A stretch of 64,000 bases of DNA from contig JABJGH010000030.1 of assembly GCA_018662365.1 (NCBI GenBank), forward strand, positions 151,587-215,586. Direction: 5' to 3'. The number at the start of each line of letters is the position of its first letter. Position 1 is the stretch's first letter. The position numbers were made by a program, and so were the translations under genes. Origin of the DNA: Chloroflexota bacterium (lineage in GTDB: Bacteria; Chloroflexota; Anaerolineae; Anaerolineales; UBA11579). Positions 1-64,000 of this stretch are shown here, one piece after another. The notes under the pieces were generated by a model. The model was not told the DNA's origin, made no database searches, and saw only the letters and a program-made list of their open reading frames with translations.

Positions 1-1958
1 TTCAAGGTGAATTTGACGAAGATGATACAGATGATTGGTTACAAAGTATTAGAGAACAACAAGGGATTCTTGCCGAAGAGGAAACTGCTGAGGAAAAGTC
101 CGATACTAGTGATTTTTTGGAACGTATTCAAGACCTAAAAAATGAAGAAGAGGAATTGGAAGAAGATCCTCAATCCTTTTTAGATAGCATTGGAAATGAA
201 ACAGAGGCCGCCTCAGAATCAGAATTTTTAGACAGCTCAAAAATTGATGATACAAATTTAGACTGGTTATCAGGGATTTCCGACGAAAAACCTCCATCTT
301 TAACCTCAGAACTTCTGGATAACAGGCTAGGGGACTTGGACGAAGTTGATGAAAAAGAAAATGTTGAATTACCTGATTGGCTGATCAAGATTAAAAGTGG
401 GGAAGATTCAGAGGTGGATAAAGCGAAATCAAATGAGGAAAGTTTGGCGGGGGAAGATTCAGCCGAGACTGGTGATTGGATGGATCAATTCGCCGACCCT
501 GAAGAAACTGATTTGGCAAGACCAAAGATTGATTTTAACCTTGAAGAAGATTTAGCATGGATAAAGGAACAAGATGTTTTGGCGGGGGACACTGGTGAAA
601 TAAGCGCTGTTTTAGACATTTCGAAAAATCTGGAACCGAGTGTTGACCCGGATTGGTTATCTAGCATGGAGGAAAAATCACTTGCAGATGCCGAAATTGA
701 AATGCCAGACATTACGATCGAAGAAAGGCCCGTTGGCGAAAAAGGAAGTTTTGTGGCATCAGAGCGGGGGTCCGAACTGGCAACCGGAGAGGAAGATGGA
801 ATTTCAAGGGCAGAAGTCCCCAGTTGGTTGCAAGCTATTCGCCCAGAAGGGATGTTCGACCTCATCGGAGAGGATGGGAATTATATACTTGGTGAAGCTG
901 AGACAACTGGCCCTTTAGCGGGAATTGGAAATGTCTTACCAGCGGAACCGGGTAATGTTCTATTTAGCCTAAACAAAGTTCCAAAGGTAGATCTATATGT
1001 AAGTAAAACTCAACAGGTTCATATTTCTATATTGAATGATATGATTTCCGCCGAAGAGGAAACACCTTCCGTTAAAAGACGGTCGATAGCCATTCCTCAG
1101 CAAGTATTAAGGTGGATCATTGCTGGATTGCTCTATATCGCTGTAATGATTCCCGTTTTCAATGGGCAAATGAACGCTCCCTTGCCCACGGCCACCCATC
1201 CAGAAATCTCAGCAATGTCAGATATCGTTAATTCCCTGCCCCCTTCTTCACCCGTTCTGGTAGCCTTTGAATATCAACCTGGGCTTTCAGGTGAAATGGA
1301 GGCAGCCTCGGCAGCCGTCTTAGATCATCTCCTTATTCGGGGATCCGAATTGGTATTCATTTCTACCTCACCAACCGGTCCAGGACTAATCGAGCATTAT
1401 TTGGACACTTTGTTATCAAACCATACTTATATCGCCGATGAAAAATTCCCAAACTTAGGATATATATCCGGAGGAATAGCTGCATTATTAAACTTTGCAA
1501 ATAATCCTCAATCAACTGTGCCAAGGGTTTATTTGGAAAATACTGAAGGGCAAGATGTAAACGTCTGGACTGTTGAGCCGCTCAATCAGATCAAAAAAAT
1601 TCAAGACTTCGCCATGATTTTGGTCATCTCCGATGATCCCGATACAGCCAGATCATGGATTGAACAAGTTGAACCCTATCTTTCAGAAGATGATGTGCCC
1701 TTGACAATGGTAATTAGTGCGCAAGCTGAACCATTGATTTACCCGTATTATGACAATTCTCCCCGACAAGTTTCAGGTTTGGTTTCTGGCCTGTCAGGGG
1801 GAGCAATGTATGAAACAATTAGTGTTAGAGAGAACATCGCTAGTCGCTATTGGGATGGATTTGGAAATGGCCTAAGCGTCACAATAATCATTATCCTTTT
1901 TGGAGGAATTTTCAATTCCGTCAATAGCTGGCGAGAAAATAGGCAAAAGGTCCGATAA
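1..1958 (+). CDS. Membrane protein with repeated DWL-type motifs, 5' end missing
   Basis: I do not recognise a named family. The reading frame is already open at the left edge (frame from base 3 reads QGEFDEDDTDDWLQSI), so the ORF-track TTG at 117 is not the true start. The N-terminal half is very acidic and carries spaced short motifs built on W-hydrophobic: DDWLQSI, LDWLSGI, LPDWLIKI, GDWMDQF, LAWIKEQ, PDWLSSM and VPSWLQAI. A TM segment lies near nt 1108-1160 (WIIAGLLYIAVMIPVF), followed by an apparently extracytoplasmic domain and a second TM just before the stop (VTIIIILFGGIF). The acidic part is inferred to be a cytoplasmic docking region. It lies 13 bp before the next gene and probably shares its operon. 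Confidence 0.8.
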   Translation, partial: QGEFDEDDTDDWLQSIREQQGILAEEETAEEKSDTSDFLERIQDLKNEEEELEEDPQSFLDSIGNETEAASESEFLDSSKIDDTNLDWLSGISDEKPPSLTSELLDNRLGDLDEVDEKENVELPDWLIKIKSGEDSEVDKAKSNEESLAGEDSAETGDWMDQFADPEETDLARPKIDFNLEEDLAWIKEQDVLAGDTGEISAVLDISKNLEPSVDPDWLSSMEEKSLADAEIEMPDITIEERPVGEKGSFVASERGSELATGEEDGISRAEVPSWLQAIRPEGMFDLIGEDGNYILGEAETTGPLAGIGNVLPAEPGNVLFSLNKVPKVDLYVSKTQQVHISILNDMISAEEETPSVKRRSIAIPQQVLRWIIAGLLYIAVMIPVFNGQMNAPLPTATHPEISAMSDIVNSLPPSSPVLVAFEYQPGLSGEMEAASAAVLDHLLIRGSELVFISTSPTGPGLIEHYLDTLLSNHTYIADEKFPNLGYISGGIAALLNFANNPQSTVPRVYLENTEGQDVNVWTVEPLNQIKKIQDFAMILVISDDPDTARSWIEQVEPYLSEDDVPLTMVISAQAEPLIYPYYDNSPRQVSGLVSGLSGGAMYETISVRENIASRYWDGFGNGLSVTIIIILFGGIFNSVNSWRENRQKVR

Positions 1959-1971
1959 TGAGGAATAAATA

Positions 1972-2604
1972 ATGGAAATTATCGGTTTAGTTATTGCATC
2001 CGTCCTCACTATTTTAGTGTTGCTATATGCTTTTGGGGACAACGTATTCTTCCGAACTGCAATCCATGTATTTATTGGAGTGGCTGCTGGTTATGCAGGT
2101 GCAGTAGCAATTAGCAATGTGTTGATTCCGCAAATAATGAACCTTACATTTAGCGGTTTGGCGGTTCCCTTACTGTTGATTGGCATGCTTCTAATGAAAA
2201 TCTCACCAAAAACTTCAATGTTAGGGAATCCAGCATCTGCATTCTTGGTCGGTGTTGGCGCAGCGATTGCTGTTGGGGGAGCAATCCAAGGGACTTTGCT
2301 GCCACAAATAAATGGCGCTTCAAATTATTTCAATTCTGGACTTATTCAGGGAATCCTTATCCTGATCGGTGCAACAACAACATTGATCTCTTTCCACTTT
2401 AGTACAAAAATTTCACCTAACCAAATTCCGGAACGCAACCTGATCATGGAATGGATATCGAGTGTTGGGAAAGTCTTTATTGCCATCACTTTCGGGGTCA
2501 TTTTTGCAGGGGTTTACAGCTCTGCAATGACGGCTTTAGTTGAACGATTTGTATTTCTATCAGATGTCTTTACCCAAATAATGACAATTGCTGGAGTCCA
2601 ATGA
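1972..2604 (+). CDS. Six-TM integral membrane protein, unknown function
   Basis: A 210-residue, almost wholly hydrophobic protein with about six predicted membrane spans (for example IIGLVIASVLTILVLLYAF near the start and VFIAITFGVIFAGVYSSAM near the end). I see no catalytic or transporter signature. It starts 13 bp after the upstream membrane protein and its TGA overlaps the ATG of the MutL-like gene (ATGA), so translation of the two is probably coupled. The context suggests a membrane partner of the ASKHA protein. No function can be assigned from the sequence. Confidence 0.8.
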   Translation: MEIIGLVIASVLTILVLLYAFGDNVFFRTAIHVFIGVAAGYAGAVAISNVLIPQIMNLTFSGLAVPLLLIGMLLMKISPKTSMLGNPASAFLVGVGAAIAVGGAIQGTLLPQINGASNYFNSGLIQGILILIGATTTLISFHFSTKISPNQIPERNLIMEWISSVGKVFIAITFGVIFAGVYSSAMTALVERFVFLSDVFTQIMTIAGVQ

Positions 2605-4406
2605 CAGAAAATTTAGAAGATATCTACCCCAATATCTCTGAGATATCAGATGTAAAACCCAGTTCTTTGGTTTCAATTGAAGTTGGAACAATAAATACGC
2701 GCGCCTCCTTATTTGACATGGTTGAAGGAAGATATCGATTTTTAGCGGCTGGAACCGCCCCCACAACGATAAACCCGCCCTTTTCTGATATCAGTGAAGG
2801 AGTTCGGTTAGCTATCGCAAATTTAACAGCTATTTCCGGGCGATCAATTACAAATATTAATGACGATTTGATCATTCCAAGTGATCCTGATGGATATGGA
2901 GTCGATCATCTCGCAGCTAGCTATTCGGTTGGAAATCCGCTTAAAACGATCGTGATCGGGTTGCTCGATAAAGTATCTCTTGAAAGTGCCGTTCATTTAG
3001 CCCATACTGTGTATACAGATATCATTGATACGATCAGCATCAGTGAACATGGTCAATCCAATAAACAAATAAACACAATCGTGCATAGCAGACCTGATTT
3101 GGTAATTCTAGCGGGAGGAACCAATGGTGGGGCGTCAAAGACCGTGCTAAAAATGGTTAATGCCCTCAGAATGGCAATATATTTGATTCCGGAAGGATTT
3201 AGACCTACCATTTTATTCGTTGGAAACGAAGAACTTGCAGAAAAAGTACAAAAATTATTTAGTCCAATAACTGAAATCCACACTGCCCCCAATATTCGTC
3301 CAAGTTTGTCAAAAGAACAACTGGACGTAGCTCAATCAAAATTATCGGAACTATTTCAAACGTTCCATAATAAACGAACTTTGGGGTTTCAGGATCTAAA
3401 CGATTATTCCGGTGGGTTTATGGTCCCAGCGTCTAAATCTTTTGGCCGGGTTATTCGCTTTTTCAGCAAGATTGTTCGCACACCCGATCAACGAGGGGTA
3501 TTGGGAATTGATTTAGGGTCTGATTCCACAACAGTAGCTGCTGCCTTCAATGGAGACCTTCGACTTCGGGTTGTCTCAAAATTGGGCATTGGAACAGGTC
3601 TCGAAAGCATTTTAAAATCTAGCCAGCTAAAAGATATCACTCGCTGGCTATCGAAAGAAATCCCACCTTCGGAAGTGCTAGATTATATTCAAAACAAGAT
3701 CATCCGCCCGGGAACCTTACCCGTCACTGATGAAGATCTGGAAATTGAGCAAGCTTTAGCGAGGGAAATCATTCAACAAGCCCTCAAAAAAGCGAATATG
3801 AATTTCCCTAAAAATATTAGGCGCGTTGAAAAAGGCACCTTACCCAATTTTGACCCAATCCTGGTAAGCGGCAGCACATTAGGACTTGCACCTAGTGCTG
3901 CCCAAAGCTTGCTAATGATTTTGGACGCTCTACAACCTATGGGGATTCAGCAGATTATTTTAGATAAAAACAGTTTAGCTATCGCCCTTGGCGCCGCTAT
4001 ACCGATTAACCCAACTTTAGTTTCCCAACTGTTGTTAGATCCAATTGCCTTCCTTAACCTGGGTTTTGTAGTCTCCCCTGCAGGCAAGGCCAAATTGGGC
4101 AGCCCTGTTTTGAAAGTCCGAATTGATTATGAATCTGGCCATTCCAACATTGTCACCGTTGACCAGGGAGAAATTCAAAAAATTCCTCTTGCATTGGGGC
4201 AACGGGCCAGAATATACCTGGATCCACTTCAACGTACAAATTTGGGTAGTGGCCCCGGAAAACGTCTACCCCCACATGCGGTAGTAGGTGGCCCCTTTGG
4301 CCTGATCATTGATGCCCGTGGAAGACCGATCAAATTACCCAATAATTCAAAGAAACGACGAGCACTATTGAGAAAGTGGGCAGAATCGTTGGAAAAGAAA
4401 GATTAG
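2601..4406 (+). CDS. MutL-like (glutamate mutase L family) ASKHA-fold protein
   Basis: This 601-residue protein resembles the MutL family first named from the glutamate mutase cluster, part of the actin/Hsp70/sugar-kinase (ASKHA) superfamily. Two phosphate-1-like loops are visible: SIEVGTINTRASLFD near residue 25 and GVLGIDLGSDSTTVAAAF near residue 300. LVILAGGTNGG lies near residue 168 and LVSGSTLGLAPS near residue 420. No glutamate mutase subunit genes are adjacent, so a mutase role is doubtful. The neighbours are membrane proteins and a surface protein, so a nucleotide-dependent envelope function is possible. The ATG overlaps the upstream stop by 4 bp. Confidence 0.75.
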   Translation: MTENLEDIYPNISEISDVKPSSLVSIEVGTINTRASLFDMVEGRYRFLAAGTAPTTINPPFSDISEGVRLAIANLTAISGRSITNINDDLIIPSDPDGYGVDHLAASYSVGNPLKTIVIGLLDKVSLESAVHLAHTVYTDIIDTISISEHGQSNKQINTIVHSRPDLVILAGGTNGGASKTVLKMVNALRMAIYLIPEGFRPTILFVGNEELAEKVQKLFSPITEIHTAPNIRPSLSKEQLDVAQSKLSELFQTFHNKRTLGFQDLNDYSGGFMVPASKSFGRVIRFFSKIVRTPDQRGVLGIDLGSDSTTVAAAFNGDLRLRVVSKLGIGTGLESILKSSQLKDITRWLSKEIPPSEVLDYIQNKIIRPGTLPVTDEDLEIEQALAREIIQQALKKANMNFPKNIRRVEKGTLPNFDPILVSGSTLGLAPSAAQSLLMILDALQPMGIQQIILDKNSLAIALGAAIPINPTLVSQLLLDPIAFLNLGFVVSPAGKAKLGSPVLKVRIDYESGHSNIVTVDQGEIQKIPLALGQRARIYLDPLQRTNLGSGPGKRLPPHAVVGGPFGLIIDARGRPIKLPNNSKKRRALLRKWAESLEKKD

Positions 4407-4444
4407 TTGGCATATCTCTTGCACATTATTGAATAAGGATAATT

Positions 4445-5497
4445 ATGCAATCTACCGTTACACATATTCTACCTCTAGCTAAAATTCATCGTTCTCGGAT
4501 GCTTCCCATCCCGGGAACCGTTTTAGTGCGCGCCGGGCAAGATGTTGTCGCCACAGATCTTATCGCAGAGGTAAATTTGAAACCAGAGCATATGCTTTTG
4601 GATATTTCCAATGGCTTAGGGGTACCGCCAGAAAAAACAAATGAGTACATAATGCGTGAAATTGGTGAAGATGTGGCTCAGGATGGTATTGTTGCTCAAT
4701 GGAAAAATGGCAGTCGGGTGGTGAGGGCACCTAAAGCCGGCAAGGTGGTTGCCATTAGTGGCGGCAAATTGCTACTCCAAACCGAAAATGAACCCTATCA
4801 AGTCTTGGCAGGTATGACGGGTACAGTTAGCGAGGTTAAGGCAGATTTTGGTGCAGAGATCGAAACCTCAGGGGCTTGGATTCAAGGGGTCTGGGGAAAT
4901 GACAAAATTTCCATGGGAAAATTGACCATTTTAGCTAGTCGACCAGACCATATATTTGAATTTGAGGATACCGATCAAGATCAAAAAGATTTTGTCCTAT
5001 TTGCTGGATATTGCAGTAATCCTCAAGTTTTGGAAACTTGTGAAAGCAATCAGGTGGCAGGGTTGATTTTAGGGAGCATGGCAACTCAATTGATCCCAAT
5101 GGCACTGGAAATGTCTTTCCCAATTATTGTTATTGAAGGATTTGGGTTATTAGATGTCAATGATACGGCTTATAAACTTCTGTCCACAAGTGCTGGGCGA
5201 GAGGTTTCGATCAACTCTATGCCAAATAACCCCTTTAATGGTGAACGCCCAGAAATCACTATTCCACTAGAAAGTAGTGGAAACCCCACAACCCCCCTGG
5301 ATATGCAATTTCTTGAGCCAGGGATTCAGGTTCGAATATTACGAGCTCCATATATGGGAAAAGTGGGCATTATAAATAACCTATTACCGGGTATGACGCG
5401 ATTCCCCAGCGGCTTAAGAACATCCGGTGCTGAAATTGCCCTTGGCAATAACGAAAAAGTCGTTGTTCCGCTGGCGAACATAGAAGTTCTGGGGTAA
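4445..5497 (+). CDS. Unknown protein with barrel-sandwich-like N-terminus and KOW-like C-terminus
   Basis: I do not recognise a named family for this 350-residue protein. The first 125 residues have short beta-rich stretches (GTVLVRAGQDVVATDLIAEV, then VVRAPKAGKVVAISGGKLLL) like the barrel-sandwich hybrid folds of biotinyl domains and RNA polymerase beta'. The C-terminus (QVRILRAPYMGKVGIINNL, then VVVPLANIEVLG) resembles a KOW-type small barrel. There is no signal peptide or TM segment, so it is probably cytoplasmic. The start follows AAGGATAATT. It lies 38 bp after the MutL-like gene and probably belongs to the same operon. Confidence 0.65.
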   Translation: MQSTVTHILPLAKIHRSRMLPIPGTVLVRAGQDVVATDLIAEVNLKPEHMLLDISNGLGVPPEKTNEYIMREIGEDVAQDGIVAQWKNGSRVVRAPKAGKVVAISGGKLLLQTENEPYQVLAGMTGTVSEVKADFGAEIETSGAWIQGVWGNDKISMGKLTILASRPDHIFEFEDTDQDQKDFVLFAGYCSNPQVLETCESNQVAGLILGSMATQLIPMALEMSFPIIVIEGFGLLDVNDTAYKLLSTSAGREVSINSMPNNPFNGERPEITIPLESSGNPTTPLDMQFLEPGIQVRILRAPYMGKVGIINNLLPGMTRFPSGLRTSGAEIALGNNEKVVVPLANIEVLG

Positions 5498-5521
5498 AAC
5501 TAGAAATACGGATGTGGAAAG

Positions 5522-5564
5522 AACCTAAAAAAGGTTTGGAACACAGCAAGCTAAAAAAAGCTTG
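5522..5564 (+). promoter_or_regulatory. Two short A-loop hairpins in the leader of the LPDTG gene
   Basis: Two adjacent inverted repeats with A-only loops are visible: AACCT-AAAAA-AGGTT (5522-5536) and CAAGCT-AAAAAA-AGCTTG (5547-5564). They sit just before the AAGGAGAAAGG ribosome binding site of the LPDTG gene. Neither has a U tract, so they are not ordinary terminators. A role in mRNA processing or translation is only a guess. Confidence 0.35.
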
Positions 5565-5588
5565 TAAATCTGAAGGAGAAAGGTAATT

Positions 5589-6146
5589 ATGCTAGATAAT
5601 TTCGATGATCTGGATATCCCAGAAGAAGATGAAGTTGCAGATAGTGGAGGCAACCGTTCTTTTATCATGGTTGCAGGTGGAATAGGAGCTTTGATCGTCG
5701 TTGCCTTGTTAATGATGGCGGCCTATATTTTCTTTTTCCGACCCGATCCTAATGCCGCTCAACAAGCAGCCGATGAAACTCAAGCTGCCCAACAAGCGAC
5801 TACCGACGCTCTCAATCAATCATTGACAGAAACTGCAGATGCATTGGCAATTTTGCCTACGATGACCAATACACCGGTTCCGGTTATTGAAGAGGTAGCA
5901 CCTGCTGAAGATGTTGTTGAAGAGCCCACCCAAGATCCTCGTACGGCCACAGTTCAAGCCTTGCTTACCCAAGCCTCTATGGCGCAAACACAAGCGGTGG
6001 TTTCAACGCTCACCCCTACCCCTGAAGGTGCGTTACCGGATACAGGGTTTATGGACGATTTTGGCGCACCAGGACTAGCTGCCCTTGGATTAGTATTGAT
6101 ATTGATCATTTTCATGGCACGGCGATTACGCCAAGCCAATATCTAA
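5589..6146 (+). CDS. LPDTG-motif surface protein (probable sortase substrate)
   Basis: A 185-residue protein with an acidic N-terminus, a hydrophobic segment (FIMVAGGIGALIVVALLMMAAYIFFF, about residues 25-50), a low-complexity Gln/Ala/Thr/Pro stalk, and a C-terminal cell-wall sorting signal. The signal is LPDTG near residue 149, then a hydrophobic stretch (APGLAALGLVLILIIFMA) and a basic tail RRLRQANI. A sortase gene lies at 51.9 kb. The N-terminal segment lacks an obvious cleavage site and may stay in the membrane. It is the last gene of this block and is followed by a strong terminator. The substrate call is firm; the function of the stalk is unknown. Confidence 0.75.
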   Translation: MLDNFDDLDIPEEDEVADSGGNRSFIMVAGGIGALIVVALLMMAAYIFFFRPDPNAAQQAADETQAAQQATTDALNQSLTETADALAILPTMTNTPVPVIEEVAPAEDVVEEPTQDPRTATVQALLTQASMAQTQAVVSTLTPTPEGALPDTGFMDDFGAPGLAALGLVLILIIFMARRLRQANI

Positions 6147-6162
6147 AACAATTATTAAACCT

Positions 6163-6196
6163 AAAACAGGCTGGAATTTAATTCCAGCCTGTTTTT
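6163..6196. terminator. Bidirectional rho-independent terminator
   Basis: A perfect 15-bp stem (AAAACAGGCTGGAAT / ATTCCAGCCTGTTTT) with a 3-nt loop is flanked by A and T runs. It lies between the converging LPDTG gene and the DUF952 gene and can serve both strands. Confidence 0.9.
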
Positions 6197-6212
6197 ATTT
6201 AAACAAATCACA

Positions 6213-6548
6213 TTATTGCGGGTAGGAATATAATCCCGAGGTCCCCGGTAAAAGCACTTCTATATGTACCACTGCATCCAAATTTAATGGCCCATAGACA
6301 TGGGGAAATATATCTCCATCTGACTCCTCCCATTTTAATTCTGGGATGATCTTATCTTCTTCGGTATGTAATAACACCAAATGGGGAAGGTCTTTATAAA
6401 AAGTGTTGACAACTTTTTCCACTTGCTCTGCACGAGAGAAATGAATAAACCCCTCGGTTTCAACAGATGGGGGAGAATAATCTCCTTGCTTTTGCGCTTC
6501 TCTCCAATCTTCTATTTGACAAACATGATAAATTTTTTCTGGTCTCAT
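6213..6548 (-). CDS. DUF952 family protein
   Basis: This 111-residue protein matches the pattern of DUF952: an N-terminal IYHVCQIEDW, then GFIHFSRAEQVEKVVNTFY, LVLLHTE, and a late FPHVYGPLNLDAV. DUF952 proteins are small, often annotated as glutathione S-transferase-related, with no firmly established reaction. It is the last gene of the pan/coa run, its ATG overlaps the coaBC stop by 4 bp, and it ends at the bidirectional terminator. No role in CoA synthesis should be assumed from position alone. Confidence 0.8.
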   Translation of the reverse strand: MRPEKIYHVCQIEDWREAQKQGDYSPPSVETEGFIHFSRAEQVEKVVNTFYKDLPHLVLLHTEEDKIIPELKWEESDGDIFPHVYGPLNLDAVVHIEVLLPGTSGLYSYPQ

Positions 6549-7759
6549 TTTAGGATTTCTTCCACCTTTTCAAGAATTGCTATTGCCACCTGTTCTTTGG
6601 TCAATAAAGGCAAGGCTTCTTTACTTCCATCTGCAGAGATTATCGTTACCCGATTGGTATCGACCTCAAACCCTGCATCTTTGGCACTAATATCATTTGC
6701 AACAATAAAATCTAACCCCTTCTCTAAGAGTTTTTTCTCAGCATTTTCTATTACATCCTTACTTTCTGCTGCAAAACCAATGATCACCTTTGGTTTCCCT
6801 GACTTCTTCTTTTCTTCAGAAACATTCTTCAATATATCTTGGGTTGCTTTGAGTTTGATTTCAGGGATTCCCGAAGATTTTTTGATCTTTTCAGAGGAAT
6901 TTTTTATGGGGCGATAATCGGCAACCGCGGCAGCCATGATCAAAACATCCGCATTTGCTGTGTGGGAAATAACGGCCGCAGACATCTCTTCGGCACTACG
7001 CACATCCGTCCTCTCCACACCTATCGGTGTAGGTAATAAATTCGGTCCTGAGATCAACCTAACTTCTGCACCCATGTCGATGGCTACTTGAGCGATTGCA
7101 AATCCTTGTTTCCCTGACGAACGATTCGTAATAAATCTAACTGGGTCAATCGCCTCTTGAGTTCCCCCCGCAGTGACTAAGATTTTCTTGCCCGTCAGGG
7201 GACCTGATCTGCTAAATAAATATCTGATATTGCCAAATAAGTCGCTTGGCTCTGTCATTCGTCCAACTGCTCGCATGCCTGAGGCTAAATGCCCAGCCTC
7301 TGGTCCAATGATTGTCACCTTTCGAGATTTCAAAATTTCGAGATTTGCCTGTGTTGCAGGATGACTATACATTCCTCCATCCATCGCTGGTGCAATTAAA
7401 ATAGGGCATTCAGCTGCCAGGGCAGTCAAGGTCAACAAGTTTCCTGCTTCCCCATGAACCATTTTTGCCATGGTATTAGCGGTGACCGGCGCGATTACAA
7501 AAAGATCGGCTTCTTTACCCAAACTAATATGAACCACATGCCCTTGGTCCCCCCACAGATCGGCATCCACATAAGCCTTTCTTCCCGTAACGGATTGAAA
7601 TGTTAGGAGGGATACAAACGCCGTAGCCGCTTTGGTGAGAATCACATCCACCTCTGCCCCTGCCTGAGTAAGTTTCGACGCCAGATCAGCAGATTTATAA
7701 GCAGCGATTGAGCCGGTCACACCGAGTAAAATTCGTTTCTTTTTTATTGGATGGATCAT
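6545..7759 (-). CDS. coaBC: Bifunctional phosphopantothenoylcysteine decarboxylase / phosphopantothenate-cysteine ligase
   Basis: CoaBC joins cysteine to 4'-phosphopantothenate and then decarboxylates the product to 4'-phosphopantetheine in CoA synthesis. The FMN decarboxylase half starts with GVTGSIAAYKSADLASKL and has GHVVHISLG (catalytic His region) and NTMAKMVHGEAGNLL. The ligase half starts near residue 190 with ILVTAGGTQEAIDPVRFITNRSSGKQG. At 404 aa the length is usual for CoaBC. The motif normally written PAMNxxMW reads PAMDGGMYSHPATQ, an Asn-to-Asp change. It is the penultimate gene of the pan/coa run, 89 bp downstream of the small membrane protein gene. Confidence 0.95.
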   Translation of the reverse strand: MIHPIKKKRILLGVTGSIAAYKSADLASKLTQAGAEVDVILTKAATAFVSLLTFQSVTGRKAYVDADLWGDQGHVVHISLGKEADLFVIAPVTANTMAKMVHGEAGNLLTLTALAAECPILIAPAMDGGMYSHPATQANLEILKSRKVTIIGPEAGHLASGMRAVGRMTEPSDLFGNIRYLFSRSGPLTGKKILVTAGGTQEAIDPVRFITNRSSGKQGFAIAQVAIDMGAEVRLISGPNLLPTPIGVERTDVRSAEEMSAAVISHTANADVLIMAAAVADYRPIKNSSEKIKKSSGIPEIKLKATQDILKNVSEEKKKSGKPKVIIGFAAESKDVIENAEKKLLEKGLDFIVANDISAKDAGFEVDTNRVTIISADGSKEALPLLTKEQVAIAILEKVEEILK

Positions 7760-7848
7760 AATCTTTCTCTTTTAGTATTCGCTAATTACCCTTTTTAATA
7801 TTACCTCAACCGATCAAACAACCACATCAATGATTGTTGGAAACACTC

Positions 7849-8277
7849 TTATGAGTTTATTTCTTTCTCCCAAACAGACCAAATCTTTTTGGAAACTTCC
7901 TCAATGCGATCATAAAATTGAGGGTTTAGCGAGCCATATCCTCGCCAACTGAAGAACTCCTCGTCAATTATCTTAAAAACATCCAAACTGTTTTTGCATT
8001 CTCCCGACCTTGAAGTGATCGAAAGGGATTCATTTAGATAATCTTCATCGAGAACTACTTTTATGAACCAGGGATTAATCTCTCGAAGACTGGATAACAC
8101 AATGTCATAAACCCGGCCATAAGATGCTTCGATTCCAGAAGATCGAAAATTCTTTTCATCGATATAGGTGTAGCTTTTGGTCTCTTTTGACTTCCCATAA
8201 AATTGAACAATAATTGTGGTCAGGCCTGCTACGAGCAATACCGCCGCTACAAGCCAAACAAACATTGTACCTGTCAT
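7849..8277 (-). CDS. Single-TM protein of unknown function
   Basis: Not recognised. The 142-residue protein has one N-terminal TM segment (FVWLVAAVLLVAGLTTIIVQF) and then a soluble domain with several aromatic residues (SSLREINPWFIKVVLDEDY, EEFFSWRGYGSL) and a C-terminal helix. Its ATG overlaps the upstream methyltransferase stop by 4 bp, so expression is probably coupled. Nothing in it points to CoA metabolism. Confidence 0.65.
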   Translation of the reverse strand: MTGTMFVWLVAAVLLVAGLTTIIVQFYGKSKETKSYTYIDEKNFRSSGIEASYGRVYDIVLSSLREINPWFIKVVLDEDYLNESLSITSRSGECKNSLDVFKIIDEEFFSWRGYGSLNPQFYDRIEEVSKKIWSVWEKEINS

Positions 8278-8894
8278 GATTTCTTTACCCCTTTGGCATA
8301 TCGAACCAGCCCGGTCCCCATTTTTAATGTGGTTTCTGTCATAGTTAGACCTATATCCCTAAATATTTTTTTGAGATCGTCTTCAGACCATCGAAAACAT
8401 TCTTCAGCCTGCTGCCCATAACCCAATAAACTCTCACGAGCCACCCCAACAAGCTCCGAATCAACGGCTAGTTTTTCGGCAGCAGCAAGACTCATCTGCT
8501 CTGAAGGATTGAGCATACACAACTGACCCTCAGGTTTCAATATTCGCACAATCGTTTGCATCGCTACAAATGGGTCAGGGAGCAAATAAAACAAATTGCT
8601 CACAGTAATCATATCAAAACTCTTTTCCCGAAAAGGCATTTTGATAATATCCGCAATGAGTACATCTGGGTGCAAGGGGTGGGCGAACATTTCAGGGTCC
8701 ACATCACTCCCAAATGCAGAGATGCCATCCTTTGAAAAATAAGAGGGCAAGAGTCCCGGGCCGCAACCCACATCCAATACTTTTTGTCCTGGTTTGGGCG
8801 CACACCAGCACGCAAAAGAAGCCAGCATCCTTCCCCACCCAGTTTCGGTTTGGAGCTCTAAAAAATATTCCGAGAAATTTTCCATATCGTGCAT
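8274..8894 (-). CDS. Class I SAM-dependent methyltransferase
   Basis: This 206-residue protein has the methyltransferase-11 pattern: motif I VLDVGCGPGLLPSYF near residue 40, an acidic loop FGSDVDPEMF, and MITVSNLFYLLPDP near residue 96. The substrate is unknown. Of two nearby ATGs (MHDME), the first is used by the ORF track and the second, four codons in, is equally possible. The gene lies 28 bp after coaX within the pan/coa run and overlaps the next gene by 4 bp. Confidence 0.85.
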   Translation of the reverse strand: MHDMENFSEYFLELQTETGWGRMLASFACWCAPKPGQKVLDVGCGPGLLPSYFSKDGISAFGSDVDPEMFAHPLHPDVLIADIIKMPFREKSFDMITVSNLFYLLPDPFVAMQTIVRILKPEGQLCMLNPSEQMSLAAAEKLAVDSELVGVARESLLGYGQQAEECFRWSEDDLKKIFRDIGLTMTETTLKMGTGLVRYAKGVKKS

Positions 8895-8922
8895 TATTTT
8901 TTTGCCTACCCAAAGATGTTGA

Positions 8923-9687
8923 TCATTGGTTTAATGCCCAAATGATCCTCAACCCATCTAAGGTTAGCCATGGGGCAATAATCTCTAAGACATCGGTTTC
9001 AATAGCAACTACCTCGGCTAAACCACCGGTTGCGATAACTTTCATTTCCGGTCCAAGCTCAGCTTTAAATCTAGATACCATGCCTTCGACCAATCCCACA
9101 TAGCCAAATAATAGTCCAGATTGGAGGGCATGGGTAGTGTTTCTACCGATCACAGATGGTGGCCGAGTGAGATCTACACGAGAGAGTTTTGCGGCTCGAG
9201 AGAACAAAGCCTCAGCCGCGATCCCGATCCCGGGAGATATTGCCCCACCCAAATAATCACCCTCTGCAGAAATTGCGTCAAAGGTTGTGCCTGTCCCAAA
9301 ATCGACCACGCAGGCTGGCCCTCCATAAAGTCGCTGGACCGCAACACAATCCACAATCCGGTCTGCTCCAACTGCTTTGGGATCCTCATACCGGATATTG
9401 ACGCCTGTTTTTGTGCCAGCGTCTACCACCAGAACTTCCTTATTAAAATAACGCTGGCAGGCCTCTTCAATTTTTCCAGTTAAGGGAGGTACTACAGAAG
9501 CCATGCATATCCCTTCGATATCACTAGGCGAAATGCCTGCATGTTGGAGCATAGCAAAAAAACGAATCCCATATTCATCAGGCATTTGTTCGTGTTTTGT
9601 TGCTAGGCGCCACCGAGGTCCAAGTTCATCACCATCGTATAATCCCAAAGTAATATTCGTATTTCCAATATCTATGGTTAGTAACAT
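8923..9687 (-). CDS. coaX: Type III pantothenate kinase
   Basis: CoaX phosphorylates pantothenate, the first committed step of CoA synthesis, in the cytoplasm. The 254-residue length is typical. ASKHA-fold motifs are present: LTIDIGNTNITLGLYDGDE at the start, AVGADRIVD near residue 105, VVDFGTGTTFDAIS near residue 128, and GAISPGIGI near residue 147. A good ribosome binding site (GGAGAAATAAAA) precedes the ATG. It lies 2 bp after panC, so pantothenate synthesis and activation are linked in one transcript. Confidence 0.95.
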   Translation of the reverse strand: MLLTIDIGNTNITLGLYDGDELGPRWRLATKHEQMPDEYGIRFFAMLQHAGISPSDIEGICMASVVPPLTGKIEEACQRYFNKEVLVVDAGTKTGVNIRYEDPKAVGADRIVDCVAVQRLYGGPACVVDFGTGTTFDAISAEGDYLGGAISPGIGIAAEALFSRAAKLSRVDLTRPPSVIGRNTTHALQSGLLFGYVGLVEGMVSRFKAELGPEMKVIATGGLAEVVAIETDVLEIIAPWLTLDGLRIIWALNQ

Positions 9688-9689
9688 TT

Positions 9690-10526
9690 TTATTTCTCCA
9701 AAATTAAATTGTCAATCAATCGTGTTTTCCCGATATATATTGCCAATGAGATCAAAGCTTCACTGGCGATCACTTCTAATTCTTGTAAATTGCTCGGATC
9801 TGCACAAGACATATAATCAATACTTGCTAGGGGTTGCGCACTGATTATCTCTTTCATCAATAACCTTAGTGCATCCCCATTTCGTTCTCCCCCGTCATAA
9901 GCAATTTTAGCGGCCTGAAGAGCCTGATACAAAACAACCGAAGCATCTCGTTCTTCTGGGTTGAGGTTCACATTCCTGCTCGACATTGCTAATCCATCAT
10001 TTTCTCGTGCAATTGGCACAGCCACAATTTCAATAGGGAAATTTAAATCTCGAGTCATTTGTTTGATCACTGCCACTTGCTGCGCATCTTTTTGTCCAAA
10101 AAAAGCGATTTGCGGTTGAACTGCAGTGAACAATTTACTCACCACTGTGGCTACACCTTTAAAATGGCCCGGGCGTTTTTCCCCTTCCAAAGGATTTGCG
10201 ATTTCGCCAACTTCAACCCAAGTTTGGAAACCAGGGGGATACATCACCTCGTTTGTCGGGATCCAAACCAGATCTACTCCCTCATTTTCCAAAAGGGCAA
10301 GATCCCGCTCAACATCTCGCGGATAGACCTCCAGATCAGTTTCCTGATTAAACTGAGTGGGATTCACAAATATGCTCACCACCACCGAAGTTGCTCTTTT
10401 TTTCGCGGCTCTAACCAATGAGAGGTGGCCTTCATGCAAAAATCCCATTGTAGGCACAATCGCTACAGGCTCATCCAAAGATTCGCGAGCTTGCCAAAGA
10501 TCATTCAAAGATTCAACCCTAATCAT
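9690..10526 (-). CDS. panC: Pantothenate synthetase
   Basis: PanC condenses pantoate and beta-alanine with ATP. The HIGH-like nucleotide site is seen in PTMGFLHEGHLSLV, followed by FGQKDAQQVAVIKQMTRDL and the KMSKS-equivalent MSSRN. The ORF track starts 19 codons upstream at 10583. I chose the ATG at 10526 (MIRVESLNDL) because homology begins there and it overlaps the panE stop by only 8 bp, as in the rest of this operon. The resulting 278 residues are usual for PanC. Confidence 0.93.
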   Translation of the reverse strand: MIRVESLNDLWQARESLDEPVAIVPTMGFLHEGHLSLVRAAKKRATSVVVSIFVNPTQFNQETDLEVYPRDVERDLALLENEGVDLVWIPTNEVMYPPGFQTWVEVGEIANPLEGEKRPGHFKGVATVVSKLFTAVQPQIAFFGQKDAQQVAVIKQMTRDLNFPIEIVAVPIARENDGLAMSSRNVNLNPEERDASVVLYQALQAAKIAYDGGERNGDALRLLMKEIISAQPLASIDYMSCADPSNLQELEVIASEALISLAIYIGKTRLIDNLILEK

Positions 10527-11469
10527 TCGATTTCCCTTTATACTCTTTTTCGATTCCCATATTAAGTCCTTCAATGATCGCATTAATCAATTTCCATACC
10601 GTATAATTTACAGGCGTTTGCACCCCTAACTCCTTACCTAAACGAACAACTTCCCCACAGATCGCATCGATTTCTGTCGGCGCGCCCCGTTGAATATCCT
10701 GATACATCGAAGAATGGTTATTTTCCGTGCCTTTTGCCACTTTTTCCGCTGCCGCAACAGGATTCTTGAAAGATAGTTGTATTCCCTGTGCAGAGGCTAA
10801 AGAAGCAACTTCCTTGGCAAGATCAGCAGACAACTGGCGGGCAGAAGCTCTGCTAAGTAAAGAACCATTCGACACCTTCAAAAGAGCGGTGATCGGGTTG
10901 ATCGCAGCATTGACCACCAACTTGCTCCAAATTAATGTGTCGGTGTTTTTGATCGTTTCCAGTTTAAAACCTGCCGATTTAAGATATTCCCTTATTGGTT
11001 CTAGGCGAGGATGTTCCCCCAAGGAAATCAACCCCTGCCCTCCCGGGCGCACTCGACCAGAACTGAGCAATGTGGCACCCGTTGTAGTAACCCCTAATGC
11101 CACTCTTTCTTCTCCAAGAATAGATTCCAATATCTCTCGATTACCCAAACCATTCTGTAAGGTCACGGCAATCCCATCATCGGACAAACATTTTTTCAAT
11201 TGCTTTGCTGCTCGAGCTGTTTGCCAAGATTTAACCAACACCAAAGCATACTTCATGCCTACACAATCGGAGCTATCATCAACGACCCTGATCGGGTATG
11301 CTTTTTGTTTACCGTCAGGCTGAACGAGCGTCACGCCATATAAACGCAATGCGGCCAATCCTTCTTTCCAATTGCCCAACATCGTCACAGGAATACCTGT
11401 TGCAGATATCTTTGCTGCAAAAAGACTGGCCAATGCTCCCGTGCCTACGATCAATATCCCTTCAGTCAT
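10519..11469 (-). CDS. panE: 2-dehydropantoate 2-reductase
   Basis: PanE reduces ketopantoate to pantoate with NADPH. The 316-residue protein has an N-terminal Rossmann nucleotide motif (ILIVGTGALASLFAAKI, a variant of GxGAxG), a TLQNGLGNRE segment near residue 102, and the conserved WSKLVVNAAINPITALL block near residue 185 that includes the family's catalytic Lys. Its ATG overlaps the panB stop by one base (TAATG), so the two are translationally coupled. The fit to family and context is strong. Confidence 0.92.
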   Translation of the reverse strand: MTEGILIVGTGALASLFAAKISATGIPVTMLGNWKEGLAALRLYGVTLVQPDGKQKAYPIRVVDDSSDCVGMKYALVLVKSWQTARAAKQLKKCLSDDGIAVTLQNGLGNREILESILGEERVALGVTTTGATLLSSGRVRPGGQGLISLGEHPRLEPIREYLKSAGFKLETIKNTDTLIWSKLVVNAAINPITALLKVSNGSLLSRASARQLSADLAKEVASLASAQGIQLSFKNPVAAAEKVAKGTENNHSSMYQDIQRGAPTEIDAICGEVVRLGKELGVQTPVNYTVWKLINAIIEGLNMGIEKEYKGKSND

Positions 11470-12353
11470 TATTTATCTAGCTCAGCCATTAACAGCTCCC
11501 ACTCTTCATCTTTCATGAAAATGCTGTGAGCATCCGATGGGAAATCTTTTTGGTTCACGTCCTGCCGAAAAGCGATCATTGCTTCCTGCATCACATTATG
11601 AATATTGGCATATTGCTTTACAAATTTTGGGGTGAATTTGTCAAATTGGCCGACCAGATCGTGGGTAACCAAAACCTGACCATCACATCCAACCCCCGCA
11701 CCTATACCAATCGTCGGCACTCGTAATTTGCTTGAAATTAATTCAGATAATTGGGCCGGAACAGCCTCTAGGACGATTCCGAATACACCCTCCTCCTCCA
11801 AGATTAGGGCATCCTCGACCAATATCTTAGCCTGGTCGGCCTTTTTGCCTTGGGCTCTAAATCCCCCCATTGTGTTCACGCTTTGAGGGGTAAGCCCAAT
11901 ATGTCCCATTACAGGAATACCTGCCAAGACCATTTTCTGAATTGCCTCTGCCCTCTCTCTGCCCCCTTCAAGCTTTACTGCATCCATCCCTGCCTCTTGT
12001 AAAAATCGCCCCGCATTTTCGACTGCCGTCCAAACATCGCTTTGGTAAGACATGAAGGGCATGTCTCCGATCAATAGCGGATTCTTTGCTCCCCGAGACA
12101 CAGCCTTGCAATGATGGAGCATGTCCTCCATCGTGACTGGCAAAGTGTTCTCATATCCGAGCACGACCATCCCCAAGGAATCGCCGACCAAGATCGAATC
12201 GATCTCAGCCTTATCTATTGCCATCGCTGTGGGATAATCATATGCGGTCAACATCGTGATCGCTTCACCGCGTTTCTTTTTTAAACGAAAGCTGCGGGTG
12301 GTGATTTTTTTGCGTATTTCGCCCCCATATTTTTTTAATGGTGTGGTCGTCAT
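11469..12353 (-). CDS. panB: 3-methyl-2-oxobutanoate hydroxymethyltransferase
   Basis: PanB transfers a hydroxymethyl group from methylene-THF to ketoisovalerate to give ketopantoate. Family motifs are clear: ITMLTAYDYPTAMAIDKA, ILVGDSLGMVVLGYENTLPV near residue 55, and VKLEGG and GHIGLTPQ in the middle. The 294-residue length includes about 15 extra N-terminal residues. It is first in the pan/coa operon, downstream of a good promoter and a structured leader. panD is not in the window. Confidence 0.95.
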   Translation of the reverse strand: MTTTPLKKYGGEIRKKITTRSFRLKKKRGEAITMLTAYDYPTAMAIDKAEIDSILVGDSLGMVVLGYENTLPVTMEDMLHHCKAVSRGAKNPLLIGDMPFMSYQSDVWTAVENAGRFLQEAGMDAVKLEGGRERAEAIQKMVLAGIPVMGHIGLTPQSVNTMGGFRAQGKKADQAKILVEDALILEEEGVFGIVLEAVPAQLSELISSKLRVPTIGIGAGVGCDGQVLVTHDLVGQFDKFTPKFVKQYANIHNVMQEAMIAFRQDVNQKDFPSDAHSIFMKDEEWELLMAELDK

Positions 12354-12381
12354 GGTGCCCTCTTTACTAGTAGAGTCCTAT

Positions 12382-12418
12382 AAAACAAAAATCCGTCTGC
12401 TCGGGTTGGCAAAACGGA
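12382..12418 (-). terminator. Candidate attenuator hairpin in the panB leader
   Basis: On the minus strand TCCGT...ACGGA closes a loop containing GCCAACCCGAGC and is followed directly by TTTTTGTTTT. This has the form of an intrinsic terminator about 30 nt before the panB start, between promoter and gene. The stem is short (5 bp plus possible inner pairs), so its strength is uncertain. Confidence 0.45.
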
Positions 12419-12516
12419 GGGAAGATAGAAAACTACCTGAGGCTTACTCAGGATTGAATCCTAAACTATTTTATTATTACTCTTCCACCGTCTCGGCCAG
12501 GGTTGGTCCAAGCAGC
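12392..12516 (-). promoter_or_regulatory. Structured panB leader with two related elements (candidate pan RNA)
   Basis: The 5' UTR inferred from the promoter carries two elements sharing the order CCAACCC, GAG, AC-GG: CCAACCCTGGCCGAGACGGTGG (12506-12485) and GCCAACCCGAGCAGACGGA (12410-12392). In the first, CC-A-ACC can pair with GGT-GG leaving a bulged A. Between them is a CCTGAG/CTCAGG hairpin (12436-12452). The pan RNA motif is known upstream of pantothenate genes in Chloroflexi, Firmicutes and deltaproteobacteria, often in tandem with bulged adenosines. Assignment to it is inference. Confidence 0.45.
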
Positions 12517-12522
12517 ACCTTA

Positions 12523-12551
12523 ATTATCTAGGAAAATGTGAGTTTTGGCAA
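12523..12551 (-). promoter_or_regulatory. Sigma-70-type promoter of the pan/coa operon
   Basis: Reading the minus strand, -35 TTGCCA and -10 GATAAT are separated by exactly 17 bp. Transcription would start near 12516, giving a leader of about 160 nt before panB. Confidence 0.7.
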
Positions 12552-12632
12552 GGGGTAAGAAAAAAATAGTAAAATATGATTATTAGTTAATTGTTTTCAA
12601 AAATTAAATGGATACTATAAAAGGGAGAAAAA

Positions 12633-13670
12633 ATGCCAAAAACCTACAATGATAGATGGGAAACTATTAAAGCTCTTGGTGAAGGTGGGCAAGCCCATAC
12701 ATATCTTGTGAAAGATTTGCTGGGAAAGGGAGAAATTCATTATGTATTAAAAAGATTAAAAAATATTAACCGTATTGATCGTTTTATAGATGAAATTGAA
12801 GCAATTCGTAATCTTAATCACATAAATATTCTAAATTTAATTGATTTTAACCTTGATGGTGATAAACCGTATTTTGTGTCTGAATATTGTTCAGGAGGAA
12901 GTCTAGATAAAGTAGAACCTTTTTGGGAAAATTCCCCGCAACTTGCATTAAATATTTTTCAAGAAGTTTGCCAAGGATTAATTCTAGCTCACTCTGAAAA
13001 AATCATTCACAGAGATATTAAACCTAGCAATATTTTCCTGCGTACGCAGAAAGGCCCTGCCGTTATTGGAGATTTCGGTTTGGTTTTTAATATCGATGAT
13101 GGAACAAGAGTCACCCTCACAAATGAGGCTGTAGGTGCTATTAATTTTATGGCCCCAGAATTAGAAGATGGTAAATTTGATAATATTTCGGATAAAGTTG
13201 ATGTCTATTCTATGGGGAAATTTCTATATTGGTTACTTTCAAAAGGAAAAATGTTTAGCAGGGAAAAACATAGAGACATTGCCTTTGATCTTAGGTCTCG
13301 AAATGAGGACAGTATTTTAAATTTAGGATGGGACAATATTTATATGGAACATATTAATCGAATTTTAGATTTGATGATTCTTGTTGATCCGAATATGCGA
13401 AGAGATATAAAAAATATTTCTATTCTTATAAAAAGAGCAACGAGGCTAATTCATAAAGAATTTACACCTGTTGGGAAAAATGAGCCACAACCTTGTACAT
13501 ACTGTGGATATGGAAAATATGTTTTCAAAGTAAATAATAACCAACAAGTCCGGAATTTTGGTTTCACACCTATTGGAGGATCAGATTGGAGGGTACTAGT
13601 TTGTAATGAGTGTGGCCATACTCAAGCTTTCAGGGTTGATTATGCTAATAATAAAAGCTGGTGGAGCTGA
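12633..13670 (+). CDS. Ser/Thr protein kinase with C-terminal zinc-ribbon-like domain
   Basis: A Hanks-type kinase of 345 aa. The ATP site is poorly glycine-rich (LGEGGQAHTYLVKD), with VLKRL as the likely catalytic Lys region, HRDIKPSN near residue 127, GDFGLVF near residue 148, and MAPELED as the APE motif. After the kinase domain (about residue 270) comes a Cys-pair module CTYCGYGKY...CNECGHTQ, probably zinc-binding, ending in KSWWS. There is no TM segment, so the protein is cytoplasmic, unlike PASTA kinases. The gene is visibly more AT-rich than its neighbours and stands alone, which suggests horizontal acquisition. Its substrate is unknown. Confidence 0.88.
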   Translation: MPKTYNDRWETIKALGEGGQAHTYLVKDLLGKGEIHYVLKRLKNINRIDRFIDEIEAIRNLNHINILNLIDFNLDGDKPYFVSEYCSGGSLDKVEPFWENSPQLALNIFQEVCQGLILAHSEKIIHRDIKPSNIFLRTQKGPAVIGDFGLVFNIDDGTRVTLTNEAVGAINFMAPELEDGKFDNISDKVDVYSMGKFLYWLLSKGKMFSREKHRDIAFDLRSRNEDSILNLGWDNIYMEHINRILDLMILVDPNMRRDIKNISILIKRATRLIHKEFTPVGKNEPQPCTYCGYGKYVFKVNNNQQVRNFGFTPIGGSDWRVLVCNECGHTQAFRVDYANNKSWWS

Positions 13671-13694
13671 AATACTATTAGCTTTATATATATA

Positions 13695-13808
13695 CTAATT
13701 ATTAATATATTCCTCAAACACATCCTCGCGGGTAAAAACCAATACTGCATCTTTACGGTAAAGCAGTTCGAATTCCTCTGCTTGTTCCTTATTGCCCTTT
13801 CCAGCTTG
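13695..13808 (-). pseudogene. Remnant of a gene's 3' end
   Basis: On the minus strand this frame runs from a TGA to a TAG as QAGKGNKEQAEEFELLYRKD then AVLVFTREDVFEEYINN. It has protein-like composition but no start codon. The bases just upstream read plausibly in another frame (RDKLERAIRNK), as if frameshifted. I do not recognise the family. It looks like the end of a gene whose 5' part was lost, lying beside the AT-rich kinase gene. A chance ORF cannot be excluded. Confidence 0.35.
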
Positions 13809-13868
13809 TCACGCAAAAATAATGAATTCAACATAATAGAACAGATGAAAATATGGCAATATTAAGAC

Positions 13869-14324
13869 ATGAAAGGTACAAACAGTATATATGACGCCTA
13901 TGCATTGGCAGATAAGGGATATTTTGATGAAGCCAAGTTGATCCTCTCAGATACATTAGAGGATAATCCTGGATTAATTGAAGGATGGTTGCTTTTAGCA
14001 GATTTGGCAGATGCCAGCGAAGAAGCCCGCGAATGTTATCAAATGATTCAAGAGATCGACTCAAATAATTGGGTTTCAAAAAAACGTCTCAAGTTGCTTC
14101 TTAATCAAAGTCCTTCCCCTAGAAAAATAATTAAACCGCCCATTGAAACCACAACTTTATTTGATGGAAGTGGACCAAGTCTTCAACAAAGTTTTGAAAC
14201 CCATAAAGACCTGCTCATATGGGTTGGCGCAGGACTGTTCACCCTTTTCATGGCAGGCGCACTCGTATTTTTTGGTGTTGTAGGCTATCTGTTATGGGAA
14301 ACAAATTTTTTAGCAACTATTTAA
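13869..14324 (+). CDS. Small TPR-like protein with C-terminal TM anchor
   Basis: The 151-residue protein begins with about two tetratricopeptide-like helices (YDAYALADKGYFDEAKLIL, then GLIEGWLLLADLADASEEA), followed by a linker and one TM segment (LIWVGAGLFTLFMAGALVFF) near the C-terminus. It is inferred to be tail-anchored with the TPR part in the cytoplasm, probably a protein-interaction module. It stands between the kinase region and the FAD oxidoreductase and no operon partner is evident. Confidence 0.7.
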   Translation: MKGTNSIYDAYALADKGYFDEAKLILSDTLEDNPGLIEGWLLLADLADASEEARECYQMIQEIDSNNWVSKKRLKLLLNQSPSPRKIIKPPIETTTLFDGSGPSLQQSFETHKDLLIWVGAGLFTLFMAGALVFFGVVGYLLWETNFLATI

Positions 14325-14388
14325 ATATTTTTGACAGTCTTGCATTTTTGGGGGAACAATATTTATTCTTTATTTATAGACCAATTCC

Positions 14389-14418
14389 TTGATTATCTGG
14401 TTTATTCCATGCTACATT
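14389..14418 (+). promoter_or_regulatory. Candidate promoter for the FAD oxidoreductase gene
   Basis: TTGATT and TACATT are spaced 18 bp apart, about 54 bp upstream of the ATG. An alternative TTGACA lies upstream at about 14331. This is a visual match only. Confidence 0.4.
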
Positions 14419-14471
14419 AGAATTTGATTCACCAAGCAAACCCTAAATAGATTTATTCTGAGGAGCACCGA

Positions 14472-15641
14472 ATGAACCAAACAGCTGATGCACTTATTAT
14501 TGGGGGAGGAATTCATGGATGTAGCCTAGCATTCCACTTAGCGGAAAAAGGTGTCAAGTCCATTGTCTTGGAAAAAAATGTCATCGCAGCCGGAGCAACC
14601 GGACGTTCTAGCGGCCTTGTTCGCATGCATTATGACAACCGACCTGAAGCCGAGCTTGTTTGGGCATCCTTCCCTTATTTCCAAAACTGGGAGGAACGCG
14701 TGGGGGGAGATTGCGGTTTTACCCGCACTGGGTTTATTCAACTCGTAGCTCCTGAATTTACCGAATCTTTAAAAAATAACATTTTGATGCACCAAGATGT
14801 AGGCATTTCCACGATCTTGATCACTAGAGACGATGTTAAACGTCTGGCACCCTCATTTTTTACAGAGGATATCGAATTTGCGGCTTTTGAGCCCGAATCG
14901 GGATATGCGGATGCAAACTCCACAGCCTTAGCTTTTATGACTCGAGCAAAAGACCTGGGTGCAAAGATTGTACAAGATTGCGCTGTCACCGGTATCCTCA
15001 GCAATGATGGCAAAGTGTCAGGTGTCCAAACCACCCAGGGAGATTTTTCTGCCCCCATCGTTGTAAACGCTGCAGGTCCATGGGCAGATAAGGTCGGAGA
15101 AATGGTCGGTTTAGATATACCATTGACGACTTGGCAGCATGACACCATGTTCGTTCAGCGCCCATTAGAAATAGGATCCTCACATCCCACCGTAATCGAC
15201 AATGCCCATGAAATGTACTTTAGGCCCGAAACTGGCGGATTAACTCTGGTAGGCCTTGAAGACAACAACCCATTGGGAGAAGACCCAGATAATAATACTG
15301 ACCATGCAAAACCGGGTTTTATAGAACGCGCCATCGACCGCATTATTAAACGTGTCCCGGTCATGGAAAAAGGAGGCCTACACAGTGCCCACGGGGGTTA
15401 TGACGGCCTTACACCCGATCAACGAGCAATTATCAGCCAAGCCGGTCCAGACGGGTTCTTTCTAGTATGCGGCATGAGCGGAACCGGTTTTAAAATCGGT
15501 CCCGCGGTAGGGGCAAGTCTCTCTGAACTAATTGTAGATGGCACAAGTAAAACTGTTGACCTTAATCCCTTCCGATTTAGCCGCTTCGCAGAAGGAGATC
15601 TAATTAAGGGGCAACATGATTATGGGGACATGTGGCATTAG
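14472..15641 (+). CDS. FAD-dependent amino-acid oxidoreductase (DAO family)
   Basis: A 389-residue DAO-family flavoprotein. The N-terminal dinucleotide motif is ALIIGGGIHGCSLAFHLAEKG with VLEKN closing the first beta-alpha-beta unit, then GATGRSSGLVR. VVNAAGPWAD near residue 197 and HGGYDGLTPDQRAII near residue 305 are typical of sarcosine/glycine oxidase-like members, and GMSGTGFKIGPAVG ends the FAD domain. The substrate cannot be read from sequence. A GAGGAGC ribosome binding site precedes the ATG, and a terminator follows, so it is probably monocistronic. Confidence 0.88.
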   Translation: MNQTADALIIGGGIHGCSLAFHLAEKGVKSIVLEKNVIAAGATGRSSGLVRMHYDNRPEAELVWASFPYFQNWEERVGGDCGFTRTGFIQLVAPEFTESLKNNILMHQDVGISTILITRDDVKRLAPSFFTEDIEFAAFEPESGYADANSTALAFMTRAKDLGAKIVQDCAVTGILSNDGKVSGVQTTQGDFSAPIVVNAAGPWADKVGEMVGLDIPLTTWQHDTMFVQRPLEIGSSHPTVIDNAHEMYFRPETGGLTLVGLEDNNPLGEDPDNNTDHAKPGFIERAIDRIIKRVPVMEKGGLHSAHGGYDGLTPDQRAIISQAGPDGFFLVCGMSGTGFKIGPAVGASLSELIVDGTSKTVDLNPFRFSRFAEGDLIKGQHDYGDMWH

Positions 15642-15660
15642 TTTCCAATCCAAAAAATAC

Positions 15661-15690
15661 AAAAAAGACTTCAAAATTGAAGTCTTTTTT
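15661..15690 (+). terminator. Rho-independent terminator
   Basis: AAAAAAGACTTCAA and TTGAAGTCTTTTTT form a near-perfect inverted repeat ending in a T run, 20 bp after the oxidoreductase stop. Confidence 0.85.
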
Positions 15691-15752
15691 AATTTAAATG
15701 TCCTTTTCCGCAACAAAATTCTAAGAAATTCGTATGAATAATTAGAAAAGCT

Positions 15753-15780
15753 TTGTAGCTGGCAATATATACTCTATAAT
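15753..15780 (+). promoter_or_regulatory. Promoter of the YtxH-like gene
   Basis: TTGTAG and a perfect TATAAT are separated by 16 bp, about 50 bp before the ATG. Confidence 0.6.
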
Positions 15781-15829
15781 AAAAACATAAGTAAATTTAT
15801 TCCCTCAAAAGGGTTAATTAGGAGAAAAA

Positions 15830-16060
15830 ATGAAAAAGATGTTTAGTTTTATTACAGGCGCTCTTATGGGAGGCCTTGTTGGTGCTACTGCAGCCCTATT
15901 GCTTGCCCCATCCACCGGCGAAGAATTACGCGGGCAAATGAAAGAACGTATCAGCACATTCCAAGATGAAATGGGGCAGGCTATGAACTCGCGCAAAGTT
16001 GAGCTGGAAAAGAAATTGGACGACATGAGAAAACCTAAAGCACCTCAAGTGACCCAATAA
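15830..16060 (+). CDS. YtxH domain protein
   Basis: The 76-residue protein fits the YtxH family: a glycine-rich N-terminal membrane segment (FITGALMGGLVGATAALLLAPSTGEELR), then a charged amphipathic helix ending in a Lys/Pro tail. YtxH proteins are small membrane-associated proteins, linked to general stress in Bacillus; the molecular role is unknown. The gene has its own TATAAT promoter, a GGAGAAAAA ribosome binding site and its own terminator, so it is monocistronic. Confidence 0.85.
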   Translation: MKKMFSFITGALMGGLVGATAALLLAPSTGEELRGQMKERISTFQDEMGQAMNSRKVELEKKLDDMRKPKAPQVTQ

Positions 16061-16094
16061 GATTTGATTTTTAAATCAGTTTCAAAAAGTTTTT

Positions 16095-16122
16095 AAAGAG
16101 CCTATTTTTTAGGCTCTTTTTT
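16095..16122 (+). terminator. Rho-independent terminator
   Basis: A 10-bp stem AAAGAGCCTA / TAGGCTCTTT with a T-rich loop and trailing T run lies after the YtxH gene. Confidence 0.88.
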
Positions 16123-16211
16123 GATTAATTTCATATAAATTTGGACAGATTGAGTGAATTTTCCCCTATTTATCCGATTGAACAACCTGATTTTAGGTGA
16201 TTGAATATTTC

Positions 16212-16240
16212 TTGATTTGGGTCAAAATATCCTGTACAAT
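16212..16240 (+). promoter_or_regulatory. Promoter of spoVS
   Basis: TTGATT and TACAAT are separated by exactly 17 bp, about 60 bp before the spoVS start. Confidence 0.65.
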
Positions 16241-16303
16241 GAATTTGGGACAATCCATCAGCAATAATCATCACTGCTCAATGGACTATCAAGGAGCAAC
16301 AAA

Positions 16304-16612
16304 ATGGATATCATTAAGGTTTCTAGCAATTCCAGGACTTCTGCAGTCGCCGGAGCCATTGCTGGTGTTTTCCGAGATAACAAACTCGCGGAAATTCAGG
16401 CAATTGGAGCAGGAGCCGTAAATCAAGCTGTGAAAGCATGTGTTTTAGCCAAAGGTTATCTTGCTGAGGACGGATTTGATATTGTCTTTACCCCCGAATT
16501 TGTAGATGTAAATATTGATGACAAAGTAAGAACGGCAATTAAACTTACCGTGCAATTTCGAGATGGAGAGGAGAAAGAAGAAGAGAAAGAAGAAACCGAA
16601 ATATTTGAATAA
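16304..16612 (+). CDS. spoVS: Stage V sporulation protein S (SpoVS) family
   Basis: A 102-residue SpoVS/Alba-like protein: IKVSSNSRTSAVAGAIAG at the N-terminus, AIGAGAVNQAVKACVLAKGYL in the middle and FVDVNIDDKVRTAIKLTVQFR at the end of the core. It adds an unusual Glu/Lys-rich tail of about 15 residues. SpoVS acts in Bacillus sporulation but also occurs in non-spore-formers such as Chloroflexi and Deinococci, where nucleic-acid binding is suspected. A strong promoter and GGAGC ribosome binding site precede it. No sporulation genes are nearby. Confidence 0.93.
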   Translation: MDIIKVSSNSRTSAVAGAIAGVFRDNKLAEIQAIGAGAVNQAVKACVLAKGYLAEDGFDIVFTPEFVDVNIDDKVRTAIKLTVQFRDGEEKEEEKEETEIFE

Positions 16613-16700
16613 TTTCGACTAAAAAGCATTTTCCTTTTATTACCTATCTTATACCTATTCCTCTATTTATATTTAAGATCTAAGTTTGATTTAATCAGAC

Positions 16701-17366
16701 CTATCTTGAAAGATACTGTCGAATATCTTCCGGGGCAAAAATTACTTCTCCCCGATTATCTAATTTTTCTTCCACTTTTTTAACAATTAATTCCATATGC
16801 CCTGGGAATGCCACAAAATCCATATCGTCTGCTGGAACAGTTAATACAGGACAAAGTGAAAAATTATCTATCCAAGAGTCATATAGCCCACTCAATTGAG
16901 TCAGATATTCTTCAGAGATATTGCTCTCAATATTTCTTCCTCGGTTCGCGATCCGGGCTTTTAGGGTGGGCACAGACGCTTGCAGATAAACCACCAGATC
17001 TGGTGGCTTTAACATCTCAACAAGTAATTCAAATAATCCAAGATAGGTTTTATAATCTCGGTCGGTAATATATCCCCGTTGGTGTAAGTTTTTTGCAAAG
17101 ATTTCGGCATCTTCATAAACTGAACGGTCTTGTACTACAGAAGAAGGATTAGCTAATAATTCCTTATGAGACCGTAAGCGATGGGTTAGAAAAAAGACTT
17201 GAGAATGAAAAGACCAGGATTCCATGTTGGAGTAAAAATCCTCCAAATAAGGATTTTCTGCAACCGGTTCATAATAGGGTTCCCACCCAAGCCGGTTACA
17301 AATTTTTCCCACTAAGGTCGATTTTCCAACTCCGATATTACCTGCTATCGCAATATATCGTTTCAT
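16701..17366 (-). CDS. Deoxynucleoside kinase (dGK/dCK/TK2 type)
   Basis: This 221-residue protein phosphorylates deoxynucleosides for salvage. It has the P-loop IAGNIGVGKSTLVGKI at the N-terminus, YYEPVAENPYLEDFY, FFLTHRLRSHKEL, and the DRS motif VVQDRSVYEDAEIF near residue 80, followed by a lid-region RIANRGRNIE. Whether it prefers dAdo, dGuo or dCyd cannot be told. Its ATG overlaps the stop of the upstream PEP/pyruvate-binding gene by 4 bp, so the two are coupled. Confidence 0.88.
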   Translation of the reverse strand: MKRYIAIAGNIGVGKSTLVGKICNRLGWEPYYEPVAENPYLEDFYSNMESWSFHSQVFFLTHRLRSHKELLANPSSVVQDRSVYEDAEIFAKNLHQRGYITDRDYKTYLGLFELLVEMLKPPDLVVYLQASVPTLKARIANRGRNIESNISEEYLTQLSGLYDSWIDNFSLCPVLTVPADDMDFVAFPGHMELIVKKVEEKLDNRGEVIFAPEDIRQYLSR

Positions 17367-19726
17367 GCGCCCTCCACAAGGTCATCCTCGGTTTTTGATT
17401 CCTCTTCAGAAACCAGATAAGCAACGGCTTTTCCCTCGTCATCATTGATAATGATATCAATATGGCTTTTTGGACGAAAATCTGACACCTTGATTAACCG
17501 TATACTATCAAAGAATTTCTTTTCCTCAGGGAACATTTCTGGGAAAATGTTTTTGGTATTATCAAAAAAATCTCGGTTGAAAATCATTTCTTTATCATCC
17601 AAATAAACAGCCAATGGGTAAATATGTGCCTCAATAAGATCTTGGAAAAAATGGGTGCCAAAAGAAGGCTCTGGCGCAGACCCGATTTCTTGACCTGACA
17701 ATTCAATCAATGCCTTCGTATGATAAATTTCAGAATATCCTACTCGCACGCCCAGGTCTGGGTTGATCGTTCCCCAACGTCCAGGACCGACACATATAAA
17801 ACTTTCCTCTGCGAGTTTTCTATTGACCATCCCTACCGTGCGCCCTAATGCAAATCTATCTGCACTTGTAGGCAATTTAAAATAACCTCCCGCATCAACA
17901 TAGAGGACATACTCAATTCCGGAGATTTGGCCGTGGGTAAGAACCCTATTTGTTGAAAAAATAATATCTTCTTCAGGAAGATCTTGGGGAAGGGCAACGT
18001 CCTCCTCCTTAAAAGAGCTTTGGGGACGACATTGTAATATTGCAATACTGACGTCGGGGGAAGTTGTATTATGTTTTTTAACTTTTACAGTGAACTCCAA
18101 ATCCACCGGACTATGATATTCTTTCTCTAAGGTTTTTAGCATCCGCCGCATTTTATCTGCTAGTGGTGTCCGGCGCAACATTTCATCAAAAGTAATAACC
18201 AAATTATCAACCCCATCTTCGATGAGATTTGATCTGATCGGGCTTAGATATCCTTGATGATAGACCTGAGCGATATACCGCATTATCGGATATTTTCTAT
18301 GAAAAACCTTTTCGATCGGCAAGGTTTTAAAAACATTTTCTTTGAGATCGATCAGATCAACTTCTTTTTGAGAATATCCTTGAATACTGCGTGCGTCTGA
18401 TTGGGTATGCAGCATAGGGTGACTTAAGGCTACCATGCGCGGATAATCATTCCCCACCCGATCTACTGCGCGTGTGCCCAATCCCCAGACCAAACGTAAA
18501 AAGCCATCTTCTTTTTTAATTTGAGGAGACCAGCGGTATAAATTAGAACTGAACGCAACACCTGCCGCGTGGGGCAAGTAATAATCACGGATCTTTTCCC
18601 CTTCAACTACTTGTATCAGGATTGCTATTCTCTCATCATAATCAATCAGATCCTTGCTTCGCCGGTAAAGTAATGGATCCGCATATAGCACACTGGCATA
18701 TACTTTTTGTATCGCTCGGATAAACGCCCTGAAATTCTCTTCTCGCGTTCCTTGATTGGGCAGAAAATGACTTTCATATTTACCAGCAAATGAAGTGCCG
18801 AAATTATCTTCTAATAAACTCGAAGATCGCACGATCATCGGTTTCCCACCGATCTTTTTCATGATATCCAATAATTCTTCTTCAATGTCCAACGGGAAAC
18901 TTCCCTGAAGATATTCTCCCAACAATTTATCTTCATCTTCGCGGATCTGCTCAACCGTTTGATATTTTTGATCAGCCCAATGCATCAAATTATTATTTGC
19001 CATATAGGCATACATCACGTCTGCTGCCAAAAAATAGGAATCAGGAATTTTTACACATTTTTGAAGATCCTTATCTCCTATTTGTTTGATAATACGTTGG
19101 GCCAACAACATTCCCGCTGCTTTCCCCCCTACCTTCCCCATCCCGCTCTTCCGTTCACTAATATTCAGTAAGTCTTCAATCGTGAACCATTTTTTTGCGA
19201 TTTTAATATAGGCCAATTGATCACTGATCATATTTCGGATCATTACGACCTTCAATTCTTCCATCCTGGCTTGATATACTTTTTGCTCTTCTGGGGGCAA
19301 TAGGCTGATTTGTTGCGCTTGCTCAACTATAAATTCTTGCGGGGCCAATTCAGCATTAAAATCAGCCAACCAATCCCCATCCAACGCTCCCCTTTCCTCT
19401 AACACTTTCCGAACGATTTCTTCATATAACTCATAAGATAGATTGTGAGCAAAATGAAAATCAGTAAGATAAGAACGTACTCTTGCAAGCCTGGTTCGCC
19501 AAATGTCCTCTGGTTCTTCACCAAAAGGATCCAACATGCCTTCTCTTGATTGGGAGGAAATTGCTTGTTCCCGAACCTGAATTTTAAACTCTTCTGCTGT
19601 CAATATACCACGCGAGAAAATCTCTTTTCGCATTCGTGATCTGATTCTTGTTCTTAAGATCGGGTATTGACTTAAAGATTGATGAATTCGGAGTAAGGGA
19701 TCAATAAATGATGAAGGAAGAGTCAT
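17363..19726 (-). CDS. PEP synthase-like protein with PEP/pyruvate-binding domain only
   Basis: The 787-residue protein contains the ATP-grasp PEP/pyruvate-binding domain of PEP synthase and PPDK (GGKAAGMLLAQRII near residue 198, PMIVRSSSLLEDNFGTSFAG near residue 294, and LRLVWGLGTRAVDRVGNDY near 412). I do not see the central phosphohistidine swivel motif or a TIM-barrel PEP domain. The N-terminal 190 residues are helical and unassigned, and the C-terminal half is also atypical. It may be a regulatory or divergent phosphotransferase, not a complete PEP synthase. It is tightly coupled to the deoxynucleoside kinase gene. Confidence 0.75.
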   Translation of the reverse strand: MTLPSSFIDPLLRIHQSLSQYPILRTRIRSRMRKEIFSRGILTAEEFKIQVREQAISSQSREGMLDPFGEEPEDIWRTRLARVRSYLTDFHFAHNLSYELYEEIVRKVLEERGALDGDWLADFNAELAPQEFIVEQAQQISLLPPEEQKVYQARMEELKVVMIRNMISDQLAYIKIAKKWFTIEDLLNISERKSGMGKVGGKAAGMLLAQRIIKQIGDKDLQKCVKIPDSYFLAADVMYAYMANNNLMHWADQKYQTVEQIREDEDKLLGEYLQGSFPLDIEEELLDIMKKIGGKPMIVRSSSLLEDNFGTSFAGKYESHFLPNQGTREENFRAFIRAIQKVYASVLYADPLLYRRSKDLIDYDERIAILIQVVEGEKIRDYYLPHAAGVAFSSNLYRWSPQIKKEDGFLRLVWGLGTRAVDRVGNDYPRMVALSHPMLHTQSDARSIQGYSQKEVDLIDLKENVFKTLPIEKVFHRKYPIMRYIAQVYHQGYLSPIRSNLIEDGVDNLVITFDEMLRRTPLADKMRRMLKTLEKEYHSPVDLEFTVKVKKHNTTSPDVSIAILQCRPQSSFKEEDVALPQDLPEEDIIFSTNRVLTHGQISGIEYVLYVDAGGYFKLPTSADRFALGRTVGMVNRKLAEESFICVGPGRWGTINPDLGVRVGYSEIYHTKALIELSGQEIGSAPEPSFGTHFFQDLIEAHIYPLAVYLDDKEMIFNRDFFDNTKNIFPEMFPEEKKFFDSIRLIKVSDFRPKSHIDIIINDDEGKAVAYLVSEEESKTEDDLVEGA

Positions 19727-19757
19727 AGATTTTTTTCAACTTGGTTTTTTAATACTA

Positions 19758-19786
19758 CAGGTCTTGCCAATGAGGAACAAGACCTG
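19758..19786. repeat. Hairpin between dnaN and the PEP-binding gene
   Basis: A perfect 9-bp inverted repeat CAGGTCTTG / CAAGACCTG with an 11-nt loop lies 36 bp beyond the dnaN stop. No T tract follows on the minus strand, so it may be a processing or protective hairpin and not a terminator. Confidence 0.5.
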
Positions 19787-19821
19787 GAAAACTATTGATC
19801 AGTTATTGAAATGAAGTTTAA

Positions 19822-20955
19822 CTAGTTTCCCAAATGCATGGGCATGATCACGTGCAAGAACCCTTCCTCAGAAAGAGGGCGCAACACCCCGGGGGCAGCT
19901 GCAGCTGTAGTTTCTAATGCCACATTTGGTGTGCTGATGACATCTAAGGCTTCTCGTAAATACCGGACATTAAATGCGATCAAAACTGCATCTCCTTCAA
20001 TGGTTGCGTCCACAAAAACTTCACTAGATCCTGTTTCTTCTGATTGTGCAGAAATCTCGATTGTCCCTGGTTGCATTTCATTTCCAGGGATTACATTCAC
20101 TCGGGCTATATGAGACCCTTCACGAGCGAATATCTCAGCTTGCTTGCAAGCTTTTAGGAATGCGTTTGTGGAAACCACCGTTCGAGTGGTATGACTTCCT
20201 GGAATGATCTGTTGGTATTCTGGGAAATTTCCCTCTATAAGCTGTGAAGAAAGCTCAATATTCTTCATCCTGAAGATCACCTGACCGCGACCTTCGGGAA
20301 GCAACATGGTTACAATTTCATCGCCATCCCCAGCAACCCGGGCCAATTCCATCAGTGCTCTGGCAGGTATGATTGCCCGAATCGGTGCTTCAACAGCTTG
20401 AGACAGTTCTGCTTCTCGAACAGAAAGGCGAAAACCATCGGCAGCAGCCATGATTAATTTGTTGCCTTCAATGACCAACAACACCCCGGTTAACACTGGG
20501 CGTGCGTCATCAGTGGAGGCCGAAAACACCACTTGACGAATAATTTCCTTGAGGTCTTTCACATTAAACTCTGCCCCACCATCCAATTCCGGTTTGGGCA
20601 TGGGTGGAAATTCCTGGGAATCAATACATTTTATATCTGTATTCGAAGGGCCACTATTCACATTTAGATTTTGAGATTGGGTGTTCAAGGACATATCCAC
20701 TTGGGCATTTGGGAGAGTACCGACCAAGTCAGAAAATGTTCGGGAGGGAACCGTTGTGGAGCCTTCCTCTTCAATCTTCGCCCCAATCCAACATGTGATC
20801 CCAATTTCGAGGTTTGTGGCAGATAGGCGCAATCTTCCATCTTCTGTTTTGACTAAAATGTTGGCTAGGACTGGAAGTGTACTTCGTGAAGATACTGCAC
20901 GGGATACAATTCCTAACCCTTGGGCCAAGTTTTCTTGTAATACGGATACTTTCAT
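19822..20955 (-). CDS. dnaN: DNA polymerase III beta sliding clamp
   Basis: DnaN is the ring-shaped processivity clamp for replication. At 377 aa it has the usual length and three-domain layout: MKVSVLQENLAQGLGIVSRAV and LPVLANILVKTEDGRLRLSATNLEIGI in domain 1, ARPVLTGVLLVIEGNKLIMAAADGFRLS in domain 2, and a C-terminus ending EEGFLHVIMPMHLGN, a good match to the conserved VIMPMRL end. dnaA and gyrB are not adjacent and no DnaA-box cluster was seen, so this is not obviously an origin region. Confidence 0.97.
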   Translation of the reverse strand: MKVSVLQENLAQGLGIVSRAVSSRSTLPVLANILVKTEDGRLRLSATNLEIGITCWIGAKIEEEGSTTVPSRTFSDLVGTLPNAQVDMSLNTQSQNLNVNSGPSNTDIKCIDSQEFPPMPKPELDGGAEFNVKDLKEIIRQVVFSASTDDARPVLTGVLLVIEGNKLIMAAADGFRLSVREAELSQAVEAPIRAIIPARALMELARVAGDGDEIVTMLLPEGRGQVIFRMKNIELSSQLIEGNFPEYQQIIPGSHTTRTVVSTNAFLKACKQAEIFAREGSHIARVNVIPGNEMQPGTIEISAQSEETGSSEVFVDATIEGDAVLIAFNVRYLREALDVISTPNVALETTAAAAPGVLRPLSEEGFLHVIMPMHLGN

Positions 20956-21019
20956 GCTTCACAGCCCTTTAAAATAAGATATTAAAAAGTATACAACGTT
21001 AGTCCTAAAAATACCAGAA

Positions 21020-21047
21020 TATCTACACTAACAGCTCTAAGTTTCAA
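21020..21047 (-). promoter_or_regulatory. Candidate dnaN promoter
   Basis: On the minus strand TTGAAA and TAGATA are spaced 16 bp apart, about 65 bp upstream of the dnaN ATG. An alternative TATACT lies closer to the gene. Moderate match only. Confidence 0.4.
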
Positions 21048-21114
21048 TTTGTCTGAGTAAATCTGGTCGTAATTTTAATTGTTTCTTTTGCTTTTTTAAT
21101 ACAATTTTTGACGG

Positions 21115-23028
21115 CTAAAAAGCGTTTTCAGCAATAAAATTAATCAACCCACAAAGCAATGGAAGCCCGAACAATCCCAGCAGTACATAGATCCAAGGAG
21201 ATCTGCCAGATAGGGAAAATACCTGCTTTTCAGAAATTTTTTCAATTGACTGAACCGCATTTTTTATCCATTTCTCCTCATTGCCTCCTGAAAGCCCAAC
21301 CCAGACCCAATGATCTGTTTCATCAGGAATTATCACGCGAGTTCCCTCAAATTTTGTCAACCAATCACTAATCTCTTTTGTTGGACTGGTTAGCAAGCTA
21401 GATCGGAAAAGGACCGCATCCACACTTTCTGCGTTTTCTGCAAACTTATTTCCAATTGCTTGCACAGATACTGGCATACTAGGCACTTCTTCCTTAAATT
21501 CTTTCAGCAATCGTGCCGTGAATTCTTCCTCCCCTGATTCCAAAATAAGCACAGAAAACTCGGCATGTTGTGCAGATAAAGATACGGAAGACTTGCTATT
21601 GTCAGCCCTAAGTTGTTGCCAATGGTACATCGTTAGCATAGTCACAAAGACCAGTGACCCTAGCACTTGTGTGAGGAAGGTCGCCAGATTATCAGGCGGA
21701 TCTCCTAATACGGTGCTAATGATCAAAAAGAGTAAACTCCCTGCAATGAACATAATTCCGATCACGCCCAGGAATAAAATGATGTACAAATATCCTTTTC
21801 TATTTAAGGATCGGCGGGCATGATCACCTGCTTCACTCTGTTCAGCTGCTTCACTGTTCATCGGCAACCAATGCCTCAACCAAACAGGGATTCCTATTGC
21901 CAACAACACAAAGATATTGATCAACTCATTTATCCACCCATTTCCAACCAGATAGTTATCCCCAAAAAGAACATCTGCTATGAAAACAACTAAAATTTCT
22001 AAACCTATGAAAGTGGTTAGAATACCCAAAAAGGATAGGATATAAATATACAGCCGTCTCATTCCAGACCGTCGGGTGATGTGAGGATCTGCAGCGCGAT
22101 CCTGTTTTAAGACCCTATTAAAATATATCCAAGTTAAAAGTGCTGGAACCAAAATTGCTACAGCTTCTACTACGCGAGAGAAGAAATCGCTAAATCTCAC
22201 TTTTGATATAAAGATGGTTTGCAAAAATTCGTTTGCAAGGATCCCAAACACAAATAAGAAAAGAATTGCACCCAAGAGAGTTATGATATATAAAATGATC
22301 TGGCGCAGCAAGGATTCCCGTTCTCCAGAATCCTTGAGGGAATCAACGATCAATTGCCAAATGTTGATCCATAAGGGTAACCCGATCAGCAAATAACTTA
22401 TTCCCCAAACCAAAGTTCGTGTGGCACCAAAGCCAATAGTGCCAAAACCGCCAAATAGATAACTTAAAAGCTGTTGAATGCCAGCAAGTGTCATGCCCAA
22501 TGCGTATAGCATCCAGGCATATCTGAATATTCTTCTCACTGTTTTAAATGCATCTACATCCGGTTCGGTTTTCCAATGATTCTTCATCAAGGAGAATATG
22601 TAGGTCGCTAACCCGATATTTACCACGACAGCAATAATATTATCTGAGGCAATCTGGTTACCAGCGAAAGCATATGAATTTATTGGGACATCAAAAATTG
22701 CACTCAAGCCCCTATAGATGATGGCTAATAAATTTTGGACAACAGGTCCGATTAAGGATGCCCATAGGGCATAGAAGAAAATCGCTCGAACCGTAGAAAG
22801 CCTTTCTTTAGGATCTTCGGCAGCGTCTTTTTGAGCCATGCGCCAATGAATCCCAAATACGACTCCTCCTACCACGATCATAGATAGCGCTTGTGCAAGA
22901 TCAGCTGTATTTCCACCTATGGAAGTAGTATCAAAGATTGAACGCACCAGACCAATGATCGCCCAGGCAGTCAATTCAAAACTGATGAATGCAACCAAAT
23001 AAATATATATTCTTCGTATCGTTTTCAT
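21115..23028 (-). CDS. DUF5671-type multi-pass membrane protein
   Basis: A 637-residue membrane protein built from repeated units of the DUF5671 type. Each starts with a basic RRxYIY-like segment followed by membrane helices: RRIYIYLVAFISFELTAW at the N-terminus, RRIFRYAWMLYALGMTLAG, RRLYIYILSFLGILTTFIG and KGYLYIILFLGVIGIMFIAG. A soluble domain of about 120 residues (FSVLILESGEEEFTARLL...) precedes a last TM (SPWIYVLLGLFGLPLLCG). The function is unknown. The start follows AGAGAGATAAC. It is 49 bp downstream of a TM-anchored protein gene. Confidence 0.8.
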   Translation of the reverse strand: MKTIRRIYIYLVAFISFELTAWAIIGLVRSIFDTTSIGGNTADLAQALSMIVVGGVVFGIHWRMAQKDAAEDPKERLSTVRAIFFYALWASLIGPVVQNLLAIIYRGLSAIFDVPINSYAFAGNQIASDNIIAVVVNIGLATYIFSLMKNHWKTEPDVDAFKTVRRIFRYAWMLYALGMTLAGIQQLLSYLFGGFGTIGFGATRTLVWGISYLLIGLPLWINIWQLIVDSLKDSGERESLLRQIILYIITLLGAILFLFVFGILANEFLQTIFISKVRFSDFFSRVVEAVAILVPALLTWIYFNRVLKQDRAADPHITRRSGMRRLYIYILSFLGILTTFIGLEILVVFIADVLFGDNYLVGNGWINELINIFVLLAIGIPVWLRHWLPMNSEAAEQSEAGDHARRSLNRKGYLYIILFLGVIGIMFIAGSLLFLIISTVLGDPPDNLATFLTQVLGSLVFVTMLTMYHWQQLRADNSKSSVSLSAQHAEFSVLILESGEEEFTARLLKEFKEEVPSMPVSVQAIGNKFAENAESVDAVLFRSSLLTSPTKEISDWLTKFEGTRVIIPDETDHWVWVGLSGGNEEKWIKNAVQSIEKISEKQVFSLSGRSPWIYVLLGLFGLPLLCGLINFIAENAF

Positions 23029-23077
23029 GTTATCTCTCTTTTCGAATTAATAAATTATCGTACTTAGAAATTTCTGC

Positions 23078-23551
23078 TTATTCTTCCTGATACCAGTCCC
23101 AGAACCAAAGTTGATAGGAGAAATTTGTGATCTTCCATTCTCCATTTTGAAACTGTAAACTAACAGAATCGGAATATCGACTACTACCGCTAAAAGGTTC
23201 GTTACTTGATCGGACTACAATTAGATCAACCGCAGCGATTGGATCTCCTTTAGGTTGATCGAAGATCTCGCTTCCTTGAATCTGAGCCCCAATATTGACT
23301 AGATTATTACTTTTATAGTATTGACGGAATTCAGATAAGGTTGGTTTTCCTTCAGCCTCATAAAGATAGGAGTACGCCCTTTCAAAATCATCTTGCTGTA
23401 TCGCAAAGACAAAGTTATGCACAATTCCCTCGGGTGTATCTTCGTTTACATAATCTTGTGAATTTTGTCGAACAGAGAACACCCCCACGGCAACGATCAT
23501 TAATATGATCACCGTAATAATAATGACGATTAAAAATTTATCTTGTTTCAT
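23078..23551 (-). CDS. TM-anchored protein with NTF2-like (DUF4878-like) domain
   Basis: The 157-residue protein has an N-terminal TM anchor (FLIVIIITVIILMIVAVGVFSV) and an extracytoplasmic domain with the NTF2-like order VHNFVFAIQQDDFERAYSYL...FRQYYKSNNL...VSLQFQNGEWKITNF, as in DUF4878 proteins that measure small ligands or support envelope proteins. The exact family is inferred. GGAAGG precedes the ATG. It is upstream of, and probably cotranscribed with, the DUF5671 gene. Confidence 0.7.
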   Translation of the reverse strand: MKQDKFLIVIIITVIILMIVAVGVFSVRQNSQDYVNEDTPEGIVHNFVFAIQQDDFERAYSYLYEAEGKPTLSEFRQYYKSNNLVNIGAQIQGSEIFDQPKGDPIAAVDLIVVRSSNEPFSGSSRYSDSVSLQFQNGEWKITNFSYQLWFWDWYQEE

Positions 23552-23708
23552 TTTTCCTTCCTAATCGCTTTTGCTTTTCCTAATTTCATTATACTTCTTT
23601 TGAATAAAACCCCAAATCCGTAGATCAGGTTATGGGGTTTATTTTTCCCAGTTATCGTATTATTTTAGAAAAACGACAAAAGATATCTAAGTTGCAAAGT
23701 TTTGCTCC

Positions 23709-23738
23709 TTGACAAACCTTAGTAGAAAATGATATAAA
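23709..23738 (+). promoter_or_regulatory. Promoter of the T-box leader
   Basis: A consensus -35 TTGACA and -10 TATAAA are spaced 18 bp apart just before the T-box leader. Confidence 0.75.
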
Positions 23739-23744
23739 CTACGA

Positions 23745-24116
23745 AACATTCGTAACCTTCGGGTTACTGCATACGCCAAATCAAAGACTGTGAAGAGGAA
23801 TAGTAAGCGTCGAAACGACGGACCAGAGAGCGAGGATTAGTGAAAACCCCGCACGCACGACGACGATGAATGGTCCTCAGAGTTGCAAGGTGAAAGGGTT
23901 CCCCAATTAGCCGATGCCGGAAACACCCCGTTATCAAGGTGAGGAGTATCGCAAAACAAAAAACTTTGCCGCACTCTGCTCGAGTGAAGCTGGCTTTTGA
24001 ACAATCCCCCTATCGCATCACAGGAGGATTTTTGCTTAAAGCCACTTAACCGGGGTGGTACCACGGAATGCATAACTGCTTTCGTCCCCTTTGGGATGAG
24101 GGCTGTTTTTTTATTA
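23745..24116 (+). ncRNA. T-box riboswitch leader
   Basis: This 370-nt non-coding stretch is a T-box leader that reads tRNA charging. Visible parts are a 5' hairpin GTAACC-TTCG-GGTTAC, an AGTA element (23802-23805), the conserved CCAGAGAGCGAGG with a GGACCA/TGGTCC stem I helix (23820-23825 with 23871-23876), CAGAGTTGC, the T-box sequence GGGGTGGTACCACGG (24052-24066) and a terminator hairpin. The specifier codon could not be assigned by eye. The tRNA-pairing bulge reads TGGT, predicting a tRNA with discriminator A. The genes downstream are a 53-codon ORF and trpB2. Confidence 0.92.
24076..24112 (+). terminator. T-box terminator hairpin
   Basis: CTGCTTTCGTCCC and GGGATGAGGGCTG pair over 12 of 13 positions (with G-U pairs) around a CTTT loop, followed by seven Ts. 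This is the terminator that competes with the T-box antiterminator. Confidence 0.85.
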
Positions 24117-24243
24117 AGGACCAGCTATTGAAAAAGAAAAAATCATAAAAATTTTTGGATCACCAAAACCCCAGATCACGCTAGAATCTGGCAGGTGATA
24201 AGCCATTCCATAACTAAAGATTATTTATTCAAAGGAGAAGGCA

Positions 24244-24405
24244 ATGTCAGAGAAGAAAAAAAGCAATAAAACAAAAAAAGAAATTCAAAGACCCCCAAGC
24301 CTAATGGCGGTTCAAGCTAAACTAGGGTTATTCGATGGCAATAAAGAAAATAAGAAAAAAGAGGTGCATGAATTTTTAAAAAAGCCTCCCTTAGGTTTCC
24401 TTTAG
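24244..24405 (+). CDS. 53-residue basic protein downstream of the T-box
   Basis: This gene is too short for the ORF track. It has an ATG at 24244 with a strong AAAGGAGAAGGCA ribosome binding site and reads MSEKKKSNKTKKEIQRPPSL, then MAVQAKLGLF, a second lysine cluster and PPLGFL before TAG. Of 53 residues about 15 are lysine. It is not recognised. Its good ribosome binding site and place between a T-box leader and trpB argue that it is translated. It is not a leader peptide rich in one amino acid other than Lys. Confidence 0.6.
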   Translation: MSEKKKSNKTKKEIQRPPSLMAVQAKLGLFDGNKENKKKEVHEFLKKPPLGFL

Positions 24406-24521
24406 GAGCAGATATGTATATATCAAGATTTCCACCTTGAAGGGATCTTTCAAATCCTAAATGATCAAATAGAAATTGAAATCAAATTTATAAAGAAATA
24501 TTATTCGACAGGAGACTTACG

Positions 24522-25898
24522 ATGACAGACCAAACAAAATATACCCTCAGTGAAAATGACATGCCAAAGCAATGGTACAACGTGAATGCAGATATGCCAG
24601 TGGCCCCTGCACCCATATTAAATCCTCAAACTCAAGAACCCGTCACCCCCGATTTCTTATCTGTTCTTTTTCCAATGGAACTAATTATGCAGGAAGTCAG
24701 TACAGATCAATATATTGATATTCCTGAAGAAATTCAAGAGATCTATAAACTATATCGCCCCACACCATTAATGCGCGCACGACGTCTAGAAAAATTATTA
24801 GACACTCCTGCCCATATCTACTATAAATACGAAGGTGTATCACCAGCAGGCAGCCATAAACCTAATACTGCTATCGCCCAAGCATTTTATAACAAGGCAG
24901 AAGGTACCAAAGCGATCGTAACCGAAACCGGTGCTGGACAATGGGGATCGGCCTTATCGATGGCCTGCAAAATGTTCGATATGCCCTTAGAAGTTTATAT
25001 GGTCAATATCTCTTATCAACAAAAACCTTATCGCCGTATATTTATGGAAACTTTTGGTGCAGATGTTTATGCCAGCCCCTCGAACCGCACACAATTTGGT
25101 AAATCCCTGCTTGCAGAAGATCCTAACCATTCCGGATCCTTAGGTATTGCCATTTCAGAAGCAGTTGAAGTAGCCGCCACATCTGGTGGAGAGAAGAAAT
25201 ACAGCTTAGGATCTGTCCTAGGACATGTCCTCACCCATCAATCGATCATTGGTGAGGAAGCGATCAAACAGATGGATCTCGCTGGAGAATATCCGGATGT
25301 GGTCATTGGCTGCATTGGTGGTGGCTCCAACTTTGCTGGCATTGCTTATCCGTTTTTACGAGAAAACATTCGCAATGGACAAAAAACTCGTTTATTAGCG
25401 GTAGAACCACAAGCAACCCCGTCTTTGACCAAAGGTAAATATGCCTTTGATTATGGGGATTCTGCAAAAATGGCGCCAATCGTAAAAATGCATACCCTCG
25501 GACATTCCTTTGTACCTGCCCCAATTCATGCGGGTGGATTACGCTACCATGGCATGTCCCCCAGCATCTGTGCGCTCTATGATGCTGGATACATTGAAGC
25601 AATCTCTGTACCTCAACTTTCGACTTTTGAGGCTGCCATTCAGTTCGCCCAATCCGAAGGAATTCTGCCTGCACCCGAATCTGCACATGCCATCAGAGCT
25701 GCAATTGATGAGGCACTAGACGCCAAGGTTAAAGGCGAAAAGAGAGTGATCGTTTTCAACCTCTCCGGACATGGCCACTTCGATCTTTCTGCCTATGAAG
25801 CATACTTAGCGGGCAGCTTGCAAGATTATGAATACCCAGAAGAAAAGATCAATGCAGCATTAGCAGATCTCCCCCAAGTATCGTTAGAACCTGCATAA
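24522..25898 (+). CDS. trpB: Tryptophan synthase beta chain, TrpB2 type
   Basis: A PLP enzyme of 458 aa that makes tryptophan from indole and serine. The N-terminal extension (PKQWYNVNADMP) and the PLP Lys in SPAGSHKPNTAIAQAFYN near residue 110 mark the TrpB2 subfamily. ETGAGQWGSALSMACKMF and the phosphate loop GCIGGGSNFAGIAYPF near residue 265 are intact. TrpB2 can work without TrpA and no trpA is nearby. A CAGGAGACTTACG ribosome binding site is present. It is downstream of the T-box leader and the 53-codon gene with no intervening terminator seen. Confidence 0.93.
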   Translation: MTDQTKYTLSENDMPKQWYNVNADMPVAPAPILNPQTQEPVTPDFLSVLFPMELIMQEVSTDQYIDIPEEIQEIYKLYRPTPLMRARRLEKLLDTPAHIYYKYEGVSPAGSHKPNTAIAQAFYNKAEGTKAIVTETGAGQWGSALSMACKMFDMPLEVYMVNISYQQKPYRRIFMETFGADVYASPSNRTQFGKSLLAEDPNHSGSLGIAISEAVEVAATSGGEKKYSLGSVLGHVLTHQSIIGEEAIKQMDLAGEYPDVVIGCIGGGSNFAGIAYPFLRENIRNGQKTRLLAVEPQATPSLTKGKYAFDYGDSAKMAPIVKMHTLGHSFVPAPIHAGGLRYHGMSPSICALYDAGYIEAISVPQLSTFEAAIQFAQSEGILPAPESAHAIRAAIDEALDAKVKGEKRVIVFNLSGHGHFDLSAYEAYLAGSLQDYEYPEEKINAALADLPQVSLEPA

Positions 25899-25934
25899 TC
25901 ATTTGGGTATATCCCATATTACAAAGTTTACTTT

Positions 25935-25971
25935 CTAGTTAGGGGGTTGATAATTTTCCCTCCCTAACTAG
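25935..25971 (+). terminator. Probable terminator after trpB
   Basis: CTAGTTAGGG and CCCTAACTAG form a 10-bp inverted repeat 36 bp after the trpB stop. A T-rich tract (CATTTTTTCT) follows about 7 bases later, so the terminator is imperfect. Confidence 0.55.
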
Positions 25972-25997
25972 TCTACTCATTTTTTCTCCTTTAAATT

Positions 25998-26028
25998 GTA
26001 AGAGCGCATTCCAAGTATGCGCTCTTAC
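25998..26028. repeat. Perfect 12-bp inverted repeat between converging genes
   Basis: GTAAGAGCGCAT and ATGCGCTCTTAC enclose a 7-nt loop. It lies 28 bp beyond the DUF2779 gene stop and could terminate minus-strand transcripts. The following minus-strand bases (AATTTAAAGGAG) are not a clean T tract. Confidence 0.6.
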
Positions 26029-26056
26029 TGATTAAATCTATTTTTTGTTTACAGGA

Positions 26057-27484
26057 TTAGGTTTCCAGGATTTTTAGAACAGCTTGCCATATCCGGACCA
26101 TCGCCATAGTATCCAATTCGCAATATGTCAACAAGTCACTTTCTGTTTTTTCAGCCTCGTCAACTGAAAGATCTCCGGCCATGATCTTAGCCCATGCCAC
26201 CATTGCTTGAGTGCCATCGGGGATAGCTAACTCATCATAATTTACATCGGGGGCCAGGACTGGCAGCACTTTCTTAATCGAATAACTGCCAAAGAAATCT
26301 GCGTGCACATAATATCCTTTTTGAAAAAGTACGGCTAGGTCGAACATGCGGTCATTTATGGACTCTAACAATTCCTTATATTGGGGATAAAGCAATCCCA
26401 TTTCCCGGTTTCGCCCAGCCTCAAAAGATTTGTTCCACACCACAACAGATCCTGTTTCCCCGATATTCTCTGCTAAACTTTCTAGTATTTTTAAAGCGGG
26501 ATCACCTGCTCCCGTTTCCACCCATTCAAAATGTTCTAACTCGCTTCCCTCTCCCCGAAAAATATGGAGTGAGTATTGAAATACAACCTGTTGGTAAGGA
26601 TGATAACCATCGAACCAAGGGATTGCGGGGTTATAGGTTTCATAATCCAAGAAATAAATGGGGGGAGATAGTTGAGCTAATTCAGATGCCACTGCCGCAG
26701 TATCAAGAAAAGGCCTTCCGCTTTTAACTACCTTAAGATGCAACTGCTGATTATCTGACAATTTATACCCGTCGGGGATGTCTTTTATCGATAGAATCCC
26801 TTTTGACTTTAAATCCCGTGCTTTATTCTTATGTAATCGGGGGAGATTATAGATCGGATCAGCAGGCAGGTTGGGGTGACAGAGCTTCTTACAGGGACAA
26901 TCATTAGGCTTTAGGCAATCTTGAACACTTTCATAACTATCCAAAGAAATATCTCGCCAGGCTTGCTCTCGAAGGAGGAGTATTTCTTCTTTTTTTGCAG
27001 CCACCTCTTCACTGAGATCCTCAACCGCAAATAATTTCTCAAGCTCAGTTTCTCCATCCCGAACATAGTCTTTATTCAGATGAACAAGATAAGTTTTTCG
27101 AAGAGGAATATTTGCTTCGCATACTATGCTTTGAAAGGTCGCGTCATAAACATGTTCTGTTTTTACTGAGGTAGAACTCTTTATCTCATAAAGGTCATAC
27201 ATTTTCGAGTCGGGGTCATATACCAATCCATCGACGATTACCTCAAAATGTTTATCAACAAACTTTCTCTGCGCTTCAAAAATTATTGGGGAGTTATATT
27301 CGGATAAAACAATTTCTTGGATATAGCGCTCAGCCCATTTTTCAATTTCTTGCCCCTGTGCCATCAAATGTTGGTCATAGGGTGAAGGAACGTAATTGTC
27401 TAATTGCCCATGCTTTTTCGCCCACAAATGGCGCGGCGCATCCATATAGAATAAAAAGTCAGATTTTGTAATTGTAAACTGCAT
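26057..27484 (-). CDS. DUF2779 protein: Cas4-like nuclease domain fused to DEDD-type exonuclease-like domain
   Basis: This 475-residue protein fits the DUF2779 type. The N-terminal half has a PD-(D/E)xK arrangement (VDGLVYDP then YEIKSSTSVK near residues 85-103) and a Cys cluster CLKPNDCPCKKLC near 197, together like the Fe-S RecB/Cas4 nucleases. The C-terminal half has FLDYETYNPAIPW (DxE) near 283, VVWNKSFEAGRN, and LTYCELDTMAMVRIW near 457, resembling a DEDD exonuclease. Such proteins are predicted DNA-processing enzymes without a settled role. No cas genes are near. Convergent with trpB. Confidence 0.8.
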   Translation of the reverse strand: MQFTITKSDFLFYMDAPRHLWAKKHGQLDNYVPSPYDQHLMAQGQEIEKWAERYIQEIVLSEYNSPIIFEAQRKFVDKHFEVIVDGLVYDPDSKMYDLYEIKSSTSVKTEHVYDATFQSIVCEANIPLRKTYLVHLNKDYVRDGETELEKLFAVEDLSEEVAAKKEEILLLREQAWRDISLDSYESVQDCLKPNDCPCKKLCHPNLPADPIYNLPRLHKNKARDLKSKGILSIKDIPDGYKLSDNQQLHLKVVKSGRPFLDTAAVASELAQLSPPIYFLDYETYNPAIPWFDGYHPYQQVVFQYSLHIFRGEGSELEHFEWVETGAGDPALKILESLAENIGETGSVVVWNKSFEAGRNREMGLLYPQYKELLESINDRMFDLAVLFQKGYYVHADFFGSYSIKKVLPVLAPDVNYDELAIPDGTQAMVAWAKIMAGDLSVDEAEKTESDLLTYCELDTMAMVRIWQAVLKILET

Positions 27485-27549
27485 AAATATAGACCCCTCT
27501 TGCGCTTAACTTTTCTGTGGAATTAAATCATTAACTATTTCAACAATGG

Positions 27550-28158
27550 CTAATCATCAAATAATACGGATTCGATCTCCAATAAATCTTTGGTTAGCAA
27601 ATCCAGGTCAATGATCGCAGTTTCAGAATCTCTTTCCAACCCAGATATGATCAGGCTCAATCGTTTGGACATGCTTTCTGCCAATGTGGAATCATATCTT
27701 GCAATATCAGCGTGAATATCACTCAAGCTCTCTTGTGTGTTTAATAGGTCTATTTTTGCCCCATCAATATCTTTTAGAAAGAGGGCAATTCGCGCGTTGT
27801 TCACATCTACGAGCACATTCAAAAAGTTTCGATGGGAAGTTAATCCACCAATTTCATGTTGTAACTCAATAATTTCCTCTTCATGAGCCTCTTGAACGAG
27901 TATTTCATTTTCTGCAACAGTTGCTTCAAAGGGTTTATAGCGCATCACCTGATTTGTGATCACCCCTGCCAAGAAAATTGCAAGAATACCCACCGCCCAA
28001 ATTAATGCTTTTCGAAGGTTTTTTTGAAATTTTGTAGGGGGTAATTTTTCTTTTTTAGGTTCGTCTTCTATAACAACTGGTTCTTCAACAGGAACCGGAA
28101 TCTCAACAGCTTCCACTGGTGGAATTTCGGGTTCTTTTTCGAAATTATTTTCATTCAT
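27550..28158 (-). CDS. Single-TM coiled-coil protein, unknown function
   Basis: The 202-residue protein begins with a Glu/Pro/Val-rich cytoplasmic stretch (PPVEAVEIPVPVEEPVVIED), then one TM segment (ALIWAVGILAIFLAGVITNQV, near residues 50-70) and an extracytoplasmic helical, probably coiled-coil, region with leucine-rich heptads. No enzymatic motif is seen. An AAGGAACC ribosome binding site precedes the ATG. The family is not recognised. Confidence 0.65.
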   Translation of the reverse strand: MNENNFEKEPEIPPVEAVEIPVPVEEPVVIEDEPKKEKLPPTKFQKNLRKALIWAVGILAIFLAGVITNQVMRYKPFEATVAENEILVQEAHEEEIIELQHEIGGLTSHRNFLNVLVDVNNARIALFLKDIDGAKIDLLNTQESLSDIHADIARYDSTLAESMSKRLSLIISGLERDSETAIIDLDLLTKDLLEIESVLFDD

Positions 28159-28288
28159 AATGGTTCCTTTTCAACTTCGCATATTTTTTATCAAAGAGGT
28201 CTAATAAAAATAATTATAACTTGTATTCGCTTATTCTAAATTAATAAGGATATGTTTTCCCCTGCTCCTGTTCCCCCATAGTAAATAA

Positions 28289-30109
28289 CTATATTGAAGA
28301 AAGCGTTTCGTCTAATCCTGGAGGTCGATAATCCAAACTTTGATGACGGAAATAAGTGTTATATAAATCTGCATAATGGCCCTCATTTGCAAGCAGGCTG
28401 TCATGGTTGCCTTCTTCAATGATTCCTCCATCTTCCAAGACGATGATTCGATCTGCTGCTTTTACTGTAGATAACCGGTGGGCGATCAAAATACTGGTGG
28501 TATTTTCCAAAATTAAATTAAGCGCCTGTTGGATCTGCCATTCAGTGAAAGGGTCGATGCTTGCGGTGGCCTCATCCAATATAAAGATTGCTGGGTTTTG
28601 AACCAGCACCCGCAATAATGAAACCAATTGTCGCTGGCCCATCGACAACCTGCCCCCGCGTTCTCCAACTTCAGTTTCAAAGCCTTGGGGTAACGTTTCT
28701 AACCAAGCCCCATCACCGATCTTCTTTGCCAGGGTCAACATTTCGCTTTCTGTCACATCCTCACGCGCATATCGAATATTTTCGGAAACGGTTCCAGAAA
28801 ACAAAAAGGGCACCTGGGACACAATTCCTAACTGGCGACGATATTTTGCTAGGTCAAAACTACGGATATCTAGACCATCAATTTCAATCATGCCGTCTTG
28901 ATATTCATAAAACCTTGAGGTTAGTTTAGCAATCGAAGATTTTCCTGCTCCGGTATGACCAACCAAAGCCAAATTCTCTCCTGCCTCAATGCAAATATTA
29001 AAATCACTCAGGATTTGTTCTTGTTCGGTATATCGAAAATGAACATGTTTGAAACAAACCTTCCCTTTCAATCGTGGGACATCGTTATTCGCAATTTGAA
29101 TCACTTTTGATTCGGCATCAATTAAAGCAAATGCTCGTTCTGCTGCAGAAAGCCCTGATTGAAGTTGCGTCCAAAATGCAGAAAGATTTAATACTGGAAA
29201 CCAGAAACGATCCAGACTTTGCAAAAAGAGGAACCAAGCCCCCACGGTTACCACGCCTTTTGCGGCCTCCATTCCCCCCACGTAAAGCAACATCGCTGTT
29301 CCAACACCAGAAAGTGCATTAAGCGTTGGAAAAATTAATGCTAAGACAAACCCCCTTTGTAAATTGGTTTTAAAAGAGGCTTGATTGGAATTATCAAATT
29401 CACCAAAGATCATTTCTTCTTGACGGAAATTCTTTGCCACCCCTATACCACTAATCGTTTCCTTGATCGCCGCATTCACATTACCCATTGCCCGCATCCC
29501 CCGTTTGGTCACAATTCGGGCCCACTTTCTAAAGGCTAAAGCAACAAAAAATACAATAGGCAGAAAACCCAAGATGTAAAGGATCAACTTGGGTTCAATG
29601 ATTATTAATGCTACCCCAAGGATAATCGCCTGAAAAACTTGGGAGACAAGATCCGTGATTAATTTGACAACTTGGCCAAATTCACGGGTATCAGAAGTAA
29701 TTCTAGAGACGATCCGCCCGGAAGAAAACTCATCATAAAAGGACAGATCGTGGGAAACCGCCGCCTTAAAGCCATCGCTCCGGATCTGAAGTACTACATC
29801 TCCGATGGTCCTTCCGGTCATTCTCCTTGCAATCCAATTAGCAAACCACACAAAGATACCTGATAAGAATATCGCCCCGCTTAATAAATAAATCGTAGTG
29901 CCTTCCGCATTCCCTTCCATATTATCAATTGTGTTACTTACAATGATGGGGATTGCCGCGGCTAAAAACGCGATCAAGATCAGGTAAATTGCAATTCCGA
30001 TCAACCTTTTTTTCTGGGGCCGGAAATATGAACCGATACGCTGAATAAGATCCTTGTCAGAATATTGACGGTCATATGCTTCCACATCTAAATTTGAGAA
30101 AAATCCCAT
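28289..30109 (-). CDS. ABC exporter half-transporter, permease-ATPase fusion (second gene of pair)
   Basis: The 606-residue protein has a six-TM exporter domain (from LIGIAIYLILIAFLAAAIPI) followed by the ATPase domain: Walker A LVGHTGAGKSSIAKL near residue 382, signature LSMGQRQLVSL near 489, Walker B AIFILDEATASID near 508 and H-loop ILIAHRLSTV. The substrate is unknown. It lies 12 bp after a second half-transporter gene of the same type, so the two probably form a heterodimeric lipid or drug exporter. Confidence 0.9.
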   Translation of the reverse strand: MGFFSNLDVEAYDRQYSDKDLIQRIGSYFRPQKKRLIGIAIYLILIAFLAAAIPIIVSNTIDNMEGNAEGTTIYLLSGAIFLSGIFVWFANWIARRMTGRTIGDVVLQIRSDGFKAAVSHDLSFYDEFSSGRIVSRITSDTREFGQVVKLITDLVSQVFQAIILGVALIIIEPKLILYILGFLPIVFFVALAFRKWARIVTKRGMRAMGNVNAAIKETISGIGVAKNFRQEEMIFGEFDNSNQASFKTNLQRGFVLALIFPTLNALSGVGTAMLLYVGGMEAAKGVVTVGAWFLFLQSLDRFWFPVLNLSAFWTQLQSGLSAAERAFALIDAESKVIQIANNDVPRLKGKVCFKHVHFRYTEQEQILSDFNICIEAGENLALVGHTGAGKSSIAKLTSRFYEYQDGMIEIDGLDIRSFDLAKYRRQLGIVSQVPFLFSGTVSENIRYAREDVTESEMLTLAKKIGDGAWLETLPQGFETEVGERGGRLSMGQRQLVSLLRVLVQNPAIFILDEATASIDPFTEWQIQQALNLILENTTSILIAHRLSTVKAADRIIVLEDGGIIEEGNHDSLLANEGHYADLYNTYFRHQSLDYRPPGLDETLSSI

Positions 30110-30121
30110 AACTAAACCCTG

Positions 30122-31897
30122 TTACTCACTAAATATTTGGCGATAAGCTTCCGAGGTTTTCAACAGTTCTTCATGTGTACCCACTGCTGCAACTTTTCCC
30201 TGTCGCAATACCACGATCAAGTCAGCCCAACGAATTTGAGAAAGACGGTGGGTAATGATTAATGTTGTGCGCCCCTTTGCAGCGGCATAGATCGCCCTTT
30301 GGATCTTGTCCTCTGTTGCACTGTCGATCGCACTGGTTGAATCATCCAAAACCAAAATTCTTGGATCCGTCAAAAAAGCCCTAGCAAGGGCTAAGCGCTG
30401 ACGTTGCCCTCCCGAGAGCGTTACCCCGCGTTCTCCGATGACAGTATCATAGCCATCTTTAAATTCCAAGATAAATTCATCTGCTTGGGCCGCCTTAGCA
30501 GCTTCAATTATTTCTTCGCGTGTGGCGGTCGGCTGACCAAAACAAATATTTTCAGCGATCGATCGGGAAAAAAGGAAAATATCTTGCTCAATGATCGAAA
30601 CCTGATGGCGGAGAGATTCCAACTGCCAGTCCCTCACATCAATCCCATCCACCAATACCTGTCCAGCACTTACATCATAAATCCGGTTAACCAATTTAAC
30701 CAAGGAGGTTTTCCCTCCCCCAGTTTGCCCCACGATCGCCACGGTTTGTCCTGGTTCAACTGAAAAATTAATCTTATTTAGTACATTTTCATTTTTATCA
30801 TAAGCAAAAGAAATGTTTTTAAATTCGACACTACCTTTAATATCTTCAGCAAATCCTGATTCATTTTGGTCAAGATCAGATTCCTCGTTAATCAATTCAA
30901 GAATACGCCTGGTACTTGCCATACCTAGTGAAACTTGGGAGTAAGCAAATAAGGAAACAAAAGTTGGAAATCCAAATAGCTGCAATAATCCAAAATATGC
31001 CACCACATCTCCCACTTGGATCAATCCTTGTTTAAAAAGGATCAGAGAATGCAACAATCCTGCGGCTTGAGTGATTCCCATGAATAACAAGGGTAAAAAT
31101 CTTGCTTCCACATCTGCTTGGCGTACAAATGCATTCCGAAATACTCCCGCATTAATCTGAAACCGTTTTACTTCGTTTTCTTCTTCTGACATACTCTTAA
31201 CAGTTTCAATGCCATCGATCGCCTCTGCAAGCCTAGTGTTCATAGTGCCGAAGGAATCACGAACAGCCTTAGTGATTGGCTGGAGTTCTCCCAAATATTG
31301 TTTGATTGAAATGATATATACGAGTACGAAAATGGCTGGAATGATGACCAATGAAGGATGGTAACGCCATGAAACCAACATGGGAAGAATTAGAAAATTT
31401 CCTGATCCAATCACCAAATTGATCCCAGGGTTGAGCATGAAATTTATTTCTCGGACATCATTTGTTGCCCGGGCCATTGTTTCTCCCACCAACTGTAAAT
31501 TATGGAAGGTCATACTTTTGCCCAACAAGCTCACATAAAGCTCATCGCGAACATTACGTTCAAATAATTGGCCCAACCACTCTGCCCCAAAATTTCTTAC
31601 AAATTGAAGCCCACCACGAATAAGCTGACTGATCACTACCGCCCAGAAAAAACCAAGCAATAAATTAGTTTTTGGCGGATCATTTAATATTGCATCAAAT
31701 GCCTCCCCAATTTTTATGGGCACATATGCAGCCAAGGCCGCATTCCCAAAAGCCCCAAGAAGTAGCAAAATGCCAATTGGCCAATATCTTAGGAAATGGG
31801 AAAACAACCAGCGTTCAGGGCCAGAACGATTGGTGGGGTAACGATTGGGTAAGGTGAATTCAGCAGGCAGATCTTGAGTTTTTTTGCTTACACTCAT
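30122..31897 (-). CDS. ABC exporter half-transporter, permease-ATPase fusion (first gene of pair)
   Basis: A 591-residue exporter subunit with the membrane domain from about WPIGILLLLGAFGNAALAAYV, Walker A IVGQTGGGKTSLVKL near residue 388, signature LSGGQRQRLAL near 493, Walker B ILVLDDSTSAID near 513 and H-loop IITHRLSQI. The Walker B acidic residue pair is DD here, where catalytic sites normally carry DE, while the partner has DE. This fits a heterodimer with one degenerate ATP site. Its start overlaps the upstream Cys-rich gene by 4 bp. Confidence 0.9.
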   Translation of the reverse strand: MSVSKKTQDLPAEFTLPNRYPTNRSGPERWLFSHFLRYWPIGILLLLGAFGNAALAAYVPIKIGEAFDAILNDPPKTNLLLGFFWAVVISQLIRGGLQFVRNFGAEWLGQLFERNVRDELYVSLLGKSMTFHNLQLVGETMARATNDVREINFMLNPGINLVIGSGNFLILPMLVSWRYHPSLVIIPAIFVLVYIISIKQYLGELQPITKAVRDSFGTMNTRLAEAIDGIETVKSMSEEENEVKRFQINAGVFRNAFVRQADVEARFLPLLFMGITQAAGLLHSLILFKQGLIQVGDVVAYFGLLQLFGFPTFVSLFAYSQVSLGMASTRRILELINEESDLDQNESGFAEDIKGSVEFKNISFAYDKNENVLNKINFSVEPGQTVAIVGQTGGGKTSLVKLVNRIYDVSAGQVLVDGIDVRDWQLESLRHQVSIIEQDIFLFSRSIAENICFGQPTATREEIIEAAKAAQADEFILEFKDGYDTVIGERGVTLSGGQRQRLALARAFLTDPRILVLDDSTSAIDSATEDKIQRAIYAAAKGRTTLIITHRLSQIRWADLIVVLRQGKVAAVGTHEELLKTSEAYRQIFSE

Positions 31898-32628
31898 TCG
31901 ATTTCATCCGGAAATGGCATCTCTGCCATAATTTTATAAGGGCCAAATTTTCTTGTGGACTCAAGATTGATTTTTTCTAATGCCTCGCTCTGAGGATCGA
32001 TTAGATAATTCTCCCCATTACGATGTAGCAGAGGGATTTTTCTGTTTTCTTTACTAAATTTTTCTCGCATATGCTCGGAATGATATTGATATGCGTTAAG
32101 TTCTCTTGACATTAATGGAAACAACTTGTCGTACGTTTGTATAAATTCCTGCCTATACTGATCCGTTACAACTTGCAGATTACTGATTACCCAACAAGTT
32201 TCTTCATACTCCGAATAATAAGATAATCCAATAAAAACACCATTCGAATCCACATAGGGGAAAAAGGGGAATTGGCGACATATTAGTGTTCGAAACTCGC
32301 GTTGACAATCATCCGGTCCTAAGCATTCTAGCAGAATCATATTGTCAGGTGTTTCTTCCCTTAAACTGTCAAATTCTTCTTGAGCTTCCTTGACAGACTC
32401 TTCACAAGTTTCCGCATTCCAAGGCCGCCAAAGATCTGTTTTCGGTTGGAGGTATTTCCATTCATTGTCGTAAGCTGTGGGGACTGAATGACAAATATCG
32501 CAGCAAAAAGGTTTCCCACCCACATTATGTGGACCACATCTTTTCCCGCAATCTAAAGCCGTGATAGGGGAATTAAATTTTTGGTAAATTTCCCCGTATT
32601 TCTCGGAAGTTAGCTCATTTTTAGTCAC
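31894..32628 (-). CDS. Cysteine-rich protein of unknown function (metal-binding, YkgJ-like pattern)
   Basis: The 244-residue protein has Cys clusters DCGKRCGP and FCCDICHSVP near residues 26-48 and ECLGPDDCQREFRTLICRQFPFFPY near 100-125. The spacing recalls YkgJ-type zinc/iron-binding domains, but the family call is inference. There is no TM or signal peptide. The start is GTG, translationally coupled (ATGA) to the ABC exporter pair downstream, so it may supply or regulate something for that transporter. The C-terminal half is not recognised. Confidence 0.6.
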   Translation of the reverse strand: MTKNELTSEKYGEIYQKFNSPITALDCGKRCGPHNVGGKPFCCDICHSVPTAYDNEWKYLQPKTDLWRPWNAETCEESVKEAQEEFDSLREETPDNMILLECLGPDDCQREFRTLICRQFPFFPYVDSNGVFIGLSYYSEYEETCWVISNLQVVTDQYRQEFIQTYDKLFPLMSRELNAYQYHSEHMREKFSKENRKIPLLHRNGENYLIDPQSEALEKINLESTRKFGPYKIMAEMPFPDEIE

Positions 32629-32774
32629 AAAAGCAAGGATACCACAGAATTAGGTGTTCATCTAACAGCAGGAATAATCACTATAATAAGGATTTCTTCT
32701 CAGTAATTAATGGCCTATTTCTCTGGTTTTTAGACAAGAATTAGCATATTTTATTTATAGAATAAAACAATGGA

Positions 32775-33527
32775 TCAAACCCCATTTCTTCCAACGATTA
32801 AAAAGAAATTCATTTTTATGTCTTTTAATTCTTCTGCGTCTCCCCAATATTTTTCAACTTCTTCAAACGCCTTTTCAATAAAAGCTGATCCCTGCTTTTT
32901 TATACACTGGGATACAGCAGACCAGGTCCGCACATATTCAAATAATTCATACAAATTCCAATTTACACTCAGCTCGATTTCTGGACCTTCAATTTTCTTA
33001 AAGGGGAAAGTGATCTCTTGATACTGATTCCAAAGGAATTGAATTTCATCAGCCCAATAGGGTTCAATGATATCTAAAATAAATCTTTTGAAAATTCGTT
33101 CAAATTCTGCGTCCAGCAAGATCCAAGAATATCCCCAAGTCGCAAAAATGCCGTCTGGTTTTAAAACCCGTTTAACTTCTGGCCAAAATTTTTTATGGTC
33201 AAACCAGTGTAAGGCTTGAGCCACACAGATAAGATCAAAACTATTCGATTTGAAATTCGTCTTTTCCGCCGCTTGAATTGAATAGTTTATTTTGGGGTGG
33301 GCAAATGCATTCGCGATCTGATTTTCACTAATCTCCGTCGCATCAATATGGTCAAAATATTTAGTCAGCCCAAGGGACGCCTGCCCATTTCCACTAGCAA
33401 CATCCCACACGCTCTCATGACTAACACATTGTTCAGCTAGGAATTTGTAAATTTGTTGGGGGTATCTAGGGCGTGCTCTGGCATAATCTTCTGATTTATC
33501 ATTAAACAGATCATCGTTATTGGACAT
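32775..33527 (-). CDS. Class I SAM-dependent methyltransferase
   Basis: This 250-residue enzyme has a methyltransferase-11 core: VWDVASGNGQASLGLTKYF near residue 38, an acidic ATEISENQI, SFDLICVAQALHWFDHKKFW near 97 and VLKPDGIFATWGYSW. The DVASGNGQ/ALHWFD pattern is usual for a small-molecule methyltransferase group of unknown substrate. It lies 6 bp after folA, as the last gene in this run. Confidence 0.85.
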   Translation of the reverse strand: MSNNDDLFNDKSEDYARARPRYPQQIYKFLAEQCVSHESVWDVASGNGQASLGLTKYFDHIDATEISENQIANAFAHPKINYSIQAAEKTNFKSNSFDLICVAQALHWFDHKKFWPEVKRVLKPDGIFATWGYSWILLDAEFERIFKRFILDIIEPYWADEIQFLWNQYQEITFPFKKIEGPEIELSVNWNLYELFEYVRTWSAVSQCIKKQGSAFIEKAFEEVEKYWGDAEELKDIKMNFFLIVGRNGV

Positions 33528-33533
33528 CTTAGG

Positions 33534-34031
33534 CTATTCTGAATTTCGCTTTAAAGAGGTAAATGTAAAACTATAATCATTTCGCAAGTCCGCTGGATAC
33601 TCCACGTTTTCGATCATCTGCCAATCTTCTTCAGCAAACGTCGGGAATAAAGTATCCCCATCTACCTCATCATGAACTTGGGTGTAGTAAAGTCTCTGAG
33701 CCAAGGGGAATGCCTCAGCATAAATGCTCGCCCCACCTGCGATGAAAACTTCCGTTTCACCAGCTTTCTCTGCCAAGGAGAGCGCCTCTTCCAAAGAGTG
33801 CACAACCTCGCAACCTGGAGCTGAATAATCTTCTTGGCGCGTGACGATCACCATTTTTCTTCCTGGAAGGGGCTTGCCAATAGACTCGTAGGTTTTCCGC
33901 CCCATGACGAGATGATGATCCATCGTCAGATGTTTAAATCGCTGTAAGTCAGCCGACAACCGCCATGGAATATCGCCATCTTTTCCAATCACGCCATTCT
34001 CGCTAACTGCCACGATCATTGAAATGATCAT
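33534..34031 (-). CDS. folA: Dihydrofolate reductase
   Basis: FolA reduces dihydrofolate with NADPH. At 165 aa the length is typical. [21 protein letters not shown] contains the substrate-binding Trp and catalytic Asp region, then [20 protein letters not shown] and [15 protein letters not shown]. Its ATG overlaps the thyA stop by 4 bp. ThyA produces the dihydrofolate that FolA recycles, so the two enzymes form a functional couple. Confidence 0.95.
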
Positions 34032-34822
34032 ACCGAAACTTTAGCCTTTATATGTGGATGAGCTTGGTAATCTAACAAATTAAAATCCTCGAATTTGAAA
34101 TCAAAGATCGACTTCACGTCTTCATTAATTTTCATTTTAGGCAAAGGAAAAGGCGTTCTTTCCAATTGGGTTTCAACTTGTTCCATATGGTCATTATATA
34201 AATGGGCATCCCCAAAAGTGTGTACAAAATCTCCGGCTTCAAGGCCAGATACTTGGGCAACCATCATCGTGAATAAGGCATAGGAAGCGATATTAAAGGG
34301 AACCCCTAAAAAGATATCGGCCGATCGTTGATATAGTTGACAAGACAGTTTTCCATTAGCCACATAGAATTGAAACATCATATGGCAGGGGGGAAGAGCC
34401 ATTTTTTCGATCTCAGCCACATTCCACGAATTTACGATCAATCGCCGTGAATTTGGCTTCTGATCAATATCCTCGATCAATCGACTGATCTGATCGACCA
34501 CCACGCCATCTGCGCCGGTCCAAGAGCGCCATTGTGCACCATAAACGGGTCCTAGTTCCCCTTCCTCATCAGCCCATTCATTCCATATACGCACACCGTT
34601 TTCTTGCAAATAACGCACGTTGCTGCTTCCTTGCAACATCCATAAAAGCTCATAGATAATAGATTTAAGATGTAATTTTTTCGTGGTAAGTACGGGGAAT
34701 CCATCTGAAAGATTAAAACGTAGCTGATGACCAAATACAGATCGGGTACCTGTCCCCGTCCGATCTCCTTTTTCTACCCCATTGTCTAAAACATGTTGCA
34801 TTAGTTCCAAATATTGCTTCAT
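34028..34822 (-). CDS. thyA: Thymidylate synthase
   Basis: ThyA methylates dUMP to dTMP using methylene-THF. The catalytic Cys lies in [12 protein letters not shown], with [17 protein letters not shown] near the N-terminus and RRSADIFLG-type dUMP contacts ([18 protein letters not shown]). The ORF-track start at 34921 adds 33 residues that overlap ribF and do not resemble ThyA. I place the start at ATG 34822 (MKQYLELMQ), preceded by GGAGG with good spacing. This gives 264 residues, the E. coli length. Confidence 0.96.
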
Positions 34823-34823
34823 G

Positions 34824-35756
34824 CTAAACCTCCATATGGGTAAAAATCTCCTGCGCGATGGCAATATCCAATTGAATCTGGGTAACCAAGGCATCAATAT
34901 TCTCAAACCGTTTTTCGTCACGCAAACGAGCCAAGAACTTTAGTTCAACATTTTTACCATATATATCCCCGTGAAAGTCCAAAAGATGCGTCTCAATCCG
35001 TGGGGCAACAGGCTCTGTTTCAAAAGTGGGTCGTACCCCCACATTAGTAACTGCTTTGAATTCTTGCCCATCAAACTCCGCAATGCAGGCGTAAACACCT
35101 GCCCCCGGAACTGCCCTGATCTTATCTATTTCCAAATTTGCTGTAGGAATACCAATCGTTCTACCCCGTTGATCCCCCATGATCACTTCGCCAATTACAA
35201 AATGCGGACGTCCCAAAAGCTCGTTGGCCTCTTCAATATATCCCTCATCTAGAAGATTCCGAATTCTACTTGAGGAGACAATACCTTCTTTGATTTCAAA
35301 TGCATCAATTACCCGAACTTCAAAATCCATCTCTTCCCCAATTTTTTTTAGAAGTTGAGCATCACCTTCTCTTCCTTTCCCCAAAGCAAAATCATGCCCG
35401 ATCCATAAATGTTGGAATCCTAAATGTTCCTTCAATCCAGCAAGAAATTCACTGGCAGATAGTGACGCTACATCACCATCAAATGGATATGTGATCACTG
35501 CATCTAACCCTGTGTTTTCTAGCAACTTTGCTTTTTCATCGGGAAGGGTTAGATAGAAAGACTCGCGTGGACCGTGAATCACGGTGGATGGGTGAGGATA
35601 GAATGTAAGCAAAACTGCCGGAGCCTCGTTCTGATGGGCTTCGGCAGTAATTTGATCTATTATTTTTCTATGGCCAAGGTGTACACCATCAAAGGCACCA
35701 ATGGTCAACCAGGCGTTATTTAATGCAACATCATTTAATCCATAATAATGCTGCAT
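34824..35756 (-). CDS. ribF: Bifunctional riboflavin kinase / FAD synthetase
   Basis: RibF makes FMN from riboflavin and then FAD. The adenylyltransferase half has [16 protein letters not shown] at the N-terminus and [15 protein letters not shown] near residue 120. The kinase half has [12 protein letters not shown] near 194 and [11 protein letters not shown]. The 310-residue length is standard. It is 8 bp after truB and adjacent to thyA, the common truB-ribF order. Confidence 0.95.
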
Positions 35757-35764
35757 GATCTAGA

Positions 35765-36673
35765 TTATGTCGTGAAGAAAACTTTTCTGGGTTGCCATTC
35801 ATTGGTCTCTTCGATCACCTCAAGCAAAGCCACAAGATCGCCCTGCTCACTGACCGCTCGAGCCCATCCAGTATGATCTCCCTCAACTGGGAAACGATGT
35901 CCGTGGCGTACCTTTTCCATTAGATCTGCATCCATGGTTATCGTAAACCAATCTCCAAGAGCTTCGGCAGCCGGAACAAGAAACTCCGCCCAAGTACCTG
36001 AATCAAAGGCTTCTTTCAATCGTCGGAGTGATACTGAATGGCGTAAGGAGAACTGACCACTCATTGTTCTTCGCAATCCAACCAAATGAGCCCCAATTCC
36101 TAATTCCTCACCTACATCATTTGCCAACGAGCGTACATAGGTGCCTGATGAACAATGTACATCGATCACAACCTCTGGGGGAGCCCATTCTAAAACATCC
36201 AAATTATGGACATTTATAATCCGAGGTTCTAATTCAACTTCTTCACCTGCACGAGCTTTTTCATAAGCCTTCTTACCATCCACTTTTACAGCAGAATAAG
36301 GTGGGGGAACTTGTTCGATCTCTCCAACATAACCTTGGATCAATTTTGTGAATTCTTCCTCATCAACATTTACAGGCATTTCTTCAGTTGGTTCGCCTTC
36401 ACCATCATATGTATCGGTGCTGCTTCCCAATCGAATGGTTGCTTGATAACGCTTATTAGATGCTGATACAAACTCACTTAAACGGACTGCAGGGCCAAGC
36501 AATATTACCAAAACACCTGAGGCACGGGGGTCAAGAGTGCCAGTATGCCCAGCACGTCGAATACCAGTTCCTCGTCGTATAATTTGAACCACATCATGAG
36601 AGGTTAACCCAACAGGTTTATCAACTACCATCACCCCGGATACAACATTTTTGACATCATTATTATCCATCAT
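35765..36673 (-). CDS. truB: tRNA pseudouridine(55) synthase
   Basis: TruB converts U55 of tRNA to pseudouridine. VDKPVGLTSHDVV and the catalytic Asp motif GHTGTLDPRASGVLVILLG are at the N-terminus, and GTYVRSLANDVGEELG is near residue 180. At 302 aa it includes a C-terminal PUA-like extension. GGGAGGATATG precedes the ATG. It follows nrnA after a 107-bp gap and leads into ribF. Confidence 0.95.
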   Translation of the reverse strand: MMDNNDVKNVVSGVMVVDKPVGLTSHDVVQIIRRGTGIRRAGHTGTLDPRASGVLVILLGPAVRLSEFVSASNKRYQATIRLGSSTDTYDGEGEPTEEMPVNVDEEEFTKLIQGYVGEIEQVPPPYSAVKVDGKKAYEKARAGEEVELEPRIINVHNLDVLEWAPPEVVIDVHCSSGTYVRSLANDVGEELGIGAHLVGLRRTMSGQFSLRHSVSLRRLKEAFDSGTWAEFLVPAAEALGDWFTITMDADLMEKVRHGHRFPVEGDHTGWARAVSEQGDLVALLEVIEETNEWQPRKVFFTT

Positions 36674-36780
36674 ATCCTCCCAAGGATTTTTTTAATTGCA
36701 TTAATAATTCGATCATTTTATCCTTATCCTACAACATTTTAAGATTTTTTCCAAAATTAGCATTTTTATGACTTTATAAA

Positions 36781-37743
36781 TTAGTTTTTGTTATCGAGAA
36801 TGGTTTCTTTAGTAATTTTGAGTACCTTATCCCGCACCTCAGGTAAATTACCTTCAACTGTGGCCCCAGCAGCCGCAACATGCCCGCCACCGCCAAAAAC
36901 CTGGGCTATCTTGGAAACATCATAGCCATTTTTTGCTCGCCAACTGATTTTTACTTCATTATCTGTTTGTTCAATGAAAACCAATGCCACATTTGCCCCT
37001 TCAATTCGGGAAAGGAAATTTACAAGGTCTGCATCATCTCTTCCATTATAGTTTGCTTTTTTGCGATCCTGATATGTCAGCGATGCCCATACGAAAGGTC
37101 CTTCCCTTTCAATTAAAGACAACCCTGCAGCCCAATAACTTACAGCCTCAAACGATTTTCGAGTTAGTACTCGATATGTGAGATCGGGAAGATCAGCACC
37201 TTTTTCGATCATATCTGCAGCTCTTCTTAAAGCTCCCGCATGCACATTTGAGGTTTTAAACCCTTGGGTATCTGTGACTAAACCGGTCATTAATGCATCC
37301 ACAACTCCCGGAGTAAACGGAAATCCTAGCTCCGGAAAATGCTCGATAAGAATTTCCGTAGTGGAAACTGCATCGGATTGCACCAGGTTCAATTCGCCAA
37401 ATTTTGGGTTTGTGGGATGATGATCGATGTTCACATCAATCGTTTTTATATAATCGACTACATTCCCCACTCGATTTAGGTCACCACAATCAACAACAAA
37501 TACCATATCAAATTCTTGTTTTGGGTATTTAGTTACCTGGTCTGCACCTTCAAGAAATCTAAAACTTGCAGGAACGCCATCGTTCAGCACCATTTGAACT
37601 TTTTTGCCAAGTTCTTGTAATGCAAGACCAACAGCTATTACTGATCCAACCGCGTCCCCATCCGGTCGGATATGGGAAGTGATCAAAATATTATTGGATT
37701 GTTCAAGGCGTTGTTTTATTTCAGTTAGAATTGCCTGGCTCAT
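36781..37743 (-). CDS. nrnA: DHH-family oligoribonuclease / pAp phosphatase (NrnA type)
   Basis: NrnA-type enzymes degrade short RNA oligonucleotides and pAp with Mn2+. The DHH domain motifs are ILITSHIRPDGDAVGSVIAV, FVVDCGDLNRVG and NIDHHPTNPKFGE, and the DHHA1 domain ends with FGGGGHVAAAGATV. The ORF track begins with a GTG (MKKI) at 37755. I chose the ATG four codons later; both overlap the end of rbfA. The position between rbfA and truB is the usual one for this gene. Confidence 0.9.
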   Translation of the reverse strand: MSQAILTEIKQRLEQSNNILITSHIRPDGDAVGSVIAVGLALQELGKKVQMVLNDGVPASFRFLEGADQVTKYPKQEFDMVFVVDCGDLNRVGNVVDYIKTIDVNIDHHPTNPKFGELNLVQSDAVSTTEILIEHFPELGFPFTPGVVDALMTGLVTDTQGFKTSNVHAGALRRAADMIEKGADLPDLTYRVLTRKSFEAVSYWAAGLSLIEREGPFVWASLTYQDRKKANYNGRDDADLVNFLSRIEGANVALVFIEQTDNEVKISWRAKNGYDVSKIAQVFGGGGHVAAAGATVEGNLPEVRDKVLKITKETILDNKN

Positions 37744-38101
37744 TATTTTCTTCACTTTCGGATTTCAATTTACTTAATATTTTATCGACGCGTTCCGCAT
37801 TTTCTGGAATTGGGTCCCAATTAAACCGCAGTTGTGGAAATGAGCGGATATCAATCGATTGTGCCAATTTGCGTCGCAAAAACCCTGCCGCATGGCTTAA
37901 ACCCTCAATAATTTCAGATTCGCGTTCAACCCCTTCCAAGGCAGATATGAAAACACTCGCAAAGGATAATTCTCTGTCTACCTTAACATAGGTGATAAAA
38001 ACACCGGCAAGTCTTGGATCGCTTACTTCATATAAGAGCAACTCAGCAAGATCTTCCTTAATTCTTTGAGAAATGCGTAGTGCTCTAGATTGAGAAACCA
38101 T
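37721..38101 (-). CDS. rbfA: Ribosome-binding factor A
   Basis: RbfA matures the 30S subunit at the 16S 5' end. The 126-residue protein has LRISQRIKEDLAELLLYEVSDPRLAGVFITYVKV, AGFLRRKLAQSIDIRSFPQLRF and a C-terminal charged tail, all family-typical. The ORF track starts at TTG 38104. I prefer the ATG one codon later, with GAGG 8 nt upstream. It follows infB by 19 bp. Confidence 0.95.
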   Translation of the reverse strand: MVSQSRALRISQRIKEDLAELLLYEVSDPRLAGVFITYVKVDRELSFASVFISALEGVERESEIIEGLSHAAGFLRRKLAQSIDIRSFPQLRFNWDPIPENAERVDKILSKLKSESEENNEPGNSN

Positions 38102-38120
38102 CAATTAACCTCGATACTTT

Positions 38121-39956
38121 TTAAGAAACAGGAACCGTTTCTTGAATATAACACTCTAAAATATCACCAACTTGGAAAGCATCAAAGCCCTTCACCCCAA
38201 TACCGCATTCAAAACCCTTGCGAACCTCATTCACATTGTCTTTTTCGTGTTTTAGGGAACTGACCGAATTCTCATGAAGAACTTCGCCGGCTCTCATAAC
38301 TCGAATAAATGCATTTCTTTGAATCTCACCTTGGGTTACACGGCTGCCGGCGATATTTCCGGCTTTCCGGACTTTAAACACTGCCTTAACTTCTGCTTTG
38401 CCAACTGTCACTTCTTTTTCTTCTGGCAATAACATACCCTTCAAAGCTTTCTCGACATCTTCGGTCATCCGATAAATAATGTCATAGAAACGAATATCAA
38501 TCTTTTCTCGATCTGCATATAAACTTGCCGCAGTGTCAGCACTGACATTAAAACCCATCACAATGGCTTGCGAAGTATTGGCCAACATCACGTCACTTTC
38601 ACTAATATTGCCGGTTCCAGAGTGAAGAACTTGCACATTGATCACCCCGGCGTCATCATTTGCCTTTATCGCCTTCAATGAGGAGACAATAGGCTCAAGC
38701 GAGCCTTGGACATCAGCTTTTACGATCAAGCGTAGTTCTCGAGCTAAACCAGATTGGAATCTTTCAAACATATTTTCCAGTGTGATCACTTTGAAAGAAG
38801 CAGCAGCTTCGTCTTTTTTCTTTTGTTCACGCTCAACAACGATCACACGGGCCGCTTTTTCAGATTCAACTACCCTAAAAAATTCTCCTGCTTCAGGCAC
38901 ATTATCGAACCCCATAACCGAGATAGGGCTGGAGGGTCCAGCTTCTTCGATAGGATTTCCGTGATAATCAAACATTGCCTTTATTTTTCCGTAGGATGTA
39001 CCAGCAATTAAGACATCGCCCCTTTTCAATGTGCCATTTTGAACCAGCATGCTTGCGACAACTCCACGAGCTCTGTCGCGCTCTGCTTCAATGATTGTGC
39101 CAAAAACTTGACCCTCAGGATTAGCTAAGATCTCAGTATTATCAGAGACCAATAAGATAGCTTCCATCAGATCCTCAAGTCCTGTCTTTTCAATAGCAGA
39201 AACTGGGACAACGATCGTATCCCCGTCCCAATCATCCGGCACCAATCCTACTTCAGCGAGTTGTTGTTTTAAACGTTCCGGGTTGGCATTCGGTCGATCG
39301 ATCTTATTCATTGCAACGATGATCGGCACGCCAGCTGCCTTCGCATGGTTGAGAGCTTCTTTTGTCTGGGGCATTACGCCATCATCTGCCGCAATAACCA
39401 AGATTACAATATCAGCACCCTGCGCACCCCTAGACCGCATTGCCGTGAAAGCAGCATGTCCCGGAGTGTCCAAAAAGGTGATCAATCGATCATTATGTGT
39501 GATCTGATAAGCACTAATATGTTGGGTAATCCCACCAACTTCCCCTTCAGCCACCTTGGCTGAACGAATGGCATCCAACAAAGTTGTCTTTCCATGGTCT
39601 ACATGCCCCAGAATTGTAACTACTGGTGGTCGGGGGCCAAGATCTTTTTTATCTTCTGCGGAAATTAAGCGGCGCCAAAGAGCTATTTCACCAACATCTT
39701 CTGATTCAAGTTGGTCGATTACTTCAAGGGAGGCTTCAAATCCCAATTCAGAGGCTACAATTGCGGCCGTATCAAAATCGATCTGTTGATTAATATTTGC
39801 CATCACACCATTTGCCATCAAGACTTTAATAATATCTATTGGGCTGCTATTAATCATTTCAGCAAGATCTCTCACGATCATAAATGCTGGCAATTCTATT
39901 TGATTATCAACAATTTCGCCTTCTACTTCTTCTTTTTCAGTAATTTCTTCAGTCAT
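38121..39956 (-). CDS. infB: Translation initiation factor IF-2 (short form)
   Basis: IF-2 is the GTPase that delivers initiator tRNA to the 30S subunit. G motifs are GHVDHGKTTLLDAIR, FLDTPGHAAF and AMNKIDRPNANPE, followed by the beta-barrel and C-terminal tRNA-binding domains ending near QVGDILECYIQE. At 611 aa it lacks the long N-terminal region of E. coli IF-2, having only the IF2-N module (MIVRDLAEMINSSPIDIIKVLMANG). GAGAGGCAAG precedes the ATG. Position nusA-ylxR-infB-rbfA is conserved. Confidence 0.97.
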   Translation of the reverse strand: MTEEITEKEEVEGEIVDNQIELPAFMIVRDLAEMINSSPIDIIKVLMANGVMANINQQIDFDTAAIVASELGFEASLEVIDQLESEDVGEIALWRRLISAEDKKDLGPRPPVVTILGHVDHGKTTLLDAIRSAKVAEGEVGGITQHISAYQITHNDRLITFLDTPGHAAFTAMRSRGAQGADIVILVIAADDGVMPQTKEALNHAKAAGVPIIVAMNKIDRPNANPERLKQQLAEVGLVPDDWDGDTIVVPVSAIEKTGLEDLMEAILLVSDNTEILANPEGQVFGTIIEAERDRARGVVASMLVQNGTLKRGDVLIAGTSYGKIKAMFDYHGNPIEEAGPSSPISVMGFDNVPEAGEFFRVVESEKAARVIVVEREQKKKDEAAASFKVITLENMFERFQSGLARELRLIVKADVQGSLEPIVSSLKAIKANDDAGVINVQVLHSGTGNISESDVMLANTSQAIVMGFNVSADTAASLYADREKIDIRFYDIIYRMTEDVEKALKGMLLPEEKEVTVGKAEVKAVFKVRKAGNIAGSRVTQGEIQRNAFIRVMRAGEVLHENSVSSLKHEKDNVNEVRKGFECGIGVKGFDAFQVGDILECYIQETVPVS

Positions 39957-40060
39957 CTTGCCTCTCTTTCGATATATTTGTCGGTTTTCTCAGCCTTGGA
40001 AAGCCTTTATTAAAAAACGGGCTATTTCAAAAAAATCTTTTCTCTAAACCCGATAATTTT

Positions 40061-40363
40061 TTAATTATTCACCGACAATGTCTCTTTATACTCTTTTAGC
40101 AACACTAAATCATCCTTACTTATGGAGGTTTTTAATGCTTGGGCTAAAGATCCTTTTAGCCCCTTTTGCCAACAATCTGGGCTGTCGTGCAAGTATGCAC
40201 CTCTTCCGGGCATCTTTCCTTTTGGATCCACCCGAACACCCTCTGACGGGGATCGAACGATCCGGATCAATGATCGTTTTTCTTGCACACTACGACATCC
40301 CACACAAGTTCGTTGAGGAATATGTCGTTTCGGTATTTGCTTCTTCACCACAGGTTCACCCAA
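40061..40363 (-). CDS. ylxR: YlxR (DUF448) RNA-binding protein
   Basis: The 100-residue protein has the YlxR signature RTCVGCRSVQEKRSLIRIVR and the late GRGAYLHDSPDCW, both conserved in the family found between nusA and infB. YlxR is a nucleic-acid-binding regulator; in some bacteria it binds RNase P. The start is uncertain: the ORF track uses TTG at 40363, but GTG codons at 40351 and 40348, after GGTGAACCT, are also possible. Confidence 0.9.
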   Translation of the reverse strand: MGEPVVKKQIPKRHIPQRTCVGCRSVQEKRSLIRIVRSPSEGVRVDPKGKMPGRGAYLHDSPDCWQKGLKGSLAQALKTSISKDDLVLLKEYKETLSVNN

Positions 40364-40430
40364 ACTCTTTTAGTGAAAAACCATCTGCATAAATGGGTTA
40401 ATTACTAAAAAATATTTATAAAATATCAGT

Positions 40431-42344
40431 CTATTCCCAATCATCCTCACTCCATCCAGCATCACCTTTTCGGCGACGGCGGACAATAGTGATGTCTTTA
40501 TCAGGATCGTATTCAATTTCTCTAAAGGCCTTCTTTGAGCCTTTCTTTTTCTTTTCAGCTGCAGGAACAAGCTTGGAAATATCATCTTCCCCTTCAACAA
40601 ATTTGATCTGCTGGGCTTTAGGTACAGCTGCTTTCTTTTTCGGAGTAGGTTTAACTAATTCCTCTTCGCTTTCTTTCTGGATCTCCTCAACACTTTCTTG
40701 AGTTGCTTCTTCACCAACCGGTTCAGCCTCAGCTTCTGTGGTTTCTTCTTCCGCCACTTCCGTTTCCTCAGCGATTTCTGTTTCTTCTGCAGTTTCTGCC
40801 AGGTCGACTTCCACTACCTCTTCTATAACCTCTTCTACTACTGGGAAGTCAAAAGCTTCAATTGCAGTATCAATTTCTTCTAGAGTCTTAGGTCCCATGC
40901 CATTGATTGCCAAAACTACATCTTTGTCGATCGCCATTTGCATCATCAAGTCACCAATGGCAGCATATCCCTCTCCAGCAAGTAAATTAGCAATTCGGAG
41001 GGAAATACCCAATTCTTCCATGGGGATATCAAAGGCAGTAGCAGGAATCGAGTCCCGCACTTCAGCTTCTTGTTCTTTACGAATATTCAATTCAGCTTGT
41101 CGCCGATCCGCAGCACCTATTTCGATCAAATTCACAAAACGGGTTAATAATTGGTATTCTTCTGGGGTAACTGGGCGTCCTTCTGCTTTCTTTCCTAGGA
41201 CAGCCTCCACCTTTGGAATCATTTCTTTAGTGGCTTCAGAGTTATCTGCATATGCGGGTTCATTCTGTAATTTGAACATTGCATCTGAAGCGGCTTCAGG
41301 AAGGCTTTTAATATCAATTCGCCATCCAGTTAATTTAGCCGCCAACCGTGCGTTTTGCCCATCACGACCAATCGCTAAACTTAGCTGATCTTCAGGCACC
41401 ACCACTGTCGCTGTTTTTCTGTCGTCTGTTTCATTCAGGAAAACGCCGCTCACTCGAGCAGGGCTTAACGCCTTAGAAATAAAACCATTAGGTCCAGAAG
41501 GATCCGGATTCCATTCAATCACATCTATTTTTTCATCATGTAATTCACGCACAATTGCTTGAATTCGCACACCCCGAATACCTACGCAGGCGCCAACAGG
41601 GTCGATACCTGGTTGCAAGGCGGAAACTGCCACCTTGGAGCGATACCCAGGTTCACGAGCGATCGATCGGATTTCAACCAAACCATGATAGATCTCGGGA
41701 ACTTCATCTTCTAATAATCGGCGCAAAAAATTCTTATGCGCACGAGAGAGAATGATCTGCGGACCGCGAGGGGTTTGCTTCACTTCATATAATAAGGCTC
41801 GTACTCGATCATGATTGCGAAAACGTTCACCACGAATTTGATGATTTCTAGGCATTGTCCCTTCTGCATTTCGATCCATGCCTAAGGTAATGCCTCCACC
41901 GCCAACCGCCTGTACGATACCGTTGATGATCTCGCCAACTTGCGATTGGAAATGTTCATATTGTGCTTGACGTTCAGCTTCTCTTATTCGTTGCTGGATC
42001 ACTTGTCGCGCCGTTTGTGCCGCTACCCGCCCAAAATTCTCGGGGGTAGATTCAACCACAACGATGCTTCCTAGTTCCGATTCAGCATCTGCTTCTTGAG
42101 CGACTTCTAAGGTCACCTCAGTACGTTCATCCTGAACTTCTTCAACAACTTCTTTCTCAGCAAAAATTTTAATCTCTCCAGAGTCCAGATCAAAATTGGC
42201 TTGAACAAGTTGTGCGCTTGAGGCATTCACAGTTTTTCGATAAGCGGAAACCATCGCGGATTCCAATGCTTCAACAACTACCTCTTTTGGAAGTTGTTTT
42301 TCTTCTAATACTTCATTGAATGCCAAGGCAAATTCATTCTTCAT
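40431..42344 (-). CDS. nusA: Transcription elongation/termination factor NusA with long C-terminal extension
   Basis: NusA binds RNA polymerase and controls pausing and termination. It has the N-terminal domain MKNEFALAFNEVLEEKQLPKE, an S1 domain, and KH domains (DPVGACVGIRGVRIQAIVREL, then LAIGRDGQNARLAAKLTGWRID). The ORF-track start at 42524 is too early. I use ATG 42344, which matches the family and has GGAG upstream. The tail of about 230 residues holds an HhH-like repeat (VVLAINGMGPKTLEEIDTAIE), a highly acidic Glu-rich stretch and a basic end RRRRKGDAGW. rimP is not upstream. Confidence 0.95.
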   Translation of the reverse strand: MKNEFALAFNEVLEEKQLPKEVVVEALESAMVSAYRKTVNASSAQLVQANFDLDSGEIKIFAEKEVVEEVQDERTEVTLEVAQEADAESELGSIVVVESTPENFGRVAAQTARQVIQQRIREAERQAQYEHFQSQVGEIINGIVQAVGGGGITLGMDRNAEGTMPRNHQIRGERFRNHDRVRALLYEVKQTPRGPQIILSRAHKNFLRRLLEDEVPEIYHGLVEIRSIAREPGYRSKVAVSALQPGIDPVGACVGIRGVRIQAIVRELHDEKIDVIEWNPDPSGPNGFISKALSPARVSGVFLNETDDRKTATVVVPEDQLSLAIGRDGQNARLAAKLTGWRIDIKSLPEAASDAMFKLQNEPAYADNSEATKEMIPKVEAVLGKKAEGRPVTPEEYQLLTRFVNLIEIGAADRRQAELNIRKEQEAEVRDSIPATAFDIPMEELGISLRIANLLAGEGYAAIGDLMMQMAIDKDVVLAINGMGPKTLEEIDTAIEAFDFPVVEEVIEEVVEVDLAETAEETEIAEETEVAEEETTEAEAEPVGEEATQESVEEIQKESEEELVKPTPKKKAAVPKAQQIKFVEGEDDISKLVPAAEKKKKGSKKAFREIEYDPDKDITIVRRRRKGDAGWSEDDWE

Positions 42345-42432
42345 CTTTCTTACTCCAGGTAGGATTGTGGGTTGATTTATAAATACAAACTTGGGGGGGA
42401 AATGTTGAAATTGCCCACTGGTCCATATAAGC

Positions 42433-42459
42433 AGAAAAGTGGGGAAATTCCCACTTCTC
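42433..42459 (-). promoter_or_regulatory. Hairpin in the nusA leader
   Basis: GAGAAGTGGG and CCCACTTTTC form a 10-bp stem on the transcribed strand about 90 nt before the nusA start. No T tract follows it. Leader-based control of nusA is known in other bacteria; here it is only a possibility. Confidence 0.4.
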
Positions 42460-42495
42460 GGTGACGTTCGTATTATTGACCTACCTAACATATGG

Positions 42496-42524
42496 ATTTT
42501 AGCATGAATTAAAACTGGTTGCAA
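42496..42524 (-). promoter_or_regulatory. Promoter of the nusA-infB operon
   Basis: On the minus strand TTGCAA and TAAAAT are spaced exactly 17 bp apart, giving a leader of about 145 nt before nusA. Confidence 0.65.
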
Positions 42525-42554
42525 GGGTGGAGGGGTGAAATCTAAGATCGAGAA

Positions 42555-43115
42555 TTATGTATTAATTTTTTTTAACATGCGCCAACTGGGTTCATTTACA
42601 TATTGAAGTTCATTATATTGGTCATAATACCACCATTTCCCTGAGTTTTTTGAAATGACCTGATACCCGAGATGATCATAAATCCTTCGAGCCAACGGAT
42701 TATTTTTGGCTACATTTAGACAAACCTCGCTATATCCCCGTTTTTGAAGATCGGCCTCTGCCGTATGCATCAGCCTGCTCCCCACACCAGCATGGCGATA
42801 CTCTGGCCGCACCCGGTAGGAATGAACATAAGCTCGGTGATGCCCATCGGCTAATTCAGCTGATTTTGAAACCAATTGCACAAAAACTTGTCCGATAATT
42901 CCCCATGAAAGTAGGTCCGCGACCCACATAATCGAAAATCCTTTCTGCATTCGGTCAAAAACTTCCGCATATACTTTGCGGAAGTTAGCAAATTCCCCTT
43001 CCCATTCTAACTCTTTCAAATCGATGTTCGCTGCGGGGCGAATAACCACTTTTTCAGCCCACTCAGGAATTACCCCCCCCTTCGAATTGTTTTTTTCATT
43101 ATTTTTCTCAATCAT
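42555..43115 (-). CDS. GNAT-family acetyltransferase
   Basis: A 186-residue GNAT protein. The acetyl-CoA site is seen in YRVRPEYRHAGVGSRLMHTAE near residue 103, followed by YSEVCLNVAKNNPLARRIYDHLGYQVI. The substrate is not evident. Its ATG overlaps the stop of the CCA-adding enzyme gene by 8 bp, so it is coupled to it. Confidence 0.88.
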   Translation of the reverse strand: MIEKNNEKNNSKGGVIPEWAEKVVIRPAANIDLKELEWEGEFANFRKVYAEVFDRMQKGFSIMWVADLLSWGIIGQVFVQLVSKSAELADGHHRAYVHSYRVRPEYRHAGVGSRLMHTAEADLQKRGYSEVCLNVAKNNPLARRIYDHLGYQVISKNSGKWWYYDQYNELQYVNEPSWRMLKKINT

Positions 43116-45732
43116 TAAGCAATTTTTCCAGGAGTTTTTTTTCTTCGTTATCTGAAGTCACATCTCCATTAATTCGTGCAATCCTTAAAGCGGTTAATAC
43201 TTCATGGTATTTGGGTCCTGGAGGGATATTTTTCAATCGCAGATCATGTCCTGAAGTGCTTGGTTTGATCGATCGCCATTCAGACATATATTGATCAATC
43301 GCCTTCCTGATTTTCTTGTCCCCTACCACCAGGTAAAACCCATACAAGGCTAAAGGATTTACTTCTTCAAAAGTCATCGTTTGCTTTCCGGGGGAATTTC
43401 CTAGAATTTCATCCCTGTTTTTTGTCAAGGATCCTACCCCCAAAATTATCTTAGTTAGAGCTGCAGGCAATTTCAATCTTTTTGCGATTGAAGCAATACT
43501 ATTCTTCGGCAAAGAATGCAACCACAAAGAATAAGCGATTGCGAGCTGGACAGGGAATTGTTCTGATACTGGTTCAAATTCCCATTTATCTGAGGGAGTA
43601 TTATCTTTCAAGACAATCCGCTTTTCGATATCAGAATTAAAAATAAGATCAGGATGAATTGCACTCAGCACACCTAAAGATTCTAAACGATGTAACGTCG
43701 GCATTGAATTGCCCTCTTGAAGAATGCGGCTCAGTTCATGGCGAATTCGATCACCAGAAACTTTATCCAATAATTGGAGGGCATTTTCAAGTAATTCCAG
43801 GGTGCGCGGCTCGATTTCATAATCAAATCTTTTCTCAAATCGAACCGCTCTTAATATTCGGGTCGGATCATCCACAAAAGAAAGGGAATGCAAAACTCTT
43901 AATAAACCCTGATTAAGATCGTCCATTCCTCCCCAATAATCGTGGAGTTCTCCATAATGGTTTCCATCCAGTCTTAGTGCCAGGGTGTTAATCGTAAAAT
44001 CTCTCCGATGTAGATCAAGTTTTATGCTCCCCCGTTCCACCGTCGGTAAAACTGTAGGAGCTGAATAAAATTCTCTCCTGGCAGAAACGAGATCCAAAAA
44101 TTCCGGGAAATCTGAGGCATTAATCATTTGCCCATTTTTATCTTCTAGAACCTTAGCCAATTCATCCGCTATTTTTGCAATTTGCCATTTTGCTGTACCA
44201 AATCTTTTATGGCTGATTACTCTCCCGCCAAACTCTTTTACTAACGCATCCCCAAGGGCAATCGCATCTCCCTCGATTACCAAATCATAATCCTGGCTGG
44301 GTCGGTCTAAAATTAAGTCCCGCACAAAACCGCCAACGATATATACAGCCTGATGATGTTTTTGAGCAATTTCTGCAGTCGCCTTTAGAATAGCTAGCCT
44401 ACTCGGGGATAACCTTGCTTCCAACCGGTCGGAAATATTATGAATCCCATTTCCTTTTACTTCGGGTGTTAGAATTTTTAACAGGTCTGTTCGGGTGACG
44501 ATTCCGATAATTTCTTCTGTTTTAGGATCAATCACCGGTATCTGCCCCCAACCAGTGTCTGTCATTTCTTTTTGCAAATCCTCAATGGAGTTTGTAGGCA
44601 AGATCGTTGAATTACCAACTTTCATAATATCCTTGGCTTTTAAGTTCAACTTATGTGCCAACGTCCTGTCAACGGCCCTTCGTGTAATAAGCCCTTTCAC
44701 CTTCCCGTTTTTAACAATTGGATATCCCTCATAACCATATCTTCGCATTTGTTCCGCTACTTCAACCACAGGGGTGTCTGGAGATAGCAGTTGTGGCCCT
44801 CGAGACATGATCTCCGCTACGGTCACAATTGGACGGATAAATTCAGGGAGAATTTTTAATAATTCGGATTGAACGTCATCAAGCTCTTGTCCGCGGATGA
44901 GTGCTGCAGACGCACGTCGATGTCCGCCACCCCCGAAATGTTTGGCAATCTCTCCCACATTTACTTGGTCAGTGGTTGCCCTCGCTACCAATTGAACCCC
45001 CGCAGCGGTGGTAATCAAAACGATTACTGCATCAGGGTCCAAAAGATCCCTTAATTTGTGCACGATCGAAGAAATCTCCTCCGTGCTTTCCCCTGCATCC
45101 CCAGTTGCCAATAATATGTCGGAACCTTGAATAGAATGTGTTTCTATTGAATCTTTAAGTTGACTATAGATTTCTTGTTGCTCTGGAGACAAAGGATGAT
45201 TCAAAAAATCTCTGGCGATTTGTAAACTAGCCCCTTTTTCAAGCAAATATGCAGCTGCCCGGGCATCCCTAGATACAGTACGAGAATAAGTAAGGGCACC
45301 GGTATCTTCATAGATTCCCAATAACAATAAAGTTGCTTGAACCATCGTTAAGGGCAGATCTCTTTCTTGGATGCCTTCGACCAAAAGGGTCGTTGCCGCG
45401 CCGGTCTTTTCAATATTTAAATGCCACTCTTTCGAAAGATCAGAACGAACCTCATGATGGTCGATTACATTTATTTTTGTTTTTTTCATCATTCCTTTGA
45501 TTGTTATCAAAGATTGCGTGTCCACCAATGTAATCCCTTCAATATTTCCCTTTGGTAAATCAACTGGATCGGTGAACGGCAACTCAGCACCATACAAGGT
45601 TAAAAAGGCACGCACATTACGGTTTAATTTGCGCGGTAATACCGCAATCGCCTCTACTTCAAGCAAATGCGCGCCCAATAGGGAGGCAATAGCATCAAAA
45701 TCTGCCTGTTCATGAGTTAATAAGATATGCAC
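43108..45732 (-). CDS. cca: DHH-CBS-tRNA nucleotidyltransferase (CCA/A-adding) fusion
   Basis: The 874-residue protein joins three modules. A DHH phosphoesterase part has THEQADFDAIASLLGA, NVIDHHEV and HFGGGGHRRASAALI. Two CBS domains follow (about residues 305-430, IMSRGPQLL then IMKVGNSTI). The C-terminal class II nucleotidyltransferase has VGGFVRDLILDRPSQDYDLVIEG, RRDFTINTLALRL and DDPTRILRAVRFEKR. Such fusions occur in Aquifex and other deep-branching bacteria, where CCA addition may be split into CC- and A-adding enzymes; which applies here is unknown. It starts with GTG and has a leaderless-type promoter. Confidence 0.93.
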   Translation of the reverse strand: MHILLTHEQADFDAIASLLGAHLLEVEAIAVLPRKLNRNVRAFLTLYGAELPFTDPVDLPKGNIEGITLVDTQSLITIKGMMKKTKINVIDHHEVRSDLSKEWHLNIEKTGAATTLLVEGIQERDLPLTMVQATLLLLGIYEDTGALTYSRTVSRDARAAAYLLEKGASLQIARDFLNHPLSPEQQEIYSQLKDSIETHSIQGSDILLATGDAGESTEEISSIVHKLRDLLDPDAVIVLITTAAGVQLVARATTDQVNVGEIAKHFGGGGHRRASAALIRGQELDDVQSELLKILPEFIRPIVTVAEIMSRGPQLLSPDTPVVEVAEQMRRYGYEGYPIVKNGKVKGLITRRAVDRTLAHKLNLKAKDIMKVGNSTILPTNSIEDLQKEMTDTGWGQIPVIDPKTEEIIGIVTRTDLLKILTPEVKGNGIHNISDRLEARLSPSRLAILKATAEIAQKHHQAVYIVGGFVRDLILDRPSQDYDLVIEGDAIALGDALVKEFGGRVISHKRFGTAKWQIAKIADELAKVLEDKNGQMINASDFPEFLDLVSARREFYSAPTVLPTVERGSIKLDLHRRDFTINTLALRLDGNHYGELHDYWGGMDDLNQGLLRVLHSLSFVDDPTRILRAVRFEKRFDYEIEPRTLELLENALQLLDKVSGDRIRHELSRILQEGNSMPTLHRLESLGVLSAIHPDLIFNSDIEKRIVLKDNTPSDKWEFEPVSEQFPVQLAIAYSLWLHSLPKNSIASIAKRLKLPAALTKIILGVGSLTKNRDEILGNSPGKQTMTFEEVNPLALYGFYLVVGDKKIRKAIDQYMSEWRSIKPSTSGHDLRLKNIPPGPKYHEVLTALRIARINGDVTSDNEEKKLLEKLLND

Positions 45733-45738
45733 AGTTTA

Positions 45739-45767
45739 ATTGTACATCAGGCTAGGGTTGTTGTTGA
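45739..45767 (-). promoter_or_regulatory. Leaderless-type promoter of the DHH-CBS-cca gene
   Basis: On the minus strand TACAAT ends six bases before the GTG start (TACAAT-TAAACT-GTG), with a weak -35 TCAACA 17 bp upstream. Transcription would begin at or beside the start codon. Confidence 0.5.
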
Positions 45768-45810
45768 GGGTTTCTCTGGGAAGAATAAAGAATGTCTTTT
45801 TACTTTTGAG

Positions 45811-46614
45811 TTAGAGATCGATCAGAATGCAGGTAATATTGTCGTTACCCCCATTATTATTCGCCTCTTCGATCAATTCTTGAATCGCTAGATCACCAGA
45901 TTTTGAACAAATGATTTCTTGGATCTTCTCATCATAGACCATATCATTTAAACCATCTGAACATAATAACAATCGGTCTCCTGCCAATAAATGAGTGCCT
46001 TGGTTTTTTTCAGCTGTTGTATCTGAATCTTCAAGATCAAGCCATAACCGCAGGTCTACTTCAACAGTTTCAGGAGACCCTAAATATCTGCGAATAACGC
46101 TTGAATAGGGATGCGTGCGAGCTTCCATTTTATCTAACACGCCAAGATCAATCGCTTCCTGAACCCAACTATGATCCTTATTGATCTGCATCATTTTTTC
46201 ATTTCGCAACAAATAAATACGTGAATTTCCTACGGACGCGATATACAGCTGATTCTCAATGATCCAAGCACAAATTACCGTGGTTCCCATCCCCTCTTGC
46301 TCTTTGTTTTTCTCAGCCTGTAAATAAATTTCATTGCCAGCTTTTTCGATCGCTTCTCGCATGATTTCCAAAGGCTGGCTTCCGTCACTTGTTGAAACCG
46401 AATCCCCAACCATCTTTACAGCGATCTCTGCCGCCACTTCTCCCGCATTATGCCCCCCGATGCCATCAGCGATCATTGCAAATATTACTGGGGTTGGGTC
46501 TGAGTCGCTCAAGAGATAATGGAAAAATGCATAGCGATCTTCGTTGTTTTTACCCCGCATGCCATCATGGGTACCCCCGGTTATTTTGATATGTGGTTTT
46601 TCAGAACGGATCAT
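45811..46614 (-). CDS. PP2C-family Ser/Thr protein phosphatase
   Basis: A 267-residue metal-dependent phosphatase. Metal-binding motifs are NEDRYAFF near the N-terminus, MIADGIGGHNAGEVAAEIAV, LLCSDGLNDMVYD and the C-terminal GGNDNITCILIDL. It has no TM segment. I use ATG 46614 and not 46632 of the ORF track, because it overlaps the FHA/VWA gene stop by 4 bp (ATGA) and homology begins later. It probably reverses phosphorylation by a Ser/Thr kinase; the FHA partner would bind phosphothreonine peptides. Confidence 0.92.
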   Translation of the reverse strand: MIRSEKPHIKITGGTHDGMRGKNNEDRYAFFHYLLSDSDPTPVIFAMIADGIGGHNAGEVAAEIAVKMVGDSVSTSDGSQPLEIMREAIEKAGNEIYLQAEKNKEQEGMGTTVICAWIIENQLYIASVGNSRIYLLRNEKMMQINKDHSWVQEAIDLGVLDKMEARTHPYSSVIRRYLGSPETVEVDLRLWLDLEDSDTTAEKNQGTHLLAGDRLLLCSDGLNDMVYDEKIQEIICSKSGDLAIQELIEEANNNGGNDNITCILIDL

Positions 46615-48539
46615 TCTTTTTCCCCCGTCCAAACAATTTCCGGTTGAGGGGTTTCAGGGGCATCAGCCAGCACAAACCGAAACCTAATGTCTGCGATATG
46701 GATGATATCTCCATGAAAAATTTGGCTTGGTTCTTCTCCAATTTGCAAAAAGTTTACCCATGTACCCGCAACAGAATTCATATCCTTGATCCAAAATTCT
46801 CCCTTTTCATCTTTCCATAAACGCGCATGTTGCTCTTCAACTGCCGGGTTATCTATTCGGATTAAGGAACGATCTCCACTTGACCCAATAATGGTCTCCT
46901 TAGACCCGATATCATGCCTAATCCCATTTGCTGGTTCATCTCCATCTGCAAATTTCTCTAAAAATGCAACCGGTTTTGATCGGCCCAGAAATTGTGCCTT
47001 GGAAAATGCCTCACTTTCAGCAGGTTTTTTTAATCGAAAACGGTCTATAAAAGATTTCTTCTGTGCGGTTGATTCAGATCCGAGAATGGGTTGAGTCAGC
47101 GGATCCTGATTAATTTTTTGTTTTTGCAACTTCTCACCAAACTCACCCGGTTTTATTCGACCCGATAAAATCAATATTAACAATAGTAGGGTTCCGGCAA
47201 ATAAACTTATGCCAATTGCGAAAACACTAATATTGTCGGATAATACTTTCCATAGGGTTTGCTCGGGATATATAACGGTGATATTAATCGGGTGATCAAC
47301 ACTACTGCCAAATAATCCCAACTCATCGAATGCCTCGACTCGAAGCAAAATCTGTTGGCTAGCCTCATATGGTGTCAAATTAACAACAAATTCAGTAAAC
47401 GGAGGAGAAATATTCTCAACTAAAAACTCATTATTAGCGTAAAGCACAGTCCTCACGATCTCCCGATCAATATTGTCAGGAAATTCGATCAATATTTGGA
47501 TCTGTTCTTCTACCGGCACAAGGTTTTGCGGCTCAATATCCTGTCCCTCGGGGATTGATCTTGTAATAATAGAAGGAGGCGAGAGAAAGAAGGGGTTAGG
47601 TGGAAGCAAGTCTAGCGAAAATTCTTCAAAACCGCTTCGAAAATCTCCCACAGGGGTTTGTACGAGAACTTCAATGTCATGTTCGCCACCCATCGCAATT
47701 TGAGAGTTATAAGCCAGATGATAAATCCGTCTTGAGGACTCAACCATCGTATTTAGATCAGGAAGTGGCTCGGTTCCAGAAAATGCAAAGAACTGTCCTC
47801 CCGTTTGAATCGCTAAACTTTGTAATTGGGAGGCTTCTTCTTGATTGAAATAAGCTGACGAATCGACCAGGCCAATGAATATTCGAATGCCATTTTGCCG
47901 AGCTCTATCCGCTAAGCTTTGAATAATATCTTGATTTCCCAATGGTAGTGCTGGCGTAATAAAGATTACCGCCCGACCCATCCCAATATTTGGAACCGGA
48001 TCGGAAACCACATCCAAGGCCCTCGAAAGCACATCCAATGTCGGCAAAACAGCCAATTCAGGTTGATATTCTTGCAATGTAGCTGCCCACTCTTCCCCAT
48101 TATCAGTATGGTTTAAAATAATTCCTTCTGTAGAAAGCAAGTTATACGTATCTGGGGATTGTCCATCGGTTGATCCAATCCAAGAAATCAACGCCTGGGA
48201 TATATAATCGATTCTTTTCAACCCCTGGTCATCTTCGATATTTAGAGCTGTCCCAAGATTTAGCGCAACAACAAATTGTGCACCAATACGTTGCTCAGTC
48301 ACCTCCGCGGCTTGCAATTGTGCCCCATCTTCAAATATGACCACATCCTCTTGTCCTAATCCCGACTGGAAGTATCCCTGCGAATCCCGAACATCCATAA
48401 ATGTGCTGATTTTTGGGAATTGGTTCAAATCTATCAGCCCTAAAGTAACCTGAGCTGTAGTCTGAGCACGGGCAAGAATTGGGAAAACCAAGAAGGGCAG
48501 GAGGAATATTAATAATATTTTTGTTCTGTTTTTAAACAC
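46611..48539 (-). CDS. Secreted VWA-like domain, TM and cytoplasmic FHA domain protein
   Basis: The 642-residue protein starts with a signal peptide (ILLIFLLPFLVFPILARAQ), then a VWA-like domain of about residues 80-290 whose usual DxSxS metal site reads ALNLGTAL, so MIDAS is probably lost. A beta-rich region follows, then a TM (VFAIGISLFAGTLLLLILIL, near 435), a linker, and a C-terminal FHA domain (SLIRIDNPAVEEQHARLW near 562). It would link an outside ligand to phospho-signalling inside. It overlaps the PP2C gene. The start is GTG with a -10 box immediately upstream. Confidence 0.82.
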   Translation of the reverse strand: MFKNRTKILLIFLLPFLVFPILARAQTTAQVTLGLIDLNQFPKISTFMDVRDSQGYFQSGLGQEDVVIFEDGAQLQAAEVTEQRIGAQFVVALNLGTALNIEDDQGLKRIDYISQALISWIGSTDGQSPDTYNLLSTEGIILNHTDNGEEWAATLQEYQPELAVLPTLDVLSRALDVVSDPVPNIGMGRAVIFITPALPLGNQDIIQSLADRARQNGIRIFIGLVDSSAYFNQEEASQLQSLAIQTGGQFFAFSGTEPLPDLNTMVESSRRIYHLAYNSQIAMGGEHDIEVLVQTPVGDFRSGFEEFSLDLLPPNPFFLSPPSIITRSIPEGQDIEPQNLVPVEEQIQILIEFPDNIDREIVRTVLYANNEFLVENISPPFTEFVVNLTPYEASQQILLRVEAFDELGLFGSSVDHPINITVIYPEQTLWKVLSDNISVFAIGISLFAGTLLLLILILSGRIKPGEFGEKLQKQKINQDPLTQPILGSESTAQKKSFIDRFRLKKPAESEAFSKAQFLGRSKPVAFLEKFADGDEPANGIRHDIGSKETIIGSSGDRSLIRIDNPAVEEQHARLWKDEKGEFWIKDMNSVAGTWVNFLQIGEEPSQIFHGDIIHIADIRFRFVLADAPETPQPEIVWTGEKE

Positions 48540-48545
48540 AAAAGA

Positions 48546-48574
48546 ATTGTAGCATAACTTAAATAAGGTGCTAA
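48546..48574 (-). promoter_or_regulatory. Leaderless-type promoter of the VWA/FHA gene
   Basis: On the minus strand TTAGCA and TACAAT are spaced 17 bp apart, and only TCTTTT separates the -10 box from the GTG start. Confidence 0.5.
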
Positions 48575-48647
48575 TTTTATCTTTTCAATTAGAAATTTTC
48601 TATGACACACCGTTTTATTAACTAATAGAATTTGTTTGCAATGCTTG

Positions 48648-48676
48648 TTGACGCAATATTTTGAGGATGGTAAGAT
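48648..48676 (+). promoter_or_regulatory. Leaderless-type promoter of the heparinase-like gene
   Basis: TTGACG and TAAGAT are spaced 17 bp apart, and the -10 box ends 8 bp before ATG 48685. This promoter decides against the ORF-track start at 48661, which lies inside the promoter spacer. Confidence 0.6.
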
Positions 48677-48684
48677 GCAAACAG

Positions 48685-50580
48685 ATGAATAAAATTTTTT
48701 TGGCCTTAAAAGTTTTTCGTCAGTTAGGGTGGCGGCAAGGCTTTTTATATGCATGGTATCAATTTCTTCTCCGAAGCGGATTTTTGCATTTGCTCACCTA
48801 CGCAAATGACAAAACGGATACAAAATATTCCAATCCCATCCCTCTTAAATTTAATATCTCCAATATCCAAATGATTCTCAAAGACGGAGTAAATCAGCTT
48901 GTAAATGAAGCAAATGCGATCTCGGAAGGAGAAATAAGCTTGTTTGGGGAATTAAAGATGAAATTAGATTTTACTCATCCCGGGGAGATAAAACATTGGA
49001 CAAAACACCAGGATACCTGGATTGCAGATCAAGATATCAAAGTTTATTGGGAAATGGCGCGTTTTTCTTGGGCCACGATTTTAGCCCGTGCTTATGCCAT
49101 CACCAAAAATGAAAAATATGCACAATCCTTTTGGGCATATACAGAGGAATTCCTCGAAACAAACCCCGTGAATCTGGGCATCCATTGGGTCTCCGCCCAA
49201 GAAGTAGCCATTCGCTTGATCTGCCTTAGTTTTTGTTACAGTATCTTCGAAAATTCTACCCATACAACACCGGAAAGAAAGTCCTTATTCGCTCAATTAA
49301 TAGCCGATCATGCCTCACGCATCACACCCACATTTAGCTATTCCCGTGCTCAAAACAACAACCATCTCCTTACCGAGGCAGTGGGATTATACACTGCAGC
49401 GGCCCTTCTTCCGCACCATCCTAAAGCAAAAAAATGGAGGTCCTTGGGTTGGAAATGGTTCAACTCCGCTGTCCAGACACAAATAATGGAAAATGGGAGC
49501 TATGTTCAAAATAGCTCGAACTACCACCGAGTACTTTTGCAGTCTGCCCTCTGGGCAAAAATGATTGCTAAAATTCAAGGGGATGACCTTCCCCTGAAAA
49601 CTGCTGAGGCAATGGCATCAGCCACAAAATATCTGTTTGGTCTATTGGATCAGAATAGCGGGAGAGTTCCAAATCTCGGTCCTAACGACGGAGCCTATTT
49701 TCTCCCCCTAACCGTAATGCCTTTCAGTGATTACCGTCCGGTATTGCAAGCAGCAAGAAGAGTATTTTTAGGTCATTCTTTCTTTCCCCCCGGAGAATGG
49801 GATGAATATAGCGAATGGATGAATCAAGTACCTTTGGCCCTAAGTGAAGAAACTATTGAACTAAATCCATTTCGCATTGACAGCAAGTACAGTTGGGCAA
49901 GCATCCGTGCGGTTAAGCATCAACATCGCCCCGGTCATGCCGATCAGCTTCATGTTGAGATCTGGTGGCAGGGACTAAATATTGCCCAAGATGCTGGCTC
50001 CTATTTATATAACGCTGCTTCCCCTTGGCAAAATGCACTCGGGGGTGCGGACGTCCATAATACGGTTCAAATAAATGACCAAGATCAAATGTTTAAAGCC
50101 AGCCGCTTTCTATATTTAGACTGGACTCAAGCCACTATAATTAAGCAAGCCCCTACCCAAATAATTGCAGAACATGATGGATATCTCAAACAAGGGATAA
50201 TTCATCGCAGATCTCTAAAATTAATTCAACAAGATCAATGGCAGGTCAAAGATACCCTCACAAGTCAAAATAAAAAAAACTTCGTTTCTCAGCTTCATTG
50301 GTTGTTGCCAGATTGGCCTTGGCAAATTGGGGAAGATACAATTCATCTAGACTCTCCAAAAGGACCAATTACCTTGCGGATTGAATCTGGTACGCCGATC
50401 CAAATCTCCTTGGTCAGGGCCGGTGAAATCCTTTATGGCAAGGCGGAGTTTCCTCCCCACCGCGGATGGGTTTCTCCTACCTATGCCCTAAAAAAACCAG
50501 CCCTCTCCTTTGCAATTCGTGCAAATGCCCAATCTCAGGTAAACTTAACCAGCATTTGGCAATTTCCTCAAATAAAATAG
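48685..50580 (+). CDS. Heparinase II/III family protein (polysaccharide lyase-like)
   Basis: The 631-residue protein has the alpha/alpha-toroid N-terminal region (SAQEVAIRLICLSFC, AQNNNHLLTEAVGLYTAAAL) and the C-terminal beta-sandwich signature WQNALGGADVHNTVQIND, as in heparinase II/III-like lyases. There is no clear signal peptide; the N-terminus (FLYAWYQFLLRSGFLHLL) is hydrophobic and may bind membrane. Members next to glycosyltransferases often act in exopolysaccharide synthesis or turnover, which fits the GT4 gene downstream. The substrate is unknown. Confidence 0.85.
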   Translation: MNKIFLALKVFRQLGWRQGFLYAWYQFLLRSGFLHLLTYANDKTDTKYSNPIPLKFNISNIQMILKDGVNQLVNEANAISEGEISLFGELKMKLDFTHPGEIKHWTKHQDTWIADQDIKVYWEMARFSWATILARAYAITKNEKYAQSFWAYTEEFLETNPVNLGIHWVSAQEVAIRLICLSFCYSIFENSTHTTPERKSLFAQLIADHASRITPTFSYSRAQNNNHLLTEAVGLYTAAALLPHHPKAKKWRSLGWKWFNSAVQTQIMENGSYVQNSSNYHRVLLQSALWAKMIAKIQGDDLPLKTAEAMASATKYLFGLLDQNSGRVPNLGPNDGAYFLPLTVMPFSDYRPVLQAARRVFLGHSFFPPGEWDEYSEWMNQVPLALSEETIELNPFRIDSKYSWASIRAVKHQHRPGHADQLHVEIWWQGLNIAQDAGSYLYNAASPWQNALGGADVHNTVQINDQDQMFKASRFLYLDWTQATIIKQAPTQIIAEHDGYLKQGIIHRRSLKLIQQDQWQVKDTLTSQNKKNFVSQLHWLLPDWPWQIGEDTIHLDSPKGPITLRIESGTPIQISLVRAGEILYGKAEFPPHRGWVSPTYALKKPALSFAIRANAQSQVNLTSIWQFPQIK

Positions 50581-50614
50581 TTTCATCGATGATTCCCCGA
50601 TTAGGTTATTGAGC

Positions 50615-51832
50615 ATGCATATCTTATTAATTCACCAAGCTTTCGCAGCAATAGATGAACCAGGCGGAACTCGTCATCATGAGATGGCAAAAAACCTAGC
50701 TGTTAAAGGGCATAAGATCACCGTCATCGCCAGCCCGATTAGTTATTTAACGGGAAATTCTGCAAAACAACGCATCCCCTGGATAGAAAAACAAGACGGT
50801 GGAAAAAACATCACTATCCTGCGGGCCTTTACATATCGTGCCCTCCATAAAAGTTTTGTACACCGTATCTTTAGTTTTTTCAGCTTCATGTTCTCCAGCT
50901 TCTTTATTGGCATAAAAATAAAAAATGTCGATTTGGTTTGGGGCACCTCCCCTCCAATATTTCAAGGCCTTACCGCCTGGCTCTTGGCCCGCCTAAAATC
51001 CGCCAAATTCTTATTTGAAATTCGTGATCTATGGCCTGCTTTTGCAGTTGCCGTAGGTGTGCTTAAAAACCCCCTGCTTATCAGGTTATCCACCTTGTTA
51101 GAAAAATTCCTTTACCGTCGTGCAGACCAATTGATGGTCAACTCACCAGGGTTCATTTTCCATATCCAAGAAAAGGGTGGCAAAGATATTCAATTGATTC
51201 CAAACGGTGCAGATGCTACTATGTTTGATCCTCATTTAAAAGGTCTGGGTTTCCGGAAGAAACATGGTTTAGAAAATAAATTCATTGCGCTTTATGCGGG
51301 TGCCCACGGCATGTCAAATGATCTCGATGTGGTTTTGGATGCCGCAAAAATAATTGAGGATCAGAAAGAAATTGCGATCATATTACTTGGGGACGGAAAG
51401 GAAAAACAGCGTCTAATTGAAAAGGTAAAAGGTTTAAATTTATATAACTTACATTTTATTCCTCCCGTTCCTAAAGATGAAATGCAAGAAGCATTAGCTG
51501 CCTCAGATCTTTGTATCGCGATCCTCAAACCAATCGAGATGTATAAAACGGTCTATCCAAATAAGGTTTTTGATTATATGGCTGCCGGCAGACCGACGGC
51601 TTTAGCGATCAATGGCGTTATTCGCCAAGTTGTTGAAGAGGCAAACGCCGGTGTGTTTGTAAAACCAGGGAATTCAGAAGCGTTAGCTGAGGCAATTTTG
51701 AAGATGTTCTCCTCCCCCGAAAAATCAATATCAATGGGTTTGGCCGGGCGCGCCTATTTAGAAAAACATTTTGATCGAAAAGTGCTCACTGAAAAATTTG
51801 AAATCATGATTCAGAAGATGGTGGAACAGTAG
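50615..51832 (+). CDS. Glycosyltransferase family 4 (WbuB-like)
   Basis: A 405-residue GT-B enzyme. The N-terminal domain begins HILLIHQAFAAIDEPGGTRHHEMAKNLAVKGH, and the C-terminal domain holds IPNGADATMFDP, ALYAGAHGMSNDLDVVLDAAKI and the sugar-nucleotide EX7E-like region IAILKPIEMYKTVYPNKVFDYMAAGRP. The KVFDYMAAG pattern is typical of WbuB-like enzymes of surface polysaccharide synthesis. I use ATG 50615; the ORF track's TTG at 50609 is two codons earlier. It is 34 bp after the heparinase-like gene. Confidence 0.92.
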   Translation: MHILLIHQAFAAIDEPGGTRHHEMAKNLAVKGHKITVIASPISYLTGNSAKQRIPWIEKQDGGKNITILRAFTYRALHKSFVHRIFSFFSFMFSSFFIGIKIKNVDLVWGTSPPIFQGLTAWLLARLKSAKFLFEIRDLWPAFAVAVGVLKNPLLIRLSTLLEKFLYRRADQLMVNSPGFIFHIQEKGGKDIQLIPNGADATMFDPHLKGLGFRKKHGLENKFIALYAGAHGMSNDLDVVLDAAKIIEDQKEIAIILLGDGKEKQRLIEKVKGLNLYNLHFIPPVPKDEMQEALAASDLCIAILKPIEMYKTVYPNKVFDYMAAGRPTALAINGVIRQVVEEANAGVFVKPGNSEALAEAILKMFSSPEKSISMGLAGRAYLEKHFDRKVLTEKFEIMIQKMVEQ

Positions 51833-51898
51833 CTTTTAAAGTATGAATCCCCGATTAGCCTATCTCCCATTCGACTGTCCACATCGAAAACCGTATTG

Positions 51899-51904
51899 TA
51901 TAAT
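51899..51904 (+). promoter_or_regulatory. Leaderless-type -10 box of the sortase gene
   Basis: A perfect TATAAT lies six bases before ATG 51911. No good -35 is visible at the usual spacing. The ORF-track start TTG at 51896 overlaps this box, so the later ATG is preferred. Confidence 0.45.
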
Positions 51905-51910
51905 CAGCCT

Positions 51911-52828
51911 ATGCCAAAGAAAAAACGCCCTGAAGATCTAAGCGAACGCGAATTGCATCGTTTATTAATTCAAAAACGTCGCAAATCCCGTCGAAAACGA
52001 TTGGATGATTTCAGGCGCAGCGGTCGCATTGTGGAAATCAATCCGATCCCCGAAACAAAAAATCAAGAAACTTGGGGGAGCATCGATCTTGAAGAAGATG
52101 GGGAATTCAACCTGGATGAAGGCAAGCAATCAAAAAGAAAAAAAGGGATGGACCGAGCTTTGCTTTTTGTCGAGATCATCGCTATCGTTGGACTAGTATT
52201 CATCCTATTCAATGGAATGGATATCCTCCGAAAACTAAATCAAGAGTTTGCCGCTGCGCTCGAACAACCTGCCCTAACCCCCACCCCCCTAATCACCGCA
52301 ATAGTGCTACCCTCCGGACACACCTCCCCAAATTCACTTGGTGGCGCTCAATTTAATATGGCGGAAATTCCGGAACATCTCCAGCCCATCGTTCAGACAT
52401 ATTTCAATAATTTGGCAATCCCCACCCCAAGCCCCGAGCAAGCAACTCGCATCGAAATTCCCGCAATCAATGTAAATCAGGTAATTGTGCAAGGAGATGG
52501 CTGGGAGCAATTAAAGAAAGGGGTAGGTCAACATATTGGCACGGCCAACCCCGGTGAAATTGGCAATTTGGTTCTTTCGGCCCATAATGATATTTTTGGG
52601 GAAATTTTTCGACATTTAGACCGTTTACAAGAAGGAGACCAGATCATCATCCACAGCAATATCCGCTCCTACACCTACGTGATCAATATCGAGACCCAGA
52701 TCGTGGATCCCGCATTTGTGCAAGTAATGGATCCCACCCTAGATCCAAGCCTAACCCTGATATCTTGCTATCCCTACTTGATCAATAATGAACGTATCAT
52801 TGTCAAAGCGACCTTGGTGGACGGCTAG
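51911..52828 (+). CDS. Sortase (transpeptidase)
   Basis: A 305-residue membrane-anchored sortase that would cleave an LPxTG-type signal and attach the protein to the envelope. It has a long basic cytoplasmic N-terminus, a TM segment (LLFVEIIAIVGLVFILFNGM), a linker and a C-terminal sortase fold: RIEIPAINVNQVIVQGDGWE, catalytic His in LVLSAHNDIFGEIF, catalytic Cys in LTLISCYPY and Arg in NNERIIVKATLV. The class is not certain. Its likely substrate, the LPDTG protein, is about 46 kb away. It follows the polysaccharide genes. Confidence 0.9.
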   Translation: MPKKKRPEDLSERELHRLLIQKRRKSRRKRLDDFRRSGRIVEINPIPETKNQETWGSIDLEEDGEFNLDEGKQSKRKKGMDRALLFVEIIAIVGLVFILFNGMDILRKLNQEFAAALEQPALTPTPLITAIVLPSGHTSPNSLGGAQFNMAEIPEHLQPIVQTYFNNLAIPTPSPEQATRIEIPAINVNQVIVQGDGWEQLKKGVGQHIGTANPGEIGNLVLSAHNDIFGEIFRHLDRLQEGDQIIIHSNIRSYTYVINIETQIVDPAFVQVMDPTLDPSLTLISCYPYLINNERIIVKATLVDG

Positions 52829-52870
52829 AACTCTATTTCAATCAAGTTTTTTAATCAACTTCTTAAACAA

Positions 52871-52896
52871 AAAAAGCAGGATTTCTCCTGCTTTTT
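52871..52896. terminator. Bidirectional terminator between sortase and BioF2-like gene
   Basis: AAAAAGCAGGA and TCCTGCTTTTT pair perfectly around TTTC, with A and T runs serving both strands between converging genes. Confidence 0.88.
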
Positions 52897-52905
52897 AATT
52901 AAGTA

Positions 52906-53928
52906 TTATTTTTTTATCTGCGCCCGCATTATATATCGATCTACACCGCCCAAATGATACTTATACTCTTCATCCCCTCGCATCATATCAAAAACCTCAA
53001 ACCCTTTTTCGATCGCATCCATTAATAAATATCCAGTCAATACGATTCCGGGGGATAGATTAGAAAACTTCGCCCCCATACCCGAGTTATAAACCCAAAC
53101 ACGATTTTTATAGACCAGATTGAAATACCCGCCCGCATAATCATTTCCTACTTTAATGAAAGAAAGTCTTAATATGCCCATCTTGAAGAATGCGTGAGCG
53201 ATAGCTTTCATTTGTTCGGTCATTTCCTCCGTAAGAAAAGCTCGCTTTTCTTTTTCCTCTCGCATTAATTCAAAAAATACGTCCAATTCATCATCCAACA
53301 CTGCTTCATCTTCAACCGTGTACCAAGTTACTGGGATAAAAAATCCTGCTGCATTTCGCAATTTTCTACGAAATTCATGACGATATTTTTTTTCTATTGA
53401 TGTTAAATATTCGTCGAAATCATTTGGAAGGGGGATATAAGGTGAGGGTTGCAACCTTTCACTAGAAAAACTAAGCGAGTGCTTCTTTGCCTGTTGTTCT
53501 ATTACATCCAAAGTAGGAGATTCTTCTAATAAATTATAAAGATCAATGATTTCCCATTCAGGTGCTTCTTCTCCTGTGAGATGATCCAAAATAGCAGACA
53601 AAAACTCCTTGTGGTCTGATTCTTGCACTATGATATCTAGGAAGTCAGAGATCTCAACACTACCTAATAAAAGCAGGGCGGGTTTTCCTTCTTTATTTTC
53701 AGTTAAAAAGAATGGCGCCGCCCCCACCAATTCATCAGCCTGATCTCTGCCAGTAATGATGTACAACTCGCCATTTGGCCATTCACCGCCCCCGCAAAAT
53801 TGCCACCAGACGGCCAGATACTCAGATCGCAAAAAGGGTAGATCGCTAATGCTTTTTTCTAATAATTCGTTCCATTCTTCAGAAATTTCGTTCCATTCTT
53901 CTTCTGTGCGAAGTATTTTAAGCTTCAT
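52906..53928 (-). CDS. FemAB/BioF2-like GNAT acetyltransferase
   Basis: A 340-residue protein of the BioF2-like (Acetyltransf_6) type: SDLPFLRSEYLAVWWQFCGG near the start, SIEKKYRHEFRRKLRNA in the middle, and the C-terminal YAGGYFNLVYKNRVWVYNSG with FDMMRGDEEYKYHLGG. Family members are acyl- or aminoacyl-transferases linked to envelope or polysaccharide modification; the substrate is unknown. The ORF-track start at 53976 lies 16 codons upstream. I prefer ATG 53928 (MKLKILRTEEEW), but the ribosome binding site (AGGA, 10 nt away) is weak and the choice is open. Confidence 0.82.
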   Translation of the reverse strand: MKLKILRTEEEWNEISEEWNELLEKSISDLPFLRSEYLAVWWQFCGGGEWPNGELYIITGRDQADELVGAAPFFLTENKEGKPALLLLGSVEISDFLDIIVQESDHKEFLSAILDHLTGEEAPEWEIIDLYNLLEESPTLDVIEQQAKKHSLSFSSERLQPSPYIPLPNDFDEYLTSIEKKYRHEFRRKLRNAAGFFIPVTWYTVEDEAVLDDELDVFFELMREEKEKRAFLTEEMTEQMKAIAHAFFKMGILRLSFIKVGNDYAGGYFNLVYKNRVWVYNSGMGAKFSNLSPGIVLTGYLLMDAIEKGFEVFDMMRGDEEYKYHLGGVDRYIMRAQIKK

Positions 53929-54159
53929 CAATAATATTTCCTGTCCTTTTTCAAAAACTTTATTCCCTTGCTCCATAACTTTAGAACCACCAAGGGACCC
54001 ATTCTTTCCAAAATGCGCAAAAACAGATTCATTCTTTTAATCAGTTTAAGACAAAACCCGTCTTCGATTTTACCAGTATAATTTGAGAGAACAGGAAAAA
54101 AATTGCTTAGCGTTTTATTAATAATTTTCATTTATCTTTTGTAACATGGGTGAGACAAA

Positions 54160-56385
54160 TTGACTTTTGATCTAAACATTCTTCCTCTATTTCGCCAAGA
54201 TGGGCAAGACAGGCCCGAATTACCTGGTGTGCACGTTGCCATGCCCCCTCGGAGAGCCACCCGCGTGCGTAGTCAAGACCGCTTGATTATCTTCATGCAT
54301 TTTGAAGGCAAGGGGGTTGTATTACGAGATCAACTCAACCAATTACTAAAGAGCATTGAAAAATCCTATTACAGTCGAACGGGCACGATCACTTCGACCC
54401 TGCAAGCCATCACAGAAGAAATCAATGACATCTTGCTCAATCAAAACCTCAAATATGGTTCAAGTGGTCAACAAGCCCATGCCTACTTAACCCTCGCCGT
54501 AATGCGGCGAGATATGCTCTATATTGCTCAATCTGGGCTTATGCATGGTTTCCTCATCTCAGGGGAAAAGGTCGACCACTTTTATGATGCAAATATTGCT
54601 GGGCGAGGTCTCGGCCTAAGCCGTACAGCCTCCGTTCAGTTTTCTCAGGCACCCTTGGCAAAAGGCACCCTACTAATTTATTTACCCAACCTGCCACAAG
54701 GATGGAATAAAGGCACTCTAGAAAATGTCCATGGACAACAATTAGGCGTATTGAGACGCCGATTCCTGTCTGATGCGGGATCTGATCTCAAAGCTTTAAT
54801 CATTGAAACCATACCAGGGGAAGGCGACCTATACTTGCTCTCAGCCGAAGCAAAGTCTGCCCGCCATACAGCAGAAACTCACCCCCCAGAAGAAATTTTA
54901 GAAGATTCTTCTGAACCAACACCCGAAACTATTGAAGTAAATATTGAATCTAGCCAACCCACAGTCGCTTTTTCCGAAGAGACCGTTCCCATTCCTGTGG
55001 CGGAATCACAAGGAAAACCCAAAGAGAGATTTGTTTCCAATGAGGATCAAGAGCTGGTTTCAAAACCGGCTCGCGAAATCCCTGATATCGGACCCATTCT
55101 AAAGAATGCGATTAAAAAAACTGGTGGCTGGTTTGGAACAGCATTGCGATCCGCAAGAACTTTCTTTCTTCGTATGCTGCCCGATGAGGAAGAATTCAAA
55201 ATATCTTCCTCAATGATGGCATTTATCGCCGTGATCATCCCCGTAGTTGTCGTTGCTGCAACCGCCCTCATCTATGCTCGTATAGGACTCAATCGTCAGT
55301 ATGCTCGTTATTACCAACAGGCAAATCAGGCGATGATAGTTGCCAAATCCGAAGGAGATCAATCTTCCCTCCACCTCACCTTAAATACAGCTCTGGCAGA
55401 TATAACGCGAGCAGAAGAATATCAAGTTACGGATGAATCACAAGCCTTAAGGGAAGAGATCCAAACCTTTTTAGACACCTTTGATTATGTCAATAGACTA
55501 GATTTCCAACCAGCGATTGCGGGCAATTTAAGTTCTTCAATTAAAATTAAGCGCATGGAAGCAACTGGGCGAGATCTTTATATGCTTGATTCCAACAGTG
55601 GATCAGTCATGCGAGCCTGGTTGACCGGGACAGGTTATGAAATGGACCCCACCTTTAGTTGTGGTCCAGGCCAATATGGTCCCTATATTGTGAGTGAAAT
55701 TATTGACATTGCAACCTTGCCGCGTGACAGCGAAAAACAAGCATCGATCATCGGCCTCGATGGCAATGGCAATCTGATCTACTGTGAACCTGATGAAGCA
55801 CCCTATGTAGTTCCATTGGCGCCACCCCACAGCAATTGGGGACAGCCCACCGCGATCACAATTGAAGATGGCAATCTCTATATCCTCGATCCGATCACCA
55901 ATGCGGTTTGGATCTATTTTGGAAACAAGGATCAATTTATCGGTAGTGCAAATTTCTTCTTTACCGAAGAAGTGCCTAACTTACAATCTGCAATTGATAT
56001 GACCGTCAGTCAAGATGACTTATTAATATTACATGCCGACGGCCACACCACCTTATGCACTTATAGCATTTTAGAAGAAGCTCCCACTGAATGTGAGGAC
56101 CCCGCATTATTAAAAGATGAGCGACCTGGCAGAGAGAATGCAGCCACGCTCCCGGATGCACGTTTCTTCCAATTATCCCGCACTCAGCCTCCCGAACCAT
56201 CTATATACTTTTTAGATCCCATCACTCGCTCGGTCTATCAATTTAGTTTAAAATTGAGTCTCATCCAACAATTACGATCAGAAACCGACCTGCCAGCAGG
56301 GGTCGTAACCGCTTATGCGATCAGCCCTACCCGTTCTATTTTTATTGCTTTAGACAATCAAGTACTCATCGCTTTCCTGCCTTAA
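54160..56385 (+). CDS. PP2C-like domain, TM and extracytoplasmic propeller-like domain protein
   Basis: The 741-residue protein starts at TTG after GGGTGAG; an in-frame stop 9 bp upstream rules out an earlier start. Residues 1-230 resemble a degenerate PP2C fold (AHAYLTLAVMRRDMLYIAQSG) but lack clear metal-binding Asp motifs. After an acidic linker and a TM (MAFIAVIIPVVVVAATALIY, near 350), a helical stretch precedes a beta-rich extracytoplasmic half with repeated LYILDPITN and IYFLDPITRS units, like propeller blades. It may sense an outside signal. It is 4 bp before priA. Confidence 0.7.
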   Translation: MTFDLNILPLFRQDGQDRPELPGVHVAMPPRRATRVRSQDRLIIFMHFEGKGVVLRDQLNQLLKSIEKSYYSRTGTITSTLQAITEEINDILLNQNLKYGSSGQQAHAYLTLAVMRRDMLYIAQSGLMHGFLISGEKVDHFYDANIAGRGLGLSRTASVQFSQAPLAKGTLLIYLPNLPQGWNKGTLENVHGQQLGVLRRRFLSDAGSDLKALIIETIPGEGDLYLLSAEAKSARHTAETHPPEEILEDSSEPTPETIEVNIESSQPTVAFSEETVPIPVAESQGKPKERFVSNEDQELVSKPAREIPDIGPILKNAIKKTGGWFGTALRSARTFFLRMLPDEEEFKISSSMMAFIAVIIPVVVVAATALIYARIGLNRQYARYYQQANQAMIVAKSEGDQSSLHLTLNTALADITRAEEYQVTDESQALREEIQTFLDTFDYVNRLDFQPAIAGNLSSSIKIKRMEATGRDLYMLDSNSGSVMRAWLTGTGYEMDPTFSCGPGQYGPYIVSEIIDIATLPRDSEKQASIIGLDGNGNLIYCEPDEAPYVVPLAPPHSNWGQPTAITIEDGNLYILDPITNAVWIYFGNKDQFIGSANFFFTEEVPNLQSAIDMTVSQDDLLILHADGHTTLCTYSILEEAPTECEDPALLKDERPGRENAATLPDARFFQLSRTQPPEPSIYFLDPITRSVYQFSLKLSLIQQLRSETDLPAGVVTAYAISPTRSIFIALDNQVLIAFLP

Positions 56386-56389
56386 TTTA

Positions 56390-58915
56390 ATGACTAAATA
56401 TGTCGAAGTTGCCGTAAATGTCCCCCGTATTTCGGGGGTCTTTCATTATCATCTCCCCCCTCATCTTGAAAATAAAATTCAATTGGGCAATTTAATTATT
56501 GCCCCGTTTGGAAAACAAATCATTCAAGGGGTTGTCTTACGCTTCATCGATGAGCCTGAAGTAGAAGACACCCGCCCTGTTCAAGGCTTATTAGATAGCG
56601 AAATATCCCTCACCATAGCCCAAATAGAGTTAGCCAAACACTTGGCAAAAAACAACCTCGCTCCCCTTGCAGCTTGCATCGCATTAATGATCCCCCCTGG
56701 TCTTAGTCAATTTACCGACACCTTGTTTTCTCTAAACCATAATATTGATGATCTTTATCTAGAGGGAAATGAAACCAAAAATAAACTAATTAAATTATTG
56801 GGGAAAAAAGGGGCTCTCCGTGGTCGCCAAATCAATAGAGCATTTCCAAAAGAAGAATGGAAGAACATTGCCCGAAAATTAGTAGCAAAAAAGATTTTCT
56901 CAGCAACCCCCATTTTGCCGCCCGCGCGCGTTCGCCCAAAATATGTGAAAACTGCACAATTGTCCATCCCACCAGAAGAAGTTCACCCTGATATGGAGAA
57001 TTTGGGGAATAATGCCACCACCATCGAAAGACGATATGAAGTATTAAGGTTTTTATCAGAAGAACCAATACCGAAAGATATCATTTGGGTTTATGCAGAA
57101 AGCAATGCTAATTTAGCCGATCTAAAATTACTTCACGAGAAAGGTTTGATTATATTGCGGGAAGAACTGGCCTGGCGAGATCCCCTCGCTGGATTATCCT
57201 ATGATCCAAGTAGCCCCCTAAACCTCACCATAGATCAAAAAAAGGTTTGGAATGAAATTCAAAATGGCTTATTAGAAGCATCCCAGGGCAAAAAAATAGG
57301 TCCCTTTTTATTACATGGTGTGACTGGCTCAGGGAAGACCGAGATCTATCTCAAAGCAGTTGCAGAGGTAATTGAGCATGGTCAACAGGCCATCGTTCTA
57401 GTTCCCGAGATAGCCCTCACTCCCCAAACAGTCCGCCGATTTATGGCTCGCTTTCCCGGCCGGGTGGGCATCATGCATTCCCGCTTATCTGAAGGCGAAC
57501 GTTATGACACCTGGCGTCGAGCAAGGCAAGGAAAACTATCCGTCATTATTGGCCCCCGTTCCGCGCTCTTCACTCCCCTTCCCAACATCGCTTTGATCGT
57601 TGTCGATGAATCCCATGACAGCTCGTATTATCAGGCAGATCGCTTGCCCTATTTCCATGCACGCCATGCTGCCGTCGCTTATGCAAAACTATTAAACGCC
57701 GTTTGCTTATTAGGCAGCGCTACCCCAGACCTCGGAAGTTATTATCAAGCCGACAAAGGAAACTGGAAATTACTGGAATTACCAAACCGCATTCTTGCCC
57801 ACCAAGAAACCATTCAAGGATATCGAGAAAAATTTGATATTTCCGAAGAATATCTACCCATCCCAAATGTCAACGCTGAAGGAAGAGATCTTCCCCCAGT
57901 GAAGATCATTGACATGCGTCTTGAATTACAAAGCGGCAACAGGAGTCTTTTCAGCCAAACATTAAAAAAACAAATCGCAAAGGTTTTAGAGATGAACCAA
58001 CAAGCGATTTTATTTCTCAATCGTCGTGGGACAGCCACTTACGTTTTTTGTCGAGATTGCGGTCACGTTTTAACCTGCCCCCGTTGCTCAATGTCTTTAA
58101 CCTACCATAGCAAAGAAAAAAAGAATCTTCACTGCCATCATTGTGGCTATCAACGCCAAATGGAAAAACATTGCCCCAATTGCAACAGTGAACGCATTCG
58201 TCAATATGGGACCGGCACCGAAAAAGTTGAAGCGGAGGTGCAAGAACTTTTCCCTGATGCCAGAGTCCTTCGGTTAGACCAAGAAAGCACTAGCAAAAAA
58301 GGTTCTCATGAGATCATCCTGAATCATTTCACCCACCATCGCGCCGATATCTTGGTCGGCACCCAAATGCTTGCCAAGGGCTTAGACTTACCCCTGGTCA
58401 CATTGGTTGGGGTAGTTTTGGCAGACGTAGGGCTACATTTACCCGATTACCGCGCCGGAGAACGAGTATTTCAAGTCTTATCCCAGGTCGCCGGAAGAGC
58501 TGGTCGCAGTCCCTTAGGGGGGCAGGTGATCATGCAAAGTTTTCACCCGGACCATTATCTCCTTCAGGCTGCAGCAAACCATGACTATGCTGGATTTGTG
58601 GAGCAAGAATTAAACTACCGCAAACAATTAGGCTATCCTCCCTATAGTCGATTATTACGCCTGCTATATCGCCACCGACAGGAAGAAAAGGCCGAGTCCG
58701 AGGCTTTGAGAATGACAGAGAATATCCGTGCCCAAATCAATTCTCAAAATAGGCGTGCCACCGAGGTCATCGGGCCCGCTCCTGCCTTCTATTCAAAAGT
58801 AGATGGTTGGTATCGTTGGCAGATTATCCTAAGAGGTCCTGACCCGGCCACCTTATTGCCTCAACATAAATTATCTGAATGGCAGGTCGAGGTAGACCCG
58901 CAATCTTTGTTATAA
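56390..58915 (+). CDS. priA: Primosomal protein N' (PriA helicase)
   Basis: PriA restarts stalled replication forks. At 841 aa it has the N-terminal DNA-binding domain (YVEVAVNVPRISGVFHYHLP), Walker A FLLHGVTGSGKTEIYLKAV, the DEAH-type box VVDESHDSSYYQ, and the zinc-binding region CRDCGHVLTCPRCSMS...CHHCGYQ...CPNC. The helicase C-terminal RAGERVFQVLSQVAGRAGR is intact. No good ribosome binding site is seen, and the 4-bp gap suggests translational coupling to the upstream gene. Confidence 0.96.
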   Translation: MTKYVEVAVNVPRISGVFHYHLPPHLENKIQLGNLIIAPFGKQIIQGVVLRFIDEPEVEDTRPVQGLLDSEISLTIAQIELAKHLAKNNLAPLAACIALMIPPGLSQFTDTLFSLNHNIDDLYLEGNETKNKLIKLLGKKGALRGRQINRAFPKEEWKNIARKLVAKKIFSATPILPPARVRPKYVKTAQLSIPPEEVHPDMENLGNNATTIERRYEVLRFLSEEPIPKDIIWVYAESNANLADLKLLHEKGLIILREELAWRDPLAGLSYDPSSPLNLTIDQKKVWNEIQNGLLEASQGKKIGPFLLHGVTGSGKTEIYLKAVAEVIEHGQQAIVLVPEIALTPQTVRRFMARFPGRVGIMHSRLSEGERYDTWRRARQGKLSVIIGPRSALFTPLPNIALIVVDESHDSSYYQADRLPYFHARHAAVAYAKLLNAVCLLGSATPDLGSYYQADKGNWKLLELPNRILAHQETIQGYREKFDISEEYLPIPNVNAEGRDLPPVKIIDMRLELQSGNRSLFSQTLKKQIAKVLEMNQQAILFLNRRGTATYVFCRDCGHVLTCPRCSMSLTYHSKEKKNLHCHHCGYQRQMEKHCPNCNSERIRQYGTGTEKVEAEVQELFPDARVLRLDQESTSKKGSHEIILNHFTHHRADILVGTQMLAKGLDLPLVTLVGVVLADVGLHLPDYRAGERVFQVLSQVAGRAGRSPLGGQVIMQSFHPDHYLLQAAANHDYAGFVEQELNYRKQLGYPPYSRLLRLLYRHRQEEKAESEALRMTENIRAQINSQNRRATEVIGPAPAFYSKVDGWYRWQIILRGPDPATLLPQHKLSEWQVEVDPQSLL

Positions 58916-58957
58916 GTCAAAACCTTAGAGATTATTTCTCTTTAACAAAACAAACGT

Positions 58958-58963
58958 TATAAT
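58958..58963 (+). promoter_or_regulatory. -10 box upstream of the phosphoribosyltransferase gene
   Basis: A perfect TATAAT lies 32 bp before the ATG; the -35 at usual spacing is weak. A short leader with a normal ribosome binding site follows, unlike the leaderless cases. Confidence 0.4.
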
Positions 58964-58995
58964 TGGATTTTAGAAATACTTTTGGAGAAAATTGT

Positions 58996-59499
58996 ATGCG
59001 CCAAGAAATGATTGGCTGGGACGAAGTAGATAAACTAATTGACCTGCTCATGGTTCAATTTGAAAGAGAATATGAAGCAATGGTGTTAATCACTCGTGGT
59101 GGCATCATTCCTGGGGGTATGTTGGCGGAAGCAATGGGCATCACCCATGTGCTCACTGCCGCAGTAGACTTTCCCGCCCAAATGGAAAGTGATCGAGAAA
59201 ATTTATTGGTTTGGCCCCAGTTCATCCAATTCCCCGACGATGATCTTCTACGAGGTCGCCAAGTTTTAGTCATCGATGATGTTTGGGGTTCTGGCAGAAC
59301 CGTCACTGCTGTAAAAAACAGGGTCTCTGCTGCGGGCGGTCATCCAGATGTTTGTGTGCTTCATTTTAACCCTCACCGCAACTTGTTTGGCTCTACCCGG
59401 CCAGATTACTTTGCTGCCAGCACCGATGCACATATCGTCTACCCATGGGAAGTAGACCGGGGACCCCAAGCGGCTTATGGAAAATACGGGGACTATTAA
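58996..59499 (+). CDS. Purine-type phosphoribosyltransferase
   Basis: A 167-residue PRTase with the PRPP-binding motif VLVIDDVWGSGRTVTAVKN and the early LITRGGIIPGGMLAEAMG. It resembles xanthine/guanine (Gpt-like) PRTases used in purine salvage; the base is not certain. The ORF-track start TTG 58963 overlaps a TATAAT at 58958-58963; ATG 58996, with GGAGAAAATTGT upstream, is preferred. A strong terminator follows. Confidence 0.85.
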   Translation: MRQEMIGWDEVDKLIDLLMVQFEREYEAMVLITRGGIIPGGMLAEAMGITHVLTAAVDFPAQMESDRENLLVWPQFIQFPDDDLLRGRQVLVIDDVWGSGRTVTAVKNRVSAAGGHPDVCVLHFNPHRNLFGSTRPDYFAASTDAHIVYPWEVDRGPQAAYGKYGDY

Positions 59500-59513
59500 A
59501 CGAATTTGTTATC

Positions 59514-59549
59514 AAAAAGGACGGAAAGTTTAAACTTTCCGTCCTTTTT
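59514..59549. terminator. Bidirectional terminator between phosphoribosyltransferase and mscS genes
   Basis: AAAAAGGACGGAAAGTTT and AAACTTTCCGTCCTTTTT form a fully symmetrical 18-bp inverted repeat with terminal A/T runs between converging genes. Confidence 0.92.
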
Positions 59550-59568
59550 TTTCTATATTTGCTAAATT

Positions 59569-60417
59569 TTATTTCTTTAATTCGATTGTTTGGGTGGGGA
59601 AAGGCATGCCGATCCCCGCCTGATCATAGGCTTTCTTTATTGCCAATATCCCATCATTTTTAGCCTTTATTAGACCCGTCTCTTTCGTTGAATACCAATA
59701 GTGAATGGTCAAATCAATCGCAGTATCTCCAAACCCTCCATAAGCGACTGCCGGAGCTGGGTCGCTCAAAACACCATCAATAGAACTTATTGCCTCAATA
59801 GATATTTCCATCACCTTTTTTAGGTCACTCTCATACTCAATCCCTATCGGTAAAGAAATTCGCCGGCGTTCGGTACGGGTGAAATTAATGATCGGATTTG
59901 AAAATACCTCGCCATTTGGGATCGTCACCCTACGGCCATCTCCAGTTAACATTTCAGTAGCACGCAGGTCAACGGTTAACACTTTGCCATCATAACCAGC
60001 CACTTCTATAAAATCACCAATATCAAAGGGTTGTTGAATTAATAAAAGCACGCCAGCCACGAAATTAGCACTGACATCTTGCAAAGCAAAACCAATTGTA
60101 AATCCTAATATTCCTAACCCTGTAAGTAAAGCAGACACATCCTGCCCTGCTTGCTGCAGAGCCAAAACAAGACCAACCGAGATCACTCCCCATCGCACCA
60201 GTCTTTCCAACAGGATCGATATCTCTTTGTCAGTTTTTCTTCTTTTTAAAGTCTGTACCATGAGCTTACTGGCAAAACGAGCCAAATATATACTCACTAC
60301 AAATATAAGCACACCCGCGAATACTTGGGGTAAGTTTTCGATCATTCCTTTCCACCAAGTGTCAAATAATTCTGATAAATTTTCCCATACAACATCCATG
60401 TTATTTCTCCTGATCAC
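59569..60417 (-). CDS. mscS: Small-conductance mechanosensitive channel (MscS family)
   Basis: MscS opens under membrane tension to release solutes. The 282-residue protein has TM helices at the N-terminus (VFAGVLIFVVSIYLARFASKL and more), the pore-lining LLTGLGILGFTIGFALQDVSANFVAGVLLL near residue 95, and the beta-domain GDFIEVAGYDGKVLTVDLRATEM. The conserved pattern is intact and the length matches E. coli MscS. A CAGGAGAAATAAC ribosome binding site is present. Confidence 0.93.
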   Translation of the reverse strand: MIRRNNMDVVWENLSELFDTWWKGMIENLPQVFAGVLIFVVSIYLARFASKLMVQTLKRRKTDKEISILLERLVRWGVISVGLVLALQQAGQDVSALLTGLGILGFTIGFALQDVSANFVAGVLLLIQQPFDIGDFIEVAGYDGKVLTVDLRATEMLTGDGRRVTIPNGEVFSNPIINFTRTERRRISLPIGIEYESDLKKVMEISIEAISSIDGVLSDPAPAVAYGGFGDTAIDLTIHYWYSTKETGLIKAKNDGILAIKKAYDQAGIGMPFPTQTIELKK

Positions 60418-60452
60418 TTATTCTATTCATAACTATACCAAACTGTTTAGGT

Positions 60453-60458
60453 TACAAT
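60453..60458 (+). promoter_or_regulatory. Leaderless-type -10 box of the GT2 gene
   Basis: TACAAT is followed by CCCCCC and then ATG 60465, the same 6-bp spacing as at three other genes in this window. No convincing -35 was found. Confidence 0.4.
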
Positions 60459-60464
60459 CCCCCC

Positions 60465-61475
60465 ATGCCGAAAGTATCTATTCTTCTCCCCTGCTATAAC
60501 GCTGCGAACTATATTGAGGAGTGCTTGGAAAGCATTCACCAGCAAAGTTTTCAGGATTTTGAAGTGGTGATCATAGATGATGGCTCTACAGATCAAACAG
60601 CTGAAATACTCTCCAAGTGGGCCGAAAAAGATGATCACTTTTCCGTAAGAAGAATTGAACACAGCGGGGTGATTGAAGCCTCAAATGCAGGTCTTGCCAA
60701 ATGTCAGGGAGAGTATATCGCCCGCATGGATGCAGATGACCTCATGCACCCTGATCGCCTTAAAAAACAAACCGCCCTTTTGGATACCAACCCAGATATA
60801 GATATTTGCAGTTGTCTGGTTTCCCCTGCAGGGGAAATGCGAGAGGGATTTAAGCTCTATATGGATTGGCTCAACAGCCTCATTTCTGATGAAGATGTCC
60901 GACGGGAGATATTTGTTGAAAGCCCCATTGCAAACCCGACCGCCATGATCCGCTCTGAGGTAATAAAAAATTTCGGGGGCTATCAAGACCGTGGCTGGCC
61001 TGAAGATTATGACCTCTATCTCCGCTTATATTCAGCAGGCCATAAATTTGCTAAAGTACCTGAAATCTTGCTATATTGGCGAGATCACCCCACAAGACTA
61101 ACCCGAGCAGACAGTCGTTACTCCTTAGAAAATTTCATCCGCGCGAAAGCAAATTACCTGATCTCTGGTCCACTAATAGATCGCGATGCGGTCATCATTT
61201 GGGGGGCCGGCATGCACGGAAAACGAATCAGCAAACATTTACTCCGCGCAGATGTGAATATCGTTGCCTTTGTCGATATCGATCCAAAAAAGATTGGCAG
61301 CACCAGAAAGGATCGCCCCATTATTCCCCCCGAGGAAGTCATGACAACCTGGGAAAATTATAAAAACCCGGTCATCTTCTCGGCAGTCGGGGCAAGAGGT
61401 GCCCGTCAAAACATACGTGAAAGATTAACAGAAATGGATTTTATAGAAGGTAAAGATTGGTGGGGCGTAGCTTGA
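60465..61475 (+). CDS. Glycosyltransferase family 2 with C-terminal Rossmann-like domain
   Basis: A 336-residue protein. The GT-A domain begins VSILLPCYNAANYIEECLES, has VVIIDDGSTDQTAEIL and the DxD metal site YIARMDADDLMHPDRL, and GGYQDRGWPEDYDLYLRLY. After about residue 235 a second domain starts with AVIIWGAGMHGKRISKHLL and NIVAFVDIDPKKIG, a nucleotide-binding-like unit seen in some GT2 fusions. Its role there is unknown. It is upstream of a methyltransferase gene, suggesting surface glycan synthesis. Confidence 0.9.
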   Translation: MPKVSILLPCYNAANYIEECLESIHQQSFQDFEVVIIDDGSTDQTAEILSKWAEKDDHFSVRRIEHSGVIEASNAGLAKCQGEYIARMDADDLMHPDRLKKQTALLDTNPDIDICSCLVSPAGEMREGFKLYMDWLNSLISDEDVRREIFVESPIANPTAMIRSEVIKNFGGYQDRGWPEDYDLYLRLYSAGHKFAKVPEILLYWRDHPTRLTRADSRYSLENFIRAKANYLISGPLIDRDAVIIWGAGMHGKRISKHLLRADVNIVAFVDIDPKKIGSTRKDRPIIPPEEVMTTWENYKNPVIFSAVGARGARQNIRERLTEMDFIEGKDWWGVA

Positions 61476-61553
61476 AAATCAGTTCTTATCATCGACCAAT
61501 TATTTTTTTATTGGTTTATACTTGGGAAATATTTTGAGCTAGAAGAAGTAATC

Positions 61554-62312
61554 ATGACACAAAATAACAATAACTTAGCACCCAAAATCGATCTTGATAA
61601 GGCGGCTTTGCGCGGGGAGCCTTCCTATGTTTGGCGCGCTGGACAACAAAGACGCTTAGATATGCTCCATGCCGCTGTGGGAGACCGTGTCCAAGGAAAA
61701 ATCCTCGAAAATGGATGTGGGGTGGGGATGTATGTCGAACATCTCAAGTCTTTTGGGGGGCAGGTTTTTGGATTGGAATATGATTTTCCCAGAGTATTAG
61801 AAGCATCACAAAATCACCATCTATTGATTAATGCCGCAGGGGAGCAGTTACCTTATCCAAAAAATAGTTTTGACCTGATATTAAGCCATGAGGTCATTGA
61901 ACATGTCCAAGATGACCGTAAAGCCATTGAAGAAATGATTCGTGCCCTGGCTGTCGGAGGCCGTGCGGCAATATTTTGCCCCAATCGTTGGTACCCCTTT
62001 GAAACCCATGGCATCTATTGGAAAGGGAAGTATAAATTTGGCAACATCCCCCTCGTCAATTATTTGCCCCGCAAACTTCGTGACAAACTCGCCCCCCATG
62101 TAGAGGTCTATACTTCTAGGGAAATGAATCATTTATTTGAGGGTCTTCCTGCAAAGGTAATAAGGAAAACGATCATCTTTGGCGCATATGATAATCTCAT
62201 CGCCCGATGGCCAATTGTCGGCAGCGCACTTCGGGGAATTTTGCAATTCTTAGAAAAAACACCCTTCCGGATTTTTGGTCTATCGCATTTTTGGGTCGTG
62301 GAGAAAATATAA
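61554..62312 (+). CDS. Class I SAM-dependent methyltransferase
   Basis: The 252-residue protein has motif I ILENGCGVGMYVEHLKSFG near residue 50, FGLEYDFPRVLEA, and SFDLILSHEVIEHVQDDRKA near 107, typical of methyltransferase-11 enzymes acting in glycan or lipid synthesis. The substrate is unknown. It follows the GT2 gene by 78 bp and has a GAGCTAGAAGAAG region upstream. Its 3' end overlaps the likely beginning of the M16 peptidase frame. Confidence 0.85.
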   Translation: MTQNNNNLAPKIDLDKAALRGEPSYVWRAGQQRRLDMLHAAVGDRVQGKILENGCGVGMYVEHLKSFGGQVFGLEYDFPRVLEASQNHHLLINAAGEQLPYPKNSFDLILSHEVIEHVQDDRKAIEEMIRALAVGGRAAIFCPNRWYPFETHGIYWKGKYKFGNIPLVNYLPRKLRDKLAPHVEVYTSREMNHLFEGLPAKVIRKTIIFGAYDNLIARWPIVGSALRGILQFLEKTPFRIFGLSHFWVVEKI

Positions 62313-63613
62313 TTACAAGCAATCAATCAGATTTTACAAAAATAACATTAGATAACGGTCTTAAAATAATGCTCAAGGAGATTCACACCGCGCCTTTGAT
62401 CAGTTATTGGCTCTGGTATCGAGTAGGTTCCCGCAATGAGAAAGCTGGGATCACTGGCATATCTCATTGGACGGAGCATATGATGTTCAAAGGCACCGAT
62501 GCTTTTCCAAATGGAGTCTTAGACAAAACGATCTCTCGCGATGGGGGCTATTGGAACGCAATGACCTATATGGACTGGACCACCTATTTCTCCACCATGC
62601 CTGCTGACAAGGGGGAGCTGATCTTGCGAGTCGAAGCAGATCGTATGCAGAACGGCATCTTTGCCTCGGAAGACGTAGACTCAGAGCGATCCGTGATCAT
62701 TGCAGAGCGGGAAGGAAATGAGAACAGCCCCATGTTTCGTCTCGATGAAGCCGTCCAGGCCGCCGCCTATCAAAAGCATGCCTATCAATATGAAGTGATT
62801 GGCTCAATGGAAGACTTGGAACGTATAAATCGAGAAGACCTTTACACCCATTACAAAACCTATTATGTCCCCAATAATGCTGTCATCTGTGTTGCTGGAG
62901 ATTTTGAAACCGAAGCAATGATTAAGCAGATAAAGGACCTTTTCGGGTCAATTCCTCGTGGACCTGAATTGCCAATAGTTGAGCAGGCAGAACCCAAACA
63001 AAAAGAGGAAAAAAGACTGACCGTCAAGGGACCCGGAGAAACCCCATTCCTCCGCGCCTCCTACCACGCCCCAGAAACCACTAGCGAAGATTTTTTCATC
63101 CTCACTGTCCTCGATAGTTTACTTACCGGAGCCAGTAACCTCAATTTATTTGGAGGCGGGATTTCCAACAAAACCTCCCTTCTCTACAAAGAATTGGTTC
63201 AAAAAGAAATGGCTGTTAGCGTAGCAGGCGGACTCCAGGCCACCATCGATCCCTTCCTCTATTCCATCGTGATGACCATTCATCCAAATCATCAACCGGA
63301 GGATCTCATCACCGTATTAGACCAACAAATTGAATCCGTTCAAAATAAACTCCCTGAAAAATCAGCCCTCGCTAGAGCAGTGAAACAGGCTCGGGCTTTA
63401 TTTGCCTATGGCAGTGAAAGCATCACCAATCAAGCTTTCTGGCTAGGGTTTTCAGAAATGTTCGATGATTATGATTGGTTCACCTCCTATTTAGACCAGT
63501 TAGCCGCTGTAACCCCACAAGACGTGCAGCGAATTGCAAGAAAATATCTCCGTCCCGAAAATCGAATATTGGGTATTTACCTCCCAGATGGAAATGGAGG
63601 TGCCCAAGAATGA
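62291..63613 (+). CDS. M16-family zinc peptidase (catalytic subunit)
   Basis: An insulinase-type peptidase. The zinc motif HxxEH is in GISHWTEHMMFKGTDAFP, and VDSERSVIIAERE supplies the distal Glu region. The body ends near QRIARKYLRPENR. The ORF-track start at 62207 lies inside the methyltransferase gene. The next in-frame start codon is TTG 62291, with no good ribosome binding site; homology begins near 62330. An ATT or ATA start after GTGGAGAAAA is also possible. It overlaps the second M16 gene by 4 bp (ATGA), so the two are a pair. Confidence 0.85.
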   Translation: MGRGENIITSNQSDFTKITLDNGLKIMLKEIHTAPLISYWLWYRVGSRNEKAGITGISHWTEHMMFKGTDAFPNGVLDKTISRDGGYWNAMTYMDWTTYFSTMPADKGELILRVEADRMQNGIFASEDVDSERSVIIAEREGNENSPMFRLDEAVQAAAYQKHAYQYEVIGSMEDLERINREDLYTHYKTYYVPNNAVICVAGDFETEAMIKQIKDLFGSIPRGPELPIVEQAEPKQKEEKRLTVKGPGETPFLRASYHAPETTSEDFFILTVLDSLLTGASNLNLFGGGISNKTSLLYKELVQKEMAVSVAGGLQATIDPFLYSIVMTIHPNHQPEDLITVLDQQIESVQNKLPEKSALARAVKQARALFAYGSESITNQAFWLGFSEMFDDYDWFTSYLDQLAAVTPQDVQRIARKYLRPENRILGIYLPDGNGGAQE

Positions 63614-64000
63614 TCTCTAGGAAAGGTTATCGCCCCACAAATTCAGTGCCCGGTCCAGAAGATGTCACTCGAGTAAAGTTAGATAATGGCATCGTTGTTT
63701 TGGTCCGCCCAAATTTCAACAGTCCCTCCGTTGTTGTTACTGGCGGGCTAAATGTCGGAAGTCTGCAGGATAAGGATGAAACTTTAGGGTTGTCAGATTT
63801 TGTCGCCAGCGCCTTAATGCGCGGCAACCAAACAAAAGATTTTAACCAAGTTTATGACAAGCTCGAATCTGCTGGGGCAAGCCTTGGATTTAGTGGCGGT
63901 ACACATACCACTGGCTTTAATGGCAAATCACTGGTCGAAGATATAGAGTTGCTCCTGGGTTTATTAAAAGAATCCTTGTTTACCCCAACTTTTCCGGAAG
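63610..64000 (+). CDS. M16-family peptidase, non-catalytic partner (3' end missing)
   Basis: This frame is absent from the ORF track because it runs off the right edge. It begins MISRKGYRPTNSVPGPEDVT, continues VKLDNGIVVLVRPNFNSPSV, and the position of HxxEH reads LSDFVASALMRGNQ, lacking the zinc ligands. M16 proteases often pair a catalytic with an inactive subunit, so this one is likely the non-catalytic partner. The first 130 codons are visible. Confidence 0.85.
   Translation, partial: MISRKGYRPTNSVPGPEDVTRVKLDNGIVVLVRPNFNSPSVVVTGGLNVGSLQDKDETLGLSDFVASALMRGNQTKDFNQVYDKLESAGASLGFSGGTHTTGFNGKSLVEDIELLLGLLKESLFTPTFPE

Follow-up and report, generated by a model that had tools for sequence, protein, structure and literature searches.

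Why should a relative of the glutamate mutase protein MutL be encoded among membrane and surface proteins, with no glutamate mutase genes around it? The question arises at the left end of a 64,000-nucleotide stretch of DNA from a Chloroflexota bacterium (hereafter the window). A preliminary description, made from the letters alone, saw there five consecutive plus-strand genes ending at one strong terminator and proposed them as an undescribed system with a possible ATP-driven role in envelope assembly. Here we ask how far this gene set extends, what its proteins resemble, how widely the set is conserved, and which of several functional readings the evidence favors.

The operon extends upstream of the window

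All five genes are real, and their operon-like spacing (successively 13 nt, a 4-nt overlap, 38 nt and 91 nt) leads to a strong intrinsic terminator on the same strand (stem at 6163–6195; −22.4 kcal/mol, z = −7.6 relative to shuffled sequences). As a complete operon, however, the five fall short: the first open reading frame is open at the window edge, and the upstream sequence of the home genome places its start and three further genes before base 1. The full operon comprises eight genes, H, A, B, C, D, E, F and G, in which H overlaps A, and A overlaps B, by 4 bases; the five genes in the window are the tail of this larger, uncharacterized set. Upstream of the window, H encodes 83 amino acids (L002:10737-10988), A a 250-residue protein and B a 206-residue protein with five or six transmembrane (TM) segments. 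The plus-strand genes in the window are C (3–1958), the 3' part of a gene whose start lies 213 bases upstream of base 1 and whose full product has 723 residues; D (1972–2604), for a 210-residue polytopic membrane protein; E (2601–4406), for the 601-residue MutL-like protein; F (4445–5497), for its 350-residue partner; and G (5589–6146), for a 185-residue protein with two TM segments.

A cluster for coenzyme A biosynthesis faces the operon from the minus strand (6213–12353). It contains a gene for a DUF952 protein and then coaBC (DFP/Flavoprotein by Pfam), while coaX, panC, panE and panB are likely assignments made by eye.

E belongs to a long branch of the MutL/GlmL family

The initial assignment of E as a MutL-like protein with two ASKHA phosphate loops was confirmed by its match to the Pfam MutL family (PF13941; 2.1e-55, with 188.7 bits where the cut-off is 27) and by alignment, which placed the phosphate-1 motif EVGTINT at residues 27–33 (2679–2699) and the phosphate-2 motif DLGSDSTT at residues 304–311 (3510–3533). 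Asp304 of phosphate-2 is present in 63 of the 77 long forms, and most members of the E family keep both ATP-binding motifs. The sequence makes it likely that E descends from the GlmL/MutL family and acts as an ATPase of the Hsp70/actin-like (ASKHA) class.

E shares with GlmL/MutL (NF040745, TIGR01319, PF13941) an ASKHA core of about 450 residues and both phosphate motifs, but differs from it in adding a C-terminal domain of about 115 residues, in having F as a partner and in the absence of mutase genes. The additional domain (4032–4403) carries a DARGRP motif, is found in the long forms and not in the short ones, and contains an Asp571 and an Arg573 that are invariant in all 77 long forms; a profile search detected no relative of it in the PDB. 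Viral contigs likewise held no relative of this domain, and an origin from phage was rejected.

Scores and phylogeny separate the two types. Against the two curated NCBIfam GlmL models, whose cut-offs are 475 and 204 bits, E scores only 83 and 55 bits, while the same models give 225 and 159 bits at locus L140 and 600 and 473 bits for the short MutL of locus L118. In a tree of 84 sequences, five short MutLs split from the other 79, E among them, with a local support of 0.992. Three of these five adjoin mutE, two of the three also mutS, and a short-type MutL also occurs at two other mutE loci, so that MutE is found with short MutL at L118, L119, L121, L212 and L213. One genome (G253) has both kinds, a long E in an A–F operon (L120) and a short MutL beside MutE (L121).

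Predicted barrel, swivel-like and KOW domains in F

Sequence hints of KOW-like and biotinyl/lipoyl-like character had led to the description of F as a barrel/KOW-like protein. Its confident AlphaFold2 model (pLDDT 92.6, pTM 0.73) contains both of these parts and a third, alpha/beta part between them. The N-terminal part resembles biotinyl/NqrA-type barrels by weak sequence profiles, and the C-terminal, KOW/SH3-like part resembles the KOW domains of NusG/Spt5-type proteins in Foldseek. The middle domain gave local Foldseek matches to the swivelling folds of UPF0107 (TMt 0.63) and RraA (0.54), with non-significant E-values of about 2e-3 to 4e-3; the dehydratase reactivase itself is not among the 50 matches listed for F. 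The best PDB match of the F profile, a lysozyme entry, was judged to be due to chance, as it rests on a short WGNG-type motif.

A to D, a proposed membrane module

A is a member of DUF6754 (PF20539; 1.5e-32, 113.2 bits against a gathering score of 27), a family without known function whose entry does not describe the surrounding cassette and on which our literature search found no paper. Its model (pLDDT 93.7) consists of a helix (residues 3–25), a Rossmann-like domain and a second helix (216–249), and it had no PDB match at E 0.001. Positive-inside counts of lysine and arginine, 0.82 before the first TM segment and 4.06 after it, place the Rossmann-like domain in the cytoplasm. C has a different layout, with an acidic tail, a TM segment at 440–458, an extracytoplasmic domain and a second TM segment at 691–709. 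The corresponding counts are 3.26 before the first segment and 3.49 after the second; the tail is presumably cytoplasmic, and by these topology statistics the alpha/beta-like domain is predicted to face outside. B and D each have about six TM segments and show no detectable relationship to each other, and D matches no Pfam family. Profile searches of the PDB with E, A, C and the C-terminal domain of E returned nothing useful; C matched a glutamate racemase over 67 residues (E 4e-4).

When the operon proteins were compared with one another by profile, A and C aligned end to end and collinearly over about 200 columns, weakly (P 0.004–0.02), while alignments of the other pairs reached about 26 columns at most. 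A and C may thus be inverted paralogues, which we regard as a hint and no more.

The tail of C is a variable addition. In this protein it carries seven WL motifs, compared with a mean of 0.3 in shuffled sequences, and in Anaerolineae, Chloroflexia and some relatives, where C has gained the acidic tail, the motifs number up to 51; elsewhere C is the membrane domain alone (about 280 amino acids), and the motifs were not found outside Chloroflexota. In Chloroflexota lineages without A–D, zinc-ribbon proteins with scattered P-x-W-L/M motifs are encoded directly upstream of E-F (L094:6981-8801, L100:10569-12356, L102:3435-5507). These possibly replace the tail of C, though they did not stand out when the motifs were counted more strictly. 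Large N-terminal extensions were seen in two DUF6754 proteins, one with HEAT repeats (L178:7583-10738) and one with a weak Ig-like match (L168:6039-7379).

Gene order is conserved across phyla and domains

A system of this kind was expected to keep its gene order in relatives. Profiles made from the operon proteins were used to survey gene order. The order A-B-C-D is kept in 18/18 Anaerolineae cases with room to see it, in 11 of 12 other Chloroflexota and in 38 of 41 cases outside the phylum; the exceptions examined seem to stem from overlapping ORF calls or from rearranged repeats. F lies directly 3' of E in all 21 Anaerolineae, in 26 of 38 other Chloroflexota (a set that includes short, mutase-type MutLs), in all 11 non-Chloroflexota and in 19 of the 20 paralogue regions fetched. 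Conservation thus held in the phylum and beyond it, with the order persisting at about 20–30% identity in many phyla of both bacteria and archaea. Among 150 Anaerolineae genomes, long E and A occur together in 70, E alone in 13, A without a strong E in 3 and neither in 64 (Fisher p 3e-25, kinship ignored).

A scan of GTDB genomes, mostly metagenome-assembled and assigned to groups by their record titles, detected DUF6754 in Bacillota, Latescibacterota, Planctomycetota, Hydrothermota, WOR-3, Elusimicrobia, Eisenbacteria, Deltaproteobacteria and Oligoflexia, and among archaea in Bathyarchaeota, Methanomethylicota (Culexarchaeia) and Thermococci. Long E is present in 21 of 23 non-Chloroflexota genomes that have A, mostly without E-F beside A; in these genomes E and F are usually neighbors, often at a second locus. 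Five Chloroflexia genomes with A–E and no F beside E encode F elsewhere. Several Chloroflexota lineages have E-F without A–D (L094, L100–L104, L107–L111 and others), and E-F is the more portable pair.

Copy number also varies. Most organisms have a single copy, while three Bacillota genomes of 2–4 Mb (G627, G629, G635) have up to eight or nine paralogues of E or F, and some F copies in them contain an insertion (about 450–500 aa). Two A-B-C-D cassettes stand side by side at L168, L177, L187, L190, L191, L202, L203 and L204. At L187, from Bathyarchaeota, they are divergent and the locus also holds two E-F pairs; at L204, from WOR-3, an ARPP-1 gene (PF20208; L204:8664-9578) lies between them. 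At three Bacillota loci (L278, L282 and L286), E-F pairs lie inside gene clusters for FtsX/MacB-type ABC exporters, and a gene for a solute-binding protein is also found near E-F in Bacillota. The FtsX/MacB-like permeases at these loci (L278/G627, L282/G635, L286/G630) share a Cys-rich tail (CAECGRCGGF, CANCGRCGGF, CAQCGLCGGF).

G is a lineage-specific addition

That G is a sortase substrate is consistent with its C-terminus, an LPDTG motif followed by a TM segment and a pair of arginines, which passes the NCBIfam LPXTG_anchor model (TIGR01167; 17.2 bits against 15.9), as in sortase-anchored LPXTG proteins, and with the presence of sortase genes in the genome. A sortase domain (PF04203, E 3.8e-29) is encoded outside the operon at 52451–52819 on the plus strand of the window (G000:C6:204037-204405) and is a possible partner of G; more sortases are encoded on other contigs. 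Unlike sortase-anchored LPXTG proteins, G may retain a non-cleaved N-terminal TM segment (residues 32–50), preceded by an acidic tail. Its place in the core of the system did not stand: G is missing at L050 and L051, its motif varies across relatives (LPxTG, VPDTG, APTG, LPRSG), and in our sample it is confined to Chloroflexota. G is the least conserved part of the operon, a lineage-specific extra. Since neither G nor the WL motifs occur outside Chloroflexota, neither can be essential.

A tentative two-module machine

From gene content, gene order, co-occurrence, the domain architecture of E, the predicted folds of F and A and the topology statistics, all of which were computed, a two-module arrangement can be drawn. 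Module 1, E-F, would be cytosolic and consist of the ASKHA ATPase and its partner with the barrel, the swivelling alpha/beta domain and the KOW domain; Module 2, A-B-C-D with the small protein H, would lie in the membrane, with the domain of A inside and that of C outside. Our preferred reading, which we infer from comparative genomics and hold only tentatively, is that E-F works on the A–D complex as a reactivase-like module driven by ATP. Binding and hydrolysis of ATP by E would swing F, physically associated with it, and the swung F would contact the A–D complex to remodel, load or reset it. In Anaerolineae and Chloroflexia, the WL motifs on the cytoplasmic tail of C may dock E-F, much as the tail of PilN docks PilM.

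The model for such a cycle is the glycerol/diol dehydratase reactivase (GdrA/DdrA; PDB 1NBW), whose alpha subunit combines ATPase and swivelling domains and undergoes a chaperone-like ATP cycle (PMC7674605). E-F would share the combination of an ASKHA ATPase with a swivelling domain, but divides it between two polypeptides, includes a barrel and a KOW domain as well, is accompanied by a membrane module of four genes, and has no dehydratase among its annotated neighbors. We propose remodelling or loading of A–D because membrane proteins, in place of a B12 enzyme, are the partners here. The location of E-F inside exporter clusters at the three Bacillota loci also suggests work on membrane machines, and its occurrence without A–D in several Chloroflexota lineages suggests that the client may differ.

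The same exporter clusters also fit another reading. A–D may be a transport complex or channel with ligand-binding Rossmann-like domains inside (A) and outside (C), energized or regulated by the E-F ATPase and duplicated for different substrates, a possibility we rate below remodelling but not far from it. The tandem cassettes (those at L168, L177, L190, L191, L202, L203 and L204), the many E or F copies of single Bacillota genomes, the neighboring solute-binding protein and the TM content of B and D all speak for this reading; against it, no matches to transporter families were obtained with B, C or D, and most organisms have a single copy. Somewhat less likely still is a scaffold like PilM/GspL, in which a membrane-docked, actin-like E would organize how surface proteins such as G are exported or assembled. 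This comes closest to the envelope-assembly role first suggested, which becomes one possibility beside a reactivase-like ATPase and a transporter. The analogy would rest on the fold class of E and on the long cytoplasmic tail of C with its repeated WL motifs, PilM binding a short cytoplasmic part of PilN (PMC4471445), to which the LPDTG motif of G and the sortase of the genome can be added. The PilM-PilN-PilO/GspL systems of type IV pili and type II secretion resemble this operon in encoding an actin-like cytosolic protein alongside bitopic membrane proteins that have a tail in the cytoplasm, but here B and D are polytopic, the operon proteins have no Pfam matches to PilN, PilO, pilin or secretin, and A–F reaches archaea, unlike G and the WL repeats, which are lineage-specific.

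Two further readings take the neighboring genes to be unrelated. In the first, E reactivates a B12-dependent mutase; in its favor are the membership of E in the GlmL/MutL family and the listing of glutamate mutase among enzymes served by ATP-dependent reactivases (PMC10356863). We consider this improbable, and for glutamate mutase largely refuted by the scores, the tree and the mutE search: E lies far below the GlmL cut-offs that the short form of L118 passes, the absence of mutase genes around E noted at the outset extends to the home genome, in which mutE (PF06368) has no match, and full-length mutE occurs in only 3 of 150 relatives. Mutase subunits in relatives, which the preliminary description had named as evidence against a separate system, go with the short MutL. 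A chance neighborhood of unrelated genes, for which nothing was found, is refuted by an order kept at such low identity in many phyla of bacteria and archaea. Anti-phage defense was rejected as well, A–F having no match to any PADLOC family.

Implications

The A–F set exists and is conserved, its gene order being the same from Chloroflexota to Bacillota, Planctomycetes and archaea, from which we conclude that the set probably encodes a conserved machine of the cell envelope. That it was previously undescribed, as first proposed, agrees with a literature search that found nothing tying MutL to membrane operons of Anaerolineae, although subscription papers may lie outside its scope. Tentatively, this would be a membrane machine that predates several bacterial and archaeal phyla or has been exchanged among them, in which an ATPase and a swivelling partner drive a four-protein complex whose Rossmann-like domains face inward in A and outward in C.

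For the MutL/GlmL family, long E adds a second, membrane-linked branch, and genes annotated as "glutamate mutase L" in these organisms are therefore probably misnamed. Chloroflexales and Herpetosiphonaceae, which both have the system, include cultured members, so its function can be addressed by experiment. Within the conserved set, Pfam families exist only for A and E, and the recurrence of one gene order, mostly without family models, in Chloroflexota, Bacillota, Planctomycetes, WOR-3, Elusimicrobia and archaea makes it likely that these genes do something basic in the cell envelope.
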